This document shows, one piece after another, positions 1 through 64,000 of a DNA stretch of 64,000 nucleotides (positions are counted from its first letter, which is position 1; each line of letters starts with the position of its first letter). The position numbers and the translations under genes are program-made. The notes below the pieces were generated by a model, which saw only the letters and a program-made list of their open reading frames with translations, did not search any database and had not been told where the DNA came from. Source of the stretch: Holdemania massiliensis AP2 (GTDB lineage: Bacteria; Bacillota_I; Bacilli_A; Erysipelotrichales; Erysipelotrichaceae); contig NZ_HE998567.1 in assembly GCF_000327285.1 (NCBI RefSeq), positions 59,136 through 123,135 of the forward strand, in the 5' to 3' direction.

Positions 1-992
1 CGATGCTGCACAATGCCTGGCTGTTCCGTCCGTTTGAAATGTTTGTCGAAATGTATGGCCTGCCGAATTATCAGGATCTGGATCCGACGCCGTTTGTCGC
101 CGTGACGTTCTGTCTGTTGTTTGGCATCATGTTCGGCGATCTCGGTCAGGGTGCGCTGTTATTGATCGGCGGTCTGCTGCTAGAAAAATGGAAGCACAAC
201 CGGCTGGCCGGGATTGTCGGCCGGGCAGGCTTGACCTCCATGATCTTCGGTTTCCTGTTCGGTTCAGTCTTCGGCGTGGAAACACTGCTCAATCCGGTTC
301 ATCAGAGCCTGTTTGGGGTTCGAGAGAAGCTGTTTGAGGTCATGGATGCCAGCGCGACGATGCCCTTGTTGATCGGCGCGGTTGCGATCGGTGCAGTTCT
401 GATCTTAATGACGATGATTCTCAACATTTATCTTAATGTCAAGCGCAAGCAGATGGCCGAGGCGCTGTTCTCCCAGAACGGCATTGCCGGGTTTGTCTTC
501 TATGGCTACATTATTTTGTTTTTAATCGGCATGTTCATGCCGAAAATGCTGCCGTTTAATCCGGGAAGCAAGCCGTTGATGATTCTGTTCATCGGGGTGC
601 CGGTCGTGCTGTTCTTCTTAAAGGAACCGCTCAACGGCTTAATGAAGGGCGAAGGTCTGACGCCGCATCAGGGATGGGGCAACTTTGCGCTGGAAGAAGT
701 GTTTGAAGTGCTGGAAATCATCCTGAGCTTTGTCACCAATTCGCTCTCTTACCTGCGTGTCGGCGGTTTCGTTCTGAGCCATGCTGGCATGATGCTGGTC
801 GTCATGACGCTGGTCAAAATGACCGGCAACGCCGGACCGGTCGTCTTTGTGTTAGGCAATTTGTTTGTCATGGGCTTAGAGGGACTGATCGTCGGCATTC
901 AGACATTACGTCTGGAATATTATGAAATGTTCAGCCGTTACTTTGTCGGCAACGGAAAGAAATTTACGATGATTTCATCGGAAAATGCATAA
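1..992 (+). CDS. ntpI: V-type ATP synthase subunit I, 5'-truncated
   Basis: C-terminal membrane half of the stator/ion-channel subunit (a-subunit homologue) of a V/A-type ATPase. The frame is open from the window edge, so the cytoplasmic N-terminal half lies outside. About 329 residues are visible with seven or so hydrophobic segments. The conserved stretch around FVTNSLSYLRVGG supplies the channel arginine in this family. It is followed 15 bases later by subunit K with a good AGGAGG-type ribosome site, so it is the first visible gene of the operon. Family assignment is from the membrane motif and the operon; subunit C, expected in this operon, is not visible here. Confidence 0.93.
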   Translation, partial: MLHNAWLFRPFEMFVEMYGLPNYQDLDPTPFVAVTFCLLFGIMFGDLGQGALLLIGGLLLEKWKHNRLAGIVGRAGLTSMIFGFLFGSVFGVETLLNPVHQSLFGVREKLFEVMDASATMPLLIGAVAIGAVLILMTMILNIYLNVKRKQMAEALFSQNGIAGFVFYGYIILFLIGMFMPKMLPFNPGSKPLMILFIGVPVVLFFLKEPLNGLMKGEGLTPHQGWGNFALEEVFEVLEIILSFVTNSLSYLRVGGFVLSHAGMMLVVMTLVKMTGNAGPVVFVLGNLFVMGLEGLIVGIQTLRLEYYEMFSRYFVGNGKKFTMISSENA

Positions 993-1007
993 GGAGGAAA
1001 ATAAACC

Positions 1008-1451
1008 ATGTTAACATTACTTGAAATGCTGCTGCCTTTGATCGCCGTGATCCTGGTGATCGCACCGCTGTTCTTCATCTACAAAAAAGGCGCTTCGGCG
1101 GAAAACCTGAAAACCAAGCTGATCGCTCAGATCTGCGTCTTCGGCGGCGTCTTTGTCTTAGCGGTTCTGTTCCAGTTCGGCGGGGTCCATGCTTTGGCGG
1201 AAGGCACCGCGGCCGCTAATTCTATCACCGGCACGCTGGCTCAGGGGATGGGCTTCATCGCGGCCGCTTTGGCGACCGGCTGTTCTGCAATCGGCGCCGG
1301 CTGGGCCGTCGCTTCGGCGGCACCGGCAGCGATCGGGGCCATTTCAGAGAATTCGGAAAACTTTGGTAAAGCGATCATCTTCGTCGCCTTGGGCGAAGGC
1401 GTTGCGATCTACGGCCTTCTGATTTCCATTCTGATCATCAACAAACTGTAA
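1008..1451 (+). CDS. ntpK: V-type ATP synthase subunit K (membrane rotor)
   Basis: 147-residue proteolipid forming the rotor ring that carries ions past subunit I. Four hydrophobic segments are seen; the last contains the ion-binding glutamate in the motif ALGEGVAIYG. The first hairpin is degenerate and has no matching acidic residue, as is usual for duplicated V-type K subunits. AAGGAGG stands upstream of the ATG. Whether the ring uses sodium or protons cannot be settled by eye; the window shows no direct evidence. Cotranscribed with the flanking ATPase genes. Confidence 0.93.
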   Translation: MLTLLEMLLPLIAVILVIAPLFFIYKKGASAENLKTKLIAQICVFGGVFVLAVLFQFGGVHALAEGTAAANSITGTLAQGMGFIAAALATGCSAIGAGWAVASAAPAAIGAISENSENFGKAIIFVALGEGVAIYGLLISILIINKL

Positions 1452-1464
1452 GCCGGGGATTGTC

Positions 1465-1773
1465 ATGAAACTTTATTTGATCAGTGACAATATTGATACC
1501 CAGATGGGCATGCGCTTAGCCGGGGTCGAAGGCGTCGTGGTTCACGAACGGGATGAGGTGCTGGCCGCTTTGGACAAAGTGATCAGCAATCCGGAAATCG
1601 CGATCGTACTGATGACCACGAAGATCGTCAACACCTGCCCGGACGTGGTATCCGATTACAAGTTGTGGCTGTCCAAGCCACTGCTGGTCGAAATTCCAGA
1701 TCGTCACGGGTCAGCCAAAATCGGAGAGACGATCGACCGCTACATCAGCGAAGCGATCGGCATCAAATTGTGA
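1465..1773 (+). CDS. ntpF: V-type ATP synthase subunit F
   Basis: 102-residue central-stalk subunit of the V1 motor, of usual family length. It begins MKLYLISDNIDTQMGMRLAG, resembling the Rossmann-like F/G subunit fold, and ends just before subunit E. The gap to ntpK is 13 bases and the next gene starts 10 bases downstream, so translation is likely coupled. The call rests on sequence character plus the fixed position between K and E. Confidence 0.9.
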   Translation: MKLYLISDNIDTQMGMRLAGVEGVVVHERDEVLAALDKVISNPEIAIVLMTTKIVNTCPDVVSDYKLWLSKPLLVEIPDRHGSAKIGETIDRYISEAIGIKL

Positions 1774-1783
1774 GGTGAAAACA

Positions 1784-2371
1784 ATGGCAGAGAATACAGA
1801 AGCGCTCACGGCGATTCAGGAGGATATCCAGGATCAGGCCGGTATGGTTACCCGTCAGATTCAGTCTGAGGTGCAGCAGCTGCAGGATGAGGAGATTCAT
1901 TTCTTTTCCGAATCGCTGCAAAAGGAAACCGGGCATTATGAAGAAAAAGAAATCAGCGAGCTGGAACTGCTCCAAGCCACAAAGACCTCCCAAGCCAAGC
2001 TGAAGATCAAGCGGGATCTGTTGGCGCAGCGTCAGGCGATGGCGTCCGAGCTGTTCAACCATGTCGCAGACGAACTGAAGGCGTTTGCCGCATCCGAGGC
2101 GTATGCGGATTTTATGGAAAAGAAGCTGGATAAGCACGCTTCCCTGATCCGCAAACCGGGAACGTTTACCGTGCGCGAGCAGGACGCGGCGCTGATGCGT
2201 GAAATTTTAAAACGCCGGGGATATCCGCAGGCTGTGGAAACGGTCTATCTGGAATTTGGCGGATGGCGGTTTATGTGTCCGTCGGAAGGCTTTGAGATCG
2301 ACGAAACGCTGGACAATGCATTAAGAAATCAGAAAGAGTGGTTCCAGAACAATTCCGGATTCACATTGTAA
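1784..2371 (+). CDS. ntpE: V-type ATP synthase subunit E
   Basis: Peripheral-stalk subunit (195 residues) linking V1 to subunit I. The N-terminal half is charged and helical (coiled-coil-like, rich in Q, E and K); the C-terminal half forms the globular head. A GTG at 1775 is in frame, but GAGGTG at 1772-1777 is a Shine-Dalgarno at good distance from ATG 1784, so the ATG is preferred. No subunit C gene intervenes between E and A. Confidence 0.88.
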   Translation: MAENTEALTAIQEDIQDQAGMVTRQIQSEVQQLQDEEIHFFSESLQKETGHYEEKEISELELLQATKTSQAKLKIKRDLLAQRQAMASELFNHVADELKAFAASEAYADFMEKKLDKHASLIRKPGTFTVREQDAALMREILKRRGYPQAVETVYLEFGGWRFMCPSEGFEIDETLDNALRNQKEWFQNNSGFTL

Positions 2372-2396
2372 TATGACGAAAACCGAGGTGAAGACA

Positions 2397-4151
2397 TTGA
2401 ATAACAATTTGATCTATTCAATCAACGGACCGGTTGTCACCGTCAAGGATTCCAAAGACTTTTCCATGCAGGAAATGGTCTTTGTCGGCAATAAGGAAAT
2501 GATGGGGGAAGTCATCGGTATTGATGAACAGTACACCACGATTCAGGTGTACGAATCCACCACAGGGCTGAAACCGGGAGAACCGGTCCGGCCTTCCGGA
2601 TCTCTGTTGTCTGCGACGCTGGGGCCGGGAATTCTGAAAAATATCTTCGACGGCATCGAACGTCCGTTAAAAGAATTGATGGAAACAGAAGGGGCATTCA
2701 TTGCGGCGGGAACAACGGTTTCTCCGCTGGATGAAGAAAAGCTGTGGGATGTGACGATCCAGGTCAAACTGCACGATCGGCTGTGCCCGGGACAGATTTA
2801 TGCGACCTGCCCGGAAACGGAGCTGATCGAGCATCGCTGCATGCTCAGCCCGATGCTTCCGGAAGGCGAGGTTGTTTACGTTGCGGAAAACGGACAATTT
2901 CATATCAACGATGAAATCGTGCGAATTCGCGATGATCAGGGCGTGGAACATGCGCTGAGCTTAGTTCAGAAATGGCCGATCCGCAATCCACGTCCAGTTG
3001 GACTGCGCAAACCTATTACCCGGCCTTTGATTACCGGACAGCGCGTGATCGACACGCTGTTTCCGATTGCCAAGGGCGGGGCGGCTGCGATCCCAGGCGG
3101 CTTTGGTTCCGGCAAGACGATGACGCAGCATCAGCTGGCAAAATGGTGTGACGCGGATATTATCGTTTATGTTGGCTGCGGTGAACGCGGCAACGAAATG
3201 ACGCAGGTGTTGGAAGAGTTCACAGACCTGATCGACCCGAAGAGCAACAAGCCGCTTTTAGCGCGGACGGTGCTGATTGCCAACACGTCCAACATGCCGG
3301 TCGCGGCGCGTGAAGCGAGCATTTATACCGGCATCACACTGGCTGAATATTACCGCGATATGGGCTATCATGTCGCGATCATGGCCGACTCCACCAGCCG
3401 CTGGGCGGAAGCGCTGCGGGAAATTTCCGGGCGTCTGGAAGAAATGCCGGCGGAAGAAGGCTTCCCAGCGTATCTGCCATCGCGAATTTCGCAGTTCTAT
3501 GAACGCGCAGGCTATATTGAAACCTTAAACGGTGCGGAAGGTTCCGTTACGATCATCGGCGCGGTTTCGCCGCAGGGCGCAGACTTCTCCGAGCCGGTCA
3601 CGCAGAATACAAAACGTTTTGTGCGCTGCTTCTGGGCGCTGGATAAATCGCTGGCGTATGCTCGGCACTATCCGGCGATTAACTGGAATGACAGCTATTC
3701 CGAATATCTCGACGATTTAGAGCGCTGGTACGACAAGAACGTCGACCGGGAATTCAATGCGCTGCGTCAGGAAATCCGGGCGATTCTGCACGAAGAGAAT
3801 CAGCTGATGGAGATCGTCAAGCTGATCGGCTCCGATGTGCTGCCGGAAGATCAGAAACTGACGATGGAGATCGCCAAGGTGATCCGTGTCGGCTATCTGC
3901 AGCAGAACGCCTATCATCCGGCCGATACGTACGTACCGTTTGAAAAACAGTTTAAAATGCTGAAAATTATTTCGTATCTCAACGCGCAGGCCAAAAAACT
4001 GGTAGCGCGGCGGATTCCGGTCTCGTTGATCGCGCAGACGGGGATTATCGACAAGGTCGTCAAAATTAAATATGACGTGCCGAATGATCAGCTGGAGCTT
4101 TTAGATGGTTATTTTGAGATGATCGATCAGGCTCTGGCCCAGGTGGAATAG
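2397..4151 (+). CDS. ntpA: V-type ATP synthase catalytic subunit A
   Basis: Catalytic nucleotide-binding subunit of the V1 headpiece, about 584 residues. The Walker A P-loop GGFGSGKT lies near residue 233, followed by a Walker B region and the GERGNEM and [13 protein letters not shown] motifs typical of V/A-type A subunits. An ATG at 2373 is in frame but has no ribosome site. TTG 2397 is preceded by GAGGTG at 2385-2390, so a TTG start is preferred; the ATG would add eight residues. Lies in the operon between E and B. Confidence 0.95.
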
Positions 4152-4164
4152 GAGGAGAAAACAG

Positions 4165-5577
4165 ATGAGCGTTCAATTAATGGGTTTGAATGAAATCAAC
4201 GGTTCTCTTGTTGCCCTGGACAATGTCGATGACATCAGCAATGAAGAAATGGTTGAAATTGAGCTGGCAGACGGCTCTGTCCGCAGCGGCCGCGTCGTGC
4301 AGATTGAAGGCCGGCGGGCCATCATTCAGGTTTTTGAAGGAACAACCGGCTTATCCAAGACCAATAACAAGACTCGGTTGTTAGGTCATCCGATGGAACT
4401 GGCCGTTTCCCAGGAAATTCTGGGCCGGATTTTCAACGGTGCCGGTGAACCGATCGACGGCTTAGGCGAAGTTTATGCTGAAAAACGGCTGGATATCAAC
4501 GGTCAGCCACTGAATCCGGTAGCCCGGAAATATCCGCGCAATTATATCAACACCGGGATTTCCGCAATCGACGGGTTAAACACGCTGATCCGCGGACAGA
4601 AGCTGCCGATTTTTTCCGGCTCCGGCATGCCGCATGACAAGCTGGCGGTTCAGATTGTCCGACAGGCTCAGCTGGCGGAGGGTGACGGCAAGAACTTCGG
4701 CATCGTGTTCGGAGCGATGGGCGTTAAAAATGACGTCGCTGATTATTTCAAGCGCAGCTTTGAGGAAACCGGCGTCATGGAAAAGGTTGTCATGTTCATC
4801 AATCTGTCCAATGATCCGATTATCGAACGGACGTTGACTCCGCGCTGTGCTTTAACGGCGGCGGAATATCTGGCGTTTGAAAAGAATATGCATATTCTGG
4901 TCATCCTGACGGACATGACTTCCTATTGCGAAGCCCTGCGTGAGGTTTCCAGTTCTAAGGGTGAGATTCCGGGCCGTAAGGGATATCCAGGTTATCTGTA
5001 CTCCGATCTGGCCTCGCTGTATGAAAGAGCGGGCATTGTCGAGGGCGTTGAAGGCTCCGTAACGCAGATCCCGATCTTAACGATGCCTAACGATGACATC
5101 ACGCATCCGATTCCGGACTTAACCGGATATATCACGGAAGGTCAGATTGTTCTGGACCGCTCGCTGCATCAAACCGGCATCTATCCGCCGATCGGTGTGC
5201 TGGCTTCGCTGTCGCGTCTGATGAAAGACGGAATCGGCGATGGCTTTACCCGCAAGGATCACGCGGATGTTTCCAACCAGCTGTTCGCCTGCTACGCGAA
5301 GGTGCAGGACGCGCGTTCGTTAGCTTCGGTTATCGGCGAGGATGAACTGTCGGATATGGATAAGAAGTACATGGCTTTCGGCCGTTTGTTTGAAAAAATC
5401 TTCGTCGGCCAGGGCTTTGATTCCAAGCGTTCAATCAATGAAACGCTGAATCTGGGCTGGGCGCTGTTGTCTACGCTGCCGATGGAAGCGCTGGATCGGC
5501 TGGATCCGGAAGTCATTAAAGAAAACTATGATCCGAAACGCGCGGCACGGATGCTGAACCTCAACGGACAGGAGTAA
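4165..5577 (+). CDS. ntpB: V-type ATP synthase regulatory subunit B
   Basis: Non-catalytic nucleotide-binding partner of subunit A (470 residues). The P-loop position reads [14 protein letters not shown], lacking the canonical GKT, which is the hallmark of B subunits. The downstream [22 protein letters not shown] block is strongly conserved. It starts 13 bases after ntpA with AGGAGG upstream of the ATG. Usual length, no anomalies. Confidence 0.95.
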
Positions 5578-5581
5578 GCGT

Positions 5582-6208
5582 ATGGAAAACAAAGTGTTTC
5601 CGACCAAAGGCAACCTGATCGCGTCCAAGAAATCGCTGGCTCTGGCTCGGATGGGCTATGATCTGCTGGACCGCAAGCGCAATGTCCTGATTCGGGAAAT
5701 GATGCAGCTTGTCGATAAGGTTAAAATGCTGCGTGATGAAATTACGCAGAGTTATGAGACCGCGTATTATCTTTTGCAGCAGGCTAACGTATCGACGGGA
5801 ATTATTTCCGATATCGCCGCCAGCGTGCATGTGGAAACCGGGGTGCATGTCACCTACCGTTCCGTCATGGGCGTCGAGGTGCCTTCAGTCAGCATTGAAC
5901 CTTCGGAAACGAAAATGGAGTATGGCTTTGAAGGCACAAACTCCCGGGTCGATGAAGCGTACCTGCAGTTTCACCGCGTCAAGGAACTGACGATCATTCT
6001 TGCTGAGGTGGACAACAGCGTGTATCGGCTGGCCAATGCCATCCGCAAGACGCAGAAACGGGCCAATGCATTAAAGAACATCAGTATCCCTAATCTGGAA
6101 GCCACTGTGAAATTCATCACCGAGTCGCTGGAAGAAAAAGACCGTGAGGAATTCTCGCGGCTGAAGGTCATCAAGGCCAACAAAAAGAAGGATACCGCCA
6201 TCGAATAG
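5582..6208 (+). CDS. ntpD: V-type ATP synthase subunit D
   Basis: Central rotor shaft of V1, 208 residues, with an N-terminal helix beginning MENKVFPTKGNLIASKKSLALAR and a second long helix near the C-terminus, as expected of the antiparallel coiled coil. Starts 4 bases after the ntpB stop. It is the last gene of the ATPase operon, followed directly by a rho-independent terminator. Confidence 0.94.
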   Translation: MENKVFPTKGNLIASKKSLALARMGYDLLDRKRNVLIREMMQLVDKVKMLRDEITQSYETAYYLLQQANVSTGIISDIAASVHVETGVHVTYRSVMGVEVPSVSIEPSETKMEYGFEGTNSRVDEAYLQFHRVKELTIILAEVDNSVYRLANAIRKTQKRANALKNISIPNLEATVKFITESLEEKDREEFSRLKVIKANKKKDTAIE

Positions 6209-6221
6209 AAAAGGTAAAAAA

Positions 6222-6265
6222 CCGCAGAAATCCACACAGACAATCGGTGGAACTGCGTTTTTTTT
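6222..6265 (+). terminator. Terminator of the V-ATPase operon
   Basis: CGCAG and TCCAC pair with GTGGA and CTGCG (6223-6256, with a small internal bulge), followed directly by an eight-base T run. Placed just after ntpD. Confidence 0.85.
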
Positions 6266-6349
6266 CTGATTCGTTCAAAAATCGTGTGGGTGAGAGAAAC
6301 TTTTTTCTGACTTGGGTGTAGAATAAAAGGCAAAAGGCAGGTGTTTAAC

Positions 6350-6796
6350 ATGCGCGTAGGTTTGATTTCCGATACTCATAACGTATTGCGGCCAGAGGTG
6401 ATCAACATTTTAAAAACATGTGATGAAATCTGGCATGCGGGGGATTTCTGCGAGCCTGAGATCTGGGAAGCCTTGAATGCGCTGAAACCACTGCGCAGTG
6501 TTCAAGGTAATAATGATGACGATCCGTTTTTCGAGCGGCTGCATACGGTCGAGATCTTTGACTGTGAAGGGCTGCATGTCGCGATGGCGCATATCCGTCA
6601 ATCGCTGGACTGCGTTGCGGCTGACTTGAAAATTTATGGTCACTCGCATCAGGCGGAGGATCAGATCCAAGGCAGTACGCGCTGGCTGAATCCCGGCAGC
6701 TGCGGCCGGCGGCGGTTTCGCCTGGAACTGACGATGATGGTTCTGACGATTCGGGATCGCCAGATCCAAGCGGAACTCATTGTGCTGCAGCCCTAG
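6350..6796 (+). CDS. YfcE/MJ0936-type metallophosphoesterase
   Basis: 148-residue calcineurin-like phosphodiesterase of the YfcE/YsnB class. Metal-binding motifs: GLISDTHN at the N-terminus, HAGDF, QGNNDD (GN-D/H type) and YGHSHQ with a final LNPGS. GTG 6341 is in frame, but AGGCAGGTG sits just before ATG 6350, so the ATG is preferred. Monocistronic, between two terminators. The physiological substrate is unknown; family members cleave phosphodiesters with Mn or Ni in vitro. Confidence 0.85.
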   Translation: MRVGLISDTHNVLRPEVINILKTCDEIWHAGDFCEPEIWEALNALKPLRSVQGNNDDDPFFERLHTVEIFDCEGLHVAMAHIRQSLDCVAADLKIYGHSHQAEDQIQGSTRWLNPGSCGRRRFRLELTMMVLTIRDRQIQAELIVLQP

Positions 6797-6840
6797 CAGT
6801 CCCTCAGAAAATCAAAAAAGGCATAATTTTAAACAAAAAA

Positions 6841-6874
6841 AGCTGAACCTCAACCTTGATGTTCAGCTTTTTTT
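6841..6874. terminator. Terminator after the phosphoesterase (works in both directions)
   Basis: AGCTGAAC (6841-6848) pairs with GTTCAGCT (6861-6868), flanked by an A run upstream and a T run downstream, so it can act on either strand. Confidence 0.85.
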
Positions 6875-6879
6875 AGGCT

Positions 6880-7510
6880 GAGTCTGAAACGAAAGTTAGT
6901 TTTTTCACTGTACAGGAAGTTATTAGAAGTGGGCAGAAGAAGTAAGTTATACTTCGCTTTCACAATAACTTACGATCAAACAAAGTCTTATCGTAAGTTT
7001 AACGAATATATCGAATAATTTTTGTGCTCTCGTCCATGATTTTTACTCAAATAAATACAAAAAGAGTCGAATTCCTTCGACTCTCTCAAGTATGTGTCCG
7101 CAAACACATACCCCCATTACTATTTGTATAGTAACGTTTCTCATCAGAATATGCAAGATTTAAATGCAATTTTTCAAAGTTTGCAGATAAAAATCAATTC
7201 TCCTCAACATATCAAAATAGCTTTAGTATAGAAACAGGAACCTATGCAATACTATGATATCCTACGTTATGTAATAATTTTTAGAGTAAATCTTAATAAA
7301 CGAAAAAGAGGAACGGCGAAATTATGTGCAGTGAAATGCAAAAATCTACTGTTCCTTTTTATAATTGCCTTTAACGATACCCTTTACTGAGTAAGAAACT
7401 GAAAAAGCCTAAACACGCACCTTTTTCATAGTACAAGCGATGATTATAAAAAAGTGTTGAGAAACGAAAGCAAAACGTAAAAATGCTTTGATTTAGATAC
7501 GCTGCGCAGA
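6880..7510. other. AT-rich gene-free stretch with several inverted repeats
   Basis: About 630 bases with no convincing gene, clearly more AT-rich than its neighbours. It contains GTAAGTTAT/ATAACTTAC (6942-6950 and 6965-6973), an alternative overlapping stem CTTACGA/TCGTAAG (6969-6975 and 6991-6997), a hairpin AGAGTCGAA/TTCGACTCT near 7064-7084 and GTATGTGT/ACACATAC near 7091-7112. The AGAGTCGAA hairpin followed by T residues on the minus strand could terminate transcription coming from the acetyltransferase gene. No protein or RNA family is recognised. Confidence 0.5.
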
Positions 7511-7514
7511 GAAC

Positions 7515-7991
7515 TCAAAGGCCTGCCAGCTGGTGGATCTTGTCTTCACTCAAGCGCCAGGTTGTCCATTCGGTCAAGCCTTCAGCACCTAGGCTCTTGT
7601 AGAAATTGATTGAAGGCGTGTTCCAGTTTAAGCATACCCATTCCATCCGGCCGCAGTGCCGTTCGACAGCGATTTCAGCCAGCCGCTTAAAGAAAGCTTT
7701 GCCATAGCCTCGGCCGCGTTTTTCCTGCAGGACATATAAATCTTCCAGATATAGACCTTTGCGTCCGACAAAGGTTGAGAAGTTATGGAAATATAAGGCA
7801 AAGCCGACAACCTCTTCCCCCTCATAGCCCAAGAGAACTTCGGCTCGGTGCTCCACAAACAGCTGATCATAGAGCGTCGCATCATCCCAGATCACGTCGT
7901 CGCTCATTTTTTCATATTCGGCAATCAACCGGATAAACCGGCCGATTGTGGCGCAGTCTTGGGGCTGCGCTTGTCTGATAGTCAATGTCAT
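7515..7991 (-). CDS. GNAT N-acetyltransferase, SSAT-like
   Basis: 158-residue acetyl-CoA-dependent N-acetyltransferase. The core reads LEDLYVLQEKRGRGYGKAFF, the acetyl-CoA loop (R/Q-x-x-G-x-G/A), preceded by FALYFHNFSTFVGRKG and followed by WNTPSINFYKSLGAE. This pattern resembles spermidine/spermine or thialysine N-acetyltransferases, so a polyamine-like amine is a plausible but unproven substrate. Upstream in-frame codons exist, but ATG 7991 follows AGGAGGG and matches the normal family N-terminus. Divergent from sigG. Confidence 0.85.
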   Translation of the reverse strand: MTLTIRQAQPQDCATIGRFIRLIAEYEKMSDDVIWDDATLYDQLFVEHRAEVLLGYEGEEVVGFALYFHNFSTFVGRKGLYLEDLYVLQEKRGRGYGKAFFKRLAEIAVERHCGRMEWVCLNWNTPSINFYKSLGAEGLTEWTTWRLSEDKIHQLAGL

Positions 7992-8021
7992 GGTGTCCCT
8001 CCTGAATCTGTTCTGTGATCT

Positions 8022-8050
8022 ATTGTACAAAATTTTATATCGCTTGACCA
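8022..8050 (-). promoter_or_regulatory. Promoter of the GNAT gene
   Basis: On the minus strand TGGTCA (8050-8045), a 17-base spacer and TACAAT (8027-8022) lie about 30 bases upstream of the start codon. It faces away from sigG, whose own promoter I could not define. Confidence 0.55.
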
Positions 8051-8144
8051 TCCCTTTTCTTCCAAAGAGTGCCAAAGGAATGCGGGAATATTCGATGTCG
8101 CCGCGGGAAGACTTCCATTACGCACATCAGGAGGGTCCGGGTCA

Positions 8145-8918
8145 ATGGGTAAATATAAAGTAGATATCTGCGGTGTCAATACTTCGGCGCTGCCGGTTTT
8201 AAAGAGTCAGCAGATGACGGAGCTGTTCATCCAGCTGCAGAGTGGTGATCTGTCGGCGAAAGAGAAGCTGATCAACGGTAATTTGAAGCTTGTGCTGTCC
8301 ATCGTTCAGCGCTTTGCGCACCGCACGGAAAACATGGATGATCTGTTTCAAATCGGATGTATCGGATTGATCAAGGCGATTGACAACTTTGATTTATCCC
8401 ACGAGGTTCGCTTTTCAACCTATGCCGTTCCGATGATCATCGGCGAGATCAAACGCTATCTGCGGGATAATCAGATGATCCGGGTTTCCCGGCATTTAAA
8501 GGATCTGGCGTACAAGGTGCTGAAAGAAAAGGAAACCTTCATTCACACCTACCAACGCGAACCCTCCTTAGCCGAGCTGGCTGAGATCATGGGTGTCAGG
8601 GAAAAGGAGATTGCGGAAAGCCTGGAATCTTTGCAGAGCGTCGTCAGCATCTTTGAGCCGATCTATAATGATGACGGTGATACCTTATATCTGTTGGATC
8701 AGATCAAGGATGATCACGATGAAATTGGCAAGCTCTCCAGCCTGATCGCTCTGCGTGAAAGCATGAAGCATTTAAGTGATAAAGAAGCGCAGATCATCAA
8801 TAAGCGTTATTACCAAGGCCAGACACAGACGGAAATCGCCTCTGAATTAGGCATTTCGCAGGCGCAGGTATCCCGCTTAGAAAAAAGCGCGCTGCAGTGT
8901 TTGAAAAAGAATTTCTGA
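8145..8918 (+). CDS. sigG: Sporulation sigma factor, SigG type
   Basis: 257-residue sigma-70-family factor. The N-terminus (KVDICGVNTSALPVLK) is the sigma-G signature region. Region 2 contains DDLFQIGCIGLIKAIDNFD and RFSTYAVPMIIGEIKRYLRDN; region 4 ends with SELGISQAQVSRLEKSAL. In Bacillus SigG directs late forespore genes. In Bacillus it follows spoIIGA-sigE and precedes ylmA/ylmC; here ylmC follows, supporting orthology, but no sigE or spoIIGA lies upstream in the window. GGAGGG lies upstream of ATG 8145. SigF is the main alternative; the N-terminus and the context favour SigG. Confidence 0.88.
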   Translation: MGKYKVDICGVNTSALPVLKSQQMTELFIQLQSGDLSAKEKLINGNLKLVLSIVQRFAHRTENMDDLFQIGCIGLIKAIDNFDLSHEVRFSTYAVPMIIGEIKRYLRDNQMIRVSRHLKDLAYKVLKEKETFIHTYQREPSLAELAEIMGVREKEIAESLESLQSVVSIFEPIYNDDGDTLYLLDQIKDDHDEIGKLSSLIALRESMKHLSDKEAQIINKRYYQGQTQTEIASELGISQAQVSRLEKSALQCLKKNF

Positions 8919-8990
8919 CAAAAGCTATAAAAATTCGATAGCGAAGCACAAAAATTCGACAGCGGCATACACTGGAATCAGGTGATAAAA

Positions 8991-9260
8991 ATGAAATTCA
9001 GTGAACTGCAGGACAAACAGGTCGTCAATGTTCAGGACGGCACCCTGATCGGCCGCGTCGAGGATTTGGATGTGTCGCTGACCAACTACCAGGTTCAGTC
9101 ATTTCTTGTCGGTAAAAATTCCAGCTGGCTCCGCTCTGTCTTCGCGTTTTTGTTTCCTCCGGCCCGCATCATCGTCGGACTGGATCAGGTGGTGAGCGTC
9201 GGCGAAGATGTGATTTTGATTCATCCGCGAAGCAAGAGCGGAAAAGCCAAAGAACAATAA
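8991..9260 (+). CDS. ylmC: PRC-barrel protein, YlmC/YmxH family
   Basis: 89-residue PRC-barrel-like protein (MKFSELQDKQVVNVQDGTLI, then a hydrophobic beta-rich core). The family is common near sigG or sporulation clusters in Firmicutes; a precise function is not established. GTG 8982 is in frame, but CAGGTG immediately upstream fits ATG 8991. The gap after sigG holds a short imperfect direct repeat, AAAAATTCGAYAGCG, at about 8930 and 8950. Confidence 0.8.
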   Translation: MKFSELQDKQVVNVQDGTLIGRVEDLDVSLTNYQVQSFLVGKNSSWLRSVFAFLFPPARIIVGLDQVVSVGEDVILIHPRSKSGKAKEQ

Positions 9261-9266
9261 ACTGGA

Positions 9267-9293
9267 AAGAGCTGGAAAAGCATCAGGCTCTTT
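9267..9293 (+). terminator. Possible terminator after ylmC
   Basis: AAAGAGC (9267-9273) pairs with GCTCTTT (9287-9293). The T tract is short, so termination may be weak. It separates sigG-ylmC from the sepF promoter. Confidence 0.5.
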
Positions 9294-9377
9294 CATGACT
9301 TTCCGCAAACTTTGATGGAAAAAGGGCATTGAAATCCTTTCAATTCTGTGAACTCGGTATTCCCATGCGCAGATTTA

Positions 9378-9386
9378 TGATATAAT
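9378..9386 (+). promoter_or_regulatory. Extended -10 promoter of the sepF operon
   Basis: TGATATAAT forms an extended -10 element (TGn-TATAAT) 28 bases upstream of sepF. A poor -35 (TATTCC) lies 17 bases further up. The same nonamer recurs at other promoters in the window. Confidence 0.7.
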
Positions 9387-9414
9387 GAACAAGAATTAAA
9401 GGAAGGTGCAAACC

Positions 9415-9822
9415 ATGGGAGTATTGGATAAAATGAAGAATTTCATCGCTCCAGTCGACGATGATTACGATGAGGAAGAACTGGAAGTAGAAGAAGACGA
9501 GATTGCCGCACCCGTCAAATATGAACAGCCGCAGACTAAAGGTGTAACCAAGATCGCTTCGGATACGAAAATGGTTTTATTTGAGCCGCGTTCATTTGAC
9601 GAGGCTGAGGAAGTCGCGAAGCATTTAAAGGAAAGACGGGCTGCCGTTGTCAATCTGCATCGGCTGCAGCGGGAATATGCGCAGCGTACAATTGACTTTT
9701 TGACAGGCGTTGTCTTTGCTTTAGATGGAACGATTCAGAAAATCGGTCACAATGTCATTCTGTGCACGCCTAAATCCATCGCCGTCCACGGTGAGATCAG
9801 CTTGGACAGCGACGAGGAATAG
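9415..9822 (+). CDS. sepF: Cell division protein SepF
   Basis: 135-residue FtsZ-associated septum protein. It has an N-terminal amphipathic membrane helix (MGVLDKMKNFIAP), an acidic linker rich in D and E, then the SepF core (TKMVLFEPRSFDEAEEVAKHLKERRAAVVNLHRL through DFLTGVVFALDGTIQKIG). Start is ATG 9415 after GGAAGGTG. The stop TAG overlaps the next gene's GTG by one base. First gene of the division cluster. Confidence 0.92.
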   Translation: MGVLDKMKNFIAPVDDDYDEEELEVEEDEIAAPVKYEQPQTKGVTKIASDTKMVLFEPRSFDEAEEVAKHLKERRAAVVNLHRLQREYAQRTIDFLTGVVFALDGTIQKIGHNVILCTPKSIAVHGEISLDSDEE

Positions 9823-10574
9823 TGCGGAACGCGCATTTTTCAAAGTCGGATGACGCCGCGCTGCAGGCCCGGCTGGAAGACTGGATGGATCAGTGCAGGA
9901 CGCGCCGCAAGCCGGTGCGCTCCTGTTTTCTTTCACCTGCCCAACAGGCTTTTCTGACCCCGTTTCTGCCTTGGGATCTGGCGTACAAATGGGATGGCGG
10001 CTGTTTGGGGGCAGAGCGGAAAAAGTTGATTCTGGCGCCTGAGGAAGCCGATTTAAGCAGCGATATTGTCTGTCTGACCGCCCGGATTTCGGATAAATTT
10101 GTGCAGCTGAAACATCCGGATGTTCTGGGAGCTTTGATGAATCTGGATCTGGATCGTTCGCAGTTTGGCGATCTGTGGGTCGAGCCGGGGCGGATTGTGA
10201 TCTATACCAGTGATGACCTGGCAGATTATGTCTGCATGAACCTGACGCGGATTCATCGCTTGTCAATTCAGCTGCAGCGATCCTCAATGCGGTATGAGCC
10301 AGCCGTTGAAAAACAGACGCTGACAGTGATCGTGACTGCATTGCGGTTAGACTGTGTGATCGGCGGGCTGTGCCGGATGTCACGGGCTAAGGCGCAGGAG
10401 CTCATCCGGGCGCAGAAGGTTTCCGTGAATCATAAAATTCTTGATGAATGCGACTTTCTGTGTCATAATGAAGACACGATTTCCGTGCGCGGGTACGGGC
10501 GTTTTGTGCTGAAAGGCCAGCGCGGACAGACCCGCAGCGACCGGATCGTTGCCGAATTTGAAAAATACGTTTAG
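9822..10574 (+). CDS. ylmH: S4-domain RNA-binding protein YlmH
   Basis: 250-residue protein with a C-terminal S4 RNA-binding domain (LDCVIGGLCRMSRAKAQELIRAQKVSVNHKI, about residues 170-215). It matches YlmH of the sepF-ylmG-ylmH-divIVA cluster; YlmH-type proteins have been linked to ribosome rescue. Translation starts at GTG 9822, inside the sepF stop (TAGTG), with GAGG upstream, so coupling to sepF is expected. YlmG, often between sepF and ylmH, is absent. Confidence 0.87.
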   Translation: MRNAHFSKSDDAALQARLEDWMDQCRTRRKPVRSCFLSPAQQAFLTPFLPWDLAYKWDGGCLGAERKKLILAPEEADLSSDIVCLTARISDKFVQLKHPDVLGALMNLDLDRSQFGDLWVEPGRIVIYTSDDLADYVCMNLTRIHRLSIQLQRSSMRYEPAVEKQTLTVIVTALRLDCVIGGLCRMSRAKAQELIRAQKVSVNHKILDECDFLCHNEDTISVRGYGRFVLKGQRGQTRSDRIVAEFEKYV

Positions 10575-10588
10575 AGAGGGGGATTTCT

Positions 10589-11062
10589 TTGGAACCGGGA
10601 ACACCGAAATTCCGACTGATGAAAAACGGATATGACCGCTTTGCCGTCGATAATGCGGTTGACCGGTACGTCCAGGAAATAGATTCTCTGAAAAAACAGC
10701 TGGATCTGACCAGTCGTCAGATTCAGTCGGCCAACGAACAGCTGGCGGTGATCCGTCAGCGTTATCAAACCCTGGTCAGCGAATTAACCGTGAAGGAAAA
10801 GGCGGCGGATGATATCGCCCGCCTAGCCCTCAAGGAAGCCAACACGATCATCGAAACCGCGCAGAACAACGCGGATGCGATTGTGAGTGAAGCGCTGACA
10901 ACCGCCCGGATCATTCTCAATGACCTCTCGCGGATCGCGTCGGAGGCGACGGAGATGAAAGGGGATATGCAGGAACAGCTGAGCTCGCTGATGGGCATGC
11001 TGGACCAGTTTGAAATTCCGCCGGTTCCGAAATCGGAATGGCTGAATCACGAAAAGCTTTGA
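10589..11062 (+). CDS. divIVA: DivIVA-family septum/pole protein
   Basis: 157-residue coiled-coil protein. The N-terminus KFRLMKNGYDRFAVDNAVDRYVQEI fits the DivIVA membrane-binding domain (family form FxxxxxGYxxxxVDxF, here degenerate), followed by a long coiled coil to about residue 140. It starts at TTG 10589 with GAGAGGGGG at a good distance. It lies downstream of ylmH as in Bacillus. The N-terminus is more divergent than usual, so it may be a DivIVA-like variant. Confidence 0.82.
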   Translation: MEPGTPKFRLMKNGYDRFAVDNAVDRYVQEIDSLKKQLDLTSRQIQSANEQLAVIRQRYQTLVSELTVKEKAADDIARLALKEANTIIETAQNNADAIVSEALTTARIILNDLSRIASEATEMKGDMQEQLSSLMGMLDQFEIPPVPKSEWLNHEKL

Positions 11063-11063
11063 T

Positions 11064-11287
11064 GCAGGACGCGCCGTTTCCACACAAGCGGGAGTGCAGA
11101 GAGTCTGCGGGATGGTGAAACGCAGAACCCCGGCTGGAACTGGACATCACCTGTGAGCTGTCTTTTTGAATTCAAGTAGAAAAGACCGCGGCTCGGCGTT
11201 ATGAGAAAAGCGCATCGCTGGTGCAAATCAGCGGTGAACGAAGGTGGTACCGCGCATCGTGCGTCCTTTTTGCAGGGGCGCTTTTTT
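11064..11287 (+). promoter_or_regulatory. T-box leader of ileS (isoleucine specifier)
   Basis: tRNA-sensing T-box riboswitch between divIVA and ileS. The T-box sequence AAGGTGGTACCGCG is at 11241-11254. A terminator stem GCGTCC/GGGCGC (about 11261-11281) ends in a T run at 11282-11287. In Stem I the segment GGACATCACC (11142-11151) contains an ATC triplet at 11146-11148, matching the isoleucine codon. Uncharged tRNA-Ile should favour the antiterminator and raise ileS expression. Stem I boundaries are approximate. Confidence 0.9.
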
Positions 11288-11310
11288 ATTGTTTTAGGAG
11301 GTAGAAGGAT

Positions 11311-14040
11311 ATGGATTACAAAAACACACTGCTGATGCCGAATACGAAGTTCGAGATGAGAGGCAAGCTGCCGGCCAAGGAACCGGGCTATCAGAACCGC
11401 TGGAAAGAACAGGCAATCTATGAAAAAATGCTGGAAAAACGAGAAGGCTGCGAGGCCTTTGTGCTGCATGACGGTCCCCCGTATGCCAACGGCGACATTC
11501 ATTTAGGTCATGCGCTGAACAAGATCTTAAAGGATGTCATCGTCCGTTCCCATTACATGGCAGGCTACAAAGTGCCGTATATCCCCGGCTGGGATACGCA
11601 CGGTCTGCCGATTGAAACCGCGATTACCAAGCTGGGCTATGACCGCAAGAAGATGGAACTGTCCGCTTTCCGCAAACTGTGTTACGACTATGCTTTGGAG
11701 CAGGTAGAGCGGCAGAAGGCCGGGTTTTTATCCTTGGGTGTCGTTGGAGATTATGATCACCCCTACATCACGTTAAAGAAAGAATTTGAAGCGCATCAGA
11801 TTCAGATTTTCGGTCAGATGGCGATGGATGGCCTGATCTATAAAGGCTTAAAGCCGGTTTACTGGTCGCCGTCCAGCGAATCTGCGTTGGCGGAAGCAGA
11901 AATCGAATATAAAGATATCAAATCACCGACGATCTTCGTCAAGTTTGCGGTCAAGGACGGCAAGGGGATCCTGGACAGCGATACCTCGTTTGTGATCTGG
12001 ACGACAACGCCGTGGACGATTCCGGCCAATCTGGCAATCTGTCTGAATCCGGAGCTGACCTATGCGTTAGTCGACAGTGAAAAAGGCAAGCTGATCGTGC
12101 TGGAAGAACTGATTGATTCGCTGTGGACGAAGTTTGGTTTGGAGAAAAAGGAAATCCTGAAGACGTTCAAGGGCCGTGAGCTGGAAATGATCACCTGCCA
12201 GCACCCGCTGTATGACCGCGAATCCTTGATCATCCTGGGCGATCACGTTACCGCGGATGCCGGTACAGGATGCGTCCATACCGCTCCAGGTTTTGGTGCT
12301 GACGACTTCTTCGTCGGACAGAAATATGGACTGCCGGCGTATTGCAATGTCGATGAGCACGGCTGCATGATGGAGGATGCCGGAGACTGGCTGAAAGGTC
12401 AGTATGTCGACGATGCCAACAAGACCGTGGCCAACCGTCTGGATGAGCTGGGCGCGTTATTGAAGCTGGAGTGGATCACGCACTCCTATCCGCATGACTG
12501 GCGGACGAAAAAGCCGATCATCTTCCGGGCGACAACCCAATGGTTTGCCTCGATCGACAAGATCCGTACGGAGCTGTTGGATCAGATTGACAAGGTGGAC
12601 TGGATTCCGAAGTGGGGCCAGCAGCGGATGCACAACATGATCGCTGACCGCGGCGACTGGTGTATTTCCCGCCAGCGTGCCTGGGGCGTGCCGATTCCGA
12701 TTTTCTACAACGAAGATGGTTCGCCGATCATGGAAAAAGCGGTCTTTGAGCATGTTGCTGATCTGTTCCGCGAACATGGAAGTAACATCTGGTTTGAGAA
12801 GGATGCGAAAGAACTGCTTCCGGAAGGTTATGCCAATCCGGCTTCCCCGCACGGAGAATTTACAAAGGAAACAGACACGATGGACGTCTGGTTTGATTCC
12901 GGTTCCTCACATACCGGAGCGATGATCGAACGCGGTCTGGGCTATCCGGCAGATCTGTATTTTGAAGGCAGCGATCAGTACCGCGGCTGGTTTAACTCGT
13001 CGCTGATCGTCGGTATCGCTGTACATGGACAGGCGCCGTACAAACAGGTATTAAGTCATGGCTTTGTCATGGACGGCAAAGGCGTCAAGATGAGCAAGTC
13101 GCAGTGGAACGCTGTCGCGCCGGGTGAGATCACCAAGAAATACGGCGCGGATATCCTGCGGCTATGGGCGGCCAGCGTTGACTATCAGGCGGACTGCAGC
13201 ATGTCTGAAGAGATCTTGAAGCAGATCAGTGAAAACTACCGCAAGGTCAGAAACACATTCCGCTTCCTGTTAGCCAATATCAACAACGAGGAAGACTTCA
13301 CCCGTGCGGATCTGGTTGCCGTCAGCGAACTGCCGAAGCTGGATCAGTACATGCTGGCGCTGCTGAACGACGTTAATGAGAAGTGTCAGCTGGCTTATCA
13401 AGAATATCGGTTCTCAGATGTCACAACGCTGCTGACTAATCTGATGACCAATGAATTCTCCGCTTACTACCTCGACTTTACCAAGGATATTCTGTATATC
13501 GAGCAGAAGGATTCACCACGCCGCCGTCAGGTTCAGACGGTGCTGTACCATGCGGTCGATGTGTTAGTCCGGCTGTGGGCGCCGATCTTAGTCCATACCG
13601 CGGAAGAGGTCAACGATTTCTTCCAGGGTGAAGCCGAAAGCATCCATCTGGGCAAGTTTGCCGAAATGTTTGCGGTGGAGGACGCCGAAGCCTTAAAGGC
13701 CCAGGTTGCGCGGCTGATGCTGATCCGCTCCGATATCTTCAAAGCACTGGAGGAAGCCCGTGCGGCTAAGGTCATCGGCAAGTCGCTGGAGGCCGAAGTG
13801 CTGGTCAATGTCAGTGATGAGGATCGGGCATTGATCGCCGAGCTGTGTGGGGATCAGTTCCATCAGTGGCTGATTGTTTCCAAAGTCAGCTTCTCGATTG
13901 ATGAGCTGAAATCCTATGAAGTCTGCCAGGTTGAAATCGTACCGGCCGAAGGCACTGTCTGCCCACGCTGCTGGAACCTTTCCGAACAGGCGGACGAAGA
14001 AGGACTGTGCCCGCGCTGCCGCAAGGTGCTGGGTAAATAA
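11311..14040 (+). CDS. ileS: Isoleucyl-tRNA synthetase
   Basis: 909-residue class I aminoacyl-tRNA synthetase charging tRNA-Ile. The HIGH motif is HLGH (residues 64-67), the KMSKS loop is intact (593-597), and the CP1 editing domain lies between (DAGTGCVHTAPGFGADD). The C-terminal zinc knuckle CPRCW...CPRC marks the bacterial type. TAGGAGG precedes ATG 11311, directly after the T-box. Full family length. Confidence 0.97.
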   Translation: MDYKNTLLMPNTKFEMRGKLPAKEPGYQNRWKEQAIYEKMLEKREGCEAFVLHDGPPYANGDIHLGHALNKILKDVIVRSHYMAGYKVPYIPGWDTHGLPIETAITKLGYDRKKMELSAFRKLCYDYALEQVERQKAGFLSLGVVGDYDHPYITLKKEFEAHQIQIFGQMAMDGLIYKGLKPVYWSPSSESALAEAEIEYKDIKSPTIFVKFAVKDGKGILDSDTSFVIWTTTPWTIPANLAICLNPELTYALVDSEKGKLIVLEELIDSLWTKFGLEKKEILKTFKGRELEMITCQHPLYDRESLIILGDHVTADAGTGCVHTAPGFGADDFFVGQKYGLPAYCNVDEHGCMMEDAGDWLKGQYVDDANKTVANRLDELGALLKLEWITHSYPHDWRTKKPIIFRATTQWFASIDKIRTELLDQIDKVDWIPKWGQQRMHNMIADRGDWCISRQRAWGVPIPIFYNEDGSPIMEKAVFEHVADLFREHGSNIWFEKDAKELLPEGYANPASPHGEFTKETDTMDVWFDSGSSHTGAMIERGLGYPADLYFEGSDQYRGWFNSSLIVGIAVHGQAPYKQVLSHGFVMDGKGVKMSKSQWNAVAPGEITKKYGADILRLWAASVDYQADCSMSEEILKQISENYRKVRNTFRFLLANINNEEDFTRADLVAVSELPKLDQYMLALLNDVNEKCQLAYQEYRFSDVTTLLTNLMTNEFSAYYLDFTKDILYIEQKDSPRRRQVQTVLYHAVDVLVRLWAPILVHTAEEVNDFFQGEAESIHLGKFAEMFAVEDAEALKAQVARLMLIRSDIFKALEEARAAKVIGKSLEAEVLVNVSDEDRALIAELCGDQFHQWLIVSKVSFSIDELKSYEVCQVEIVPAEGTVCPRCWNLSEQADEEGLCPRCRKVLGK

Positions 14041-14064
14041 GCTGGTGATTTTTTAGAACCGTTC

Positions 14065-14100
14065 AGATCCTGATGCAGAATTTCTGCACGGGATCTTTTT
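14065..14100 (+). terminator. Terminator of ileS
   Basis: AGATCC (14065-14070) pairs with GGATCT (14091-14096), with an inner TGCAGAA/TTCTGCA stem and a T run. Placed 24 bases after the stop. Confidence 0.85.
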
Positions 14101-14258
14101 ATCTTTTCAGAAAAACGAGCTAAATCGTTGTGCGCTATTGGATCAATTATGAAATCAGATCCATTCCTTGCTTTGCCAAAGGGAATAGGAAGGCTGTAAA
14201 AGTTAGACAAAAGACCATGATCGTTGACGTCTTTTTCGTTTCTTTGTAGGAAGGAATC

Positions 14259-14267
14259 TGATATAAT
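14259..14267 (+). promoter_or_regulatory. Extended -10 promoter of the yqeG operon
   Basis: TGATATAAT 22 bases upstream of yqeG, same nonamer as at sepF; no clear -35. TTGACG at 14224 is too far (32 bases). Confidence 0.65.
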
Positions 14268-14289
14268 CATTAAGATAAGGAGGAACCGT

Positions 14290-14817
14290 ATGCTGCTGAA
14301 ATACTTCACGCCTGCGCTCTATCTGAAAAGCTTCGAAGATCTGGATCTGAACTGGCTGATCAGCCGGAAGATCCGGCTTTTGATTTTAGATATCGACAAC
14401 ACGCTGGCTGCCCATGATGAACAGACAGCCGGTGTTCAAGCCCAAGCGTTTGTTCAAAAATTGAAAGATCATGGCATTCAGGCAGTGGTCATGTCGAATA
14501 ATAATAAAGACCGCGTCAGTCTGTTTGCTTCCAGTCTGGACGTACCGTATTATTATTTCTCAACAAAGCCGCTGAAGCGGATGTATAAAAAAGTTCTGCG
14601 CGACACCGGATTGCAGCCGGAGCAGTGTGCGGTGATCGGCGATCAGCTGCTGACGGATATTCTCGGTGGCAATCGAATGCATTTTGTAACGATTTTAACA
14701 ACACCGCTGGTCAGCCGGGATATCACCTGGACAAAGTTGAACCGGCTGGTTGAAAACCAGGTTTACCGGTGTTTGGAACAGGCTGAAATCTTGAAAAGGG
14801 GAGAATACGATGAGTGA
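14290..14817 (+). CDS. yqeG: YqeG-family HAD phosphatase
   Basis: 175-residue HAD hydrolase. Motif I is DIDNTLAAHD, motif II VVMSNN, then the KPLKRMYKK lysine region and the GDQLLTDILGGNR acidic motif. AAGGAGG precedes ATG 14290. Family member of unknown substrate, conserved at the head of the yqeH-yhbY-nadD cluster. The stop overlaps yqeH (ATG 14810), so the two are coupled. Confidence 0.88.
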   Translation: MLLKYFTPALYLKSFEDLDLNWLISRKIRLLILDIDNTLAAHDEQTAGVQAQAFVQKLKDHGIQAVVMSNNNKDRVSLFASSLDVPYYYFSTKPLKRMYKKVLRDTGLQPEQCAVIGDQLLTDILGGNRMHFVTILTTPLVSRDITWTKLNRLVENQVYRCLEQAEILKRGEYDE

Positions 14818-15868
14818 AAAATGTCAGGGCTGCGGCGCCGTACTGCAGCATGATCAGCCGGGGGCGGCTGGCTATACGCCGAAGGTTGGCAGCAAGCTGT
14901 GCCAGCGCTGCTTCCGCCTGACGCATTATGATGATCTGCAGTTTTCGATGCGGGAGGGCATTGATCCTGATCGAATTCTGGCTCAGATCCATACAATGGA
15001 CGCCCTGGTGCTGTGGGTTGTCGATCTGTTTGATCTGGAAGCGAGTCTCTTGGACGGTATGAATCGTCATCTGTTCGGTAAGGATGTGATCGTCGTCGGG
15101 ACCAAGCGCGATCTGCTTCCGGAAACGGTCGGCAATGAGAAGCTGGCCCGGTTTATCTACGGGCGCTTAAAGGCGTTGGATATCCATGTTCAAGGGCTGG
15201 TCGTGACCGGCAAAAATATCCCCGGCGGCCCGGAAGAGGTGCTGCATGCCCTGCATTGGGCACACGGCAAGGATGTCGTGGTGATGGGGATGGCCAACGC
15301 CGGCAAAAGTACGCTGCTCAATGCGTTAATTGACAAACCGCAGCTGACCAGTTCGCGCTATCCCGGAACGACGCTGGATTTCAATCCGATAGTCATTGAC
15401 GGCGTCACGGTTTACGATACGCCGGGGCTGACGCCGCGCAATTCCATGCTGCTGCATTTAGCGGAAAACGATCTGAAAACCGTGCTGCCGTCTAAAGCGG
15501 TCAAACCGGTCGGCTTTCAGCTGCGCGGGGATCAAAGCTTTGCGGTCGGCGGATTATGCCGGATTGATATTCTGAATGCCAAACCGGCTTCGGCGGTGTT
15601 CTACTGCAGCAATCTGCTGGAGCTGCACCGCGGGCGGGTGGATAAGGCCGATGAGTTGTGGCAGAAGCATTATGGTGAACTGCTGCAGCCGGTACCGACA
15701 ACCGCACCGGTGAACCAGTGGAAACGAACTCTACTGACGCCGTTAGGCGAGAAAGAAGATATTGTGATTCCAGGGATTGGCTGGATGTCGCTGAGCGGAA
15801 ATTACGATCAGATCGTCGTCACCCATCCTCAGGAAATCGAAATTAAACAAAGAAAGGCAATGATATAG
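14810..15868 (+). CDS. yqeH: Circularly permuted ribosome-assembly GTPase YqeH
   Basis: 352 residues. An N-terminal zinc finger (C5, C8, C31, C34) is followed by GTPase motifs in permuted order: G4 TKRD (about 98), G1 GMANAGKST (about 161), G3 DTPG (about 203). This order marks the YqeH/YjeQ class of 30S biogenesis factors. It overlaps yqeG by 8 bases and is followed immediately by yhbY. Confidence 0.93.
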   Translation: MSEKCQGCGAVLQHDQPGAAGYTPKVGSKLCQRCFRLTHYDDLQFSMREGIDPDRILAQIHTMDALVLWVVDLFDLEASLLDGMNRHLFGKDVIVVGTKRDLLPETVGNEKLARFIYGRLKALDIHVQGLVVTGKNIPGGPEEVLHALHWAHGKDVVVMGMANAGKSTLLNALIDKPQLTSSRYPGTTLDFNPIVIDGVTVYDTPGLTPRNSMLLHLAENDLKTVLPSKAVKPVGFQLRGDQSFAVGGLCRIDILNAKPASAVFYCSNLLELHRGRVDKADELWQKHYGELLQPVPTTAPVNQWKRTLLTPLGEKEDIVIPGIGWMSLSGNYDQIVVTHPQEIEIKQRKAMI

Positions 15869-16162
15869 ATGTTAACCAATAAACAGAAAAGTACGCTGCG
15901 CTCGATGGCGAATTCGCTGCGGCCGCTCTTTCAGGTCGGCAAAGACGGTGTCTCGCACAATTTGATCAACACGCTGTCTGATTCGCTGGAAGCTCATGAA
16001 TTAGTCAAGCTCAATATATTAAAGACCTGCTCAGAGGATGTCCGGCAGGTCGCTCTGGATCTGTCCAGCGGCACGCATGCCGAGGTTGTGCAGATCATCG
16101 GAAGAACGATTGTGCTGTACCGCGAAAGCCGCGAGCACCGCAGAATCGAGCTGCCGCGATGA
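15869..16162 (+). CDS. yhbY: CRM-domain RNA-binding protein YhbY
   Basis: 97-residue CRS1/YhbY domain, a small ribosome-associated RNA-binding protein. The conserved start reads LTNKQKSTLRSMANSLRPLFQVGKDGVS (GxxG loop region). Its ATG directly follows the yqeH stop, and its stop overlaps the nadD start (ATGA). Confidence 0.92.
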   Translation: MLTNKQKSTLRSMANSLRPLFQVGKDGVSHNLINTLSDSLEAHELVKLNILKTCSEDVRQVALDLSSGTHAEVVQIIGRTIVLYRESREHRRIELPR

Positions 16163-17181
16163 AAATCGGACTGTTGGGCGGAACCTTTGATCCGATCCAT
16201 AACGGTCATCTGGCGATCGCCAAGACGGCTTTGAAGCAGCTGAGATTGGATCAGGTCTGGTTTGTTCCGTCGCTGAAAACCCCGTTGAAGGACCGGGTGC
16301 TGACGCCCTTTGAGCTGCGTGTGGCGATGATGGAGAAGGCGCTGCAGCCCTATCGGCGGATGAAGATCTGCCTGGTTGAAAAAGACCTGCCGACCCCTTC
16401 CTATACCATCAACACCGTCAGAACGTTGAAGAAACAGGTTCCTGACGCAGATTTCGTATGGATCATCGGCGATGATCAGTACGCCAATCTTGATCACTGG
16501 AAAGACGTCGATCAGCTGCGTCAGCTTGTCCAGTTTGCGGTATTCAGCCGGCAGGGAATCGCCGTTAAGCAGCCGGGTTTTCTCTATGTAGAAAACTTCG
16601 CTCATTCCGCTTCCTCGACGGCTGTCCGGCAGGGAGCCTTAAAAGACGTGCCGAAGTCAGTGCGGCGGATCATTCATGACAGCGGGCTGTACGTGGAGGA
16701 GATAGCCAAGGCCTATTGCCATCCGCGTCGCTATCAGCACTGCGTTTCAGTGAGCGAGCTGGCAGTAAAACTGGCCAAGGCTCACGGCGTGAATCCGCGC
16801 AAAGCCTATATTGCAGGGATGCTGCATGATATCGCCAAGGGTCTGGATGAGGAAGCCGCCCGCAACTGGATTGAAGTCTACTGGCCGCAGGCTCTGGATC
16901 AGTCCTGGAAGATCTGGCATCAGTATATTGGGGCAACCTGGCTGAAAACCCGGCTGTATCTCTATGATCGTGAAATCATCGAAGCCGTCAGAGAACATAC
17001 AACCGGAGACTGCCGCAGTGATCTGGCAAAAATTATTTACATCGCGGATAAAATTGATCCTGGCCGCGGTTATGATATCCGCCGTCAGTTGGCGGTATGC
17101 ATGAAGGATCTGGATCAGGGTTTCCATCTGGTTCAGCAGGAACAGAAAATGTATTTACGCAAGGAGGGATTGAATGTCTGA
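16159..17181 (+). CDS. nadD: NadD-YqeK fusion: NaMN adenylyltransferase plus HD hydrolase
   Basis: 340 residues holding two enzymes normally encoded separately. Residues 1-175 are nicotinate-nucleotide adenylyltransferase (GGTFDPIHNGHL at 7-18; WIIGDD; ASSTAVRQG), which makes deamido-NAD. Residues 185-340 are a YqeK-type HD-domain phosphohydrolase (HCVSVSELA, AGMLHDIAKG, the REHTTG region), a family linked to Ap4A symmetric hydrolysis. No stop or start separates them. In Bacillus nadD and yqeK are adjacent genes, so the fusion follows the operon. An independent yqeK start is not excluded, but I see no good ribosome site near the junction. Confidence 0.9.
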   Translation: MKIGLLGGTFDPIHNGHLAIAKTALKQLRLDQVWFVPSLKTPLKDRVLTPFELRVAMMEKALQPYRRMKICLVEKDLPTPSYTINTVRTLKKQVPDADFVWIIGDDQYANLDHWKDVDQLRQLVQFAVFSRQGIAVKQPGFLYVENFAHSASSTAVRQGALKDVPKSVRRIIHDSGLYVEEIAKAYCHPRRYQHCVSVSELAVKLAKAHGVNPRKAYIAGMLHDIAKGLDEEAARNWIEVYWPQALDQSWKIWHQYIGATWLKTRLYLYDREIIEAVREHTTGDCRSDLAKIIYIADKIDPGRGYDIRRQLAVCMKDLDQGFHLVQQEQKMYLRKEGLNV

Positions 17182-17512
17182 ATTACTGCAGTTGGTGGTC
17201 AAGGCCGCAGATCAGCGCTTGGCGGAAGCGATTTCCGTGCTGGATTTCCGCGGTCACAGCCCGTTTACCGATTACTTTGTGATCGCTTCGGCCAAAAATG
17301 AACGAATGGCTGATTCCATCGTCGATCATGTGATTGAGGAAGCCGAAAAGGCCGGATTCGCGGTCCGCAATGTCGAAGGCGGACAGGGCAGCCGATGGCT
17401 GTTAGTCGATCTGTATGAGGTTGTCCTGCACGTCTTTGTCGGCGAAGAACGGCAGGTGTATAATCTGGAAAAGCTGTGGGGCGATCTGCCGCGAATTGAG
17501 GTCGAGCTATGA
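17174..17512 (+). CDS. rsfS: Ribosome silencing factor RsfS
   Basis: 112-residue DUF143/Iojap protein that binds L14 on the 50S subunit and blocks subunit joining. The motifs DFRGHSPFTDYFVIASAKNE and GGQGSRWLLVDLYEVVLHVF are characteristic. Overlaps the nadD-yqeK stop by 8 bases and shares ATGA with the methyltransferase. Confidence 0.93.
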   Translation: MSELLQLVVKAADQRLAEAISVLDFRGHSPFTDYFVIASAKNERMADSIVDHVIEEAEKAGFAVRNVEGGQGSRWLLVDLYEVVLHVFVGEERQVYNLEKLWGDLPRIEVEL

Positions 17513-18210
17513 GCTATGACAGTCTGGCAGCTTATTATGACGCTTTGGTCAAGGATGAGGAAGCCACGGCAGCCTGGCTGGATTATACCCGGCGCTATCT
17601 TGAGCCATGTTCATTGCTGGAGCTGGCCTGCGGCAGCGGTGAGATTTCGATTGCCTTAGCCGAAGCAGGGTACACTGTCGATGCGACAGACTTATCCCCA
17701 GCCATGATTCAGGCGGCTCAGGAGAAACCTCATCCAGACGCGGTAACTTTTCGCGTTATGGATATGCTGGATATGCAGACAGCGCTGTCAGTGGAAGGCA
17801 TTGTGTGCTATTGCGACAGCTTAAATTATTTGACGTCGCTGGATCAGGTGGGACAGTTTATGGATCAAGCTGCAGAATTGCTTGAATCTCATGGCGTTTT
17901 GTTGTTTGATATGCATACGCCTCAGCGATTGGAAGAGTTCACTGAGGAATATATTGAAGAAGGGGTGCTAGAAGATACGCCGTATCAATGGACGATCTTA
18001 AGTGATGAGGATCGGATTTATCAGCACTTTGCTTTCTGGACGTCAGAAGGACTGAAAGAGGAACATCACGTCCAGACTGTTTTCGATCCGCTGGCTGTGC
18101 TTCAGCGGATGGAAGCGGCCGGATTTGAAGTAGAAATCATGACGGATTTTACTCAGCTGGGAATTCAGCCGGGTGAAAAATTATTTTACGCAGGGAGGAA
18201 GAAAGCATGA
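17509..18210 (+). CDS. yqeM: Class I SAM-dependent methyltransferase, YqeM-like
   Basis: 233-residue methyltransferase with motif I LLELACGSGEISIALAE and a post-I acidic residue (DATDLSP). Position after rsfS matches Bacillus yqeM. Substrate unknown. Overlaps rsfS (ATGA) and the following mtnN by 4 bases. Confidence 0.85.
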   Translation: MSYDSLAAYYDALVKDEEATAAWLDYTRRYLEPCSLLELACGSGEISIALAEAGYTVDATDLSPAMIQAAQEKPHPDAVTFRVMDMLDMQTALSVEGIVCYCDSLNYLTSLDQVGQFMDQAAELLESHGVLLFDMHTPQRLEEFTEEYIEEGVLEDTPYQWTILSDEDRIYQHFAFWTSEGLKEEHHVQTVFDPLAVLQRMEAAGFEVEIMTDFTQLGIQPGEKLFYAGRKKA

Positions 18211-18899
18211 TCGCGATTATCGGAGCGATGAAGGTTGAAATTGACGCGCTGCTGGCTTTGATGGAGGACGTCGAAGCCAGCTCAATTCAGAAGATTCCGT
18301 TTTATACCGGAAAGCTGGCTGATGTTCCGGTGGTTGTCACGCAAAGCGGCGTCGGCAAAACGCTAGCCGCGATGAGTACCACGCTGCTGCTGGAACATTT
18401 TGATGTCAGCGGTGTGATCAATATCGGCACAGCCGGCGGATTAATGGAAAATCAAGAGGTTCTGGATGTCGTCATTTCCACGCGGATTGCGCATCATGAT
18501 GTGGATGTGCCAGGGTGGAATCATGGCTTCGGCCTAGATAACCCATGCTGCTTTGCCGCGGATGAACGGTGTGTTCAGGCTGTTTCCCGGGTCATTCAAG
18601 AGCACGACCGGGCCTGGATCGGTCCGATTGCTTCCGGCGATTGCTTTGTCAATACCGCACAACAGGTCGCAAGGATCAAACAGGAATACCCTGAGGCGCT
18701 ATGTGCGGAAATGGAAGCCGCGTCAATCGCGCAGGTCTCTGCACATTACGGCGTTCCGTTTGTCGTTGTGCGTTCGCTGTCCGACATTACGTTAAAAGCA
18801 GGCAATGCAATGACGTTTGAAGAATATGCGCAGAAAGCCTCTGTCCGTTCGGCGGCATGGTGTGAAAAGGTTGTTGTGAAGCTGGCTGAGTGCTTATGA
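18207..18899 (+). CDS. mtnN: 5'-methylthioadenosine/S-adenosylhomocysteine nucleosidase
   Basis: 230-residue MTA/SAH nucleosidase that removes adenine from SAH, MTA and 5'-deoxyadenosine. Motifs: IGAMKVEIDAL, VINIGTAGGL, SGDCFVNTA and the substrate region CAEMEAASIAQV, with SLSDIT as catalytic Asp region. Its position after a methyltransferase fits recycling of SAH. Shares ATGA-type overlap with the next gene. Confidence 0.93.
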   Translation: MIAIIGAMKVEIDALLALMEDVEASSIQKIPFYTGKLADVPVVVTQSGVGKTLAAMSTTLLLEHFDVSGVINIGTAGGLMENQEVLDVVISTRIAHHDVDVPGWNHGFGLDNPCCFAADERCVQAVSRVIQEHDRAWIGPIASGDCFVNTAQQVARIKQEYPEALCAEMEAASIAQVSAHYGVPFVVVRSLSDITLKAGNAMTFEEYAQKASVRSAAWCEKVVVKLAECL

Positions 18900-19495
18900 G
18901 TGAAACGCTTCGATTCTGGCTGGAACGGATCATGACCGTTGAGTTCTGGGTGGAAGCACTCTCGGCGTTTAAAGATCTGGGACCCTTGGCTCCAATCTGT
19001 TTGGCCTTGGTGGAATCCTTGATACCAGCCTTGCCGTTAGTCGCGATTGTTACGATCAATATCAGCGCCCACGGCGCGATCCTGGGTTTTTTTTATTCCT
19101 GGATCGGAACGACGGTGGGTTCACTGATCGTCTTTCTGTTCTTCCGTCGGATTGTCAAGCACCGGCTGATGCCCTGGTTCAGCCGCAGCGCTTCAATTCA
19201 AAAAGCCTTGAATTGGGTCGCCGGCCGCAATGCCGCGGTGCTGTTTATTTTAGTCGCAATGCCGTTTACGCCCAGTTCCTTCATCAACATTGCTTTCGGC
19301 CTGTCCGATTTTGAAGAATCAAAATTTATTAAAACCTTGATCGCGGCGAAGCTGATTATGATGTTCGGCTTAAGCGTGTTCGGCAAGACTTTAAGCATTT
19401 CGTTTACCCGCCCGATTTATCTGCTGCTGGCCGCTGGAATTCTGGCTGTTCTGTATTGCGTTTCTGTTCATTTCCGAAAAAAGCATGGGTTATAA
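18896..19495 (+). CDS. TVP38/TMEM64 (VTT) family membrane protein
   Basis: 199 residues, hydrophobic, with about five membrane segments and the VTT-domain pattern FILVAMPFTPSSFINIAFGLS in the middle. Resembles Bacillus YqeD-type VTT proteins; a lipid-scrambling or membrane-homeostasis role is known for the wider superfamily only. The ATG overlaps the mtnN stop. GTG 18890 is an alternative start in the same frame. Confidence 0.78.
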   Translation: MSETLRFWLERIMTVEFWVEALSAFKDLGPLAPICLALVESLIPALPLVAIVTINISAHGAILGFFYSWIGTTVGSLIVFLFFRRIVKHRLMPWFSRSASIQKALNWVAGRNAAVLFILVAMPFTPSSFINIAFGLSDFEESKFIKTLIAAKLIMMFGLSVFGKTLSISFTRPIYLLLAAGILAVLYCVSVHFRKKHGL

Positions 19496-19623
19496 AACTA
19501 ACCTGCATCTTTTAAATTCGGGAATAAAGTTAAAACAGTAAGAACAGGATTAGAGAATAAGGCCGCGGCTGAAAGATTGGCTTAGTGTTCAGGCTGACCT
19601 GTATTCTGGGGTTTGAGGTCTAA

Positions 19624-19683
19624 AAAAAGGATACGCAATGAGCCGTTCTGTTATCCGGAACCGCTTCATTTCGCATCCTTTTA
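19624..19683. terminator. Bidirectional terminator between convergent genes
   Basis: A long stem pairs AAAGGATACGCAATGAGC with GCTTCATTTCGCATCCTTT with a few mismatches. T runs follow on both strands. Serves the VTT gene on plus and the IMP cyclohydrolase on minus. Confidence 0.85.
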
Positions 19684-19713
19684 TTTTGTTTTTAATTTCT
19701 TCTCAGCAACGGC

Positions 19714-20427
19714 TTAGGCGTGTTTATTGACAATCCGGGTTTCTGTTTCACCGCTTGCCAGATCGATCATCCGAACAAACAGCGAAACCTTATTGTCAGG
19801 ATTCAGATTTGTCCATAACAGTTCTGTCATGGCATCCAGTGAATCGAGGATTTCCACCCGTTTTGGTTCTCCTTCAAAGCTAGGCAGCGGATCGCCGTCA
19901 TGCATGTAGGTATGGATGAAATGGCCTTCGCCCGCCAGCGGATTTTCGTAGGCAAAGGTGTAGCGGTGGCAGGACTGCGGATCGCCGTCGCTGCTCTTTA
20001 AGATCGACAGCGCATAGTTGAACTTGCCGCTTTCAATATGCAGAATGCCTGAAATGCGGGGCGTAAAGTTCGGTCCGTCCGGCTCAAATTCCCGGCTGCG
20101 CAGCGCTTGTTCAAAAGTCAGCTGACGATCCATGCCGGCATAAATCGTATCGGTCTGATCCCCGTTGGTGACGATGGTCTTGTTGCCCAGAACCCGAACC
20201 GGAGCGTAAATGATTAAGGATGGATCAACCAGCTTTGACGGATCGTAGGCCTGCGTGCGGATGCCCTGTCCCTCAGTGACAAAAATACGATTGCGGCTGT
20301 TTTCACTGCGTCCCATGATGAAATAAGCGGCTACGGCTTTGCGTCCGTCCGGAGTTTTGCCCAGTACGATGCCCCGTCCGGGATAGGTGTTCCGTTGAAG
20401 ATCGTCTTTGAGTGAGATTTTTTGCAT
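19714..20427 (-). CDS. PurO-type IMP cyclohydrolase
   Basis: 237 residues resembling the IMP cyclohydrolase PurO family (N-terminus NTYPGRGIVLGKTPDGRKAVAAYFIMGRSENSRNR, then NFTPRISG and GEGHFIHTYMHDGDPLPSFEG). PurO, first described in archaea, closes FAICAR to IMP; bacterial members exist. It starts at ATG 20427 after GGAGG. A ZTP riboswitch in its 5' leader independently ties the gene to purine/one-carbon metabolism, since ZTP derives from AICAR. Whether a purH also occurs elsewhere cannot be seen here. Confidence 0.82.
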   Translation of the reverse strand: MQKISLKDDLQRNTYPGRGIVLGKTPDGRKAVAAYFIMGRSENSRNRIFVTEGQGIRTQAYDPSKLVDPSLIIYAPVRVLGNKTIVTNGDQTDTIYAGMDRQLTFEQALRSREFEPDGPNFTPRISGILHIESGKFNYALSILKSSDGDPQSCHRYTFAYENPLAGEGHFIHTYMHDGDPLPSFEGEPKRVEILDSLDAMTELLWTNLNPDNKVSLFVRMIDLASGETETRIVNKHA

Positions 20428-20449
20428 AAATTTTCCTCCCTACATATGA

Positions 20450-20537
20450 CGGGAAATGCTTTCCCGGCCCAGGCGGTCGGCTGATTCCGGCTTGTGCTCC
20501 CTGTGGTTATTCCACTGATCCGCCAGTTGCACATCCA
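20450..20537 (-). promoter_or_regulatory. ZTP (pfl) riboswitch upstream of the IMP cyclohydrolase
   Basis: Reading the minus strand 5' to 3': GCAACTGGCG, a GTGG/CCAC stem, CAGGGAGC, then GCCGACCGCCTGGGC (20481-20467). These are the conserved ZTP-aptamer blocks in the right order. It is followed by a perfect CGGGAAA/TTTCCCG hairpin (20466-20450) and then the ribosome site GGAGG at 20439-20435. There is no T tract, so a translational expression platform is more likely than a terminator. A promoter lies just upstream (20543-20571). Confidence 0.85.
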
Positions 20538-20542
20538 ACAAG

Positions 20543-20571
20543 AGTTTAGACTATTCCACGGAAAAAAACAA
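20543..20571 (-). promoter_or_regulatory. Promoter of the ZTP-leader transcript
   Basis: On the minus strand TTGTTT (20571-20566), a 17-base spacer and TAAACT (20548-20543). The start point would be at about 20536, exactly at the 5' edge of the aptamer. Confidence 0.6.
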
Positions 20572-20572
20572 G

Positions 20573-20608
20573 GTCGTAAAAAAGAAAAGCCCTGAAAATT
20601 CAGGACTT
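20573..20608 (-). terminator. Terminator of the thioredoxin-like gene
   Basis: On the minus strand AAGTCCTGAA/TTCAGGGCTT (20608-20599 with 20596-20587) followed by a T-rich run. The stem overlaps the stop codon of the gene. Confidence 0.75.
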
Positions 20609-21185
20609 ACTCAGGCTGTTCAATTAACTCTCCCTGTTCTTCAACTTCACCGGTCCAGACGCCGTTGTCAATCATCCAGAGCTTCAGACTCGCAGCGTCA
20701 ATCGGATCTTCTTTGTTCCAGCTGAGAACATTGTTGATGGTCTGCGCGCCGTCGTCGGCAACCGTCAGGGAGACAAAGGCCGGGAAGCTTTCAAAGCCCC
20801 ACTGGCTTTTCAGCTTGGCTGCCGGATAATACTCACCCAGACTTGTCAGATCATAAAATTCAAACGCATCCAGCGCGGTGGTCTTCAGTTCCTGCGCTAA
20901 AGGCTTAAAAACATATTCATTGATATAGGCGCAGTCGTCATTATCCGGCCGGCAGAAATAAATCGTATGCGTGCCGGGAGCTAATTCTGACTGAGCCGAA
21001 GCTGAGGCCGGTGCTGCGTCATCGGGCGGCTCAACAGATCGAAGCATAGCGGAAGGCTCCGCGGCGCTTAAATAACTTTCTTCTATGCCGGTTGCGGCTT
21101 TCGGCTCCAGCGCTCGGTAAGAAAACAAGGTTGCGCTGCTGAGAAAAAGGAATCCCATCGATCCGATCATCAGTTTCTTTAACAC
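20607..21185 (-). CDS. Predicted membrane-anchored thioredoxin-like protein
   Basis: 192 residues. An N-terminal hydrophobic helix (LMIGSMGFLFLSSATLFSY) serves as signal anchor, followed by a low-complexity A/S/P/E linker. The globular domain has IYFCRPDNDDC (a C-x6-C pair), FYDLTSLGEYYPAAKLKSQWGFESFPAFVSL and a conserved proline region, suggesting a thioredoxin-fold relative. The usual CxxC is absent. Of the in-frame starts, GTG 21185 has GAGGAG at 21200-21195; TTG 21209 does not. Function unknown; thioredoxin relationship is inference. Confidence 0.65.
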   Translation of the reverse strand: MLKKLMIGSMGFLFLSSATLFSYRALEPKAATGIEESYLSAAEPSAMLRSVEPPDDAAPASASAQSELAPGTHTIYFCRPDNDDCAYINEYVFKPLAQELKTTALDAFEFYDLTSLGEYYPAAKLKSQWGFESFPAFVSLTVADDGAQTINNVLSWNKEDPIDAASLKLWMIDNGVWTGEVEEQGELIEQPE

Positions 21186-21317
21186 ATCATCACGCTCCTC
21201 AAATGCCAAATCATCATATCATGTTTCACACGCTTTTGCAAATCGGCCGGGCCGGGCGGAGAATCTTGCGGCGCAAAGCAAAAACTTACCTTTGCGTTAA
21301 AGCCGGGTCGAGTTCAT

Positions 21318-21346
21318 TGTTTCAGCTGTCTGAATTTGATATAATA
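21318..21346 (+). promoter_or_regulatory. Promoter of tseB-dnaD-nth
   Basis: TTGTTT (21318-21323), a 17-base spacer and TATAAT (21341-21346), with an upstream TG making TGATATAAT. Confidence 0.7.
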
Positions 21347-21367
21347 ATGATCACAGAGGTGAAGGCC

Positions 21368-21838
21368 ATGAATTCCAGGCGCGTCAAGTCGCTGCTCCTT
21401 TCGGGAGCTTTGACGGTTATTTTATTTTTATGTATTTTTATCAGCAGCGCAATTTTTGTTCAGGGTCCCTATATCAAAGACCGCAGTGCGGATCTGCGGC
21501 TGCATCGGCAGCTGATGGAATCAATGCGGGCTCAGGAAGGGGAATGGGTCGGTCGTTATGCTCTGAATGAAGTTACGTATATATCGCGTGTTACCTCCTT
21601 GTCCAAGCGATGGCTTGTTTGGTATGATGATCAGCTGACGATTAAGGCTCAGATTGAAGAAGCGCAGATTGATTCAGCGCAGGCTTTGGTGATTGGGGAA
21701 CAAAATGGAATCCAGCAGGCCCAGATCCAGTTTGGCTGGGTACAAGACCGGCCGGCTGTGATTCTTGAAGATGCCAACCGTGAGCTCGCTCTGGACGCAG
21801 AGACCTTAGAAAAATTAATGCTGTATGAAAAGAGGTAG
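21368..21838 (+). CDS. tseB: TseB/YpmB-like membrane-anchored protein
   Basis: 156 residues: a single N-terminal membrane helix (SLLLSGALTVILFLCIFISSA) and an extracytoplasmic beta-rich domain. The position before dnaD and nth matches Bacillus ypmB/tseB, whose product associates with PBP2A. The intervening aspB and asnS of Bacillus are absent. GAGGTGAAGG lies upstream of ATG 21368. Sequence similarity is low; the call leans on synteny and topology. Confidence 0.68.
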   Translation: MNSRRVKSLLLSGALTVILFLCIFISSAIFVQGPYIKDRSADLRLHRQLMESMRAQEGEWVGRYALNEVTYISRVTSLSKRWLVWYDDQLTIKAQIEEAQIDSAQALVIGEQNGIQQAQIQFGWVQDRPAVILEDANRELALDAETLEKLMLYEKR

Positions 21839-21841
21839 AGG

Positions 21842-22393
21842 ATGAAGGCATGGTGGAAGCAGCCCTATATCAACCGGCTGCAGTGGATTCTGGAACATTA
21901 TGAATGGTTCGGCTTTTCCGAAACGGAAGGGTTGGTTGTTTTGATGATTGAATATCTGAATACGTGTCAGACACCGATTACCCCGGCGTTGTTGGAAAAG
22001 AAAACAGGGCTGACGAAGGCAGCGCTGGATCAGGCGCTGAGTGTCTTATGCGCGAAGAAGTATCTGGAATTGAAAGCTGGACGGTCTTCGGTCAGTTTCA
22101 GCTTAGACGGACTTTATAACGCGGATACGGCGAAATCACAAAAAGCGATGGAACAGCCGGTTTTTGATTTATTTGAGGGAGAATTTGGCAGGCCGCTGAA
22201 TTCTAATGAACTGATGACGCTGCAGACTTGGGTCAGCCGCTATGATTCTTCCGTTTTAGTCAAGGTTTTGAAAGAAGCCAGCATGTATCAGAAACTGAAT
22301 TTTGCCTATATGCAGCGAATTTTGTCGGAATGGCAGCGGAAGGGTTGGATTGGGCCGGATGGCCGGGAGGTTAGAAATCATGAAAGTGGATGA
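21842..22393 (+). CDS. dnaD: DnaD-like replication initiation protein
   Basis: 183 residues. An N-terminal winged-helix domain (TPITPALLEKKTGLTKAALDQALSVLCAKKYLELK) is followed by the DnaD C-terminal domain (FEGEFGRPLNSNELMTLQTWV...YMQRILSEWQRKG). DnaD family proteins remodel DNA at oriC during primosome assembly. The start is 4 bases after tseB, and it overlaps nth by 14 bases. Confidence 0.88.
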   Translation: MKAWWKQPYINRLQWILEHYEWFGFSETEGLVVLMIEYLNTCQTPITPALLEKKTGLTKAALDQALSVLCAKKYLELKAGRSSVSFSLDGLYNADTAKSQKAMEQPVFDLFEGEFGRPLNSNELMTLQTWVSRYDSSVLVKVLKEASMYQKLNFAYMQRILSEWQRKGWIGPDGREVRNHESG

Positions 22394-23057
22394 AATTTTA
22401 GCGAAGCTGACGGAAATGTTTCCCGATGCGCATTGCGAGCTGATTCACCGCAATCCCTTTGAACTGGCAGTGGCTGTTGTCCTGTCAGCGCAGACCACAG
22501 ACGTGTCCGTCAACAAAGTCACGCCGCAGCTGTTTGAGAAATTTCCGACGCCCCAAGCGCTGGCTTCCGCTTCATTAGAGGAAATTGAATCCTGCATTCG
22601 CCGGATTGGTCTGTATCATAATAAAGCCAAGAGTATTCAGGGACTGGCACGCGGCGTTGTTGAGCAGTTTGACGGGGTGATGCCGCAGACGATGGAAGAG
22701 CTGATGAGTCTTCCGGGAGTGGGGCGTAAAAGCGCCAATGTCATTATGTCTGTCTGCTTTGGTATGCCGGCGATCGCAGTCGATACGCATGTCGAGCGGG
22801 TGTCGAAGCGCTTAAGGCTGGCCGCTCCCAAAGATACTGTGCTGGAAGTGGAAAAGAAGCTGATGCGCAAGCTGCCGAAGTCAGAATGGTCGCATGCTCA
22901 TCATCTGTTTATTTTTTTCGGCCGTTATTTCTGCAAGGCTAAAAATCCGCAGTGTCAGGACTGTCCGTTTACTTCCTTCTGCCGAGAATATCAGGCGCAG
23001 CAGAAGCAGGCTGAGAAAGTAGAAAAACAAAAAAGGGTCAAAGCCAAAGCGGCATAA
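22380..23057 (+). CDS. nth: Endonuclease III
   Basis: 225-residue DNA glycosylase/AP lyase for oxidised pyrimidines. Helix-hairpin-helix LPGVGRKSANVI carries the catalytic lysine; VDTHVERV carries the catalytic aspartate. The [4Fe-4S] cluster cysteines are in CKAKNPQCQDCPFTSFC (C-x6-C-x2-C-x5-C). ATG 22380 follows a GGGAGG ribosome site inside dnaD. Confidence 0.95.
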   Translation: MKVDEILAKLTEMFPDAHCELIHRNPFELAVAVVLSAQTTDVSVNKVTPQLFEKFPTPQALASASLEEIESCIRRIGLYHNKAKSIQGLARGVVEQFDGVMPQTMEELMSLPGVGRKSANVIMSVCFGMPAIAVDTHVERVSKRLRLAAPKDTVLEVEKKLMRKLPKSEWSHAHHLFIFFGRYFCKAKNPQCQDCPFTSFCREYQAQQKQAEKVEKQKRVKAKAA

Positions 23058-23118
23058 ACCGTGGGAAAATGAGTTCGTGGGATGGAAGACGAACACTTTG
23101 ATCAAATTGAAATAAAGA

Positions 23119-23163
23119 AAAGGCGGATGTTTGACTGCTTGCGGCAGTTGTGCATGCGCCTTT
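23119..23163. terminator. Terminator between nth and the TPR gene
   Basis: AAAGGCG (23119-23125) pairs with the 3' arm CGCCTTT near 23157-23163, with an inner CTGC/GCAG stem. Serves convergent genes on both strands. Confidence 0.7.
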
Positions 23164-23213
23164 GTTATATTTTATTTGAGCTGCCGTCAAAAACGAATTG
23201 GATTTCAGTTCGT

Positions 23214-25931
23214 TTATTTGCCCTTGAACAATTTAAATCCTTTTGGTTTCTCAAGCTCTTTTTGAGCCTGTGCCATCCACTCTGAGTCTCTACCTTCCGC
23301 TTTGGCTATTTTCAGCCATTTCAGCGCTTCTTCACGCTGATCTGTTTTCCAATAATGATAAGCCAGAACACTATGGAACCATGGCGTATCATACCCTTTC
23401 TCCAAGGCTTCCTTTAAATAAGCTTCGGCTTTCGGGTGGTGGCCTAAACGATCCTCTGTGCAGCCCAGCTGAGCCAGCAGCCAGCCGCTTTTTTCCTGCC
23501 GCAGATGATAGGCCCGCTGGAAATAATCCAGAGCTTTATCGTATAATTCCATTTCACTGTAATTCCAGCCGAATTCTTCATAGAGCGAAGCTTCGTCATG
23601 ATCCTTTGCTTTGCGCAGATGGACAATCGCTTCGCGATGTTCTCCCATTGGACCTAAATTGCGGGCCATCATCCAATGATAATCGCTGCAGTCCTTTTCC
23701 TCTTCATCAAACCCCAGCGGGACTTCCTTTAACGCCTCTTCATACTTTTCCATGCGATTGTAAACGACGGCCAGCTGATAATGCGGCCAGCTGTCGGCAT
23801 ATCCCATATCAAGACCTTTCTTCAAACTGGCTTCGGCTTCTTCCAGCTGATCGATATTTTTATAAGAGATGCCTAACTGACAATACGTCCAGGCATTGTC
23901 GGGCTTGAGTTTGATTGAACGCTTCAAGTAGCCGATTGCTTCTTCGCTGCGGTCCAGCTGATTCAGACAGTAGCCGGCCTCACCCAATACCCAGCGATCT
24001 TCAGTTTCCGGCAGATTCAGCTTTTCCAGAACGCTCAGTTCTTCCTGATAGCGGCTAAGCTGAGAAAGAATCCAAGCGGTTTCTCGCAGATTCCAAGGTT
24101 CTTCAAAATTCAGCTGTTTTGCTTTTTCCATTTCAGCCAGAGCTTCATCAAAACGTTTAAGCCGACTCAGAGCGTAGCCAAGCTGAGCATGGGCCCAGCC
24201 GTCTTCCGGATCCTGTTCAATTGACCGCTCAAATAATTGGCGGCCTTCTTCATAGTTGTCCAGCTGAATTTGATTCCAGCCGATTTCGTTGATGATCCAC
24301 AGATCGTCGCGGCCCAGCTCCTGTGCTTTTTTCAGCTGTTCCATCGCCGCTTCATTCTTACGCTGCCGGCCATAGTTCCAGGCTCTTAAGGAATACAGCT
24401 CAATGTCCTGCTTGCCTTTTTGTTCGGCAATATCCAATTCACTTAAGGCCTCGTCATAACGGTCAAGCTGACTGTAAGCATCGGCTTTGCGGTAATGCAG
24501 CCAATCATCATCGCGGCCCATTTCCTGCGCTTTCTGCAAATATTCCAGTTCTTGATCGTAAGCGCCGAGGCGATGATGCAGCCAGGCACAGTCGCTCCAG
24601 ATCCAGATTTCATGGATGCCGGTCGCAAGAGCCTTGGAATAATTTTCCCGGGCGGATTCCAGCTGATCCATGCGGACTTGATTCCAGGCGATTTGAGCCA
24701 GTACCCAGCCGTTTTCAGGCTGTTCTTCCAACAGTTTGAAATAGACCTCAAGCGCTTCTTCCTTATGTCCGCCGGCTGCTAAATTCCAGCCCAGCTGAGT
24801 TTTAACCCAGAAGGGATCGTTATGGATTGGAGCGGCTTTTTCGTAGTATTGGACGGCCTTGTCATAGTCGTTGACTTCAGAATAATCGTAGCCCAGCTGA
24901 GCATACAGCCACCCGTCATCCCGTCCCAGGCTCAACGCTTTTTCAAGCAGCGGCAGGGCCTGCTTGGAATCGCCTTTCTGGGAAAGCTGGTAAGCTAAAT
25001 GAGAAAGTGCGGCAATGTTGTCCGGGTCTTTCTGCAGTGCCAGCTCAAACTGCGGGATGGCTTCCTCCGGCAGATTCATGTCTTCTTTGACATAACCGAT
25101 CTGAACCTCGATCCAAGCATCATCCCGACCCAGCGCTTTGGCTTGAAGAAAGTGCGGCAGGGCGGTTTCCGGTTTGCCCTGCATCGCATAGCAGCGCGCC
25201 AGCTCGCAATGACTCCAGATGTCCTGATCATTTAAAGCTACCGATTTTTCAAGATAGGACTGCGCTTGATCCGGATGATCAAGACTGTTGCAGCAGAAAC
25301 CCAGCTCATTGAGCAGCCATAAATCTTCAGGATTCTCCTTGATCAGCTCCTGCAGCACTTCCAGCTCATCCTCCAACCGGTTAACACGCGAGCAGCTCCA
25401 GGCATATTCCTTCATGACCCATAGGTCGCGGTAATTCATGGTCAGTGCTTTTTTCAGTTCATTCAGAGCCTGATCGGGCTGTTCCATCCGATTGTAGCAG
25501 AATCCGATCTGAGCATGGCACCAGCCGTCGGTCTGATCAAAATATAGGGCTTCTTCAAAGTAACCAATCGCTTCTTCATATTTGTCCAGCTGGGTCAGCG
25601 TCCAGCCTTTTTCGCGATACAGCCAGGCGTCGTCGCGGCCTTTCTTTTCCGTCTGGTTTAAATAGTCCAGGGCGGATTCATGCATCTCCATCTTGTTCAG
25701 AACCCATCCCAGCTGTGAGAGGAGGCCGGCATCGTCCTGTCCTAAGCTTGAGGCTTTGCTTAAGCTCCAGAACGCTTCCTGATAGCGTTCCAGCATGCCC
25801 AGAATCCAGCCGCGTTCACTGTAATACCAGGCTTTATCATGAATCTTTGCTTCGTTGGCGTCGAGTGTCAGCAGAGCCTGCTGAATCTGATCTTCGTCGA
25901 CCAATTTTTGGATTTCTTCTTCGATTTTCAA
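23214..25931 (-). CDS. Giant tetratricopeptide-repeat protein
   Basis: 905 residues made almost wholly of about 25 consecutive TPR units of 33-36 residues, with a strong consensus (G-R-D-D-x-W-L-x-x-x-L-G-W-x-x-x-x-L-x-x-Y-x-E-A-L). Tryptophan at the start of each helix A is unusually frequent. No signal peptide, membrane helix or enzymatic domain is visible, so it is a cytoplasmic scaffold. The start is TTG 25931 with AAGGAG upstream. It follows ponA in the same direction but behind a terminator, so it is probably a separate transcript. Function unknown. Confidence 0.85.
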   Translation of the reverse strand: MKIEEEIQKLVDEDQIQQALLTLDANEAKIHDKAWYYSERGWILGMLERYQEAFWSLSKASSLGQDDAGLLSQLGWVLNKMEMHESALDYLNQTEKKGRDDAWLYREKGWTLTQLDKYEEAIGYFEEALYFDQTDGWCHAQIGFCYNRMEQPDQALNELKKALTMNYRDLWVMKEYAWSCSRVNRLEDELEVLQELIKENPEDLWLLNELGFCCNSLDHPDQAQSYLEKSVALNDQDIWSHCELARCYAMQGKPETALPHFLQAKALGRDDAWIEVQIGYVKEDMNLPEEAIPQFELALQKDPDNIAALSHLAYQLSQKGDSKQALPLLEKALSLGRDDGWLYAQLGYDYSEVNDYDKAVQYYEKAAPIHNDPFWVKTQLGWNLAAGGHKEEALEVYFKLLEEQPENGWVLAQIAWNQVRMDQLESARENYSKALATGIHEIWIWSDCAWLHHRLGAYDQELEYLQKAQEMGRDDDWLHYRKADAYSQLDRYDEALSELDIAEQKGKQDIELYSLRAWNYGRQRKNEAAMEQLKKAQELGRDDLWIINEIGWNQIQLDNYEEGRQLFERSIEQDPEDGWAHAQLGYALSRLKRFDEALAEMEKAKQLNFEEPWNLRETAWILSQLSRYQEELSVLEKLNLPETEDRWVLGEAGYCLNQLDRSEEAIGYLKRSIKLKPDNAWTYCQLGISYKNIDQLEEAEASLKKGLDMGYADSWPHYQLAVVYNRMEKYEEALKEVPLGFDEEEKDCSDYHWMMARNLGPMGEHREAIVHLRKAKDHDEASLYEEFGWNYSEMELYDKALDYFQRAYHLRQEKSGWLLAQLGCTEDRLGHHPKAEAYLKEALEKGYDTPWFHSVLAYHYWKTDQREEALKWLKIAKAEGRDSEWMAQAQKELEKPKGFKLFKGK

Positions 25932-25964
25932 GTTATCAGCTCCTTGTTCTCATTTTAACATAAA

Positions 25965-25997
25965 AACGGCAGAGCAAATTGAATTTCCTCTGCCGTT
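25965..25997 (-). terminator. Terminator of ponA
   Basis: On the minus strand AACGGCAGAG (25997-25988) pairs perfectly with CTCTGCCGTT (25974-25965), followed by T residues. It isolates ponA from the TPR gene. Confidence 0.85.
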
Positions 25998-26029
25998 GGC
26001 GAAATTAAGATTTTTGTAAGAATACGGAA

Positions 26030-29020
26030 TCAGTTTTGTTCTTCGTTGTTGGTATCCTGTGAATCTTCACTAGGGGTCGGAGCAGGGGATTCGGAGGTAT
26101 CCGGAGAGGGATCCGTCGGCGGAGTCGTCTCCGGGGTAGGATTCGGTTTGGCCGTACAGCCTTTGATCGGATCGCCTTCAAAGCCCTGATTGCACGCGCA
26201 GGCGCCGTTGACGATCGAGGCGTTGCTGCCGCAGGACAATCCGACGTACAGCGTTACCGCGAAGCGGGCCTGACCGATCGTCGACTGCATGAAGGTCATC
26301 GTTGTGCCGTTGACTTTAGTGCCGTTGGAAAGAATTTCATTGGTGCCTTTCTTCGCTTCGTCCGCAACTTCGGTGAAGCTGACCGTGACGCCGTTGGCGT
26401 TCGCCCAGCTTTCGATCTCGGCTTTCGTCGCTTTATCCGATGGAACCGCCAGCTGGATTTCCTTGTCTTCAACCTGAATTTCCTTGCAGATCTCATTGCT
26501 TCGGTAATTCATATTTTCATAAGCGTAGTAACCGCAGACATTCAGCTTATCCCCCGGTTTGACGTCAATCTGCTGATCAAAGCTGGCCTGTTCGCTGGTT
26601 ACGTCAATCGAGAAGTCCTGAATGGAAACCTGCGCCTTGTAGCGAATAGGTCCATAGACCCACGTCCAGTCGAAAGCGACAGCACAGTTCGGGGCATCGT
26701 ACCATTTGCCGCCGACCTCAATGCCGAGGTTGGTCGTATTCGGAGCGACGGTGAGTTTGCTTGGATCCGGGTAATCTCCCCAGGTCAGATGCAGATTGCC
26801 CTCTGCGCTCAGACTGGCGTCAAAGGTACCGATATCTTGAACGGAAGCCTGTAATGGATCGGCTAGCTTGTTGAATTCCTTCTTGATTAAGCCGGTGGTG
26901 ACAAAGCTGCCGTCCATGCCCTCCAGAACAGCAGTGTAGGGATAAAGGCCCTTGATATGTGTGATTGAGGTAACGCCGTCCGGCTGACTGATCGCCGGCG
27001 GGTTTTCTTCGCCCTCGTGCAGCACATCGAGCATCAATTTGGAAATGTTGCCCGGAATGTTCAGCTTGCTTTTCTTGGAATCAAAGTAGGTATCTTTATC
27101 TTTCACGCCTTTTTCATAACCAACCCAGACCGCGTTGGTGTATTTGGAACTGGAAGCAATCATCCATTTATCCTTGGCTGCGCCTTGCGGAATATTGAAT
27201 TTCAGACCATCGCTGCCCCAGTCCGTCGTGCCGGTTTTACCATAAATCGGATAGCTGCGTTTTAACAGCTGCATGTAATTGGAATAAGGACCGGAAACGG
27301 CCTGATACATCAGATATGAAGCTAAATAGGCGGATTCGGCGCTGATCACCTGCGTGCCGGAATAATCCGGAACCACCGGCGAGGTGCCGTCCTTAAATTC
27401 AATCTTGGTGATCGTGTGCGGTTTGATATAGCTGCCGCCGTTGATCATCGTGGCATGCGCGCCGGCCATTTCCACCGCGCTGGCTTCGTAGGTGGAGCCG
27501 CCGATCGCATAACCGACGTTGAACTCATCCTGCGTGACGCGGCTGAAGCCGAGATTCTGCAGATACTGCACGACCTTCTTGCTGCCGATCGCGTCGATGA
27601 CTTGCTGCAGTGTTTTCAACGCCGGGGTATTCAGGGAATTGCCCACGGCATATTCTAAAGGAATATCGCCATAGTAGCGTCCGTTGAAGTTCTTGACGAC
27701 TTTGGTCGTGCCGGCGTAGTTGAACGGCGAATCGGTCACGGTATGCGAGGTCGACCAGCCGAGGTTCTCAAAGGCCAGCGCATAGGAGAGGAACGGCTTA
27801 ACCGCCGAGCCGGGCTGCTTGAACTGATCCGTTGCATGATTTAAAAGCAGGCTTCCGCCGCCGGCATAATTGCGTCCGCCGCCGATGCCGACGATTTCGC
27901 CGGTCTGGTTGTTCATGGAAACAATCGCAATTTCCATCAGCTCATCCGGGAACTGAACATCGGTTTTGCCGGCCTGAATATCGTCGATCTGAGCCTGAAC
28001 CTGAGGATCCATCGAGGTATAGATTTTCATCGGCACAACCGTCGGATCCATGCCGGTCAGCTCTTTGGTTTCCGCGATCACCGCGTCGACGTAGCTCTGA
28101 TATTGGGTGCCGCCGTCGGTGCTGCCCTTATTGGCGGAGCTGTCAACCAGCTGATCTTCAACCTTAATTGACTTGGCCAGCTCGGCTTCCTGCTTGGTAA
28201 TGTAGCCGTGCCGCTGCATCAGATTGAGAACCGTGTTGCGCCGGTCGGTCGCATAGTCGAGATTTTTAAACGGGTTGTAGGCATTCGGGGCGTTGATAAC
28301 GCCCGCCAGCATTGCGCTCTCGCTGAGCGTCAGCTCGCTGACGTCCTTGCCGAAATAGTATTCCGCCGCTTTCTGAACGCCGCGGATATTGCCGGAGCCG
28401 CCGAAATTCAGCTTGTTCAGATACAGCTCAAAGATCCGTTTTTTATTCGTCTGATTTTCCAGCTGCATCGCCAGAAAGATTTCCTGGACTTTACGCTTGA
28501 CCCCGGCCAGCTTGCTGCGGGCTGCCATTTCGCCGGTTTCATCATTGGTAAAGTATGTATTTTTGACCAGCTGCATCGTAAAGGTCGAACCGCCCTGCGA
28601 AAAGCTCAGCGTTTTCAAATTCGTCAAAAAAGCCTTGGTAAAGCGCGGCAGGTCAAACCCGTTATGTTCAAAGTAACGGCTGTCCTCGACGGCCACAAAG
28701 GCATCGATCAGTGATGAGGGCATATCGTCATATGAAACGTTGGTGCGGATCTGCTGGCCAATGTCCTGAATCAGATTGCCGTCTTTATCGAGAATCTGCG
28801 TCGATTCTTTGCTTTCAAAGTTGTTAATATCAATCTTCGGGGCGTCTTTGAGCATGCTGCCTAAAACCACCATGCCGGCGCTGCCGCCGATTAAGCCCAA
28901 AACTACGATGATCGATACGATGATCGTCGCCATGTTTTTGGCATTGATCTTTCTTCTTTTTACCGTTTTCTTTTTTGCCGCTGGTTTTTTCTTCGGCGGC
29001 TGTTTCTGGGTCGTATTCAT
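26030..29020 (-). CDS. ponA: Bifunctional penicillin-binding protein 1A
   Basis: 996 residues. A basic cytoplasmic tail and a membrane helix (about residues 30-55) precede the GT51 glycosyltransferase (AVEDSRYFEHNGFD near 110). The transpeptidase carries the SxxK box SAVK near 404, SLN near 460 and KTGTT near 595. Beyond about 700 is a long C-terminal extension with beta-rich modules, ending in CGSNASIVNGACACNQGF (EGF-like spacing) and a P/T/S/E-rich tail. It polymerises and cross-links peptidoglycan at the outer membrane face. The ATG lies 3 bases after the recU stop. Confidence 0.93.
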   Translation of the reverse strand: MNTTQKQPPKKKPAAKKKTVKRRKINAKNMATIIVSIIVVLGLIGGSAGMVVLGSMLKDAPKIDINNFESKESTQILDKDGNLIQDIGQQIRTNVSYDDMPSSLIDAFVAVEDSRYFEHNGFDLPRFTKAFLTNLKTLSFSQGGSTFTMQLVKNTYFTNDETGEMAARSKLAGVKRKVQEIFLAMQLENQTNKKRIFELYLNKLNFGGSGNIRGVQKAAEYYFGKDVSELTLSESAMLAGVINAPNAYNPFKNLDYATDRRNTVLNLMQRHGYITKQEAELAKSIKVEDQLVDSSANKGSTDGGTQYQSYVDAVIAETKELTGMDPTVVPMKIYTSMDPQVQAQIDDIQAGKTDVQFPDELMEIAIVSMNNQTGEIVGIGGGRNYAGGGSLLLNHATDQFKQPGSAVKPFLSYALAFENLGWSTSHTVTDSPFNYAGTTKVVKNFNGRYYGDIPLEYAVGNSLNTPALKTLQQVIDAIGSKKVVQYLQNLGFSRVTQDEFNVGYAIGGSTYEASAVEMAGAHATMINGGSYIKPHTITKIEFKDGTSPVVPDYSGTQVISAESAYLASYLMYQAVSGPYSNYMQLLKRSYPIYGKTGTTDWGSDGLKFNIPQGAAKDKWMIASSSKYTNAVWVGYEKGVKDKDTYFDSKKSKLNIPGNISKLMLDVLHEGEENPPAISQPDGVTSITHIKGLYPYTAVLEGMDGSFVTTGLIKKEFNKLADPLQASVQDIGTFDASLSAEGNLHLTWGDYPDPSKLTVAPNTTNLGIEVGGKWYDAPNCAVAFDWTWVYGPIRYKAQVSIQDFSIDVTSEQASFDQQIDVKPGDKLNVCGYYAYENMNYRSNEICKEIQVEDKEIQLAVPSDKATKAEIESWANANGVTVSFTEVADEAKKGTNEILSNGTKVNGTTMTFMQSTIGQARFAVTLYVGLSCGSNASIVNGACACNQGFEGDPIKGCTAKPNPTPETTPPTDPSPDTSESPAPTPSEDSQDTNNEEQN

Positions 29021-29023
29021 AGC

Positions 29024-29611
29024 TCACTTCTCCTTAAAGTATAGTTCGTCGATCACCCGCAGATAATGAACCGGCGGGGTCAGCGAATAAGGGATCAGAA
29101 TCCCTTCCTGAACAAACCAGGAATAAGGCAGGGATTTGCGTTCGGCAAGGCGGTACTGACGAATCATTTTTTCAGCTTCGACAAAGTAGGTTTCATCAAA
29201 GGCGATAAAACGGACGATGACGAAGGCGATCGCGCCCTGCCGCAGCACCCGCTCAAGATGTTCGATCTGATGCAGATGGATGTGGGAGAACGGGAACGCT
29301 GTCTTAGAACGCGTTTCCTTGGCCTCAAAGTCGATCGCTTTGCCGCGGTAGACGCCGTTGTAATCGGTTGTGGAAGGAACCTTGAAGTAGGCTTCCGTGA
29401 TTTTGGCGGCGCTGCGTTTAGGATAATCGACCTGCACGATCTGGATCGGCGTCGGCTTCTTGTGGATCACCGCTTTGTCCAGCTGCAGATAGTAATCATT
29501 GGTCTTATTCAGATCATTTTCCAAAGACATACCGCGCCCGCCCGCAGATTGTTTTACCGTCTGCGGATTCAATGAGCGGGAGGCAGTCTTTCCATTCGGA
29601 TAACCGATCAT
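29024..29611 (-). CDS. recU: Holliday junction resolvase RecU
   Basis: 195-residue resolvase. The N-terminus MIGYPNGKTA and the motif GRGMSLENDLNKTN begin the RecU fold; GKAIDFEAKET and FPFSHIHLHQIEHL hold the metal-binding and conserved basic residues. ATG 29611 is favoured by GGAAGGTGAT just upstream over the longer frame. RecU-ponA order is conserved in Bacillus. Confidence 0.93.
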   Translation of the reverse strand: MIGYPNGKTASRSLNPQTVKQSAGGRGMSLENDLNKTNDYYLQLDKAVIHKKPTPIQIVQVDYPKRSAAKITEAYFKVPSTTDYNGVYRGKAIDFEAKETRSKTAFPFSHIHLHQIEHLERVLRQGAIAFVIVRFIAFDETYFVEAEKMIRQYRLAERKSLPYSWFVQEGILIPYSLTPPVHYLRVIDELYFKEK

Positions 29612-29627
29612 ATCATCACCTTCCATT

Positions 29628-29656
29628 ATTATATACAACATTGCGCCGTTTTTCTA
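29628..29656 (-). promoter_or_regulatory. Promoter of recU-ponA
   Basis: On the minus strand TAGAAA (29656-29651), a 17-base spacer and TATAAT (29633-29628). The start point would give a leader of only about ten bases. Confidence 0.55.
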
Positions 29657-29783
29657 GAAATACCCGGGATTCGTAACAAAATCGTAAAGTCTGACATTCC
29701 TTTGTCAAAAAACGTTTTGTGATATGACTTGCTTTTTAAGCCCTGATCTGCGAAAATAAAAGCAGACGGAAGGTTGTGACACG

Positions 29784-30113
29784 ATGGAAAACAAGCTGAA
29801 TTTAGATCCGCAGACGATCCTAGATAAAGAATTTCATGTTGACTTCAAGGGATATTCCCCGGCGGAGGTTGATGAATTTCTGGATTCAGTCATTCAGGAT
29901 TATCAGGTCTATGAACGTGTGATCGGTGAGCTGGGAGAAAAGCTGCGGACGCAGGAGCGGACCAACGCTTCGCTGAAAGCCCGGATCATTGAACTGGAAA
30001 GCCGTCAGAAGGTACTGGAAGAAGCGGGTCAGAACTCGTTCAACCAGGTTGATATTCTGAAACGCTTGTCGCGTCTGGAACAGGAAGTCTATAAAAATAA
30101 ACAGATGGATTAG
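29784..30113 (+). CDS. gpsB: GpsB division/elongation adaptor
   Basis: 109-residue DivIVA relative. The N-terminal domain (LDPQTILDKEFHVDFKGYSPAEVDEFLDSVIQDY) is typical for GpsB, and a central coiled coil plus a short C-terminal trimerising helix follow. GpsB ties PBP1 (ponA, encoded next to it) to the division machinery. Divergent from recU. The stop codon directly abuts the rnpB 5' strand. Confidence 0.9.
   Translation: MENKLNLDPQTILDKEFHVDFKGYSPAEVDEFLDSVIQDYQVYERVIGELGEKLRTQERTNASLKARIIELESRQKVLEEAGQNSFNQVDILKRLSRLEQEVYKNKQMD
30066..30095 (+). promoter_or_regulatory. Possible rnpB promoter inside gpsB
   Basis: TTGTCG (30066-30071), an 18-base spacer and TATAAA (30090-30095) lie within gpsB. 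A start near 30102-30104 would fit the RNase P RNA 5' end, which has no intergenic space of its own. Confidence 0.5.
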
Positions 30114-30486
30114 CCTTCTATCCGGGCAATCGCTGGCTTGACCAAAGCTAGAGGAAAGTCCATGCTCGCACAATCTGCGATGATTGTAGTGTTTGCGCCG
30201 GCCCAATCAATAAGACCGGGCAGCCGGCAGGCTGACGGCTGACGAAACCCTTAGGTCCCTTCGGGGATGATGGCGGACGTCTGTAACAGTGTCACAGTGA
30301 CGGAGTTTCCGGGGAAACCCGGAAAGTGGAACGCGATAAACCCCGCAAGCGAGAAACCCAAATTTGGTAGGGGAACTTCCAAGCCTGAAATGAAGGGTGA
30401 GGAAGCCGTCCGCAAGGACGGAGATAAATGGTTGCCGCCTGTTTCGGTAAGAAACAGGAACAGAACATGGCTTACACGATAGAAGG
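30114..30486 (+). ncRNA. rnpB: RNase P RNA (class B)
   Basis: Catalytic RNA for tRNA 5' maturation, about 373 bases. P1 pairs CCTTCTATC (30114-30122) with GATAGAAGG (30478-30486). The conserved core GAGGAAAGTCCATGCTCGCA starts at 30151, and the 3' core ACAGAACATGGCTTAC lies near 30460. Lengths and motifs resemble the Bacillus-type (class B) RNA. No protein ORF here is real. Confidence 0.93.
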
Positions 30487-30487
30487 C

Positions 30488-30517
30488 CGGGAGCTGAGTG
30501 ATCAGCTCCTTTTCTTT
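30488..30517 (+). terminator. Terminator of rnpB
   Basis: GGGAGCTGA and TCAGCTCC pair with a GTGA loop, followed by a T-rich run ending near 30517. Confidence 0.85.
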
Positions 30518-30753
30518 TTATGAACCTGATACAGGAACAGAGAAGTAAAATTCAGCTGCCCTTACATCAAAAAGCAGCCAAGGTCTGAGCAGATAAAAAT
30601 GAATTGCAGTCAAGCAGGTAAAAAATCAGAGAAGAATGAACTTGAAAATAATTCATCTTTGTGTTATAGTGAGCTTGTTCAGCAAAGTCTGCTCTCCTTC
30701 GCATTTGTTTGACAAACGTTACGCTTTGTCGACCGCTTTCAGCGAGTTCATGT
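30518..30753 (+). other. Gene-free leader region before rodZ
   Basis: No ORF or known RNA is seen. A good promoter-like pair TTGAAA (30642-30647) and TATAGT (30665-30670), with a 17-base spacer, lies in the middle, over 140 bases upstream of rodZ. It may give a longer rodZ transcript or a short RNA. A small palindrome, GTTTGACAAAC, follows at about 30708. Confidence 0.5.
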
Positions 30754-30788
30754 TTTACAATTAGAACAACACTTGCTATAATTGTTCT
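30754..30788 (+). promoter_or_regulatory. rodZ promoter covered by a palindromic operator-like site
   Basis: TTTACA (30754-30759), a 17-base spacer and TATAAT (30777-30782), with a TG before it. A perfect inverted repeat AGAACAA (30763-30769) and TTGTTCT (30782-30788), 12 bases apart, overlaps the spacer and -10. This placement suits a repressor; no known regulator is recognised. Confidence 0.7.
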
Positions 30789-30813
30789 GATATGAAAAAA
30801 GAGGTGCAGCAGA

Positions 30814-31695
30814 ATGAAAGAAATTGGTGCTACATTGAAAAAACGCCGGGAAGAACTCGGCTACACTCTTGAAGAGATGAGCAATAAAACGCGGATTTCC
30901 GTTGCGCAGCTCAAAGCGCTGGAAGACGGGGATCTGGAGTTCTTTAAGGATGATCTGTCGTATGTCCGTTATTTTGTCCGTTTCTATTGTCAGGCGCTGT
31001 ATTTGGATTTTGATCCGCTGCGCGATCAGTTGAGTCAGGATCTGGATCAGTTCACTGAAACGATGAGCTTAAAAGCAATTCATGAACGGGAAGAAATGCA
31101 GTCCAATATTGAAAAGAAAATCAACAAGGCTTCCGGCACGCTGAAAAAGGAAAAGAAAAAGATTGATTATTCTTTGGTCTCATTGCTGGCGGTGATTGCC
31201 GTCATGCTGATATGCTTAAGCGTCGTGCTGTTTAAAACGGTGCCGAATTGGTTTAAAGCGCAGCCGGAGAAGGACAGCTTTCCGGTCGTTGAGGTTACGC
31301 CGACGCCCTCACAGCAGCCGACCGATACTCCTGATGTCCTAGATCAGCCGTCGGCACTGACGGTCACCATGGCAGCCAATGATCCTTCAACGTATGAAGT
31401 GCGCGGCTGGAAGGCGCAGGAAAGCTTTACAATCGCCGTTACCTTTGCCCAGGATACCTGGATTCGGGTGCTGGAAAATGATGTAGCGACGGATAATCCG
31501 GCGAGCACAACCTATCATGCGGCGGATGTTATGGAAATTACCCGCACGGCGTCGCAGGATTTAAAAATAACGATTCACTTCGGAATTGTCAAAAACAATA
31601 CGATTACAATTAATGGCGAGGCGGTCGTGCTGGATGCCCAAATTGCAGCGAAGACCAGCGGCCAGAAAGTCAACTTTATTCTGAAAGGAGAATAA
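30814..31695 (+). CDS. rodZ: RodZ-like cytoskeletal/cell-shape protein
   Basis: 293 residues. A cytoplasmic helix-turn-helix (IGATLKKRREELGYTLEEMSNKTRISVAQLKALEDGD) is followed by a charged linker, a membrane helix (about 118-140) and an extracytoplasmic beta domain (DUF4115 type, end with GEAVVLDAQIAAK). RodZ couples MreB to the elongation machinery. Matches Bacillus ymfM upstream of pgsA. AGAGGTG lies before ATG 30814. Confidence 0.88.
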   Translation: MKEIGATLKKRREELGYTLEEMSNKTRISVAQLKALEDGDLEFFKDDLSYVRYFVRFYCQALYLDFDPLRDQLSQDLDQFTETMSLKAIHEREEMQSNIEKKINKASGTLKKEKKKIDYSLVSLLAVIAVMLICLSVVLFKTVPNWFKAQPEKDSFPVVEVTPTPSQQPTDTPDVLDQPSALTVTMAANDPSTYEVRGWKAQESFTIAVTFAQDTWIRVLENDVATDNPASTTYHAADVMEITRTASQDLKITIHFGIVKNNTITINGEAVVLDAQIAAKTSGQKVNFILKGE

Positions 31696-31698
31696 GCT

Positions 31699-32292
31699 AT
31701 GAATTTACCTAATCGTTTAACCGTGATGCGGATCATTATGATCCCAGTCATCATCCTGATCGCGATTTTCCCTTATTCTCAGTTTGGTATCGAAATCCCG
31801 ATGCTGCAGTTTGGCTTTGTAACGCTCTCGGCTGTCAATATCGTCATGCTTGTGCTGTTCTGCATCGCCAGCTTTACTGATTTTTTGGATGGGTATTTGG
31901 CACGCAAAAACAATTTAGTCACAACCTTCGGTAAGTTTGCGGATCCGATTGCGGATAAGCTGCTGGTTACGACGATGTTTGTTTTATTTGCGGCGCAGGG
32001 AACGATTCCGGTTGTGCCGGTTCTGATCATGGTTGCCCGCGATACGATTGTGGACGGAATTCGCATGATTGCCTCCAGTAATGGCGTCGTCATGGCCGCC
32101 GGCTATCTGGGCAAGCTGAAAACCGTCGTTCAGATGCTTTCCATCATTACGATTCTGCTGAATAATCTGCCGTTTGAGCTGTATCGTCTGCCGGTTTCGG
32201 ATTTCCTGCTGTGGTTTGCGGCGTTTACATCGCTGGCCAGCGGTATTTCTTACTTCAACCAGATGAGGGAGTATATTTTTGAAAGCAAATAG
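31699..32292 (+). CDS. pgsA: CDP-diacylglycerol-glycerol-3-phosphate 3-phosphatidyltransferase
   Basis: 197-residue membrane enzyme making phosphatidylglycerol phosphate. The CDP-alcohol phosphotransferase motif (D-x2-DG-x2-AR-x8-G-x3-D-x3-D) is visible in TDFLDGYLARKNNLVTTFGKFADPIADK. Four to five membrane helices. The start is 3 bases after rodZ. Confidence 0.93.
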   Translation: MNLPNRLTVMRIIMIPVIILIAIFPYSQFGIEIPMLQFGFVTLSAVNIVMLVLFCIASFTDFLDGYLARKNNLVTTFGKFADPIADKLLVTTMFVLFAAQGTIPVVPVLIMVARDTIVDGIRMIASSNGVVMAAGYLGKLKTVVQMLSIITILLNNLPFELYRLPVSDFLLWFAAFTSLASGISYFNQMREYIFESK

Positions 32293-32758
32293 CATGGCCG
32301 AACTGGCGGAGCTGATCCGTCAGAAGCAATGGACGCTGTGTAGCTGTGAAAGCTGCACCGGCGGTTTGTTTTCCAGCCGTCTGACCGAGGTGCCTGGAGT
32401 TTCCGCTTTCTTTAAGGGCGGGGTTGTAACGTATTGGACCGAGGTCAAAACCAATGTCGTACATGTTGATCCGGCGATTATCGAAGCCGAGGGCGTTGTC
32501 AGCGAAGCGACAGCGAAAGCGATGGCTGAGCAGTGCGCCGAGCTGATGCACTGCGATATGGCGGTTGCGTTTACCGGCAATGCCGGACCGGACGTGATGG
32601 AGAATAAACCGGCGGGGATGATCTGCACGGCCATTCATGTGCCGGGCCAAACCTGGACCTTTACGGACTTGCTGAACGGGACGCGGCAGGAAGTCCGCGA
32701 ACAGATCGTAGAGCGGGTAACAGAGCGTAGTTTAACAATTTTACGACAGATTTGGTAA
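32279..32758 (+). CDS. cinA: Nicotinamide-nucleotide amidase (CinA C-terminal domain, PncC)
   Basis: 159 residues corresponding only to the CinA C-terminal domain ([42 protein letters not shown]). It deamidates NMN for NAD recycling and lacks the N-terminal COG1058 domain. The GAGGGAG inside pgsA fits TTG 32279; ATG 32294 is the alternative start but sits 22 bases from that site. Lies between pgsA and recA as in Bacillus. Confidence 0.87.
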
Positions 32759-32813
32759 AATAAACAGGAATTTTGAAAAATTTGCGTATATAAGAAGTAG
32801 CGGAGGGACAGCT

Positions 32814-33845
32814 ATGGCAGAAAAAGAGAAGAATAAAGACGTACTCCTTCAGGACACACTCAAACAGATCGAGAAGCAATACGGCAAAGGTTCAATCATG
32901 AAGCTGGGCGACCGGGCGAATGTCGATATCGATGCGATCAGCAGCGGTTCGATTGCGATTGACTATGCTTTGGGCATCGGCGGTTATCCAAAGGGCCGGA
33001 TCATTGAAATCTACGGGCCGGAATCTTCTGGTAAAACGACGCTGGCGCTGCATGCGATTGCGGAGTGCCAGAAGGCCGGCGGCCGGGCTGCCTTTATCGA
33101 TGCGGAAAATGCGATTGACCCGATGTATGCGAAAAATTTGGGCGTGAAGATCGACGACTTGATTTTGTCACAGCCCGACAGCGGCGAACAGGCTTTGGAA
33201 ATCACGGAGCTGCTGATTAAGAGCGGTGCGATTGATTTAATCGTCATCGACTCGGTTGCGGCGCTGGTGCCGCAGGCGGAATTGGATGGAGAAATGGGCG
33301 ACTCGCAGGTAGGTCTGCAGGCGCGGTTAATGTCAAAGGCAATGCGAAAGCTGGCTGGCGTTATGAACCGCAGCCAGTGTACGGCCATCTTTATCAATCA
33401 GCTGCGGGAAAAGGTCGGCATCATGTTCGGCAATCCGGAAACAACGCCGGGCGGCCGAGCCCTAAAGTTCTATTCTTCCGTGCGGCTGGATGTCCGCCGC
33501 AGTGAAGCGATTAAAAGCGGCACGGAGATCGTCGGCAATAAAGTCAATGTTAAGGTCGTAAAAAACAAGGTTGCGCCGCCGTTCAAAGTGGCAGCAATCG
33601 AAATTATGTACGGTGAGGGAATTTCGCATATCGGCGAAGTGGTCAGCCTAGGCGAATCGTTTGAAATCATCAACAAGAGCGGCGCCTGGTTCTCTTATAA
33701 CGGCGAAAAGATCGGTCAGGGCCGGGAAGCAGTGCGGGCTTTCTTAAAAGCCAATCCGCAGCTGGATGAGGAAATCACCGGAAAAATCAAACATAAGCTC
33801 TTCCATGGTGATGAGGAAGAGGCTCCGGTACAAGAACAGGCTTAG
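32814..33845 (+). CDS. recA: Recombinase RecA
   Basis: 343-residue recombinase, of usual length, with P-loop GPESSGKT near residue 66, Walker B region [16 protein letters not shown], and the DNA-binding loop [25 protein letters not shown] precedes ATG 32814. I found no Bacillus-type LexA box (CGAACn4GTTCG) upstream. Confidence 0.97.
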
Positions 33846-33862
33846 GCTTGTTCTTTTTTTTC
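33833..33862 (+). terminator. Terminator of recA, containing the stop codon in its loop
   Basis: AGAACAGGC (33833-33841) pairs with GCTTGTTCT (33846-33854), followed by T residues. The TAG stop (33843-33845) forms part of the loop. Confidence 0.88.
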
Positions 33863-34006
33863 AGCATTGAAAAAAAGCGCCTAGCCACGGGATAAATGTG
33901 AATTCGAGCGTGAAAGGGCTTCCTTTTTTGATACTGGAAATCATCGTTGATGGAATGAAAAAGCGGATGAAAAAGAAAGAAATTCTGGAAAAACCATGCT
34001 TTGTTA

Positions 34007-34035
34007 TTGTGAAAACGGTTAAAATTAGGTATTAT
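34007..34035 (+). promoter_or_regulatory. Promoter of rny
   Basis: TTGTGA (34007-34012), a 17-base spacer and TATTAT (34030-34035). Lies about 50 bases upstream of rny. Confidence 0.5.
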
Positions 34036-34083
34036 TATAAAGGAGTCACAACTCTGAACAACTGATAATGGAGGAAATAAGTT

Positions 34084-35640
34084 ATGAACAATCCACTTGT
34101 TTTGTCCATTTTATCTGGTATTGGGGGTTTAGCTGTCGGTGTGATCATCATGGTGATTACATCCCGGCTGGGCTTGAATCGTGATCAGCAAAAGGCAAAA
34201 TTGCTGTTAGAAGAGGCAACAATTAAATCTGAGAACTTAGTCAGACAGGCTGTGCTGGACGGCCGTACGCAGGCGTACGAGCTGAAGCTGGCTGCTGAAA
34301 AAGAGGTTAAGGAGAGAAAACAAGAGCTTCAGGATAAAGAAAATAAACTGACGCGTCGGGAAGATAACCTGAATTTTCGTGATGAAACCTTAACGGCGAA
34401 AGAAAAGCAGATTGAAAACAAAAACAGCCAGATCACGGATAAACTGAATGTACTGGAGAAGATGGAAAGTCAGCTGCAGGCCAAGATCGACAATCAGATT
34501 GTCGAATTGGAACGCATTGCATCAATGAGCGCCGACGACGCCAAGAAAGAATTAATGGATGCCGTCGAGAAGAAAATGGATAAAGAAGTCAGCGTGTATA
34601 TCCGCGAGAGGGAAGATGAAGCCCGTTCCAAAGCTGCCGACTCTGCCCGCAATATTATTGCGCTGGCGATTCAGCGTTATGCTCAGGAAGAAACGATTGA
34701 GCGGACGGTTTCCGTCGTCGGCCTGCCTTCTGAGGAAATGAAAGGCCGGATCATCGGCCGGGAAGGACGCAACATCAAGGCGATTGAACAGGCGACTGGT
34801 GTTGACCTGATCATTGATGATACGCCGGAGACGATTACGGTTTCCTGCTTTGATCCAATCCGCCGCGAAATCGCGCGCCAGGCATTGGAAACGCTGATCC
34901 GGGATGGCCGGATTCAGCCGGGGCGGATTGAAGATGTCGTCCGCAAGGTCACTAACGAGCTCAACGACACGATTATGAAGACCGGTGAGGATGCGGTGTT
35001 TAAGCTGCAGATCGGGCGGATTGACAAAGAGCTGGTCAAGCTGCTGGGCCGCCTGCGGTTCCGTTACAGCTATGGTCAGAACGTCTTGCAGCACAGCATG
35101 GAAGTTGCTTATCTTTCAGGCATGATGGCCGCGGAGCTGGGCTTGAATCAGACGCTGGCCAAGCGGGCCGGTTTATTGCACGATATCGGCAAGGCGCTGG
35201 ACTTTGAAATGGACGGCAGCCACGTTGAATTGGGTGTGAAGGTCGCTAAAAAGCATGGAGAGAATGCGGTTGTCATCAATGCGATTCATTCGCATCATGG
35301 CGAAGTTGAACCGACGACGTTGATTTCCAACCTTGTCGCCGCCGCTGACGCCTTAAGCGCAGCTCGACCAGGCGCTCGGTTTGAGAGCTTTGAGAACTAT
35401 ATCAACCGGCTGGAACAGCTGGAAGCGATCGCCAACGGATTTGAAGGCGTCGATAAGACGTATGCCATTCAGGCTGGACGTGAAATCCGCGTCATGGTCA
35501 TTCCGGATAAGATTGATGATGTGGCGTGTCATCGCGTAGCACGGGATATTAAAGATAAGATCGAAGCCGAACTGACCTATCCTGGACAGATCAAGGTCAC
35601 AGTCATTCGGGAAACCCGCGCCAGTGAATTAGCGAAATAA
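34084..35640 (+). CDS. rny: Ribonuclease Y
   Basis: 518-residue membrane-anchored endoribonuclease initiating mRNA decay. An N-terminal membrane helix (about 5-25) and a long coiled coil (about 30-190) precede the KH domain ([20 protein letters not shown]) and the HD domain (H366-D367 in [10 protein letters not shown]). GGAGG lies upstream of ATG 34084. The stop TAA shares its last A with the next start. Confidence 0.96.
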
Positions 35641-36410
35641 TGCGAATTTTATTTATCGGCGATATCGTCGGTTCCCCAGGCAGGCAGATGCTCCAGCAGC
35701 ACCTGCCTGCTTTAAAAACCAAGATCTGTCCGGATCTGACGATCGTCAATGGTGAGAATGCCGCACATGGCAAAGGCATCACGAAAAAGATTTACCATCA
35801 GCTGCTAAGCTGCGGCGCGGATTACATTACGATGGGCAATCATACCTTTTCCAAAAGTGAGCTGAAAATGTTTATTCAGGAGGCCGACCGTTTGATTCGC
35901 CCAGTGAATCTGATACCGATGGAGCTGGGTGAGGGGGTACGGTTTGCCCAGGTTCAGGACAAACGGATCGGCATGGTCAATCTGTGCGGTCAGGTGTTCA
36001 TGGATAATGTCGCGCGCAGCCCGTTTGAATGCATGAGTGAAATTTTTAACCGCCATGCTGCGGATCTGTGGTTCGTGGATTTCCATGCGGAAACGACCGG
36101 GGAGAAGGAAACATTCGCCCAAGTATTCGCTGATCGGTGCGTTATGATTGTCGGCACGCACACGCATGTGCAGACGGCCGATGAACAGCTGATGCGCGGC
36201 TGCGGCTATATCAGCGACGTCGGTATGTGCGGCGCGTTTGACAGCATTCTGGGCCGCGATAAGCGCGAGGTCATTGAGCGTACGCTGTATCAGATCAAGA
36301 CACGCTATACTGTCGCCGAAGGTCCGGCGATGCTGTGCGGCGTTTGGACAGAAATTGATGATTTGACCGGCCGGGCTTCCTTCATCGAGCGGATTCAGAT
36401 CAGACCTTAA
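35640..36410 (+). CDS. ymdB: YmdB-family phosphodiesterase
   Basis: 256-residue TIGR00282 metallophosphoesterase. Metal motifs: FIGDIVGSPGR, TIVNGENAAHG, ITMGNHTFS, VDFHAETTGEK and VGTHTHVQTAD. Bacillus YmdB acts on 2',3'-cyclic nucleotides and controls multicellular behaviour. Directly overlaps rny (TAATG), so coupled. Confidence 0.93.
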   Translation: MRILFIGDIVGSPGRQMLQQHLPALKTKICPDLTIVNGENAAHGKGITKKIYHQLLSCGADYITMGNHTFSKSELKMFIQEADRLIRPVNLIPMELGEGVRFAQVQDKRIGMVNLCGQVFMDNVARSPFECMSEIFNRHAADLWFVDFHAETTGEKETFAQVFADRCVMIVGTHTHVQTADEQLMRGCGYISDVGMCGAFDSILGRDKREVIERTLYQIKTRYTVAEGPAMLCGVWTEIDDLTGRASFIERIQIRP

Positions 36411-36415
36411 CATAA

Positions 36416-36454
36416 ACCCCTTTTTTCTCACATATCCTGTTAGAAGAAAGGGGT
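36416..36454 (+). promoter_or_regulatory. Hairpin sequestering the spoVS ribosome binding site
   Basis: ACCCCTTTTTTCT (36416-36428) pairs with AGAAGAAAGGGGT (36442-36454) over 13 pairs with one G-U. The right arm contains the GAAAGGGG ribosome site of spoVS (ATG 36460), so the stem would block translation until opened. It could also weakly attenuate read-through from ymdB. Confidence 0.65.
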
Positions 36455-36459
36455 ATTTT

Positions 36460-36726
36460 ATGGAAATATTAAAAGTATCAACGAAATCCAACCCGAATTC
36501 GGTAGCGGGCGCGCTGGCCAACTTACTAAAAGAAAACGATCGGGTCGAAGTCGATACGATCGGAGCGGGAGCGATTAATCAGGCGATTAAAGCTGTCGCG
36601 ATCGCCCGCGGCTTTGTGGCGCCGATCGGTTTGGAACTGTTCTGCGTTCCGGCGTTTATGGATATCGTGATCGATGGTCAGCCAAGAACGGCGATAAAAC
36701 TTATTGTTGAAAAAAAGCAACCATGA
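36460..36726 (+). CDS. spoVS: Stage V sporulation protein S
   Basis: 88-residue Alba-like small protein, near-identical in form to Bacillus SpoVS (MEILKVSTKSNPNSVAGALANLL, VDTIGAGAINQAIKAVAIARGFVAPIG). Needed for progress past stage V and septum control in Bacillus. Follows rny-ymdB as in Bacillus. Its ribosome site sits in a hairpin. Confidence 0.95.
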   Translation: MEILKVSTKSNPNSVAGALANLLKENDRVEVDTIGAGAINQAIKAVAIARGFVAPIGLELFCVPAFMDIVIDGQPRTAIKLIVEKKQP

Positions 36727-36732
36727 TATAAT
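36704..36732 (+). promoter_or_regulatory. Promoter of the ferredoxin gene
   Basis: TTGTTG (36704-36709), a 17-base spacer and TATAAT (36727-36732), with TGATATAAT extended -10. It overlaps the spoVS stop. Confidence 0.75.
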
Positions 36733-36757
36733 AGGGAGCATAAAGGAGGATGAAACA

Positions 36758-36931
36758 ATGCCAGCAAAAGTAGATAAAGATACATGCATCGGCTGCGGCG
36801 CATGCGCAGGAGTTTGCCCGGTAGGAGCCATTGCATTACAGGATGATGGAAAAGCGGGTGTTGACGAAGGAACATGCATCGATTGCGGTGCCTGTGTTTC
36901 GACCTGCCCAGTTTCTGCCATTTCGCAGTAA
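36758..36931 (+). CDS. 2[4Fe-4S] ferredoxin
   Basis: 57-residue clostridial-type ferredoxin with two CxxCxxCxxxCP motifs (C10/13/16/20 and C40/43/46/50). Low-potential electron carrier for anaerobic metabolism. TAAAGGAGG precedes ATG 36758. The longer in-frame ORF upstream overlaps spoVS and is not needed. Perhaps serves the adjacent radical-SAM enzyme MiaB (inference). Confidence 0.93.
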   Translation: MPAKVDKDTCIGCGACAGVCPVGAIALQDDGKAGVDEGTCIDCGACVSTCPVSAISQ

Positions 36932-36961
36932 TTCCATCCTGAAATAAGCAGATCAACGGAA

Positions 36962-36987
36962 AGAAGGCGACAAAAAGCCTTCTTTTT
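36962..36987 (+). terminator. Terminator of the ferredoxin gene
   Basis: AGAAGGC pairs with GCCTTCT (about 36962-36983) and then T residues. It overlaps the next promoter. Confidence 0.8.
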
Positions 36988-36995
36988 GATATAAT
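36987..36995 (+). promoter_or_regulatory. Extended -10 promoter of miaB
   Basis: TGATATAAT starts in the T tract of the ferredoxin terminator; the -35 position (GCGACA at 36967-36972) falls inside its stem-loop. Confidence 0.55.
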
Positions 36996-37023
36996 AAAAC
37001 GCGTTATGAAAAAGGAGAGGCCT

Positions 37024-38478
37024 ATGAAAAAAGACTGGAAGCTGCCGTCGCTGAAGGCGGCGCAAATACGGACACCGCAGGAAGCGGCGATTGAGCGTTC
37101 ACTGTTTGCCTTAGATCCGCAGGTGCGCAGTCTGGGCATCGGGCGGCGTTATTTCATTCATACCTATGGCTGCCAGGCTAATGAACGCGATTCGGAAACG
37201 ATCGCGGGGATTCTGGAAGCGATGGGTTTTGTCCCGGCTTTTACAGAAGCCGAAGCGGATTTAATCCTGCTCAATACCTGTGCTGTCCGTAAAAATGCCG
37301 AAGATAAGGTCATCGGGCAGCTGGGGGCGCTGAAGCGCATGAAGCGGGAAAATCCGGATCTGATCTTCGCGGTCTGTGGATGCATGGCCCAGGAAGAAGA
37401 TATTGTCGATCTGATTCTGAAAAAATACCATCAGGTCGATCTGATTTTTGGAACACATAATCTGCACCGGCTTCCGCAGTTATTAATGCATGCGATGATG
37501 AGCCATGAGCGGACGGTGGAAATCTTCTCCAAAGAAGGGGAAGTAATTGAAAACCTGCCGGTTCGCCGCTTTGGCAAGCATAAAGCCTGGGTGAACATCA
37601 TGTATGGCTGCGACAAGTTCTGCACCTACTGCATCGTGCCTTATACCCGCGGCAAGGAACGTTCGCGGGATCCGCAGGATATTTTGGCCGAGGTGCGCGA
37701 ACTGAAAACGCAGGGCTATAAGGAGATTACGCTGCTGGGGCAGAACGTCAACGCCTATGGCAAAGATCGGGCCAGCGGTTACGGTTTTGCGCAGCTGCTG
37801 CGCGATACGGCCGAGATCGGTGTAGATCGGGTGCGCTTTACGACCAGCCACCCGTGGGACTTTACCGATGAGATGATAGAGGTGATCGCCGCTTATGACA
37901 ACATTATGCCTGCGATCCATTTGCCGGTGCAGTCCGGCAGCAGCGAGATGCTTAAGATCATGGGACGCCGTTATACCCGCGAGGAGTATTTAGCCCTGTT
38001 CCATAAGATCAAAGAGCGGATTCCCGGCTGTTCGTTCACTACGGACATCATCGTCGGTTTTCCCAATGAAACCGAGGAACAATTTGAAATGACGCTGAGC
38101 TTGGTTGACGAATGCCGGTATGACGGAGCCTTTACGTTTATTTATTCCCCACGGACAGGGACTCCGGCAGCACGGATGAAGGACAATGTTCCCGCGGAAG
38201 TCAAAAGCCGCCGTCTGCAGCAGCTCAATGAAAAAATTGCGTATTATGCCCATCAGAATAATGAACCGTATCTCGGCCGGATTGTGACCGTGCTGGTCGA
38301 TGGCCCGTCGAAGAAAAATGATCAGGTTTACAGCGGTTACAGTGAAACCAACAAGTTGGTCAACTTTACCGCCGATCATGCGGAGGCGGGGGATCTGGTT
38401 CAGGTTCGGATTACGGAAATTCATTCCTGGTCGCTCAACGGGGAAAAGGTCGAGCAGTCTCAACCTCAAACCGCTTAG
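37024..38478 (+). CDS. miaB: tRNA methylthiotransferase MiaB
   Basis: 484-residue radical-SAM enzyme adding ms2 to i6A37 in tRNA. The N-terminal cluster cysteines sit in YGCQAN, NTCAV and VCGCMA; the radical SAM motif is CDKFCTYC; a TRAM domain ends the protein. ATG 37006 is in frame, but AAAGGAGAGG at 37011-37020 serves ATG 37024. Follows spoVS as in Bacillus, with the ferredoxin inserted. Confidence 0.95.
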
Positions 38479-38489
38479 TTTTAACCTTT

Positions 38490-38530
38490 GCCGCAGTCCG
38501 GCTGCTTAAACCAAGGAACTGCGGCTTTTT
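38490..38530 (+). terminator. Terminator of miaB
   Basis: GCCGCAGTCC (38490-38499) pairs with GGAACTGCGGC (38515-38525), with one bulged A, followed by T residues. Confidence 0.85.
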
Positions 38531-38546
38531 GTTTGCCGGTTTTTCA

Positions 38547-38570
38547 CTTTCACCGGGTAATCGGTGAAAG
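38547..38570. repeat. Perfect 9-base inverted repeat
   Basis: CTTTCACCG (38547-38555) and CGGTGAAAG (38562-38570), 6-base loop; another GTGAAAG follows at 38575. There is no T run, so it looks more like an operator than a terminator. Confidence 0.6.
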
Positions 38571-38606
38571 CAGGGTGAAAGCGAATCAGCGCCAGTGTTA
38601 AAATGA

Positions 38607-38635
38607 TTGAAATTCAAGCGGTGGTATGATATAGT
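38607..38635 (+). promoter_or_regulatory. Promoter in the miaB-rnjB gap
   Basis: TTGAAA (38607-38612), a 17-base spacer and TATAGT (38630-38635), with a TG before it. It is 160 bases from the next start codon and is followed by a hairpin with T residues. Confidence 0.65.
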
Positions 38636-38641
38636 TTACCC

Positions 38642-38725
38642 ACGAAGCCATCCCTGCAAAACTGGATCATCTTACGATTAAACCGGCTTGGACAAGCGCT
38701 TTTCAACGAATTGAAAGCGTTTTTC
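38642..38725 (+). ncRNA. Candidate small RNA of about 85 bases
   Basis: Lies between a good promoter (38607-38635) and a terminator-like hairpin (GCTTTTCAA/TTGAAAGC, 38699-38719, then T run). No ORF of note. It could equally be a leader RNA of the rnjB transcript that is attenuated here. No RNA family recognised. Confidence 0.4.
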
Positions 38726-38740
38726 CTGTGGCTGGCGCAG

Positions 38741-38769
38741 TTGTCAGGAAGCTTTTGGCAGGGTATAAT
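38741..38769 (+). promoter_or_regulatory. Promoter of the RNase J gene
   Basis: TTGTCA (38741-38746), a 17-base spacer and TATAAT (38764-38769), 28 bases upstream of the ATG. Confidence 0.75.
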
Positions 38770-38796
38770 AAAGAAAACATCATAGGAGGAAATTTC

Positions 38797-40464
38797 ATGG
38801 ATCAAGTACGTCTGTTCGCTTTGGGCGGATTGGATGAAGACGGCAAAAACATGTATGTGGTTGAAGTCGGCGAATCCATTTTTGTCATTGAAGCGGGCTT
38901 AAAATATCCGGAATCTACCGATCAGTTAGGGATCGAGCGGATCATTCCGGATTTCAAATATTTAGTTGAAAATCAGCATCGAATTCAGGCGATTTTCATT
39001 TCTCACGGGCATGACGATGTCATGGCGGCGCTGCCGAATCTGCTTCGGCATGTCAAGGCGCCGGTGTATTCCACGCCGTTAACTGCGATGCTGATCGAAG
39101 AGATGCTGAAAAAGGAAGGCCTGCGCGATATCCGCGTGCATCGCGTTAAGCGCAATTCAAGTTTTAAAATTGCCGGAATTGCGGTTCGGACTTTTGGCAT
39201 GACGCAGTCGATTGCGGATGGCTTTGGCCTGGCGATTGAAACGCCGCAGGGTTCGATTGTGTATACCAGCGAGTACATTGTAGATTATGATATTCATAAC
39301 GATGCTTTTTCCTGCGACATCACGGCTTTGGCGGAAATTGGCAAGCGCGGCGTTCTGGCTCTGATGACCGAATCGGTCGGAGCCGACCGCGAAGGACATT
39401 CAGCTCCGCATCATCGGATTACCGAATTTGTCGAGCCGGCCTTCGAGGATGCCGAGGGGCGCATTCTGATTACGACCTATCATCAGAATTTATACCGCAT
39501 TATTGAAATTATCGAACTGGCGAATAAATACAACCGCAAGGTGATCTTCTATGATGACGATTTGCGGGCGATTTTAAAAGCGGTTGAAAAGATGGGGTAT
39601 TACCGGATGCCGATTGGTTTGGAAATCCCCAAAGCCAAGTTTACCAATGACTTAAAGGATGTCGTGGTGATCGTATCCGGCTCCGGCGATCATGTGTTCA
39701 GACGGATGCATAAGGTGGCTCTGGGTGAAGATGCTATGCTGCGGCTGAACAGTCAGGATACGGTGGTCATCGCCTCCCCGGTTGTGCCGGGAACCGAACG
39801 CGAAGCGACGAACATGGAAAATGAGCTGTATAAGGAAAATGTCCGGGTGGTGACGCTGGATCGGCGCAAGGTGTATTCAATGCACGCTTCGATTGAAGAT
39901 CTGAAGATGATGCTGTATCTGTTTAAGCCGACGTACTACATGCCGATCAAAGGCGAATACCGCCAGCTGGTTTCCAATGCCAACATCGCTTTGAACATGG
40001 GCTATCACGCGGATAAGATTCTTGTTCTGGACAATGGTCAGATTGCCAAGTTTGAAAATGGAATTTTAAAATCGACAGCGGATCAGCTGACGCTGGAGGA
40101 TGTTCTGATCGACGGCAATGAAAATCTGGATGTCAGCGGCATGGTGCTGCGGGATCGGGAAATTTTATCCACCGACGGCGCGATTATCGTCGGAATCGTC
40201 GTCAACCACAAGACCAAGGAAGTCATCGGCGGACCGGATGTCCAAAGCCGCGGCGTGATCTATCTGAAAGACGCGGATCACATCGTCAAGGAAATCGGCA
40301 ATATTATTGAAAAAACCGTTGAGGATGCCGTCAAGGAAAAACGTTACGAAAATATGGCCGTGCGGATGGAAGCGAAAGACAGGATCGTAAAATATGTCTT
40401 GAAGGAAACCGGCAAGCGGCCGATGATTTTGCCGGCGATTGTCGAAATCAATGTCACGGAATAG
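38797..40464 (+). CDS. rnjB: RNase J2-like protein with eroded active site
   Basis: 555 residues with the RNase J layout: metallo-beta-lactamase, beta-CASP and C-terminal domains. The metal-binding motifs are degenerate. The HxHxDH box reads HGHDDV (H70, H72, D74, V75); the usual N-H-S-I-P-D is TQSIAD (Q137); TGD is TSE; the SGH loop is missing (MHASIED); the final IHGEYR is IKGEYR (K385). Bacillus RNase J2 is a weak-activity partner of J1 and its gene also lies upstream of spoIIIE, so a non-catalytic J1 partner is the likely role. Start ATG 38797 after AGGAGG. Confidence 0.88.
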   Translation: MDQVRLFALGGLDEDGKNMYVVEVGESIFVIEAGLKYPESTDQLGIERIIPDFKYLVENQHRIQAIFISHGHDDVMAALPNLLRHVKAPVYSTPLTAMLIEEMLKKEGLRDIRVHRVKRNSSFKIAGIAVRTFGMTQSIADGFGLAIETPQGSIVYTSEYIVDYDIHNDAFSCDITALAEIGKRGVLALMTESVGADREGHSAPHHRITEFVEPAFEDAEGRILITTYHQNLYRIIEIIELANKYNRKVIFYDDDLRAILKAVEKMGYYRMPIGLEIPKAKFTNDLKDVVVIVSGSGDHVFRRMHKVALGEDAMLRLNSQDTVVIASPVVPGTEREATNMENELYKENVRVVTLDRRKVYSMHASIEDLKMMLYLFKPTYYMPIKGEYRQLVSNANIALNMGYHADKILVLDNGQIAKFENGILKSTADQLTLEDVLIDGNENLDVSGMVLRDREILSTDGAIIVGIVVNHKTKEVIGGPDVQSRGVIYLKDADHIVKEIGNIIEKTVEDAVKEKRYENMAVRMEAKDRIVKYVLKETGKRPMILPAIVEINVTE

Positions 40465-40477
40465 GAGATGATGATCC

Positions 40478-41179
40478 GTGGCGAAAACGAAGCAGAAGAA
40501 GAAAAAAAACAATGCCAAAAGTACCGTGGATTCGGAAATCCTGCGCTATGTGATTGCACTGGCGGCGATCACTGTGACGTTGATCGCAGCGCTGCAGTTG
40601 GGGATCGTCGGTCAATTTCTGACAACGATTACACGGTATTTGTTTGGAACGTATTACGGAGTCGTCTACGGGATGTGTTTACTCGGGGGGCTGGCTGTCT
40701 TGTTCGGACAGAGGTTTCCCGTTTTCTCCGTTAAGACGCTGATTGCGATCGCCGCCGTCTTCATCGCGATGATTTTGTGGTCGGCGATTCCGCAGGATCC
40801 CCAACTGAGCGGATTTCGTGTGTTCAGTGATTATCTTTCGCATACCGGCGAACATTTCAGCTCGCCGACAACCGTCGCTGCCCAGGGCGGAGTTTTAGGC
40901 GCCCTGCTGTACTCGCTCAGCTCACTGCTGTTTGCGCGGACCGGAACGGTTCTGGTGATTTTTGCGCTGCTGGCTTTAGCGGCGCTGTTGATGATCAAGA
41001 CGGAAGTTTATGTGTCGATGTGGCATTCGATTACCGGCGCGCTGCATCATGAAAAAAAGCCGAAGACAAAGCGTTCCCCGCGGCCGATGGAAATCGAAGA
41101 GCTGGAAGAATCCGGCGAAAGCCGCAGGGTGATCGGAAGTGTGGAACTGGGAAAAAAGAAAAAAAATCAATTTTCTTAA
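40478..41179 (+). CDS. ftsK: FtsK/SpoIIIE DNA translocase, N-terminal part (frameshifted)
   Basis: Membrane-anchor half of the DNA translocase that clears chromosomes from the septum. 233 residues: a basic start, four to five membrane helices (about 22-180), then the linker. The frame ends at 41179, ten bases or so past an A run. The -1 frame continues directly into the motor part. Start is GTG 40478 with AGGAG upstream. Whether the break is real, programmed or a base-calling error cannot be settled here. Confidence 0.88.
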   Translation: MAKTKQKKKKNNAKSTVDSEILRYVIALAAITVTLIAALQLGIVGQFLTTITRYLFGTYYGVVYGMCLLGGLAVLFGQRFPVFSVKTLIAIAAVFIAMILWSAIPQDPQLSGFRVFSDYLSHTGEHFSSPTTVAAQGGVLGALLYSLSSLLFARTGTVLVIFALLALAALLMIKTEVYVSMWHSITGALHHEKKPKTKRSPRPMEIEELEESGESRRVIGSVELGKKKKNQFS

Positions 41180-41220
41180 CGCCCGATGATGAACCGGCCG
41201 AAGCGGAACTGTCCGCTTCG
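41152..41220 (+). other. Possible frameshift site in ftsK
   Basis: Heptamer A-AAA-AAG (41152-41158) in the zero frame matches the dnaX slippery site. It is followed by an eight-A run (41159-41166) and, 40 bases after the heptamer, a perfect 9-pair hairpin CGAAGCGGA/TCCGCTTCG (41199-41220, loop ACTG). The distance is longer than usual for a stimulatory stem. Confidence 0.45.
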
Positions 41221-42771
41221 CCGATCGTCAAAAAAGAAAAGAAAAAAGAGGAAAAAGAGAAACCTGCGCCGCTGCAGGAGGAACTGCCGAAGGTGGTTTC
41301 CATCGGCAGCGGGGCCGGGGCGGTAGGCTATACGCTGCCGGCATTGACGATGCTGGATGAAATGCAGGCGAAATCGCGTTCGGTACTGAATCAGAACGCC
41401 GCTTCGATCAAGGGCAAGAAACTGATCGAGGTCTTGGGCAATTTCGGCATCAATGCGCAGCTGGTCGCCACGCATATCGGACCGGCGGTCACCAAGTTTG
41501 AAATCCGGCCGGATTCGAATGTGAAAGTATCGAAGATCAACGCGATTTCCGATAACCTGAAAATGGAGCTGGCGGCTAGGGATATCCGGATTGAAGCGCC
41601 GATTCCCGGACGCAATGCGGTCGGGATCGAAATTCCGAACGTGGAAACGACGCCGGTGAAGATGCTGGAGCTGATGCGCCAGCTGCCGGAAGATAAGAAA
41701 GACAAAAAGCTGCTTTTGGCGCTGGGTAAGGATCTGATGGGCAAAGGGATTTTCTGTCAGCTGGACAAGATGCCCCATCTGCTGATCGCCGGGGCCACCG
41801 GCAGCGGCAAGTCGGTCTGCATGAATACGATTATCACTTCGCTGCTGCTGCGGACTTCGCCGGATGAAGTGAAGCTGCTTTTAGTTGATCCGAAGAAAGT
41901 CGAGTTTACGCCTTACCGTGAAATTCCGCATTTGATCGGTCCGGTGATTTCGGATGGAGCCGAAGCGGCACGGGCCTTGAAAGTCATCGTCATGATGATG
42001 GAGAACCGCTATGAGGTCTTCGCTCAGGTCGGCGTGCGCAACATTGCCGGCTACAATGAAAAACTGGCGAAAGAGCCGCAGCCGAATCTGCAGCCCATGC
42101 CGTATATTGTTGTGATTATCGACGAGCTGGCCGATTTGATGGCTGTCGCCGGCAAGGAAGTGGAAATGAGCATTCAGCGGATTACCCAGCTGGCGCGGGC
42201 GGCTGGAATTCATTTGATCGTCGCCACTCAGCGGCCTTCCACGGATGTCATTACCGGAATTATCAAGGCCAATATTCCAAGCCGGATTGCCTTTTCCGTT
42301 TCCAGCGGCATCGATTCGCGGACCATTTTGGATCATGTCGGGGCGGAACGCCTGCTGGGCAACGGCGATATGCTCTATTTCCCGATTGGCGAACCCAGTC
42401 CGGTGCGTCTGCAGGGCGTTTATGTTACCGATGATGAAGTCAAGCGCATTACCGATTTTGTTTCCGCGCAGATGAAGCCGCGCTATGAGGACGCCTTCAT
42501 CCGTTTGGAAGGTGTGGACAACAATGAAAGTACGGCAGTGATGTCCGCTCAGGATGATCCGCTGTATGAAGAAGTTCGGGAATATGTCATTGAAACGCAG
42601 AAGGCGTCGACCTCACTTCTGCAAAGAAGGTTCGGAATTGGATATAATCGCGCGGCCAGACTGATTGACGTTCTGGAAGAACGCGGCATCATTGGTCCGG
42701 TGCAGGGCTCCAAACCAAGGGATGTTTACATCAAAAAGAACGAAATCCCGGACGACGAAGAAGAAAATTAA
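41161..42771 (+). CDS. ftsK: FtsK/SpoIIIE DNA translocase, motor part (frame -1)
   Basis: About 536 residues reading KKSIFLTPDDEP and an acidic/lysine linker, then the alpha/beta RecA-like motor: Walker A GATGSGKS, Walker B IDELADLM, and the gamma winged-helix domain (YVIETQKASTSLLQRRFGIGYNRAARLID). Separate initiation is possible at GTG 41293, 11 bases after an AGGAGG (41276-41281). Otherwise it needs -1 frameshifting from the N-terminal part. Confidence 0.9.
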   Translation, partial: KKSIFLTPDDEPAEAELSASPIVKKEKKKEEKEKPAPLQEELPKVVSIGSGAGAVGYTLPALTMLDEMQAKSRSVLNQNAASIKGKKLIEVLGNFGINAQLVATHIGPAVTKFEIRPDSNVKVSKINAISDNLKMELAARDIRIEAPIPGRNAVGIEIPNVETTPVKMLELMRQLPEDKKDKKLLLALGKDLMGKGIFCQLDKMPHLLIAGATGSGKSVCMNTIITSLLLRTSPDEVKLLLVDPKKVEFTPYREIPHLIGPVISDGAEAARALKVIVMMMENRYEVFAQVGVRNIAGYNEKLAKEPQPNLQPMPYIVVIIDELADLMAVAGKEVEMSIQRITQLARAAGIHLIVATQRPSTDVITGIIKANIPSRIAFSVSSGIDSRTILDHVGAERLLGNGDMLYFPIGEPSPVRLQGVYVTDDEVKRITDFVSAQMKPRYEDAFIRLEGVDNNESTAVMSAQDDPLYEEVREYVIETQKASTSLLQRRFGIGYNRAARLIDVLEERGIIGPVQGSKPRDVYIKKNEIPDDEEEN

Positions 42772-42785
42772 AAAATCACATGTGA

Positions 42786-42826
42786 AACCGGAATGAATCA
42801 TTTTCTGAATCAATCCGGTTTTTTTC
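42786..42826 (+). terminator. Terminator of ftsK
   Basis: AACCGGA (42786-42792) pairs with TCCGGTT (42814-42820), followed by T residues. Confidence 0.85.
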
Positions 42827-42866
42827 TTGATTTGATCGAATTGTCTGAAGAAAACGGCCGGTTAAG

Positions 42867-42896
42867 TTGACAAATGGCATTTTAAAAGTCTAATAT
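42867..42896 (+). promoter_or_regulatory. Promoter of the BMP lipoprotein gene
   Basis: Consensus TTGACA (42867-42872), an 18-base spacer and TAATAT (42891-42896). Confidence 0.65.
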
Positions 42897-42940
42897 TATA
42901 TTGTAAGCATAGCTTGCATAAAGCAATGGAGGGAAAGAAA

Positions 42941-44008
42941 ATGAAAAAATTGCTGACCTTTGCTTTAGCGCTGCTGATGGTTGCCGGCTGTTCCAACAAT
43001 GGTGGAACAACAACGACGCCAACACCAGATGCTGACGCAAACAATGAAGGTGGAAACACTGGCTGCACCATTACCATCGGATTAGTAACAGATTTAGGCG
43101 GTATCGATGACAAGTCCTTTAACCAAGGCACATGGGAAGGCGTAGTTCAATTCGCTGAAGATAATAACATGGGCGAAGAATGCTACGGCTACCTGCAGTC
43201 TTCCGCCGATGCGGATTACATCCCGAACCTGAGCACTTTTGCTGACCAGAAGAAAGATCTGATCGAAGCTCCGGGCTTCCTGTTTGAAGATGCGATGAAG
43301 GAAGTCGCTGATCTGTATCCGGATCAGAAGTTTGTTATCATTGATACGGAAGTTGACAAACCGAATGTTGCTTCGGCCATCTTCAAAGAGCAGCAGCCTT
43401 CTTACCTGGTAGGCGTTGCGGCAGCGATGAAAGCCAAAGAAGCGGGCATGACGAAAGTTGGATTTATCGGCGGTGTTGAAAACCCGATTATCGAGCGTTT
43501 TGAAGCAGGCTACAAGCAGGGCGTTGCCAGCGTTGATCCAAGCATTGAAGTGCTGAGCGACTATGCGAATGCCTTTGATGATCCAGGCAAAGGCTCGACA
43601 TTGGCTCAGAAGCAGTACAATGACGGCGCTTACGTTATTTTCCATGCAGCCGGTGCAACAGGCAACGGTCTGATCAAAGAAGCGAAGGACCGCCGCGAAG
43701 CCGGTGAAGACGTTTGGGCAATCGGTGTTGACTCTGACCAGTATGACGCCGGTCTGATGTCCGACGGCACTTCCGCAGTTCTGACTTCCGCATTGAAGCG
43801 CGTTGATACCGCGGCTTACTATTTCGCAGATCAGGTTAAAAACGGTACGTTCCAGGGCGGAACGATGGTCTTTGACGCCAGCAATGACGGCATCGGCTTC
43901 CCGAAGGAAAATCCAAATCTGTCTGATGAAATCGTTAAGGCGATGGAAGACGCTTTAGCGAAAATCAAGTCCGGCGAAATCGTCGTTGACGAAGCGCTGC
44001 AGAAATAA
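42941..44008 (+). CDS. BMP-family nucleoside-binding lipoprotein
   Basis: 355 residues. The signal peptide MKKLLTFALALLMVAGC ends in a lipobox (VAGC), followed by an S/T/N/G-rich linker. The core has IGLVTDLGGIDDKSFNQGTWEGV and GVENPIIERFEAGYKQGV, typical of Bmp/TmpC/Med substrate-binding proteins for purine nucleosides. GGAGGG serves ATG 42941. Its ABC partners (46834-50407) lie after an inserted two-gene block; elsewhere they are adjacent. The lipoprotein has its own terminator, allowing high separate expression. Confidence 0.92.
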   Translation: MKKLLTFALALLMVAGCSNNGGTTTTPTPDADANNEGGNTGCTITIGLVTDLGGIDDKSFNQGTWEGVVQFAEDNNMGEECYGYLQSSADADYIPNLSTFADQKKDLIEAPGFLFEDAMKEVADLYPDQKFVIIDTEVDKPNVASAIFKEQQPSYLVGVAAAMKAKEAGMTKVGFIGGVENPIIERFEAGYKQGVASVDPSIEVLSDYANAFDDPGKGSTLAQKQYNDGAYVIFHAAGATGNGLIKEAKDRREAGEDVWAIGVDSDQYDAGLMSDGTSAVLTSALKRVDTAAYYFADQVKNGTFQGGTMVFDASNDGIGFPKENPNLSDEIVKAMEDALAKIKSGEIVVDEALQK

Positions 44009-44021
44009 GCAGGATACGGAA

Positions 44022-44048
44022 AAGGAGAGCGCAGGCTCTCCTTTTTTT
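44022..44048 (+). terminator. Terminator of the BMP gene
   Basis: AAGGAGAGC (44022-44030) pairs perfectly with GCTCTCCTT (44034-44042), then T residues. Confidence 0.9.
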
Positions 44049-44196
44049 CGTCAGTCGAGAACAGACTGAGCGTTTCCGATCAGTTTGTGCTGAGGCACTG
44101 CAGAAATAGCCCAGCTTCGGGGCAACTCTACCGTCAGTAGGTGTTCTTTTTTCCGCTGTTCGACTACAATCAAAGGCAGACGAGGAGGTCAAAGTC

Positions 44197-45276
44197 ATGG
44201 ATCAAGTCAAGATTGGCCGTTTTATAGCCGCATGCAGAAAAGCCGGCGGATGGACACAGAGTGAAATTGCAGCGCAGCTGGGAGTGAGTGATAAAGCCGT
44301 TTCTAAATGGGAAACGGGAAAATCTCTGCCGGACTATCCGCTGCTGCTGCCGTTGTGCAGTTTATTGAAGATTACATTGAATGAACTGCTGTTGGCAGAG
44401 CGGATCAGTGATGCAGAATATAAGGAAAAATCAGATCAGATTCTTTATGATATGATCGGTCAATGGCTGGGACAGGATCAAGCTTTGCCGCAAAGGAAGA
44501 GGAATCATTCCTGTCCGGTATTAAACGTATCGCATGTCAGAAAAATCTATACAGAGGAGGAAGTAAAGACCCTGGCGGTGGATGACGTCAGCTTTGAAGT
44601 GGAAAAAGGCAGCTTCATCGGGATTATGGGCGCCTCCGGGTGTGGGAAGACGACGTTGCTGAAATTGATTGCCACGATGGATCGCGTATCAGAGGGAACG
44701 ATTGAAATTGCCGGTCAGCCGCTGCAGGCTTTAACTGAACCCCAGTTAGCGCAGTTCCGCGGCACTCATCTGGGGTTCATCTTTCAGGAATACAATCTGC
44801 TGGATACGCTGACGCTGCGTGAGAACATTGCGCTGGCGCTGGCGATTCGCTCAACCGCGCCGGCTCATTCGCAGAAGTTCATTGAAGAACTGGCCGAAAA
44901 GTTTGAAATTGCGGAAGTTTTGGATCAATTTCCCTACGCGGTTTCAGGCGGACAGCGGCAGCGCTGTGCCTGTGCCCGGGCGATTGCCTCGCATCCCAGC
45001 CTGATTCTGGCTGATGAACCGACCGGGGCTCTGGACAGCCGCAGCGCCCGGCAGCTGCTGGAAATGCTGGTCATGCTGCGCAGAGATTACGGTGCGACGC
45101 TGTTAATGGCAACGCATGATGTGATGTCAGCCAGTTACTGCGACCGGATTTTGTTCATGCGGGATGGCCGCATTCAGACCGAGCTTGAACGCGGTTCGTT
45201 AAGCAAGCAGGCGTATTTTACAGAGATCTTAAAGACGCTGACAGACGTCACAGAGCGGGCAGTTCATGGCGCTTAA
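44197..45276 (+). CDS. XRE regulator fused to an ABC transporter ATPase
   Basis: 359 residues with two modules. Residues 1-65 are a XRE-type helix-turn-helix (IGRFIAACRKAGGWTQSEIAAQLGVSDKAVSKWETGKSLP). After a linker (to about 100) comes a LolD/BceA-type ABC ATPase: Walker A GASGCGKTT, Q-loop FQEYNLL, signature VSGGQRQR, Walker B LILADEPTGALD, H-loop MATHD. The fusion suggests a transporter that reads out its own state to transcription; no experimental support is known to me. GGAGG precedes ATG 44197. The permease follows, overlapping by 11 bases. Confidence 0.9.
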   Translation: MDQVKIGRFIAACRKAGGWTQSEIAAQLGVSDKAVSKWETGKSLPDYPLLLPLCSLLKITLNELLLAERISDAEYKEKSDQILYDMIGQWLGQDQALPQRKRNHSCPVLNVSHVRKIYTEEEVKTLAVDDVSFEVEKGSFIGIMGASGCGKTTLLKLIATMDRVSEGTIEIAGQPLQALTEPQLAQFRGTHLGFIFQEYNLLDTLTLRENIALALAIRSTAPAHSQKFIEELAEKFEIAEVLDQFPYAVSGGQRQRCACARAIASHPSLILADEPTGALDSRSARQLLEMLVMLRRDYGATLLMATHDVMSASYCDRILFMRDGRIQTELERGSLSKQAYFTEILKTLTDVTERAVHGA

Positions 45277-46594
45277 ACTGATCTGGCGCAATATTCAGCG
45301 CAGTGGGGGTGACTATCTGCTTTTGGCCCTGACGGTAACCCTGTTGGTCGCGATTCTGTGTCTGGCCAACTGCATCGCCGTTTTCGGCAGCATCCAGGCT
45401 GGTTTTCAGACTGCGTCCCTGCCGGTTCTGATCGTGATCATCTTATTCCTTTTGATCAATACAATTCATACGTTCATGCTCCATCAGCGCGCGCAAGCGC
45501 TGGCTGTGACCTTGCTGCTGGGGATGGAGCGCAGGAAGCTGCGGCGGTTTTATCTGGGTGAGCTGTGCGTGATTGGTATCGGCTGTTTTCTGCTCGGCAC
45601 GCTGCTCGGCGCCAGTTTATTCAGCGTGGTCATTTCTCCGCTGCTGCAGATCAGGACAAACACATCCTGGCTCTCATTGATGAGAAAAAGCATTCTTCAA
45701 ACCGGCGGTTACTTCTTTCTGGCCGAGCTGCTGTCAGGAATGCGGATTGACCGCCAGCTGGCAAGCCTGCAGATTAGTCAGCTGCTTGTTCAGAAGCGCC
45801 GCAATCATCCGATTCACAGGAAAAATCTGCGGTTCTGGCAGCGATGCTTTACGATCAGTTTTGCGCTTTTTCTGATCTTTTTGATCGGGATAGCGGCGGC
45901 GCAGGGAGTGCTGCTGACCCTTTGTGTCGGCGGAATCGCTTTGCCGATGCTGGCATGCATCATCACTTTCTATCAAAGTCTTTACGCTTATTTTTCTCAT
46001 CTGAGATCGGCTGAAAAATCAGGCCGGATCAAAGGCAATCGTTTGCTTTGGCTTGCCGAATTGACAACCGGAGCGAAAACCAGCACCAATCTCAACGCGC
46101 TGCTGTGCGTCTGTCTGGTGTTTGCCGCATCGGCTTTCGGGTTCGGCATGCTGCTTTTGGACAGCGGGGTAAACTTGTTTGAAGGATCCATGCAGACCTA
46201 TATGGGGTTTATGCAGATCAGTCTTTGCCTGATATTTCTGATCCTCTACTTTTCTGCGCTGTCGCTTTTACAGATCTTGGATCTGAAGCGGCAGGCCCGC
46301 TCCTTGAAAATTCTGCATGCTTTGGGGAAAGATCGTGCATCATTGAATCGGTGGGTGTGCATTCAGACCTTGTTTCATCTGGGACTTCCGGCTGGGATGG
46401 GACTGGCGCTGTTAACGATAGCGGCGCCGCTGATCAATTTCCGATTGAATGCTGAAGCATCGGCGTTTCGGCAAAATCAGGTGCTGCGGCTTTGCGGAAG
46501 CTTCGGATTCTGCTTCTGCGCATTATATCTGGTCTATTTCTTAGCTGTAACGGTGATCAGCAGGCGGAATTTAAAGTCGGTGATTGAAAGCTGA
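45266..46594 (+). CDS. FtsX-type ABC permease, short BceB-like
   Basis: 442 residues, about ten hydrophobic segments. It resembles the permease partner of antimicrobial-peptide or MacB-type transporters, but is shorter than BceB (about 650) and has no large extracellular loop. It overlaps the XRE-ATPase gene, so the two form one unit. Substrate unknown; peptide-antibiotic detoxification is a guess from family. Confidence 0.8.
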   Translation: MALKLIWRNIQRSGGDYLLLALTVTLLVAILCLANCIAVFGSIQAGFQTASLPVLIVIILFLLINTIHTFMLHQRAQALAVTLLLGMERRKLRRFYLGELCVIGIGCFLLGTLLGASLFSVVISPLLQIRTNTSWLSLMRKSILQTGGYFFLAELLSGMRIDRQLASLQISQLLVQKRRNHPIHRKNLRFWQRCFTISFALFLIFLIGIAAAQGVLLTLCVGGIALPMLACIITFYQSLYAYFSHLRSAEKSGRIKGNRLLWLAELTTGAKTSTNLNALLCVCLVFAASAFGFGMLLLDSGVNLFEGSMQTYMGFMQISLCLIFLILYFSALSLLQILDLKRQARSLKILHALGKDRASLNRWVCIQTLFHLGLPAGMGLALLTIAAPLINFRLNAEASAFRQNQVLRLCGSFGFCFCALYLVYFLAVTVISRRNLKSVIES

Positions 46595-46653
46595 AGCTGC
46601 GGTTTTGTTCAGAATTTTGAGAACCGCAGAGAACTAAGAAAAGCAGATTGGAC

Positions 46654-46690
46654 AAGCCGGATTTCTTTTCCCGAGAGGTTCGGTTTTTTC
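46654..46690 (+). terminator. Possible terminator after the permease gene
   Basis: AGCCGGA pairs with TTCGGTT (two G-U pairs), then six T. A second hairpin, CTGCGGTT/AACCGCAG (46597-46629), lies before it without a T run. Confidence 0.55.
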
Positions 46691-46798
46691 GGTTCTTTTA
46701 AAATTACAGAGAAGCTGATGTTTTGAGAGTGCCGGGGTGTCAGATGTCACGTTTATTTGTGAAAATCGCAAAAAAGACGGCGACAGCCTGAGGAATTA

Positions 46799-46807
46799 TG
46801 TTATAAT
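46799..46807 (+). promoter_or_regulatory. Extended -10 promoter of the nucleoside ABC operon
   Basis: TGTTATAAT (46799-46807), 27 bases upstream of the ATG; weak -35 (GCGACA at 46780-46785). Confidence 0.55.
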
Positions 46808-46833
46808 TTTGAATAGTTAATGGAGGGAAAATA

Positions 46834-48366
46834 ATGAGTTATGCGATAGAGATGCTCAACATCACGAAGGATTTTCCAGGCATCCGCGCCAATGATGACG
46901 TAACTCTTCAAGTAGAGGAAAAAAGTATTCATGCTCTCTTGGGAGAAAACGGGGCAGGAAAATCAACGTTGATGTCGATCTTGTTCGGTTTGTATCAGCC
47001 GACCCGCGGCACGATTAAAGTCCGCGGCCAGGAAGTCAAGATCACGGATCCGAATGTCGCCAACAGCCTGGGGATCGGGATGGTGCATCAGCATTTTAAA
47101 TTGGTTGAATGCTTTACGGTAACGGAAAATATCATTTTGGGCATGGAGCCGAAAACAAAGTTTTATACGACGGACATCAAGTCGGCGGCGCAGCGGATTC
47201 AGCAGCTCAGTGAAATGTATGGATTAAATGTCGATCCGTATGCGAAAATCCAGAATATTTCCGTTGGGATGCAGCAGCGGGTAGAAATTTTGAAAATGCT
47301 TTACCGCAATGCGGATATTTTAATTTTTGATGAGCCGACCGCGGTGCTGACGCCGCAGGAAATCCATGAGCTGATGGAGATCATGCGCAATCTGACAAAG
47401 GAAGGCAAAACAATTATTTTAATCACGCATAAACTGAAGGAAATCAAGGAAGTCGCCGATGTCTGTACGGTTTTGCGGCGCGGCCGGTGTATGGGAACCA
47501 TTCAGGTAGCAGAAACCTCGGAAGAGGAAATGGCAAAGCTGATGGTTGGCCGGGAAGTGGATTTCGGCGTTGAAAAACAAGTCCAGCAGGCCGGAAAAGT
47601 CGTGTTGGAAATCGATCATTTGAAGGTTAAAAATTCCAAGGGCCTTTTAGGCGTGAAGGATTTCAGTCTGCAGGTTCGCGCCGGGGAAATCGTCGGCGTC
47701 GCCGGCATCGACGGCAATGGTCAGACGGAGCTGGTCTATGCGCTGACCGGTTTAATCAAAGCCGAGGACGGCAAAGTGCTGCTCAACGGCAAAGACATCA
47801 CGCATAGTTCGATTAAGCACCGGATTGAAGCCGGAATGGGGCACATTCCGGAAGACCGGCATAAGCATGGTCTGATTCTGGATTTCAAGCTGAAAGAAAA
47901 TATGGTCATCCACAGCTACAATCAGGCGCCGTTTGCGAAGAACGGACTTTTGCAGATCCCGGCTATTGATAAGAAAACAGATGAATTGATTGAAATGTTC
48001 GATGTCCGCAGCGGTCAGGGACGGGAAACGATCACCCGCAGCATGTCCGGCGGCAATCAGCAGAAAGCGATTATCGCCCGGGAGATCGACCGCAGTCCTG
48101 AACTGTTGATCGTCGTTCAGCCGACCCGCGGATTGGACGTCGGGGCGATTGAATACATCCATAAACGAATTGTTCAGGAACGGGATAACGGCAAGGCCAT
48201 TCTGTTAGTTTCATTAGAGCTGGACGAGATTTTGGCCTTGTCTGATCAGATTGCAGTCATGTTCAACGGCGAGCTGACAGGCTGGGTCAAAGCCGAGGAA
48301 ACAGATGAAAACGAGCTGGGCTTAATGATGTCCGGTTCAATCCGAAAGGGGGTCGGCGAAGCATGA
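46834..48366 (+). CDS. Nucleoside ABC transporter ATPase (BMP system)
   Basis: 510 residues with two ABC domains in tandem. Domain 1: GENGAGKST, ISVGMQQR, LIFDEPTAVLTP. Domain 2 begins near 260 with the degenerate VAGIDGNGQTEL and ends with SGGNQQKAIIARE and LDVGAIEYIH. This layout is that of sugar/nucleoside-type importers (NupO, BmpB). GGAGGG serves the ATG. The operon continues with two permeases. Confidence 0.93.
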   Translation: MSYAIEMLNITKDFPGIRANDDVTLQVEEKSIHALLGENGAGKSTLMSILFGLYQPTRGTIKVRGQEVKITDPNVANSLGIGMVHQHFKLVECFTVTENIILGMEPKTKFYTTDIKSAAQRIQQLSEMYGLNVDPYAKIQNISVGMQQRVEILKMLYRNADILIFDEPTAVLTPQEIHELMEIMRNLTKEGKTIILITHKLKEIKEVADVCTVLRRGRCMGTIQVAETSEEEMAKLMVGREVDFGVEKQVQQAGKVVLEIDHLKVKNSKGLLGVKDFSLQVRAGEIVGVAGIDGNGQTELVYALTGLIKAEDGKVLLNGKDITHSSIKHRIEAGMGHIPEDRHKHGLILDFKLKENMVIHSYNQAPFAKNGLLQIPAIDKKTDELIEMFDVRSGQGRETITRSMSGGNQQKAIIAREIDRSPELLIVVQPTRGLDVGAIEYIHKRIVQERDNGKAILLVSLELDEILALSDQIAVMFNGELTGWVKAEETDENELGLMMSGSIRKGVGEA

Positions 48367-49454
48367 AGAAACGAGAAAAACTGACAGCTCCGCTGATTGC
48401 GGTTTTATTGGGTTTGTTAGTCGGCATGATCATCGTCATCGCCAGCGGCAAATCGCCGGTGCTTCTGATCTCAGCGATCATCAAGAGCTTCTGCGGCTTT
48501 GATATCCTGAATCCGGGGCCGATTAATCCGCGGTATTTCGGCGAATTTATCGTCTTCTCGATGCCGCTGATTCTGACGGGTTTGGCGGTCGGCTTTGCTT
48601 ACCGCACAGGATTGTTCAATATCGGCGGGGAAGGTCAGGTCATGGTCGGTGCGCTGGCAGCGACCGTTGTCGGAATTCTTGTCCCGCTGCCGCCGGTGCT
48701 GCATGCGATCGTCTGTCTGATTGCCGGCGGAGCAGCCGGCGCGCTGTGGGCATTTTTGCCGGGTTTTCTGAAAGTAAAGCGGAATATTTCGGAAGTGGTC
48801 ACGGCGATCATGATGAACTACGCGGCGCTGTATTTCTGCAACTACATCTTAAAAGCACTGCCGGGATCCACACAGACCCGCACCGTTGATCTGCCGGCCT
48901 CGGCTCTGATCAAATCGGATTTTCTCAAGCAGATCACCAACAATTCGCGTCTGCATTGGGGTATTCTCGTCGTTTTTCTGGCAGTCATCGTCTATCATAT
49001 CATCATCGAGAAAACAACGTTCGGCTACAGTCTGCGGGCGACCGGCTTCAATGCCGAGGGTGCGCGCTATGCCGGCATGAAGGTGGAGCGCAATGTCGTC
49101 TATGCCATGATGATTTCAGGCGTAATGGCGGGATTGGCCGGCGCAATTATGGTTTTAGGCACCTTCGGTTACGGACGTGTGCTGAACACGGCTGAAAACT
49201 ATGGCTTTGACGGAATTGCGGTAGCCTTGGTCGGCGGCTGCAATGCGATCGGCATCTTCTTTGCCGGCCTGCTGTTTGGCCTGCTGAAAGTGGCTCAGCC
49301 GCTGATGCAGTCGATGCAGATTCCGAAGGATATCGCGACGATTATTTCTTCCACGATCATCATGCTGGTAGCCATGCAGAACGGCATTATCTACATTATG
49401 AACCGATTGCCGAAAAAGAAGGAAAACGCTGAGAAAGGAAGTGAACAGGCATGA
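48363..49454 (+). CDS. Nucleoside ABC transporter permease 1
   Basis: 363 residues of the BPD_transp_2 family, with about nine hydrophobic helices and the motif YRTGLFNIGGEGQVMVGA. Overlaps the ATPase gene by 4 bases (ATGA). Forms the channel with permease 2. Confidence 0.92.
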   Translation: MKKREKLTAPLIAVLLGLLVGMIIVIASGKSPVLLISAIIKSFCGFDILNPGPINPRYFGEFIVFSMPLILTGLAVGFAYRTGLFNIGGEGQVMVGALAATVVGILVPLPPVLHAIVCLIAGGAAGALWAFLPGFLKVKRNISEVVTAIMMNYAALYFCNYILKALPGSTQTRTVDLPASALIKSDFLKQITNNSRLHWGILVVFLAVIVYHIIIEKTTFGYSLRATGFNAEGARYAGMKVERNVVYAMMISGVMAGLAGAIMVLGTFGYGRVLNTAENYGFDGIAVALVGGCNAIGIFFAGLLFGLLKVAQPLMQSMQIPKDIATIISSTIIMLVAMQNGIIYIMNRLPKKKENAEKGSEQA

Positions 49455-50407
49455 GTTTATTTTATAACATGTTTACCATCACTCTGATGATCTCAGCTCC
49501 GATTATTATCGCGGCGCTGGGCGGACTGTTCAGCGAGCGCAGCGGCGTTGTGAACATTGCTCTGGACGGCATCATGCTGGTCGGCGCCTTTGTCACCGCG
49601 GCGGTCGTCGTCGTGCTGGATCCAAGCGGAGCCAACAGCAAAACCGCGATTCTGATCGGTTTGGCCGCCGGCACGATTGCCGGGATGGTGTTCTCGTTGC
49701 TACATGCCTATGCGAGCATTGATTTGAATGCCGATCAGACCGTTTCCGGTACCGCTTTGAACTTGCTGGCGGCGGGCATCACCGTTTATCTGTGTCAGAT
49801 TTTCTTCAATCAGCAGCGGACGCCGGCGTTTATCCGCGGCATTACCCGGATTGACGTACCGGTGCTGAAGGATATCCCGGTGCTGGGTGAAATGTTTTTC
49901 AAGCAGGTGCATCCGACGTTCTATCTGACGATTGTTCTGGTGTTTGTAACCTGGTATGTTGTATTTAAAACACCGTTTGGTCTGCGCATGCGCTCGTGCG
50001 GTGAATTCCCGCAGGCTTCTGCCTCCATGGGCATCAACGTCCGCAGAATGCGTTATTTCGGGGTTTTGGTTTCCGGGGCGCTGGCGGGTTTAGCGGGCGG
50101 CGTCATGGTTTTAACCCAGGACGTTCAGTTTACCGTCGTTACGGTCCATGGCTTTGGCTTCATCGCGATCGCGGCGCTGATTTTTGGCAAGTGGAATCCA
50201 TTCGGCGTTCTGGGTGCCGGCATGTTCTTCGGCTTCTCCCAGACGCTGGGCTTTTATGCCAAGGATATTCCGTTTTTGGCCACATTGCCGACAGAATTCT
50301 TCAGCATGTTCCCGTATGTTTTGACGATCATCGCGCTGGTCATTTTTGCCGGCAAGTCGGTGGGGCCGAAGGCATCGGGTGAAATTTACGATACAGGCAA
50401 GCGTTAA
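49451..50407 (+). CDS. Nucleoside ABC transporter permease 2
   Basis: 318 residues, about nine helices, BPD_transp_2 family (SERSGVVNIALDGIMLVGA). Overlaps permease 1 by 4 bases. Last gene of the operon, closed by a terminator. Confidence 0.92.
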   Translation: MSLFYNMFTITLMISAPIIIAALGGLFSERSGVVNIALDGIMLVGAFVTAAVVVVLDPSGANSKTAILIGLAAGTIAGMVFSLLHAYASIDLNADQTVSGTALNLLAAGITVYLCQIFFNQQRTPAFIRGITRIDVPVLKDIPVLGEMFFKQVHPTFYLTIVLVFVTWYVVFKTPFGLRMRSCGEFPQASASMGINVRRMRYFGVLVSGALAGLAGGVMVLTQDVQFTVVTVHGFGFIAIAALIFGKWNPFGVLGAGMFFGFSQTLGFYAKDIPFLATLPTEFFSMFPYVLTIIALVIFAGKSVGPKASGEIYDTGKR

Positions 50408-50411
50408 ACAG

Positions 50412-50446
50412 AATCCGGTTGAAACAATTCAGCCGGATTTTCTTTT
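50412..50446 (+). terminator. Terminator of the nucleoside ABC operon
   Basis: AATCCGG (50412-50418) pairs with CCGGATT (50433-50439), inner TTGAA/TTCAG stem, followed by a T-rich tract. Confidence 0.8.
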
Positions 50447-50460
50447 TCTCTGCCGGATTC

Positions 50461-50469
50461 TGGTATAAT
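50461..50469 (+). promoter_or_regulatory. Extended -10 promoter of the heparinase-like gene
   Basis: TGGTATAAT (50461-50469) 55 bases upstream of ATG 50524. No clear -35. Confidence 0.5.
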
Positions 50470-50523
50470 AAAAATAACGAAGTTGTCCGGATCAGCATTC
50501 CGGAAGATAGAAAGAGGAAATTT

Positions 50524-52488
50524 ATGCAGATCGAAGAAATTAGAAAACAATGGCGTCAAATCATGACGGCGAAGGAATTAAAGCAAGTTTCCGAACTGCT
50601 GCGTCAAAGTTCTGAACGGGATATCCTGATGCAGCGGGGAAAGGAATTGTGCGCGCATACCTTTGTGTTTGACCATCCATGGGATATGGAACGCTGCCTG
50701 ACCCCGCATACCTTGGAAACAATGAAGTGGAATCAGGTATTCAACGAAGATGAAGAATGGACGTTTATGCTGAACCGCATGGATTATTGGTCGGTTCTGG
50801 CAAAAGCCGCGCTGATCAGTCAGGATACGCGATATCTGGATCAGGCTAAAGATTTCCTGCTGGACTGGATTGCGCAGCATCCGCAAATGGAATACAGTCT
50901 GTCAACGCGAACGCTGGACACGGGAATTCGGATCGTCAATATGCTGGAATGCGCGATGCTTTTGGAAGTGTCGGAAAAACTGACCGAAGAAGAACTGCGG
51001 CAGATCTTAAACAGTGTTGATCAGCAGATGACGTATTTAAAAGACAATTATATTGAAAAATACACGCTGAGCAACTGGGGCAGTATCCAGACCTGCGGGG
51101 TGATCGTCAGCTGCGCTGTGATGGGGAAGAATCCGGAAAATGATGAGATTTATCGCTGGGCGCTGAAAGAACTGGAAACGCAGATGCAGATTCAGATCGG
51201 CGCCGACGGCATGCTTTGGGAACAGTCGACCATGTATCATGTGGAAGTTCTCAACAATCTGCTGCGGGTGTTGGAGTATGCCCGGTTCTATCCGATTCCG
51301 CTCGCTTCGCGGATTCAGGATAAAGTCCATGCGATGGCGCGCGCATTAATGCATATGATGATGCCGGATCATCAAATTGAAACCTTTGGGGATTCGGATC
51401 GGGTCAATGCCGAGGACGTCATGAATCGGTGCGCTGTTTTATTTGACGACCCACAGCTGCATGCGATGGGCAGCGACGTGTGCGACAGCGATTTGCTTGT
51501 CAACGGCGGAATGCCGGTCTGGCGCAAGCTGCAGACGATACCGAAGCAGCTTCCGAAGACGTTGCTTTATGCGGGGGAGGACTGCGGCATCACCGTGCGC
51601 CGGAGTGATTTTGGACAGCAAGCGGAATGGATGATGGTCCTTAACGGAGAACTGGGCAGCGGACACGGCCATTCTGATAACCTGCATTATTCCCTTGTTC
51701 ACCGCGGTGTCCCGTTTGTCATTGATCCAGGCCGTTTTACTTACCGTGAGGATCATCCCGTCCGCGTTGAGCTTAAAGGCATGAGCGCTCACAATACGGT
51801 AGTTTTGGATGATCAGCCGGGCAGCATTCCGGATTCCAGCTGGACCTATCAAAAATTTCTGCGGCCGCTGGCCACCGTTGTCCGCGATACGCCGCAGGCA
51901 TTGTATTGGGAAGGCGGCGTGCTGACACAACAGCCGCAGATGACGCATATTCGTAAAATAATCATGCTGCCGCAGGGATGCTGGCTTATCTGCGATGAGA
52001 TTTTCTGTGAGGGTGAACACAATGTAGTCAGCCGGATCCATCTGGATCCGCAGACTGAGGTTCATGGCAGGCAGCCGGATTGGCAGCTGAAGCACGGAAA
52101 TGTTCAGCTCAACTATCGCCATAAGGGCTTGCCGCTCAGCGTGAAAACAGGGCCATGTTCGCTGCGCTACAACGAATTACTGGAAAACGCGGTCTTTGTC
52201 AGTGAGGGAGTTCTGCACGGCCAGCTGTTTCAGGATGAAGTGTTTTATGGCGATGATTTCCGGTTGGAACAGGCTGAAGTCGTTCAGCCAGGCCGAGGAA
52301 AACTGCCGGAAGAGGAAGTCAGCGCATGGCGGTTTGTTCGAGGAGAGGAAAGCTTCACCTGCGTAATCTTTCATCAGCAAATCTATCGCGGTAAAAAGAT
52401 TTTGTATTGCGAAGATTTGCCGCTGCATAATCAAGCCTGTTTAATTATTCAAAGGGCAGGCTTGAAAAAGCTGATCCGGCTGAAATAA
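50524..52488 (+). CDS. Heparinase II/III-family polysaccharide lyase-like protein
   Basis: 654 residues. The N-terminal alpha/alpha toroid carries the conserved NW region (TLSNWGSIQTCG) and EQSTMYHVEVL; the C-terminal beta-sandwich carries GSGHGHSDNLHYSLVHRGVPFVIDPGRFTY. Family members cleave uronic-acid polysaccharides by beta-elimination. There is no signal peptide, so it probably acts in the cytoplasm on imported oligosaccharides. The 105-base longer frame includes the promoter and is rejected. Not part of the conserved nucleoside-ABC to M16 order, so accessory. Confidence 0.85.
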   Translation: MQIEEIRKQWRQIMTAKELKQVSELLRQSSERDILMQRGKELCAHTFVFDHPWDMERCLTPHTLETMKWNQVFNEDEEWTFMLNRMDYWSVLAKAALISQDTRYLDQAKDFLLDWIAQHPQMEYSLSTRTLDTGIRIVNMLECAMLLEVSEKLTEEELRQILNSVDQQMTYLKDNYIEKYTLSNWGSIQTCGVIVSCAVMGKNPENDEIYRWALKELETQMQIQIGADGMLWEQSTMYHVEVLNNLLRVLEYARFYPIPLASRIQDKVHAMARALMHMMMPDHQIETFGDSDRVNAEDVMNRCAVLFDDPQLHAMGSDVCDSDLLVNGGMPVWRKLQTIPKQLPKTLLYAGEDCGITVRRSDFGQQAEWMMVLNGELGSGHGHSDNLHYSLVHRGVPFVIDPGRFTYREDHPVRVELKGMSAHNTVVLDDQPGSIPDSSWTYQKFLRPLATVVRDTPQALYWEGGVLTQQPQMTHIRKIIMLPQGCWLICDEIFCEGEHNVVSRIHLDPQTEVHGRQPDWQLKHGNVQLNYRHKGLPLSVKTGPCSLRYNELLENAVFVSEGVLHGQLFQDEVFYGDDFRLEQAEVVQPGRGKLPEEEVSAWRFVRGEESFTCVIFHQQIYRGKKILYCEDLPLHNQACLIIQRAGLKKLIRLK

Positions 52489-53241
52489 TGGTTGGAATCA
52501 GAAAATATGAATTAACTCAGAAATCAAAATGTCTGTAAAGAAAGGTGCGGCTGAAACGCGGCGTCTTTACCATTCTGCCGCTTATGAGTGCGGTCTGCGG
52601 ACCGCTGAATGCCGGATCTTCTTAATCCCTCTGCATCAAGATAATCTTGCTTTTCAAAGCTCTTCTTGGATAACAATAACTAACCCTGTTTCGTTAAAGT
52701 GTGTTCCGTCCTACTTTTATAGCTCTTTCCCATTAAGGAAGAAAGTGACTGCAGTCAGCAAAAATATAATTCTCACTCGAACAGGGTTAAAGATAAAAAG
52801 GCAGACAGGCAAAGCGACAAACAAGGCTTTATCAGTCTGCTTCATTGAATAAGAAATGCCAGCGCTGCCCCAAACTGAACAAAAACTGAAAAGATCACAG
52901 CTCTTTCTTTCCGTAAAAGGAACAAGGACATTCCTAATGTTTCTGTATTACTCTAATTGTATACTTTGTAATTTAAAAGCCGTCGATCTTCGTAGTTTCG
53001 ACGGCTTTAATGAGGATATAGAACTTTTTCCAGATTCGATGAAATTGGCGGTATTTTCTGTCGGCGGGCAGTTTCCAGCTCCTTAACGAGGCAGGGGAAC
53101 CGTTTTTTAAGTCATGCAAATCTATTCCGCAATCATCGGCGCCCGTAGAAGAGATCAGGTCTGGCCGGTCATGATCAAGGATTAGCGTTGAGCCGCTGTT
53201 TCGCCGCAAATTTTTCTGTCCTAGCTCACCGTTTTTTCAAC
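52489..53241. other. Gene-free stretch after the heparinase-like gene
   Basis: About 750 bases without a convincing gene. An imperfect inverted repeat TAACCCTGTTTCG (52681-52693) and CGAACAGGGTTA (52778-52789) frames an AT-rich 84-base segment. A weak hairpin AAAGGTGCGGC/GCGGCGTCTTT (about 52539-52566) may terminate the lyase transcript. A strong hairpin closes the minus-strand gene. Two ORFs on plus (52529 and 52856) lack ribosome sites or recognisable sequence. Confidence 0.5.
52977..53009 (-). terminator. Terminator of the surface-protein gene
   Basis: AAAGCCGTCGA (52977-52987) pairs perfectly with TCGACGGCTTT (52999-53009). T residues follow only on the minus strand, so it probably serves the minus-strand gene ending at 53242. 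Confidence 0.7.
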
Positions 53242-56200
53242 TTATCCGTTTCGTTTTTTGCCGCTGTTTCTTTTGACCGTCACCAGCGCCGTGCATCCCA
53301 GAAGCCCGGCCGCCAGCAGCGCCCAAAGCCAGACACTGCTTAAAGCGTTCGGCTGCGAAGCCGCGGAAGAATGGACAGTCAGGGTTATCGTGAAAGCTGC
53401 ATCATCCACAGTATAAGTGATGGCAGCCGTGCCCTCTTTCAGCGCCTTGAAGGTGCAGGTATCGCCGCTTGCGGTCATTTCCAGCAGGTCGCTGTCACAG
53501 CTCCAGACCCCGCCCGCAGGGACTGGCGTCCAGCTCACCGTTTCTCCCGTCATCAGCGTATAGCTCTCGGGCAGACCCGTGACTTCGGCGCTGGCCTGAA
53601 CCTTGAATACGGCGTAAGGGGACAGGCTGGAGAAGGTGCCGGCGGCCATGCCGTTTTGGACGGTAACCGTCCGGCTTTCCAAGACTTTTTCATGGCAGTG
53701 GAGAATCTCAACGGTCTGTCCGCTGTACGTTTCTCCCACTGGAATTTCTACTTGAAGCTCACCTTTATACTTACCCGATTTCAGGCTGAGGTCAAAAAGT
53801 ATAATCAGCTCGCCTTTTTTCTGCCGCTCGCGGATGCCGTCGCACCCGTCGCAATCTCCCTCAAGGTGCGGCAGCTTATCTCCAGCCTCCAGAACCGCGC
53901 CGTCTGTGAATAAGCCGCTCACCCGCACGCCGGAAGGATCGGTCAAGGTCTGGTCGGTATAATCCAAGGCATGTGAAACGCTGTTCTTTTTCTGGAATGC
54001 GGCGGTAACCACGGTCGCCTGCGCCGGCATTGTAAAGGTTGTGCTGAGGCTGCCTGAATTGGCAAAACGGCCTCCGTTTGAGGAGCTCCAGCCGGCAAAT
54101 TCATAGCCAGCGTCAGCCTGGGCCTGCAGGAAAACCGGCGATTCCGCTGGGTAGCTGCCGTTAGTTCCCGTTATGATCGTTCCGCCCGCGCCGGCCTGAA
54201 TGGTCAGACTGTAAACGGGGTCAGGAGCCGGATCGGCACCCGCCGGCTGGGATTTCGTGACCTTTACCTGCGCGGTTCCGCTTTGCTTTGTATCAAACAT
54301 CGAAGTGGCCCGGATCGTCAGCACATCCGCACTTTCATCCGGACCGACGGTCATCAACCCCGCTGTGTCGATCTTCGTTTTCGCTGACCGGCTGCCCTCT
54401 ACCGTCCATTGAACACGGTCATCTGCGCCGCTCACCACCGCTACGCTGACGCGGAACTGGTGCTGCTTGCCCTGACTGACGGTAACACTTGCAGGACTCA
54501 CCGTTAAGCCTGTGACCGCGGGCGGCAGGACCGTAACGCTTGTACTAGCCTTCACCTTACCCAACAAACCATTTTCATGGACACTTTCCGCCTGAATAGT
54601 GAGGGTATCCGCACTTTCATCGGCGCCCACGCTCAGGCGGCCCATTGCGTCGATCACCGTCTTGCTTGAATGATTGCCGCTCACCGCCCAAATGACCGTA
54701 TCCTCAACCGGACAATCCGAAGTACTGACGTTCTTAACATCAGCGTCAAACTGCAGTGTGCCGCCTTTTTCAACGGTGGAAGCCGATGGCATGATCTCTA
54801 CGCCTGTCACACCCGCGACAGTCAAGGTGCCGATCCTCGCCTGCACAGATTGGTTATGCTCTGTTTCCTCACTTTTGAGCTTGATGTCATAGATTCCCGG
54901 AATCAGGTTCATAAAATTCAGTCCTCCCACACTGAAAGTAGGCGTATCATCGTAGGCGTTGATCTGACCGGACATCAATACTTTATCGCTGATTGTTACT
55001 GTATACGAAATCGTTTCCGGATAGCCCTCCTTACCACTTATCAGCATCAGCTGCAAGCCCGCAGAATCACCCGCATATCTTGCTGAATGATTGTTATCGG
55101 CGAACACCGGCTTATACTTCTCGATATGTGCTGTGCCCAGAGTGAGATCAAACCCCTCAATTCGCTCATTACCCGGGGAGGATAGTTTAATCGGATAATC
55201 CCCCGCCGGCAGGCTGTTGAGGTCGGCAGCAGAGAGATATTGAGTAAACTTCTTTCCATCTTTTACGCCAAAATTCACCTGCCAGGTAAACGCTAATGAT
55301 CCGATGGAATGAGTAACTTCGACACTATCTTCTTTTTCACAGAGCAAGCTGTAAATGACGTGCCTGTCACCGACATCCTTCACCTTGGCAGTGAAATCCT
55401 CGCCGCCATTGCCGCTAATAGCTACAACTTTCAGCTGATACTTCTCGATATGCGCTGTCCCCAGTGTAAGATCGAACCCCTCGACTTGATCATTCCCCGG
55501 GGAGGATAGTTTGATCGGATAATCCCCTGCCGGCAGGTTGTTGAGGTCGGCACTGTCCAAAGTCTGTTTGTATTGGCCAAAAGAAATATTGTCAGTAACC
55601 CTTACTTGTCCGATGGAATACGTCACTTCGATACTTTTGGGCATGTCGGGTGGTAACCTGAAATCGACATCCCTGTTACCGACGTCCCCTACTTTAGCGG
55701 TGAAATCCGCGCTGCCATCACCGCCAATAATATCAACTTTCGGCTGATACTTCTCCTCGATATGTGCTGTGCCCAGGGTGAGATCGAACCCCTCAACTTG
55801 ATCACTACCCGGGGAGGATAGTTTGATCGGATAATCCCCCGCCGGCAGGCTGTTGAGCCTGGCAGCGTCACAAAGAAAGTCGTTTCCGCCAAATGTGCTA
55901 GAATAACACTTGCCAGTAACACTTACCTGTCCGATGGAATACGTCGCTTGAATACTTTTGGGCATGCCGCGTGGCAAGTAGAATATGACATTCCTGTCAC
56001 CGACGTCCCCTACTTTAGCTGTGAAATCCGCGATGCCGTTGCCGCTAGTAATATCAACTTTCGGCTGATACTTGCTGACGATGATGTCATGAGAGAAAGT
56101 TCTCTCTTGGCCATTGTCATATATAACATTCAGTCTAACAGTATTTTTCCCTGCAGTTGTAAACGTATAGTTAGAAACGTTAGTATCTATACTCACTATC

Positions 56201-56415
56201 CGCGCGCCGTTAGGCCATGTCCAAGTCCACTGGGTCACGGGCTGGCCATGGGAGCTGTCGGTGTCTGGCCCGGTGAAAGTCACACGTTCCCCCACCCGTG
56301 GGTTTTGTGGTTCCCATGTAAAGCCCTCGTCCTCAGCGAAGGCCGTCATGGGCAGCAGCATCAGCACAAATAGTGCTATCCGTGTGATCAGCCTGATTTT
56401 CCTCATTCCGTTCAT
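53242..56415 (-). CDS. Large repeat-rich surface protein, membrane-anchored
   Basis: 1057 residues. A signal peptide (ends TAFA) precedes a PKD-like domain (to about 110) and three tandem repeats of about 100-108 residues (DFTAKVGDVGDR ... SLPAGDYPIKLSSPG ... GFDLTLGTAHIEKY). Next come two Big2-like modules (about 515-690), an InlB-B-repeat-like module (GAGGTIITGTNGSYPAESPVFLQAQADAGYEFAGWS), beta-rich domains and a C-terminal helix with a basic tail (VKRNSGKKRNG). There is no LPxTG. Start is ATG 56415 after GGAGGAGA. Adhesin-like or structural role is inference. Divergent from the AgrA/AgrC-like system. Confidence 0.85.
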   Translation of the reverse strand: MNGMRKIRLITRIALFVLMLLPMTAFAEDEGFTWEPQNPRVGERVTFTGPDTDSSHGQPVTQWTWTWPNGARIVSIDTNVSNYTFTTAGKNTVRLNVIYDNGQERTFSHDIIVSKYQPKVDITSGNGIADFTAKVGDVGDRNVIFYLPRGMPKSIQATYSIGQVSVTGKCYSSTFGGNDFLCDAARLNSLPAGDYPIKLSSPGSDQVEGFDLTLGTAHIEEKYQPKVDIIGGDGSADFTAKVGDVGNRDVDFRLPPDMPKSIEVTYSIGQVRVTDNISFGQYKQTLDSADLNNLPAGDYPIKLSSPGNDQVEGFDLTLGTAHIEKYQLKVVAISGNGGEDFTAKVKDVGDRHVIYSLLCEKEDSVEVTHSIGSLAFTWQVNFGVKDGKKFTQYLSAADLNSLPAGDYPIKLSSPGNERIEGFDLTLGTAHIEKYKPVFADNNHSARYAGDSAGLQLMLISGKEGYPETISYTVTISDKVLMSGQINAYDDTPTFSVGGLNFMNLIPGIYDIKLKSEETEHNQSVQARIGTLTVAGVTGVEIMPSASTVEKGGTLQFDADVKNVSTSDCPVEDTVIWAVSGNHSSKTVIDAMGRLSVGADESADTLTIQAESVHENGLLGKVKASTSVTVLPPAVTGLTVSPASVTVSQGKQHQFRVSVAVVSGADDRVQWTVEGSRSAKTKIDTAGLMTVGPDESADVLTIRATSMFDTKQSGTAQVKVTKSQPAGADPAPDPVYSLTIQAGAGGTIITGTNGSYPAESPVFLQAQADAGYEFAGWSSSNGGRFANSGSLSTTFTMPAQATVVTAAFQKKNSVSHALDYTDQTLTDPSGVRVSGLFTDGAVLEAGDKLPHLEGDCDGCDGIRERQKKGELIILFDLSLKSGKYKGELQVEIPVGETYSGQTVEILHCHEKVLESRTVTVQNGMAAGTFSSLSPYAVFKVQASAEVTGLPESYTLMTGETVSWTPVPAGGVWSCDSDLLEMTASGDTCTFKALKEGTAAITYTVDDAAFTITLTVHSSAASQPNALSSVWLWALLAAGLLGCTALVTVKRNSGKKRNG
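55120..56075 (-). repeat. Three tandem coding repeats of about 310-325 bases
   Basis: The block CCCGGGGAGGATAGTTT recurs at about 55172, 55497 and 55808 (periods near 325 and 311), with near-identical flanks coding SLPAGDYPIKLSSPG and GFDLTLGTAHIEKY. High DNA identity indicates recent duplication or gene conversion. Confidence 0.85.
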
Positions 56416-56744
56416 TTGTTTCTCCTCCTTTGCCGCTAGAGCGCCGTCTGGCGATCCTATAAAACAGCGGGCCGAGGGATGTTTGTCTTGCCTAGGCAGG
56501 AGGCAAGACAAGGGGTACCCCTTGGGCGCAGCCTTTAGTTTCACGAAGGACGCTTTTCGGCTCCCGTGATTTTATGTAATTTCATTATCGCAATTTTATC
56601 GCTTGGAGGCCATCGAAAAAGCCTAAGCCGTTCCCCCGCAGCCTGAGCCGGTGTTATTGGCCGCAGGACAGCCGCTTTCCATGATATAATGACCTTGACA
56701 AGTTATCAATTCGATGATTCATCTTGCGGAAGGGAGGAAGAAAC
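56416..56744. promoter_or_regulatory. Divergent control region, surface protein and LytTR system
   Basis: Contains a hairpin TTGTCTTGCC/GGCAAGACAA (56483-56492, 56502-56511) and a palindrome GGGGTACCCC (56512-56521) in the leader of the surface gene. On the regulator side are direct repeats GCCTAAGCCG (56621-56630) and GCCTGAGCCG (56641-56650), 20 bases apart, upstream of TGATATAAT (56692-56700). Such spacing suits a LytTR regulator, so autoregulation or control of both genes is plausible. Confidence 0.6.
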
Positions 56745-57458
56745 ATGATGGCTGTGATCTGCGACGATCGGGCGGCCGATCGGGAAATCCTGCTCGGGTT
56801 TTGCGCCCGGTACGCGAAGGAAAAGCATCTGCCCATCGCCAATCTGGAGTTTGAAAATGCCGGGGCGCTGCTGAACAGCCGAGAGGCCAGAAGTGCCGAC
56901 GTGATGTTTCTGGATATCTATATGGACGGGGCGCTGGGAGTCGACGCGGCGCGCATCCTGCGGGGCAAGGGGTATCGGGGAGCGCTGGTCTTCATCACGA
57001 CCAGCACTGAACATTACGCGGACGGTTTCGACGTGGAGGCCGCCCATTATCTCTTGAAGCCGGTCAGCTGGGACGCCTTCTGCGAAGCGATGCGGCGGGT
57101 GCAGAACCGGATGCAGATCACGACGCGAAGGGTGCGGGTCATTGTCGGGCGGGATGAAGTGGATATCGATGTTTCCGGGATTAAGTACATCGAGGTTTAT
57201 GGCCACAAGACCGTGCTGCATACCATCAAGGGCGAGCTGGCGGTAAACCAGTCCTTGTCCGCGTTGGAGAAAGCCTTGGGCGGTGATCCGTTTCTGCGCT
57301 GTTACCGCTACTTTATCGTGAATATGGATTTTGTGAAGCGGTTGAACAAAGATGGCCTTCTCATGCAGGACGGGCGGGAAATTCCGCTTTCCCGGGATGG
57401 CCGCGCCGCTCTGAAAAGCCGGTACATGGCGTATGTGTTCGCACGGATGGAGGAATGA
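56745..57458 (+). CDS. LytTR-family response regulator, AgrA-like
   Basis: 237 residues. The receiver domain (MMAVICDDRAADREILLGF, phospho-acceptor in DVMFLDIYMDG, lysine in LLKPVSW) is followed by a LytTR DNA-binding domain (about 130-237; VDIDVSGIKYIEVYGHKTVLHT, FLRCYRYFIVNMDFVK). AAGGGAGG serves ATG 56745. Partner of the sensor kinase next door; no agrB or agrD is seen nearby. Confidence 0.9.
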   Translation: MMAVICDDRAADREILLGFCARYAKEKHLPIANLEFENAGALLNSREARSADVMFLDIYMDGALGVDAARILRGKGYRGALVFITTSTEHYADGFDVEAAHYLLKPVSWDAFCEAMRRVQNRMQITTRRVRVIVGRDEVDIDVSGIKYIEVYGHKTVLHTIKGELAVNQSLSALEKALGGDPFLRCYRYFIVNMDFVKRLNKDGLLMQDGREIPLSRDGRAALKSRYMAYVFARMEE

Positions 57459-57460
57459 GA

Positions 57461-58801
57461 ATGGAAGCGATTTTTTCCGAGTATCTCATATGGGTTATTG
57501 ACATAGCGATGACCATCTTCTTTTGTCTTTATGTCCTCAAAGAACGCCTGCGGGTGCGGACGTCGATCTTGTGCGGACTGGCGGCAGCGCTGACCCTTTT
57601 CGGGGCTGCCGCAAGCCTTGGCGCGGCGCTCTATGTCAATGATTGGCTCCCTATCGCGATAGATTATACTTTTACTGCGCTTCCGGCGTGGCTTATAGCC
57701 GGCATACTTCTTTTGCGGTGGGCCTGCAATGAAAGCTGGAGCCGTCTGGTCTTTGTCCTGCTTCTCTCAATTCAGACCCTTCAATTCTGTCAGGCTGTGA
57801 CGTATTTACTATACGGACTTTTCTTTCCAGCTTTAGCGGAGGGAATGTTTACCATCGCCGACATCTTAGGCTTCGGCATCCCGCGCCTGCTGATTACCCT
57901 GCCGCTGGCGGTCTTTTGTCAAAAGCTTTATCAAAAGCTTTTGGCAGCTGAATCCAAACAGCATTCCCGGCTGTGGGTCATTCCCCTGTTTTTTGTATTC
58001 TTATATTTCATGCAGAGCAACCTTTATTTCGTCAGCAACAATTTCACGATGGCCAACGGTTTTCGCATCATCATTTGCCTGTGTGCCTTTGTGACTTATT
58101 CCCAGATGGCTTCCGCCGTATTTCAGGCGGCCAACGCGGCAAAGGAAGCGGAAATCCGCGCCCAGCTTGCCCACCAGCTTGATTTACAGCGGGCGCGGGT
58201 GGAGGATCTGGAGAGCCACTCGGAGGAGATGAAGCGGATCCGTCATGACCGCAGACAGCACGTGCAGGTGCTGCGGGGCTTGCTGGAAAAGGGAGAGGTC
58301 AAGGAAGCGCTTGCTTATCTTAAGGATTATGAAGGGAGTATGGCCGAGGCGATCCAGCCGCCGCTGTGCGAAAACTTGGTGGCCGATACCCTCTGCCGCC
58401 GCTATGAAGCGCTGGCAAAGCAGGCGGGCGTGAAGGTTTTCATCAACGCGTCGCTGCCTAAGGATTCAGGTATCGCGGGCAGTGATCTGGCGGTTATCCT
58501 GGGCAATCTGTGGGAAAATGCCGTGGCCGCCGCCCTGGACGCAGCTGCCGACCGAAGATTTATCCGGCTGCGTATACAGATTCGGGAGGAACAAATCTTA
58601 ATCCGCATGGAAAACGGCTACAGCGGTGTGATCTGTCATGAGGGAGGGCGTTTTTTGTCCGGCAAGCCAGGCCGGAATAACGCCGAAGGCGTAGGCATCA
58701 ACAGCGTCCGGGCGATGGCGGAACGCTACGGTGGGCTGGCTGACTTCACCTGCACCCCGGACACCTTTACCGCTTCGGTGCTGCTGTACGCCGTCAGGTG
58801 A
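57461..58801 (+). CDS. GHKL sensor histidine kinase, AgrC-like
   Basis: 446 residues: about six membrane helices (1-225), a coiled linker, a histidine box (RIRHDRRQHVQVLRGLLEKGE) and a GHKL ATPase with N-box LAVILGNLWENAVAAAL and G-box GVGINSVRAMAERYGG. ATG 57461 lies 7 bases after GGAGG; ATG 57455 overlaps the regulator stop but sits too close. Peptide sensing, as in AgrC, is inference. Confidence 0.9.
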   Translation: MEAIFSEYLIWVIDIAMTIFFCLYVLKERLRVRTSILCGLAAALTLFGAAASLGAALYVNDWLPIAIDYTFTALPAWLIAGILLLRWACNESWSRLVFVLLLSIQTLQFCQAVTYLLYGLFFPALAEGMFTIADILGFGIPRLLITLPLAVFCQKLYQKLLAAESKQHSRLWVIPLFFVFLYFMQSNLYFVSNNFTMANGFRIIICLCAFVTYSQMASAVFQAANAAKEAEIRAQLAHQLDLQRARVEDLESHSEEMKRIRHDRRQHVQVLRGLLEKGEVKEALAYLKDYEGSMAEAIQPPLCENLVADTLCRRYEALAKQAGVKVFINASLPKDSGIAGSDLAVILGNLWENAVAAALDAAADRRFIRLRIQIREEQILIRMENGYSGVICHEGGRFLSGKPGRNNAEGVGINSVRAMAERYGGLADFTCTPDTFTASVLLYAVR

Positions 58802-59415
58802 ATGATGTTTGGCTTATCGAGCCAGTGAGTGACTGCCCAAACATTTGTTCAGTGGCAAAGAAAGAAACAGCGGATCAAAAACAGATTGTGATAAAGCAGG
58901 GATGAAGGCAAAGAAGATCTTTGCAGCCAATGGGACTAACACTATAATCTTCGTGAAAGTGAGCGGTGAATTCGTGATGAAGTCCGGATTATATCAAACA
59001 AACAGGGAGAGAAATGAAAAAATAGGGATGATCCCAGCGGAATGGTTTTGGCATCCTGAAACTGGATTGATATTCCACTTTCCTCTAGGACGGACTGATG
59101 ATCCTGAATCGACTTAAAACAATGGGCAGCGCAGGGAATGGATAGCGCGGTATTTGCATTTTTGACAGCCAATTCCATACAAAAAGAACCAGACAAACCC
59201 ATGGAAGGGCAGACTGGTTTTTTGCGATGATCTTCATGCCGGAAGACTTGGATTCTGATCTTTTCTTATAAAGTTCTTGCATTATTCACCCATTTTTCTT
59301 GGCCACCCGTCGTTCGTCTACTTTCTTTCTAGTTTTCTTGCTTTTATTCTTTTCTTCATAGTAAAAGGCTGTAATGTTTTGGTTTTTTACCTTGCGTTAC
59401 AGCCTGCTGAGAAAA
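58802..59415. other. Gene-free stretch between the sensor kinase and pncB
   Basis: About 600 bases without a convincing gene. A perfect 8-base inverted repeat ATGTTTGG/CCAAACAT (58805-58812, 58837-58844) follows the kinase stop and may end that transcript. A 90-codon plus-strand frame from 58845 has no good start or family resemblance. Confidence 0.5.
59187..59225 (+). terminator. Terminator in the kinase-pncB gap
   Basis: AACCAG (59187-59192) pairs with CTGGTT (59214-59219), with an inner CCC/GGG, then T residues. Confidence 0.55.
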
Positions 59416-60858
59416 TTAGATTTTTATTGTGTTTTTTTCAATCAGTTCCTGTTTCAAATCGTAGAGCTTGCGGGAATAATCGACATAATAACGATGCGGA
59501 TAACGCAGCCGCTTGACTTCTTCCCACAATGTATTCATTTGCTGCATACAGTAATTCTTGACTTCTTCTGTTGACGGAACGTTGTAAATTAATTTTCCAT
59601 GATCAAAAATCTGAACCTGCAGCTCACGCATTTCATAGTTCTTGATCCGCTTTTGTTTCCATGGCGCCTGCGGATCAAATAATACATATTCATCCTCCGG
59701 AATTACCTCATCGCGCAGCGCCAGCAGATCAGCGATCGCCTGATGATTCTCCTTATCGTAGAAGCGGATGATTTTCTTAAAACCGGGGTTGGTCAGCTTT
59801 TCCACATTGCCGCTGATCTTAATCTTCGGAATGATCTGTCCGTCTTTTTCATGTGCGACAACTTTGTAGACGCCGCCCAAGACAGGTGTGGATTTGGCGG
59901 TAATCATATTTTCGCCAACGCCGAATGTATCGATCTTCGCGTCCTGCATGATCAGATCGTCGATTAAGAATTCGTCCAGCGAATTGGAAACGACAACCTT
60001 GCAGTCTGTTAGACCGGCAGCGTCCAGCATTTTCCGTGCTTTCTTTGACAGATAAGCCAGATCGCCGCTGTCAATTCGGATCCCTTTTAAACGATGACCC
60101 TTCGGAATTAATTCCTCCTGGGCTACTTTAATCGCGTTGGGAATGCCGGAATGCAGCGTGTCATAGGTATCGACAAGTAGAATACAATTGTCCGGGGAAA
60201 CTCGGGCATAGCTCCGGAAGGCTTCCAGCTCGCTGTCGTGCAGCTGAACGTAGCTGTGGGCGATCGTCCCACTGACGGGAACAGCGTATTTCTGTCCAGC
60301 AATCGTGCAGGCAGAACCTGCGCATCCTGCGATATAGGCGCCGCGGGCACCTTCCGCGGCCGCATCATAGCCATGAGCCCGGCGTGTTCCGAATTCCAGA
60401 ACAGCCCGTCCCTTGCTGGCGCGAACAATACGGTAGGCTTTAGTGGTTGTCAAGGTTGGGTAATTGATGCACAGAAGCAGAATTGTTTCCAGAATCTGCG
60501 CCTGGATCAAGGTGCCGCGAATCGTAACCAGCGGTTCGTTGGCAAAGACCGGCGTCCCTTCCGGAATTGCCCAGACGTCGACGTCCATTGTCATGGTTTT
60601 CAGATAATGCAGGAAATCCTCGTCAAAACAGCCTGTTTGCCGCAGATAATCTATCTGAGCCTCTGTGTAATGAAAATTCTGAACGAAATCGATAAACCGA
60701 TGCAGACCGTTTAAAATTAAGAAACCGCCGCCGTCCGGTATCGTCCGCACGAACATGTCAAAATAGGCGATTTCCTCATGCTTGTTTTCTTTAAAGTACG
60801 CATAGGCCATCGTGTACTCGTAAAAATCGGTTAAAAGCATTAAATCCTCAGGCTGCAT
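59416..60858 (-). CDS. pncB: Nicotinate phosphoribosyltransferase
   Basis: 480 residues (MLLTDFYEYTMAYAYF, FEFGTRRAHG-type EFGTRRAHGYDAAAEGARGAYIAG, RIDSGDLAYLSKKAR), the enzyme joining nicotinic acid to PRPP for NAD salvage. ATG lies 3 bases after the pncA stop with AAGGAGG upstream. Forms an operon with pncA. The product NaMN is the substrate of the NadD domain at 16159. Confidence 0.95.
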   Translation of the reverse strand: MQPEDLMLLTDFYEYTMAYAYFKENKHEEIAYFDMFVRTIPDGGGFLILNGLHRFIDFVQNFHYTEAQIDYLRQTGCFDEDFLHYLKTMTMDVDVWAIPEGTPVFANEPLVTIRGTLIQAQILETILLLCINYPTLTTTKAYRIVRASKGRAVLEFGTRRAHGYDAAAEGARGAYIAGCAGSACTIAGQKYAVPVSGTIAHSYVQLHDSELEAFRSYARVSPDNCILLVDTYDTLHSGIPNAIKVAQEELIPKGHRLKGIRIDSGDLAYLSKKARKMLDAAGLTDCKVVVSNSLDEFLIDDLIMQDAKIDTFGVGENMITAKSTPVLGGVYKVVAHEKDGQIIPKIKISGNVEKLTNPGFKKIIRFYDKENHQAIADLLALRDEVIPEDEYVLFDPQAPWKQKRIKNYEMRELQVQIFDHGKLIYNVPSTEEVKNYCMQQMNTLWEEVKRLRYPHRYYVDYSRKLYDLKQELIEKNTIKI

Positions 60859-60861
60859 TTG

Positions 60862-61461
60862 TTATTCCTCCTTGCCGCCAACGACATGAATTCCGGCGTT
60901 GGCCATCAATTTCAAAGCCCAATGACCGTAATCTTCAGCGCTGTGATTTTCAGCGTCAAAAGTTGCGACTTGATTCCTTGGGACAATGACCTCAATTCCC
61001 AGATTATTCTGATTAATATACCCTTTTAAAGATAAGGCAAACTGCAGAACGCAGATATCTGTGCAGCAGCCGACAATCATAACCGAACGTAAATTTGTCA
61101 TCTGCTGGAACACTTCCAGAAAATCCGGCTGAACAAATCCGTTGGTCGAATTCTTATCCAGAATGATAAATTGATCGGCAAAAGGCTTCAGCTCGTCAAT
61201 CAGTTCACTTTCTTCGCTGTTTTTCAAGCAATGCGGCGGAAAGCTGGAAAATTCCATGGCGTTTTCATTGTGACAGTCACGGAAGGCAAGGACAGGGAAA
61301 TTCCAGTTTAAATAGTTTTTTACTGTGTCCAGCACAGCCGGGGTGATCTGGTCAATTTTAGAATCTGCTAAGGCTCCGGTATGGATAAAGCCGTTGATCA
61401 TGTCGACGACGACCAACAAGGACTGGTCGTCTTTTTCTCTGAGAAAAAGTTCTGTTTTCAT
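60862..61461 (-). CDS. pncA: Nicotinamidase-type cysteine hydrolase
   Basis: 199-residue isochorismatase-fold protein. Catalytic Asp in VVVDMINGF, the FRDCHNENAMEFSSFPPHC metal region and the catalytic cysteine in VGCCTDICVLQFAL. Deamidates nicotinamide to nicotinate. ATG 61461 has GAGG upstream; the longer frame adds 13 residues without support. Adjacent to pncB, which uses its product. Confidence 0.88.
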   Translation of the reverse strand: MKTELFLREKDDQSLLVVVDMINGFIHTGALADSKIDQITPAVLDTVKNYLNWNFPVLAFRDCHNENAMEFSSFPPHCLKNSEESELIDELKPFADQFIILDKNSTNGFVQPDFLEVFQQMTNLRSVMIVGCCTDICVLQFALSLKGYINQNNLGIEVIVPRNQVATFDAENHSAEDYGHWALKLMANAGIHVVGGKEE

Positions 61462-61744
61462 CTCTTTGGCCTCTTTTCTTCTTTGCTTATTGTTTATCAT
61501 AACAAAATTTTCAAACGATGAAAACGAAATCGTTGGATTTTGCCGGGTTTTTTCACTTCACGGTGAATTTGTTATTCCAATGATCAGCTCCTTAACTTTC
61601 ATTATAGCCGAAGGCGCGAAAAAAACTGCGGTTAAAAGCGCCGGCAGAGCTTTGCGAGCAGATTTACAAGACCGGCATCAGGAAAGATTTTCTGTTTTTT
61701 GCCGGGAAAGTGGGATATACTAAGTAACAAAGGAGGAACGTTTG

Positions 61745-62143
61745 ATGAGATCAGAAACACTATGCAAAAATGTTGAAATTCATATTCTGGAAACCGGAAA
61801 ATTTAAGGACGTCATCCTGTCATTCCGTTTTTTTAATGAGCTGAAAACCCCGGACAGCTGGGTCAGAACAGTCTTGGCTCTGATGCTGGCGGACCGGTGT
61901 GAAAAATATCCGACAAAGCGGGAAGTTTCGTGCTGCCTGGACGGGCTGTATGGAGCAAGCGCATCCGCCCGCACAACGACGTATGGTCAGGGACAGATTT
62001 TAGAATTCCGAATTAAGACCTTAAATGAAAAATATGTCGGCGGTGATTTGCTTCAGCGGCAGATTGCGCTGGCCTCCGAGTTTCTGCTGCATCCGTTAAA
62101 ACCGAAGGACAGCTGTCCGAGGCTTTATTTAAGGAAGCCATGA
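61745..62143 (+). CDS. M16-family peptidase, YmfF-like, N-terminal part (frameshifted)
   Basis: 132 residues. It starts MRSETLCKNVEIHILETGKFKDVILSFRFF and lacks the HxxEH zinc motif, as expected for the inactive YmfF partner. AAAGGAGG serves ATG 61745. After HPLK it goes out of frame at an A4 run (62098-62101); one more A would rejoin EGQLSEALFKEAMINLKAM in the next part. The stop overlaps ATG 62140 (ATGA). Confidence 0.85.
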   Translation: MRSETLCKNVEIHILETGKFKDVILSFRFFNELKTPDSWVRTVLALMLADRCEKYPTKREVSCCLDGLYGASASARTTTYGQGQILEFRIKTLNEKYVGGDLLQRQIALASEFLLHPLKPKDSCPRLYLRKP

Positions 62144-63015
62144 TCAATCTGAAAGCGATGATTCAGCGCCGCAGCGACAATCCGGCGGCGTACGCCGCTG
62201 CGCAGTGCGCAAAGCTGTTAGGCGAAGGCCAGGCGCTGGGGATCAGCGTTTTGCCAACGTTAAAGGAAGCGGAAGCGATCACGTTAGAACAAGTCAGTGA
62301 AGCTTATGAAAAAATGCTTTGTGAGGACCGCATTGATATCTTTGTGGAGGGCCAAGTGGAAGCTGACACCGTAACGCGGCTGTTGAAGCATGCTTTTCCA
62401 CTGAAGGGCCGGGAGCTTAAAATCAAGAGTGAGTATTTAACGGAAAGTGATCAGCTGCGGCAGAAATCGGAAACCCGTGCGATTGATCAGACGGCGTTAG
62501 TCATGATGTATCCGACGCATGTTGCTTTAAGCAGTCCGGATTACTGGACGCTGCGAACTGGCAGCTGCATTTTCGGCCAGCTGCCGACCTCGCTGTTATT
62601 TCAGGAAGTCCGTGAAAAACGCAGCTTATGTTATTCCATTTATTCCAGCATTCTTTCCTATGATGGGGTGATGAGCGTCAGCACAGGCATCGATGGATCC
62701 CATCTGGAGGAAGTCAAAGAACTGATTGAGCAGCAGCGAAAGCGGATGGCCGACGGGGATTTTGATGAGGAAATGCTCAGCACGGCGAAGGAAATGCTGA
62801 TCAACTCCATTCTTGCTTCTGAAGATGATCCGGTTTCGATGATCAACCGTGAATTCCAGAACTGTCTTTTAGGCCAGGCTCAGAAACTCGAAGAGATCAG
62901 CGATCAGATCCGCCAAGTTGACCGCAAAGCGATCATGAAGCTGTTTGCCAAGATGCAGTGCAAAGCTGTGTTCGCATTGATTCAAAAGGAGGATGTCCAT
63001 GAAGAAAATTGTTAA
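62140..63015 (+). CDS. M16-family peptidase, YmfF-like, C-terminal part
   Basis: 291 residues, the remaining part of the same M16 protein (conserved LMMYPTHVALSSPDYWTLRT; REKRSLCYSIYSSILSYDGVM). In-frame coding extends upstream of the ATG to about 62104. AAGGAAG just before ATG 62140 could allow coupled reinitiation. Either a split gene, or a frameshift from an error. Overlaps the next peptidase by 17 bases. Confidence 0.85.
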   Translation: MINLKAMIQRRSDNPAAYAAAQCAKLLGEGQALGISVLPTLKEAEAITLEQVSEAYEKMLCEDRIDIFVEGQVEADTVTRLLKHAFPLKGRELKIKSEYLTESDQLRQKSETRAIDQTALVMMYPTHVALSSPDYWTLRTGSCIFGQLPTSLLFQEVREKRSLCYSIYSSILSYDGVMSVSTGIDGSHLEEVKELIEQQRKRMADGDFDEEMLSTAKEMLINSILASEDDPVSMINREFQNCLLGQAQKLEEISDQIRQVDRKAIMKLFAKMQCKAVFALIQKEDVHEENC

Positions 63016-64000
63016 TGCCCAATTTGATGAAACGTGGTATACCCATACGCTGGACAACGGTCTGAACTTGATTTTCTGGCATAAGCCGGATTTTGTCAGC
63101 ACGGCAGTCGTCTTTGCCACACCCTATGGAGCATTGGATTACCGGCAGATCGATAAGGCTGGAAATCATCTTGATTTTCCCAGCGGCATTGCACACTTTC
63201 TGGAGCACAAGCTGTTTGAATCGGATGAAGGCGATGTTATGGAAGACTTTTCGCGGATGGGAGCGAATGTCAATGCGTTTACGTCCTATAATGAGACCTG
63301 TTATTATTTTACGACCAGTCATGGAGATTTAAAGGAACCGCTGAATCTGCTGATTGATTTTGTTCAGGATCTGCGGATTACCGATGAATCGGTGGAAAAG
63401 GAAAAGGGCATCATCAATCAGGAATTGAAGATGTACCTGCAGATGCCGGACAGCCGTTTGTTTTTTGAAACGTTTAAAGCGCTGTATCACAAGCATCCGC
63501 TTAACCGCGATATCGGTGGGGATGAGCAGAGCGTCAATGCGACAACCCGGCAGCAGCTTCAGGATTGCTATGAGCTTAACTATCATCCTTCCCACATGAC
63601 GCTGATCGTGGCCGGTCCGCAGAATCCGGAAACCTTGCTGGAATGGATTGAGGAAAATCAGAAGCCGAAGTCATTTGCTGAGGCCAAAGACGTTGGTCGT
63701 TATCTGGAAGAAGAGCCGGAAGCTGTCGTGTCCAGTCATACGGTGATCCCGATGGACGTGGCGGTTCGCAAGGTCAGCGTAGCTTACAAATTTGCGCCGT
63801 TAACAACTTCGGCCAAAGAGCGGGTGCGTCGGGAGTGGGCGATTCGCTGTCTGCTTGAATCCCATTTCAGTTCCCTGAATCCGGATTATCAGAAGTGGCT
63901 GGACAACGAGGTCATTAACGATTATTTCGGCTATGAAATTGATCTGGGCAAGGACTACGCGATGATGATGTTCTACAATGAAACGGAAGATGCCACGGCC
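62999..64000 (+). CDS. M16-family zinc peptidase, YmfH-like, 3'-truncated
   Basis: 334 codons to the window edge, no stop. Zinc motif HFLEH near residue 64, with the downstream glutamate helix region. Start ATG 62999 after AAGGAGG. Active partner of the preceding inactive M16 protein; the pair occurs downstream of nucleoside ABC genes in related Firmicutes. Confidence 0.9.
   Translation, partial: MKKIVNAQFDETWYTHTLDNGLNLIFWHKPDFVSTAVVFATPYGALDYRQIDKAGNHLDFPSGIAHFLEHKLFESDEGDVMEDFSRMGANVNAFTSYNETCYYFTTSHGDLKEPLNLLIDFVQDLRITDESVEKEKGIINQELKMYLQMPDSRLFFETFKALYHKHPLNRDIGGDEQSVNATTRQQLQDCYELNYHPSHMTLIVAGPQNPETLLEWIEENQKPKSFAEAKDVGRYLEEEPEAVVSSHTVIPMDVAVRKVSVAYKFAPLTTSAKERVRREWAIRCLLESHFSSLNPDYQKWLDNEVINDYFGYEIDLGKDYAMMMFYNETEDATA

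Follow-up and report, generated by a model that had tools for sequence, protein, structure and literature searches.

Bce-type systems (BceAB-BceRS), which serve the sensing of antimicrobial peptides and the resistance to them in Bacillota, are the closest described relatives of the locus studied here. Most, though not all, bce operons have a neighbouring two-component system (PMC12484072). The hallmark of Bce permeases is an extracellular domain of 200-250 aa, located between TM7 and TM8 (PMC12484072). This domain was reported to set the substrate spectrum and to be needed for BceB function in B. subtilis (PMC12484072, PMC3023708). In the canonical modules, BceS was proposed to sense the cycling of BceAB, and BceR upregulates bceAB (PMC10314905). 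Flux sensing by Bce systems is normally read via a multi-protein relay, which is hard to dissect. Two other kinds of system share some features with the locus. BcrR and other transmembrane one-component regulators (TTRs) are membrane-tied helix-turn-helix (HTH) regulators, which control an ABC transporter without a kinase. The type VII ABC systems, including MacB, LolCDE, FtsEX, YbbAP, and HrtBA, combine an FtsX-type permease with a related ATPase.

The DNA analysed here (the window) is a stretch of 64,000 nucleotides from the gut bacterium Holdemania massiliensis AP2. Its positions 44197-46594 hold a two-gene cassette, in which an XRE-type HTH is fused to an ABC ATPase. The cassette represents a rare and new form of the Bce-type sensing transporters. 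It resembles BceAB-BceRS in the BceA-like ATPase, the 10-TM permease of BceB fold, the overlap of the ATPase and permease genes, and a proposed positive self-regulation by transporter activity. However, the extracellular domain of ~200 aa and an adjacent BceRS are both missing. The DNA-binding output is covalently joined to the ATPase, and it is an XRE domain rather than a phospho-activated response regulator. No Bce-type two-component system was found next to the cassette; the nearest two-component system in the window is of the LytTR/GHKL type and lies ~10 kb off. Most loci of the fusion homologues likewise have no adjoining two-component system. Ordinary BceAB pairs, whose permeases have 672 aa, also exist in this genome, and one of them adjoins a BceRS-like kinase/regulator pair (recognised by eye). 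At L038:6791-12242 (G000:C4, ~146-151 kb) of this genome, a BceAB pair with a BceRS-like pair has a separate 253-aa XRE gene nearby, an unfused counterpart of the fusion arrangement.

BcrR stands alone as a protein and has TM helices of its own, whereas the fused HTH has none and would reach the membrane only via docking of the ATPase on the permease. TTRs are defined by having both TM helices and a DNA-binding domain in a single chain, and neither Pfam nor the structural model gave a TM region in the fusion chain. The type VII systems gave weaker matches than BceAB, and none of the matched structures carries a fused DNA-binding domain. Text searches across 5.4 million open-access papers turned up no account of an FtsX-type ABC ATPase with a fused DNA-binding domain.

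The fusion protein and its short permease

The block consists of two overlapping ORFs, ORF1 and ORF2. An earlier note on this DNA had described a complete XRE HTH joined to a complete LolD/BceA-type ATPase in one chain, and an overlapping small FtsX-type permease without the large extracellular domain. The domain searches, alignments, and structure matches agree with this description. The features of the two genes are as follows.

44182..44189, + strand: ribosome-binding site GAGGAGGT, read from the sequence
44197..45276, + strand: XRE-BceA fusion gene (ORF1, 359 aa), from sequence, Pfam, homologue alignment, and structure matches
44224..44388, + strand: XRE helix-turn-helix, residues 10-64, with recognition helix DKAVSKWETGKS; Pfam HTH_3, E 2.1e-12; model pLDDT mostly 77-94
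44395..44514, + strand: linker, with a conserved helix (residues 67-92) and then a variable stretch (residues 93-106, 27% identity), from model and alignment
44515..45186, + strand: BceA-type ABC ATPase domain, residues 107-330, with all catalytic motifs intact, from Pfam, alignment, and structure matches
45266..46594, + strand: 10-TM permease of BceB fold without the extracellular domain (ORF2, 442 aa), overlapping the fusion gene by 11 nt, from Pfam, model, and structure matches
46157..46186, + strand: short TM7-TM8 loop at the position of the ~200-aa extracellular domain of BceB, from model and alignment
46654..46686, + strand: terminator-like hairpin 3' of the permease gene, from a pattern scan in which such sites are no more frequent than in shuffles

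ORF1 carries the HTH_3 domain at its N-terminal side, followed by the short variable linker and the complete ABC ATPase. The HTH_3 match lies above the Pfam cutoff, in line with an XRE (Cro/CI-type) fold, and residues 129-276 match ABC_tran with an E value of 1e-32. The ATPase contains an intact Walker A motif (GASGCGKT, residues 145-152), Q-loop (Q197), signature (SGGQRQ), Walker B (LILADE), D-loop (ALDS), and H-loop (H307). Nearly all of these motif residues are invariant in the alignment of 13 homologues. The predicted structure of the whole chain is of modest confidence (pLDDT 63). Judged from sequence, the XRE and ABC ATPase parts are a true single-chain, two-domain fusion.

Mean pairwise identity among the fusion homologues is 77% for the HTH, 70% for the ATPase, and 48% for the permease, and the recognition helix is nearly invariant among the aligned homologues. 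Separate translation of the XRE part was rejected. The two domains share one frame in 17 homologues, and the junction has no conserved internal Met. Since conservation of the HTH equals or exceeds that of the ATPase, and the junction lacks a conserved Met, a separately translated HTH is not supported, and the single-chain reading of the earlier note withstood this objection.

The assignment of the ATPase to the LolD/BceA type could be sharpened to BceA. The best PDB match is BceA (7tcg_B, E 9e-72 over residues 103-347), as against ~1e-44 for LolD. BceA and PsdA are the closest solved relatives in profile searches, and the top Foldseek matches of the ATPase model are also BceA.

The permease has FtsX as its sole Pfam match (E 3e-9). 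Its closest solved relatives in profile searches are BceB (7tcg, E 2.7e-12) and PsdB. The AlphaFold model, of moderate confidence (pLDDT 70), has 10 TM helices. Foldseek returned five significant matches for this model, all of them BceB, and the alignment with 7tch_A gave a Z score of 28.6 over 414 aligned residues (VIA-align). The TM7-TM8 loop has ~9-14 aa, as against ~210 aa in the full-size permeases encoded by this genome, and it is short in all of the aligned fusion-partner permeases (12/12). Among 180 Lachnospiraceae genomes, the strong short-permease matches (E < 1e-100) are exclusively fusion partners; the other permease homologues lie nearly all in frames of 650-780 aa. In every homologue with a readable downstream gene, a BceB-fold permease gene overlaps or abuts the fusion gene. 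Since the extracellular domain is the described hallmark of the Bce family (PMC12484072), the pair was kept apart from the canonical Bce modules. It is related to them and may work in the same way. With the extracellular domain absent, substrate and sensing may differ entirely from those of the Bce systems.

The candidate operator and its relatives

The region upstream of the fusion gene contains the following features.

44020..44048, + strand: intrinsic-terminator-like hairpin closing the upstream bmp gene (GGAGAGCGCAGGCTCTCC and a T run), an inverted repeat read from the sequence and not in the pattern scan
44128..44140, + strand: candidate operator palindrome CTACCGTCAGTAG, family consensus CTACC-N3-GGTAG, from comparative sequence evidence, searches, and shuffles
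44165..44170, + strand: predicted -10 element TACAAT, from the promoter alignment, with the start predicted

A site like ACTCTACC-N3-GGTAGGTGTTC is found upstream of every fusion gene examined, in flanking regions that are mostly unrelated. Comparative evidence gives the dyad-symmetric, operator-like site near its own promoter that is characteristic of an XRE regulator. In all 17 aligned fusion promoters, the distance from the operator to the ATG is 67-70 nt, and a -10-like hexamer begins 30-31 nt from the palindrome centre. At this common spacing, TATGAT in L081 and TAAGAT in L085 were read by eye, the script having chosen other hexamers. Relative to the predicted start, the palindrome is centred at ~-42/-43 and spans ~-48 to -36. 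The 17 promoters have a good -10 and no recognisable -35 (TTGACA-like) element.

With up to two mismatches allowed, the operator is the only such site in the 3.8-Mb genome, and the pattern was absent from 100 shuffles of the window. Six exact sites were found in 299 Lachnospiraceae genomes; five of them precede a fusion, and one precedes a decayed fusion remnant. In G827 (L199:480-660) the operator stands with ~35 codons of a decayed fusion, the only case in which an operator was found with neither an intact nor a truncated gene. The strict core WACY-N3-RGTW is present upstream of 18 of 19 fusions, and the remaining one (L086) has one mismatch.

The N-terminal part of the fusion (residues 1-86/97), with the HTH and the linker helix, is ~45-60% identical to a common family of ~204-aa XRE proteins with two C-terminal TM helices. 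The strict core lies upstream of 45 of 46 genes of these membrane-anchored XRE proteins, as compared with 3% of shuffles and random windows. This test was used since a looser operator score (8/10) was too permissive, being reached by 27% of shuffles. The anchored family of Clostridia (L089-L157) shares with the fusions the HTH, the linker helix, the WACY-N3-RGTW core, and a similar distance from operator to gene. However, it has no ABC ATPase, its half-site is mostly CAACC, and its operator is often doubled: two copies, usually 26 bp apart, are present in 27/46 anchored-XRE promoters but in 3/19 fusions, the deepest fusion branch (L179) among them. The T or A of the half-site tracks residue 33 of the recognition helix, K or R (Fisher p 5e-9, kinship ignored). 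The fusions and the K33-type proteins mostly have CTACC; the R33-type proteins mostly have CAACC. These data suggest a likely DNA-recognition rule for a large anchored-XRE family of gut Clostridia, with an ACC-N3-GGT core and K33/R33 choosing T/A. Conservation and the cognate sites of these relatives strongly suggest that the fused HTH binds the candidate operator.

An independent fusion was observed in a Tenericutes MAG (L151:1521-2490), in which a similar XRE HTH is joined to an ABC-2-type, not a Bce-type, ATPase. A gene for a large membrane protein, ABC-2 permease-like, lies downstream, and TATACC-N3-GGTATA lies upstream. In that assembly, the reading frame is interrupted close to the D-loop. 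No XRE and ABC-2 fusion of this type was found in 295 Bacillota genomes at E<=1e-62, a set without a positive control.

Possible working of the cassette

The analyses point to a self-contained, autoregulated cassette of two genes, in which the XRE regulator is built into the ATPase, and a separate kinase and response regulator are absent. This explanation as a whole is given a probability of about 0.6. The transporter would probably control its own gene via the fused HTH, without the usual separate sensor proteins. Two fused HTHs, one on each ATPase of an ATPase dimer, would recognise CTACC-N3-GGTAG in the promoter of their own gene. From a position centred near -42, next to the absent -35, they could activate the promoter in a class II manner, as lambda CI does at PRM.

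The state of the ATPase and its docking on the permease may set whether the two HTHs are both well placed and free to bind. Working or overloaded transporters would then raise their own synthesis, in a one-protein version of Bce flux sensing. Alternatively, an excess of undocked ATPase might tune synthesis to the amount of permease. A link of the transporter to DNA binding, which the earlier note had raised, is plausible; that nucleotide state or permease docking governs the binding has about even odds. In one further form of the proposal, the motor subunit would itself be the transcription factor of a one-protein flux sensor. ATP-driven dimerisation and docking would switch operator binding, replacing the Bce kinase and regulator, and the promoter would be brought to the membrane. 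This form is tentative, its chances falling slightly short of even. The cassette places input (the ATPase), anchor (the permease), and output (the HTH) in two proteins with a defined candidate operator, and the question whether an ABC transporter can signal its working state directly to DNA could be reduced to a simple reporter and binding experiment with it.

Many XRE proteins are repressors, and the earlier note had called this one a repressor. In simple negative autoregulation, the HTH would repress its own promoter, holding transporter levels down, until inducer binding or permease docking relieves it. The operator abuts the -35 region, where it could hinder RNA polymerase. Nevertheless, the palindrome at ~-48 to -36 is upstream of the -35/-10 core, its distance from the -10 varies by no more than 1 nt even between diverged promoters, and a good -10 without a -35 makes the promoter look activator-dependent. 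An operator at ~-42 together with a missing -35 makes an activator likelier than a repressor, which is a likelihood and not a proof; activation appears about twice as probable as repression. The repressor label is thus disfavoured, and negative autoregulation seems rather unlikely. A little less probable again is that the cassette serves stoichiometry only, the HTH sensing ATPase that is undocked from the permease, with no response to substrate or ATP cycling. The overlap and co-conservation of the two genes would fit this, as would a permease without the substrate-determining domain. However, the invariance of the catalytic motifs, the H-loop among them, makes it likely that the ATPase cycles, and there is no obvious reason for promoter control if docking alone matters.

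The remaining two readings are very improbable. The HTH could be a passive leftover of gene fusion on an ordinary transporter, for which no supporting point was found; no other part of the system is as conserved, its recognition helix hardly varies, and the homologues retain a matching operator. The presence of a DNA-binding domain might also suggest a soluble, DNA-associated ABC protein (ABC-F or SMC-like) outside any transporter. This is the least credible of all, given that the best-matching proteins are BceA and other ATPases of FtsX-type transporters, and that the permease gene adjoins the fusion wherever the downstream gene is readable.

Distribution, origin, and insertion site

Genome searches for the two-domain architecture, as the earlier note had proposed, identified at least 17 full-length fusions, with the short permease as the downstream partner. 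They occur in Holdemania, Erysipelotrichales, and Lachnospiraceae/Clostridia, and so in two classes. Among the carriers are two other species of the genus (G079 and G105) and an Erysipelotrichales isolate (G087/L080). The Clostridia that carry them are mostly Lachnospiraceae (L079, L081-L088, G589, G848, G856, and G755). The fusion was found in 4/146 genomes of the Erysipelotrichaceae (the family of the window), 2/392 of a phylum sample, and 8/299 Lachnospiraceae (1/8 truncated), counts that refer to samples of genomes and not to censuses. In the genomes sampled, the architecture is rare, yet conserved. It is therefore not a common transporter family, nor one described in the open-access papers searched, so that this objection, which the earlier note had foreseen, does not apply.

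The fused ATPases group together in one clade of the ATPase-domain tree (support 100/98); row L069 is a second fusion copy of G079. A single origin of the fusions appears supported. The nearest other ATPases are unfused, mostly in frames of 250-285 aa.

Empty sites in relatives support an insertion of the block into a conserved gene order, which the earlier note had also suspected. In G035, G005, G003, and G008, the bmp lipoprotein gene is followed by an rbsA-like ATPase gene after 167-379 bp. Three species of the genus bear the fusion, and in each of them the cassette separates these two genes. G079 (L034:10976-14689) has four extra genes between the cassette and the rbsA-like gene, PTS/antiterminator-like and metallo-hydrolase-like by eye, which suggests that the spot is open to insertion. 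With its own predicted promoter and a preceding terminator-like hairpin, the cassette is probably regulated apart from the surrounding nucleoside-type importer.

Next to some homologous cassettes (in L084, L087, L079, and L088) lie genes for BlaI/BlaR1, for a two-component system with an ABC ATPase, or for an ABC or ABC-2 transporter. Such neighbours hint at an envelope-stress setting, inconsistently across loci. Carriage as phage or plasmid cargo was rejected: the permease had no match in phages, and three plasmid matches were weak (23% identity). In an IMG/VR contig (L182:546-2840), a fusion gene is cut at its DEPTGA (Walker B) codons right next to the gene for a large serine recombinase, and it thus resembles an integration target more than cargo. 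Another fusion copy, in G683 (L180), is cut at residue 217.
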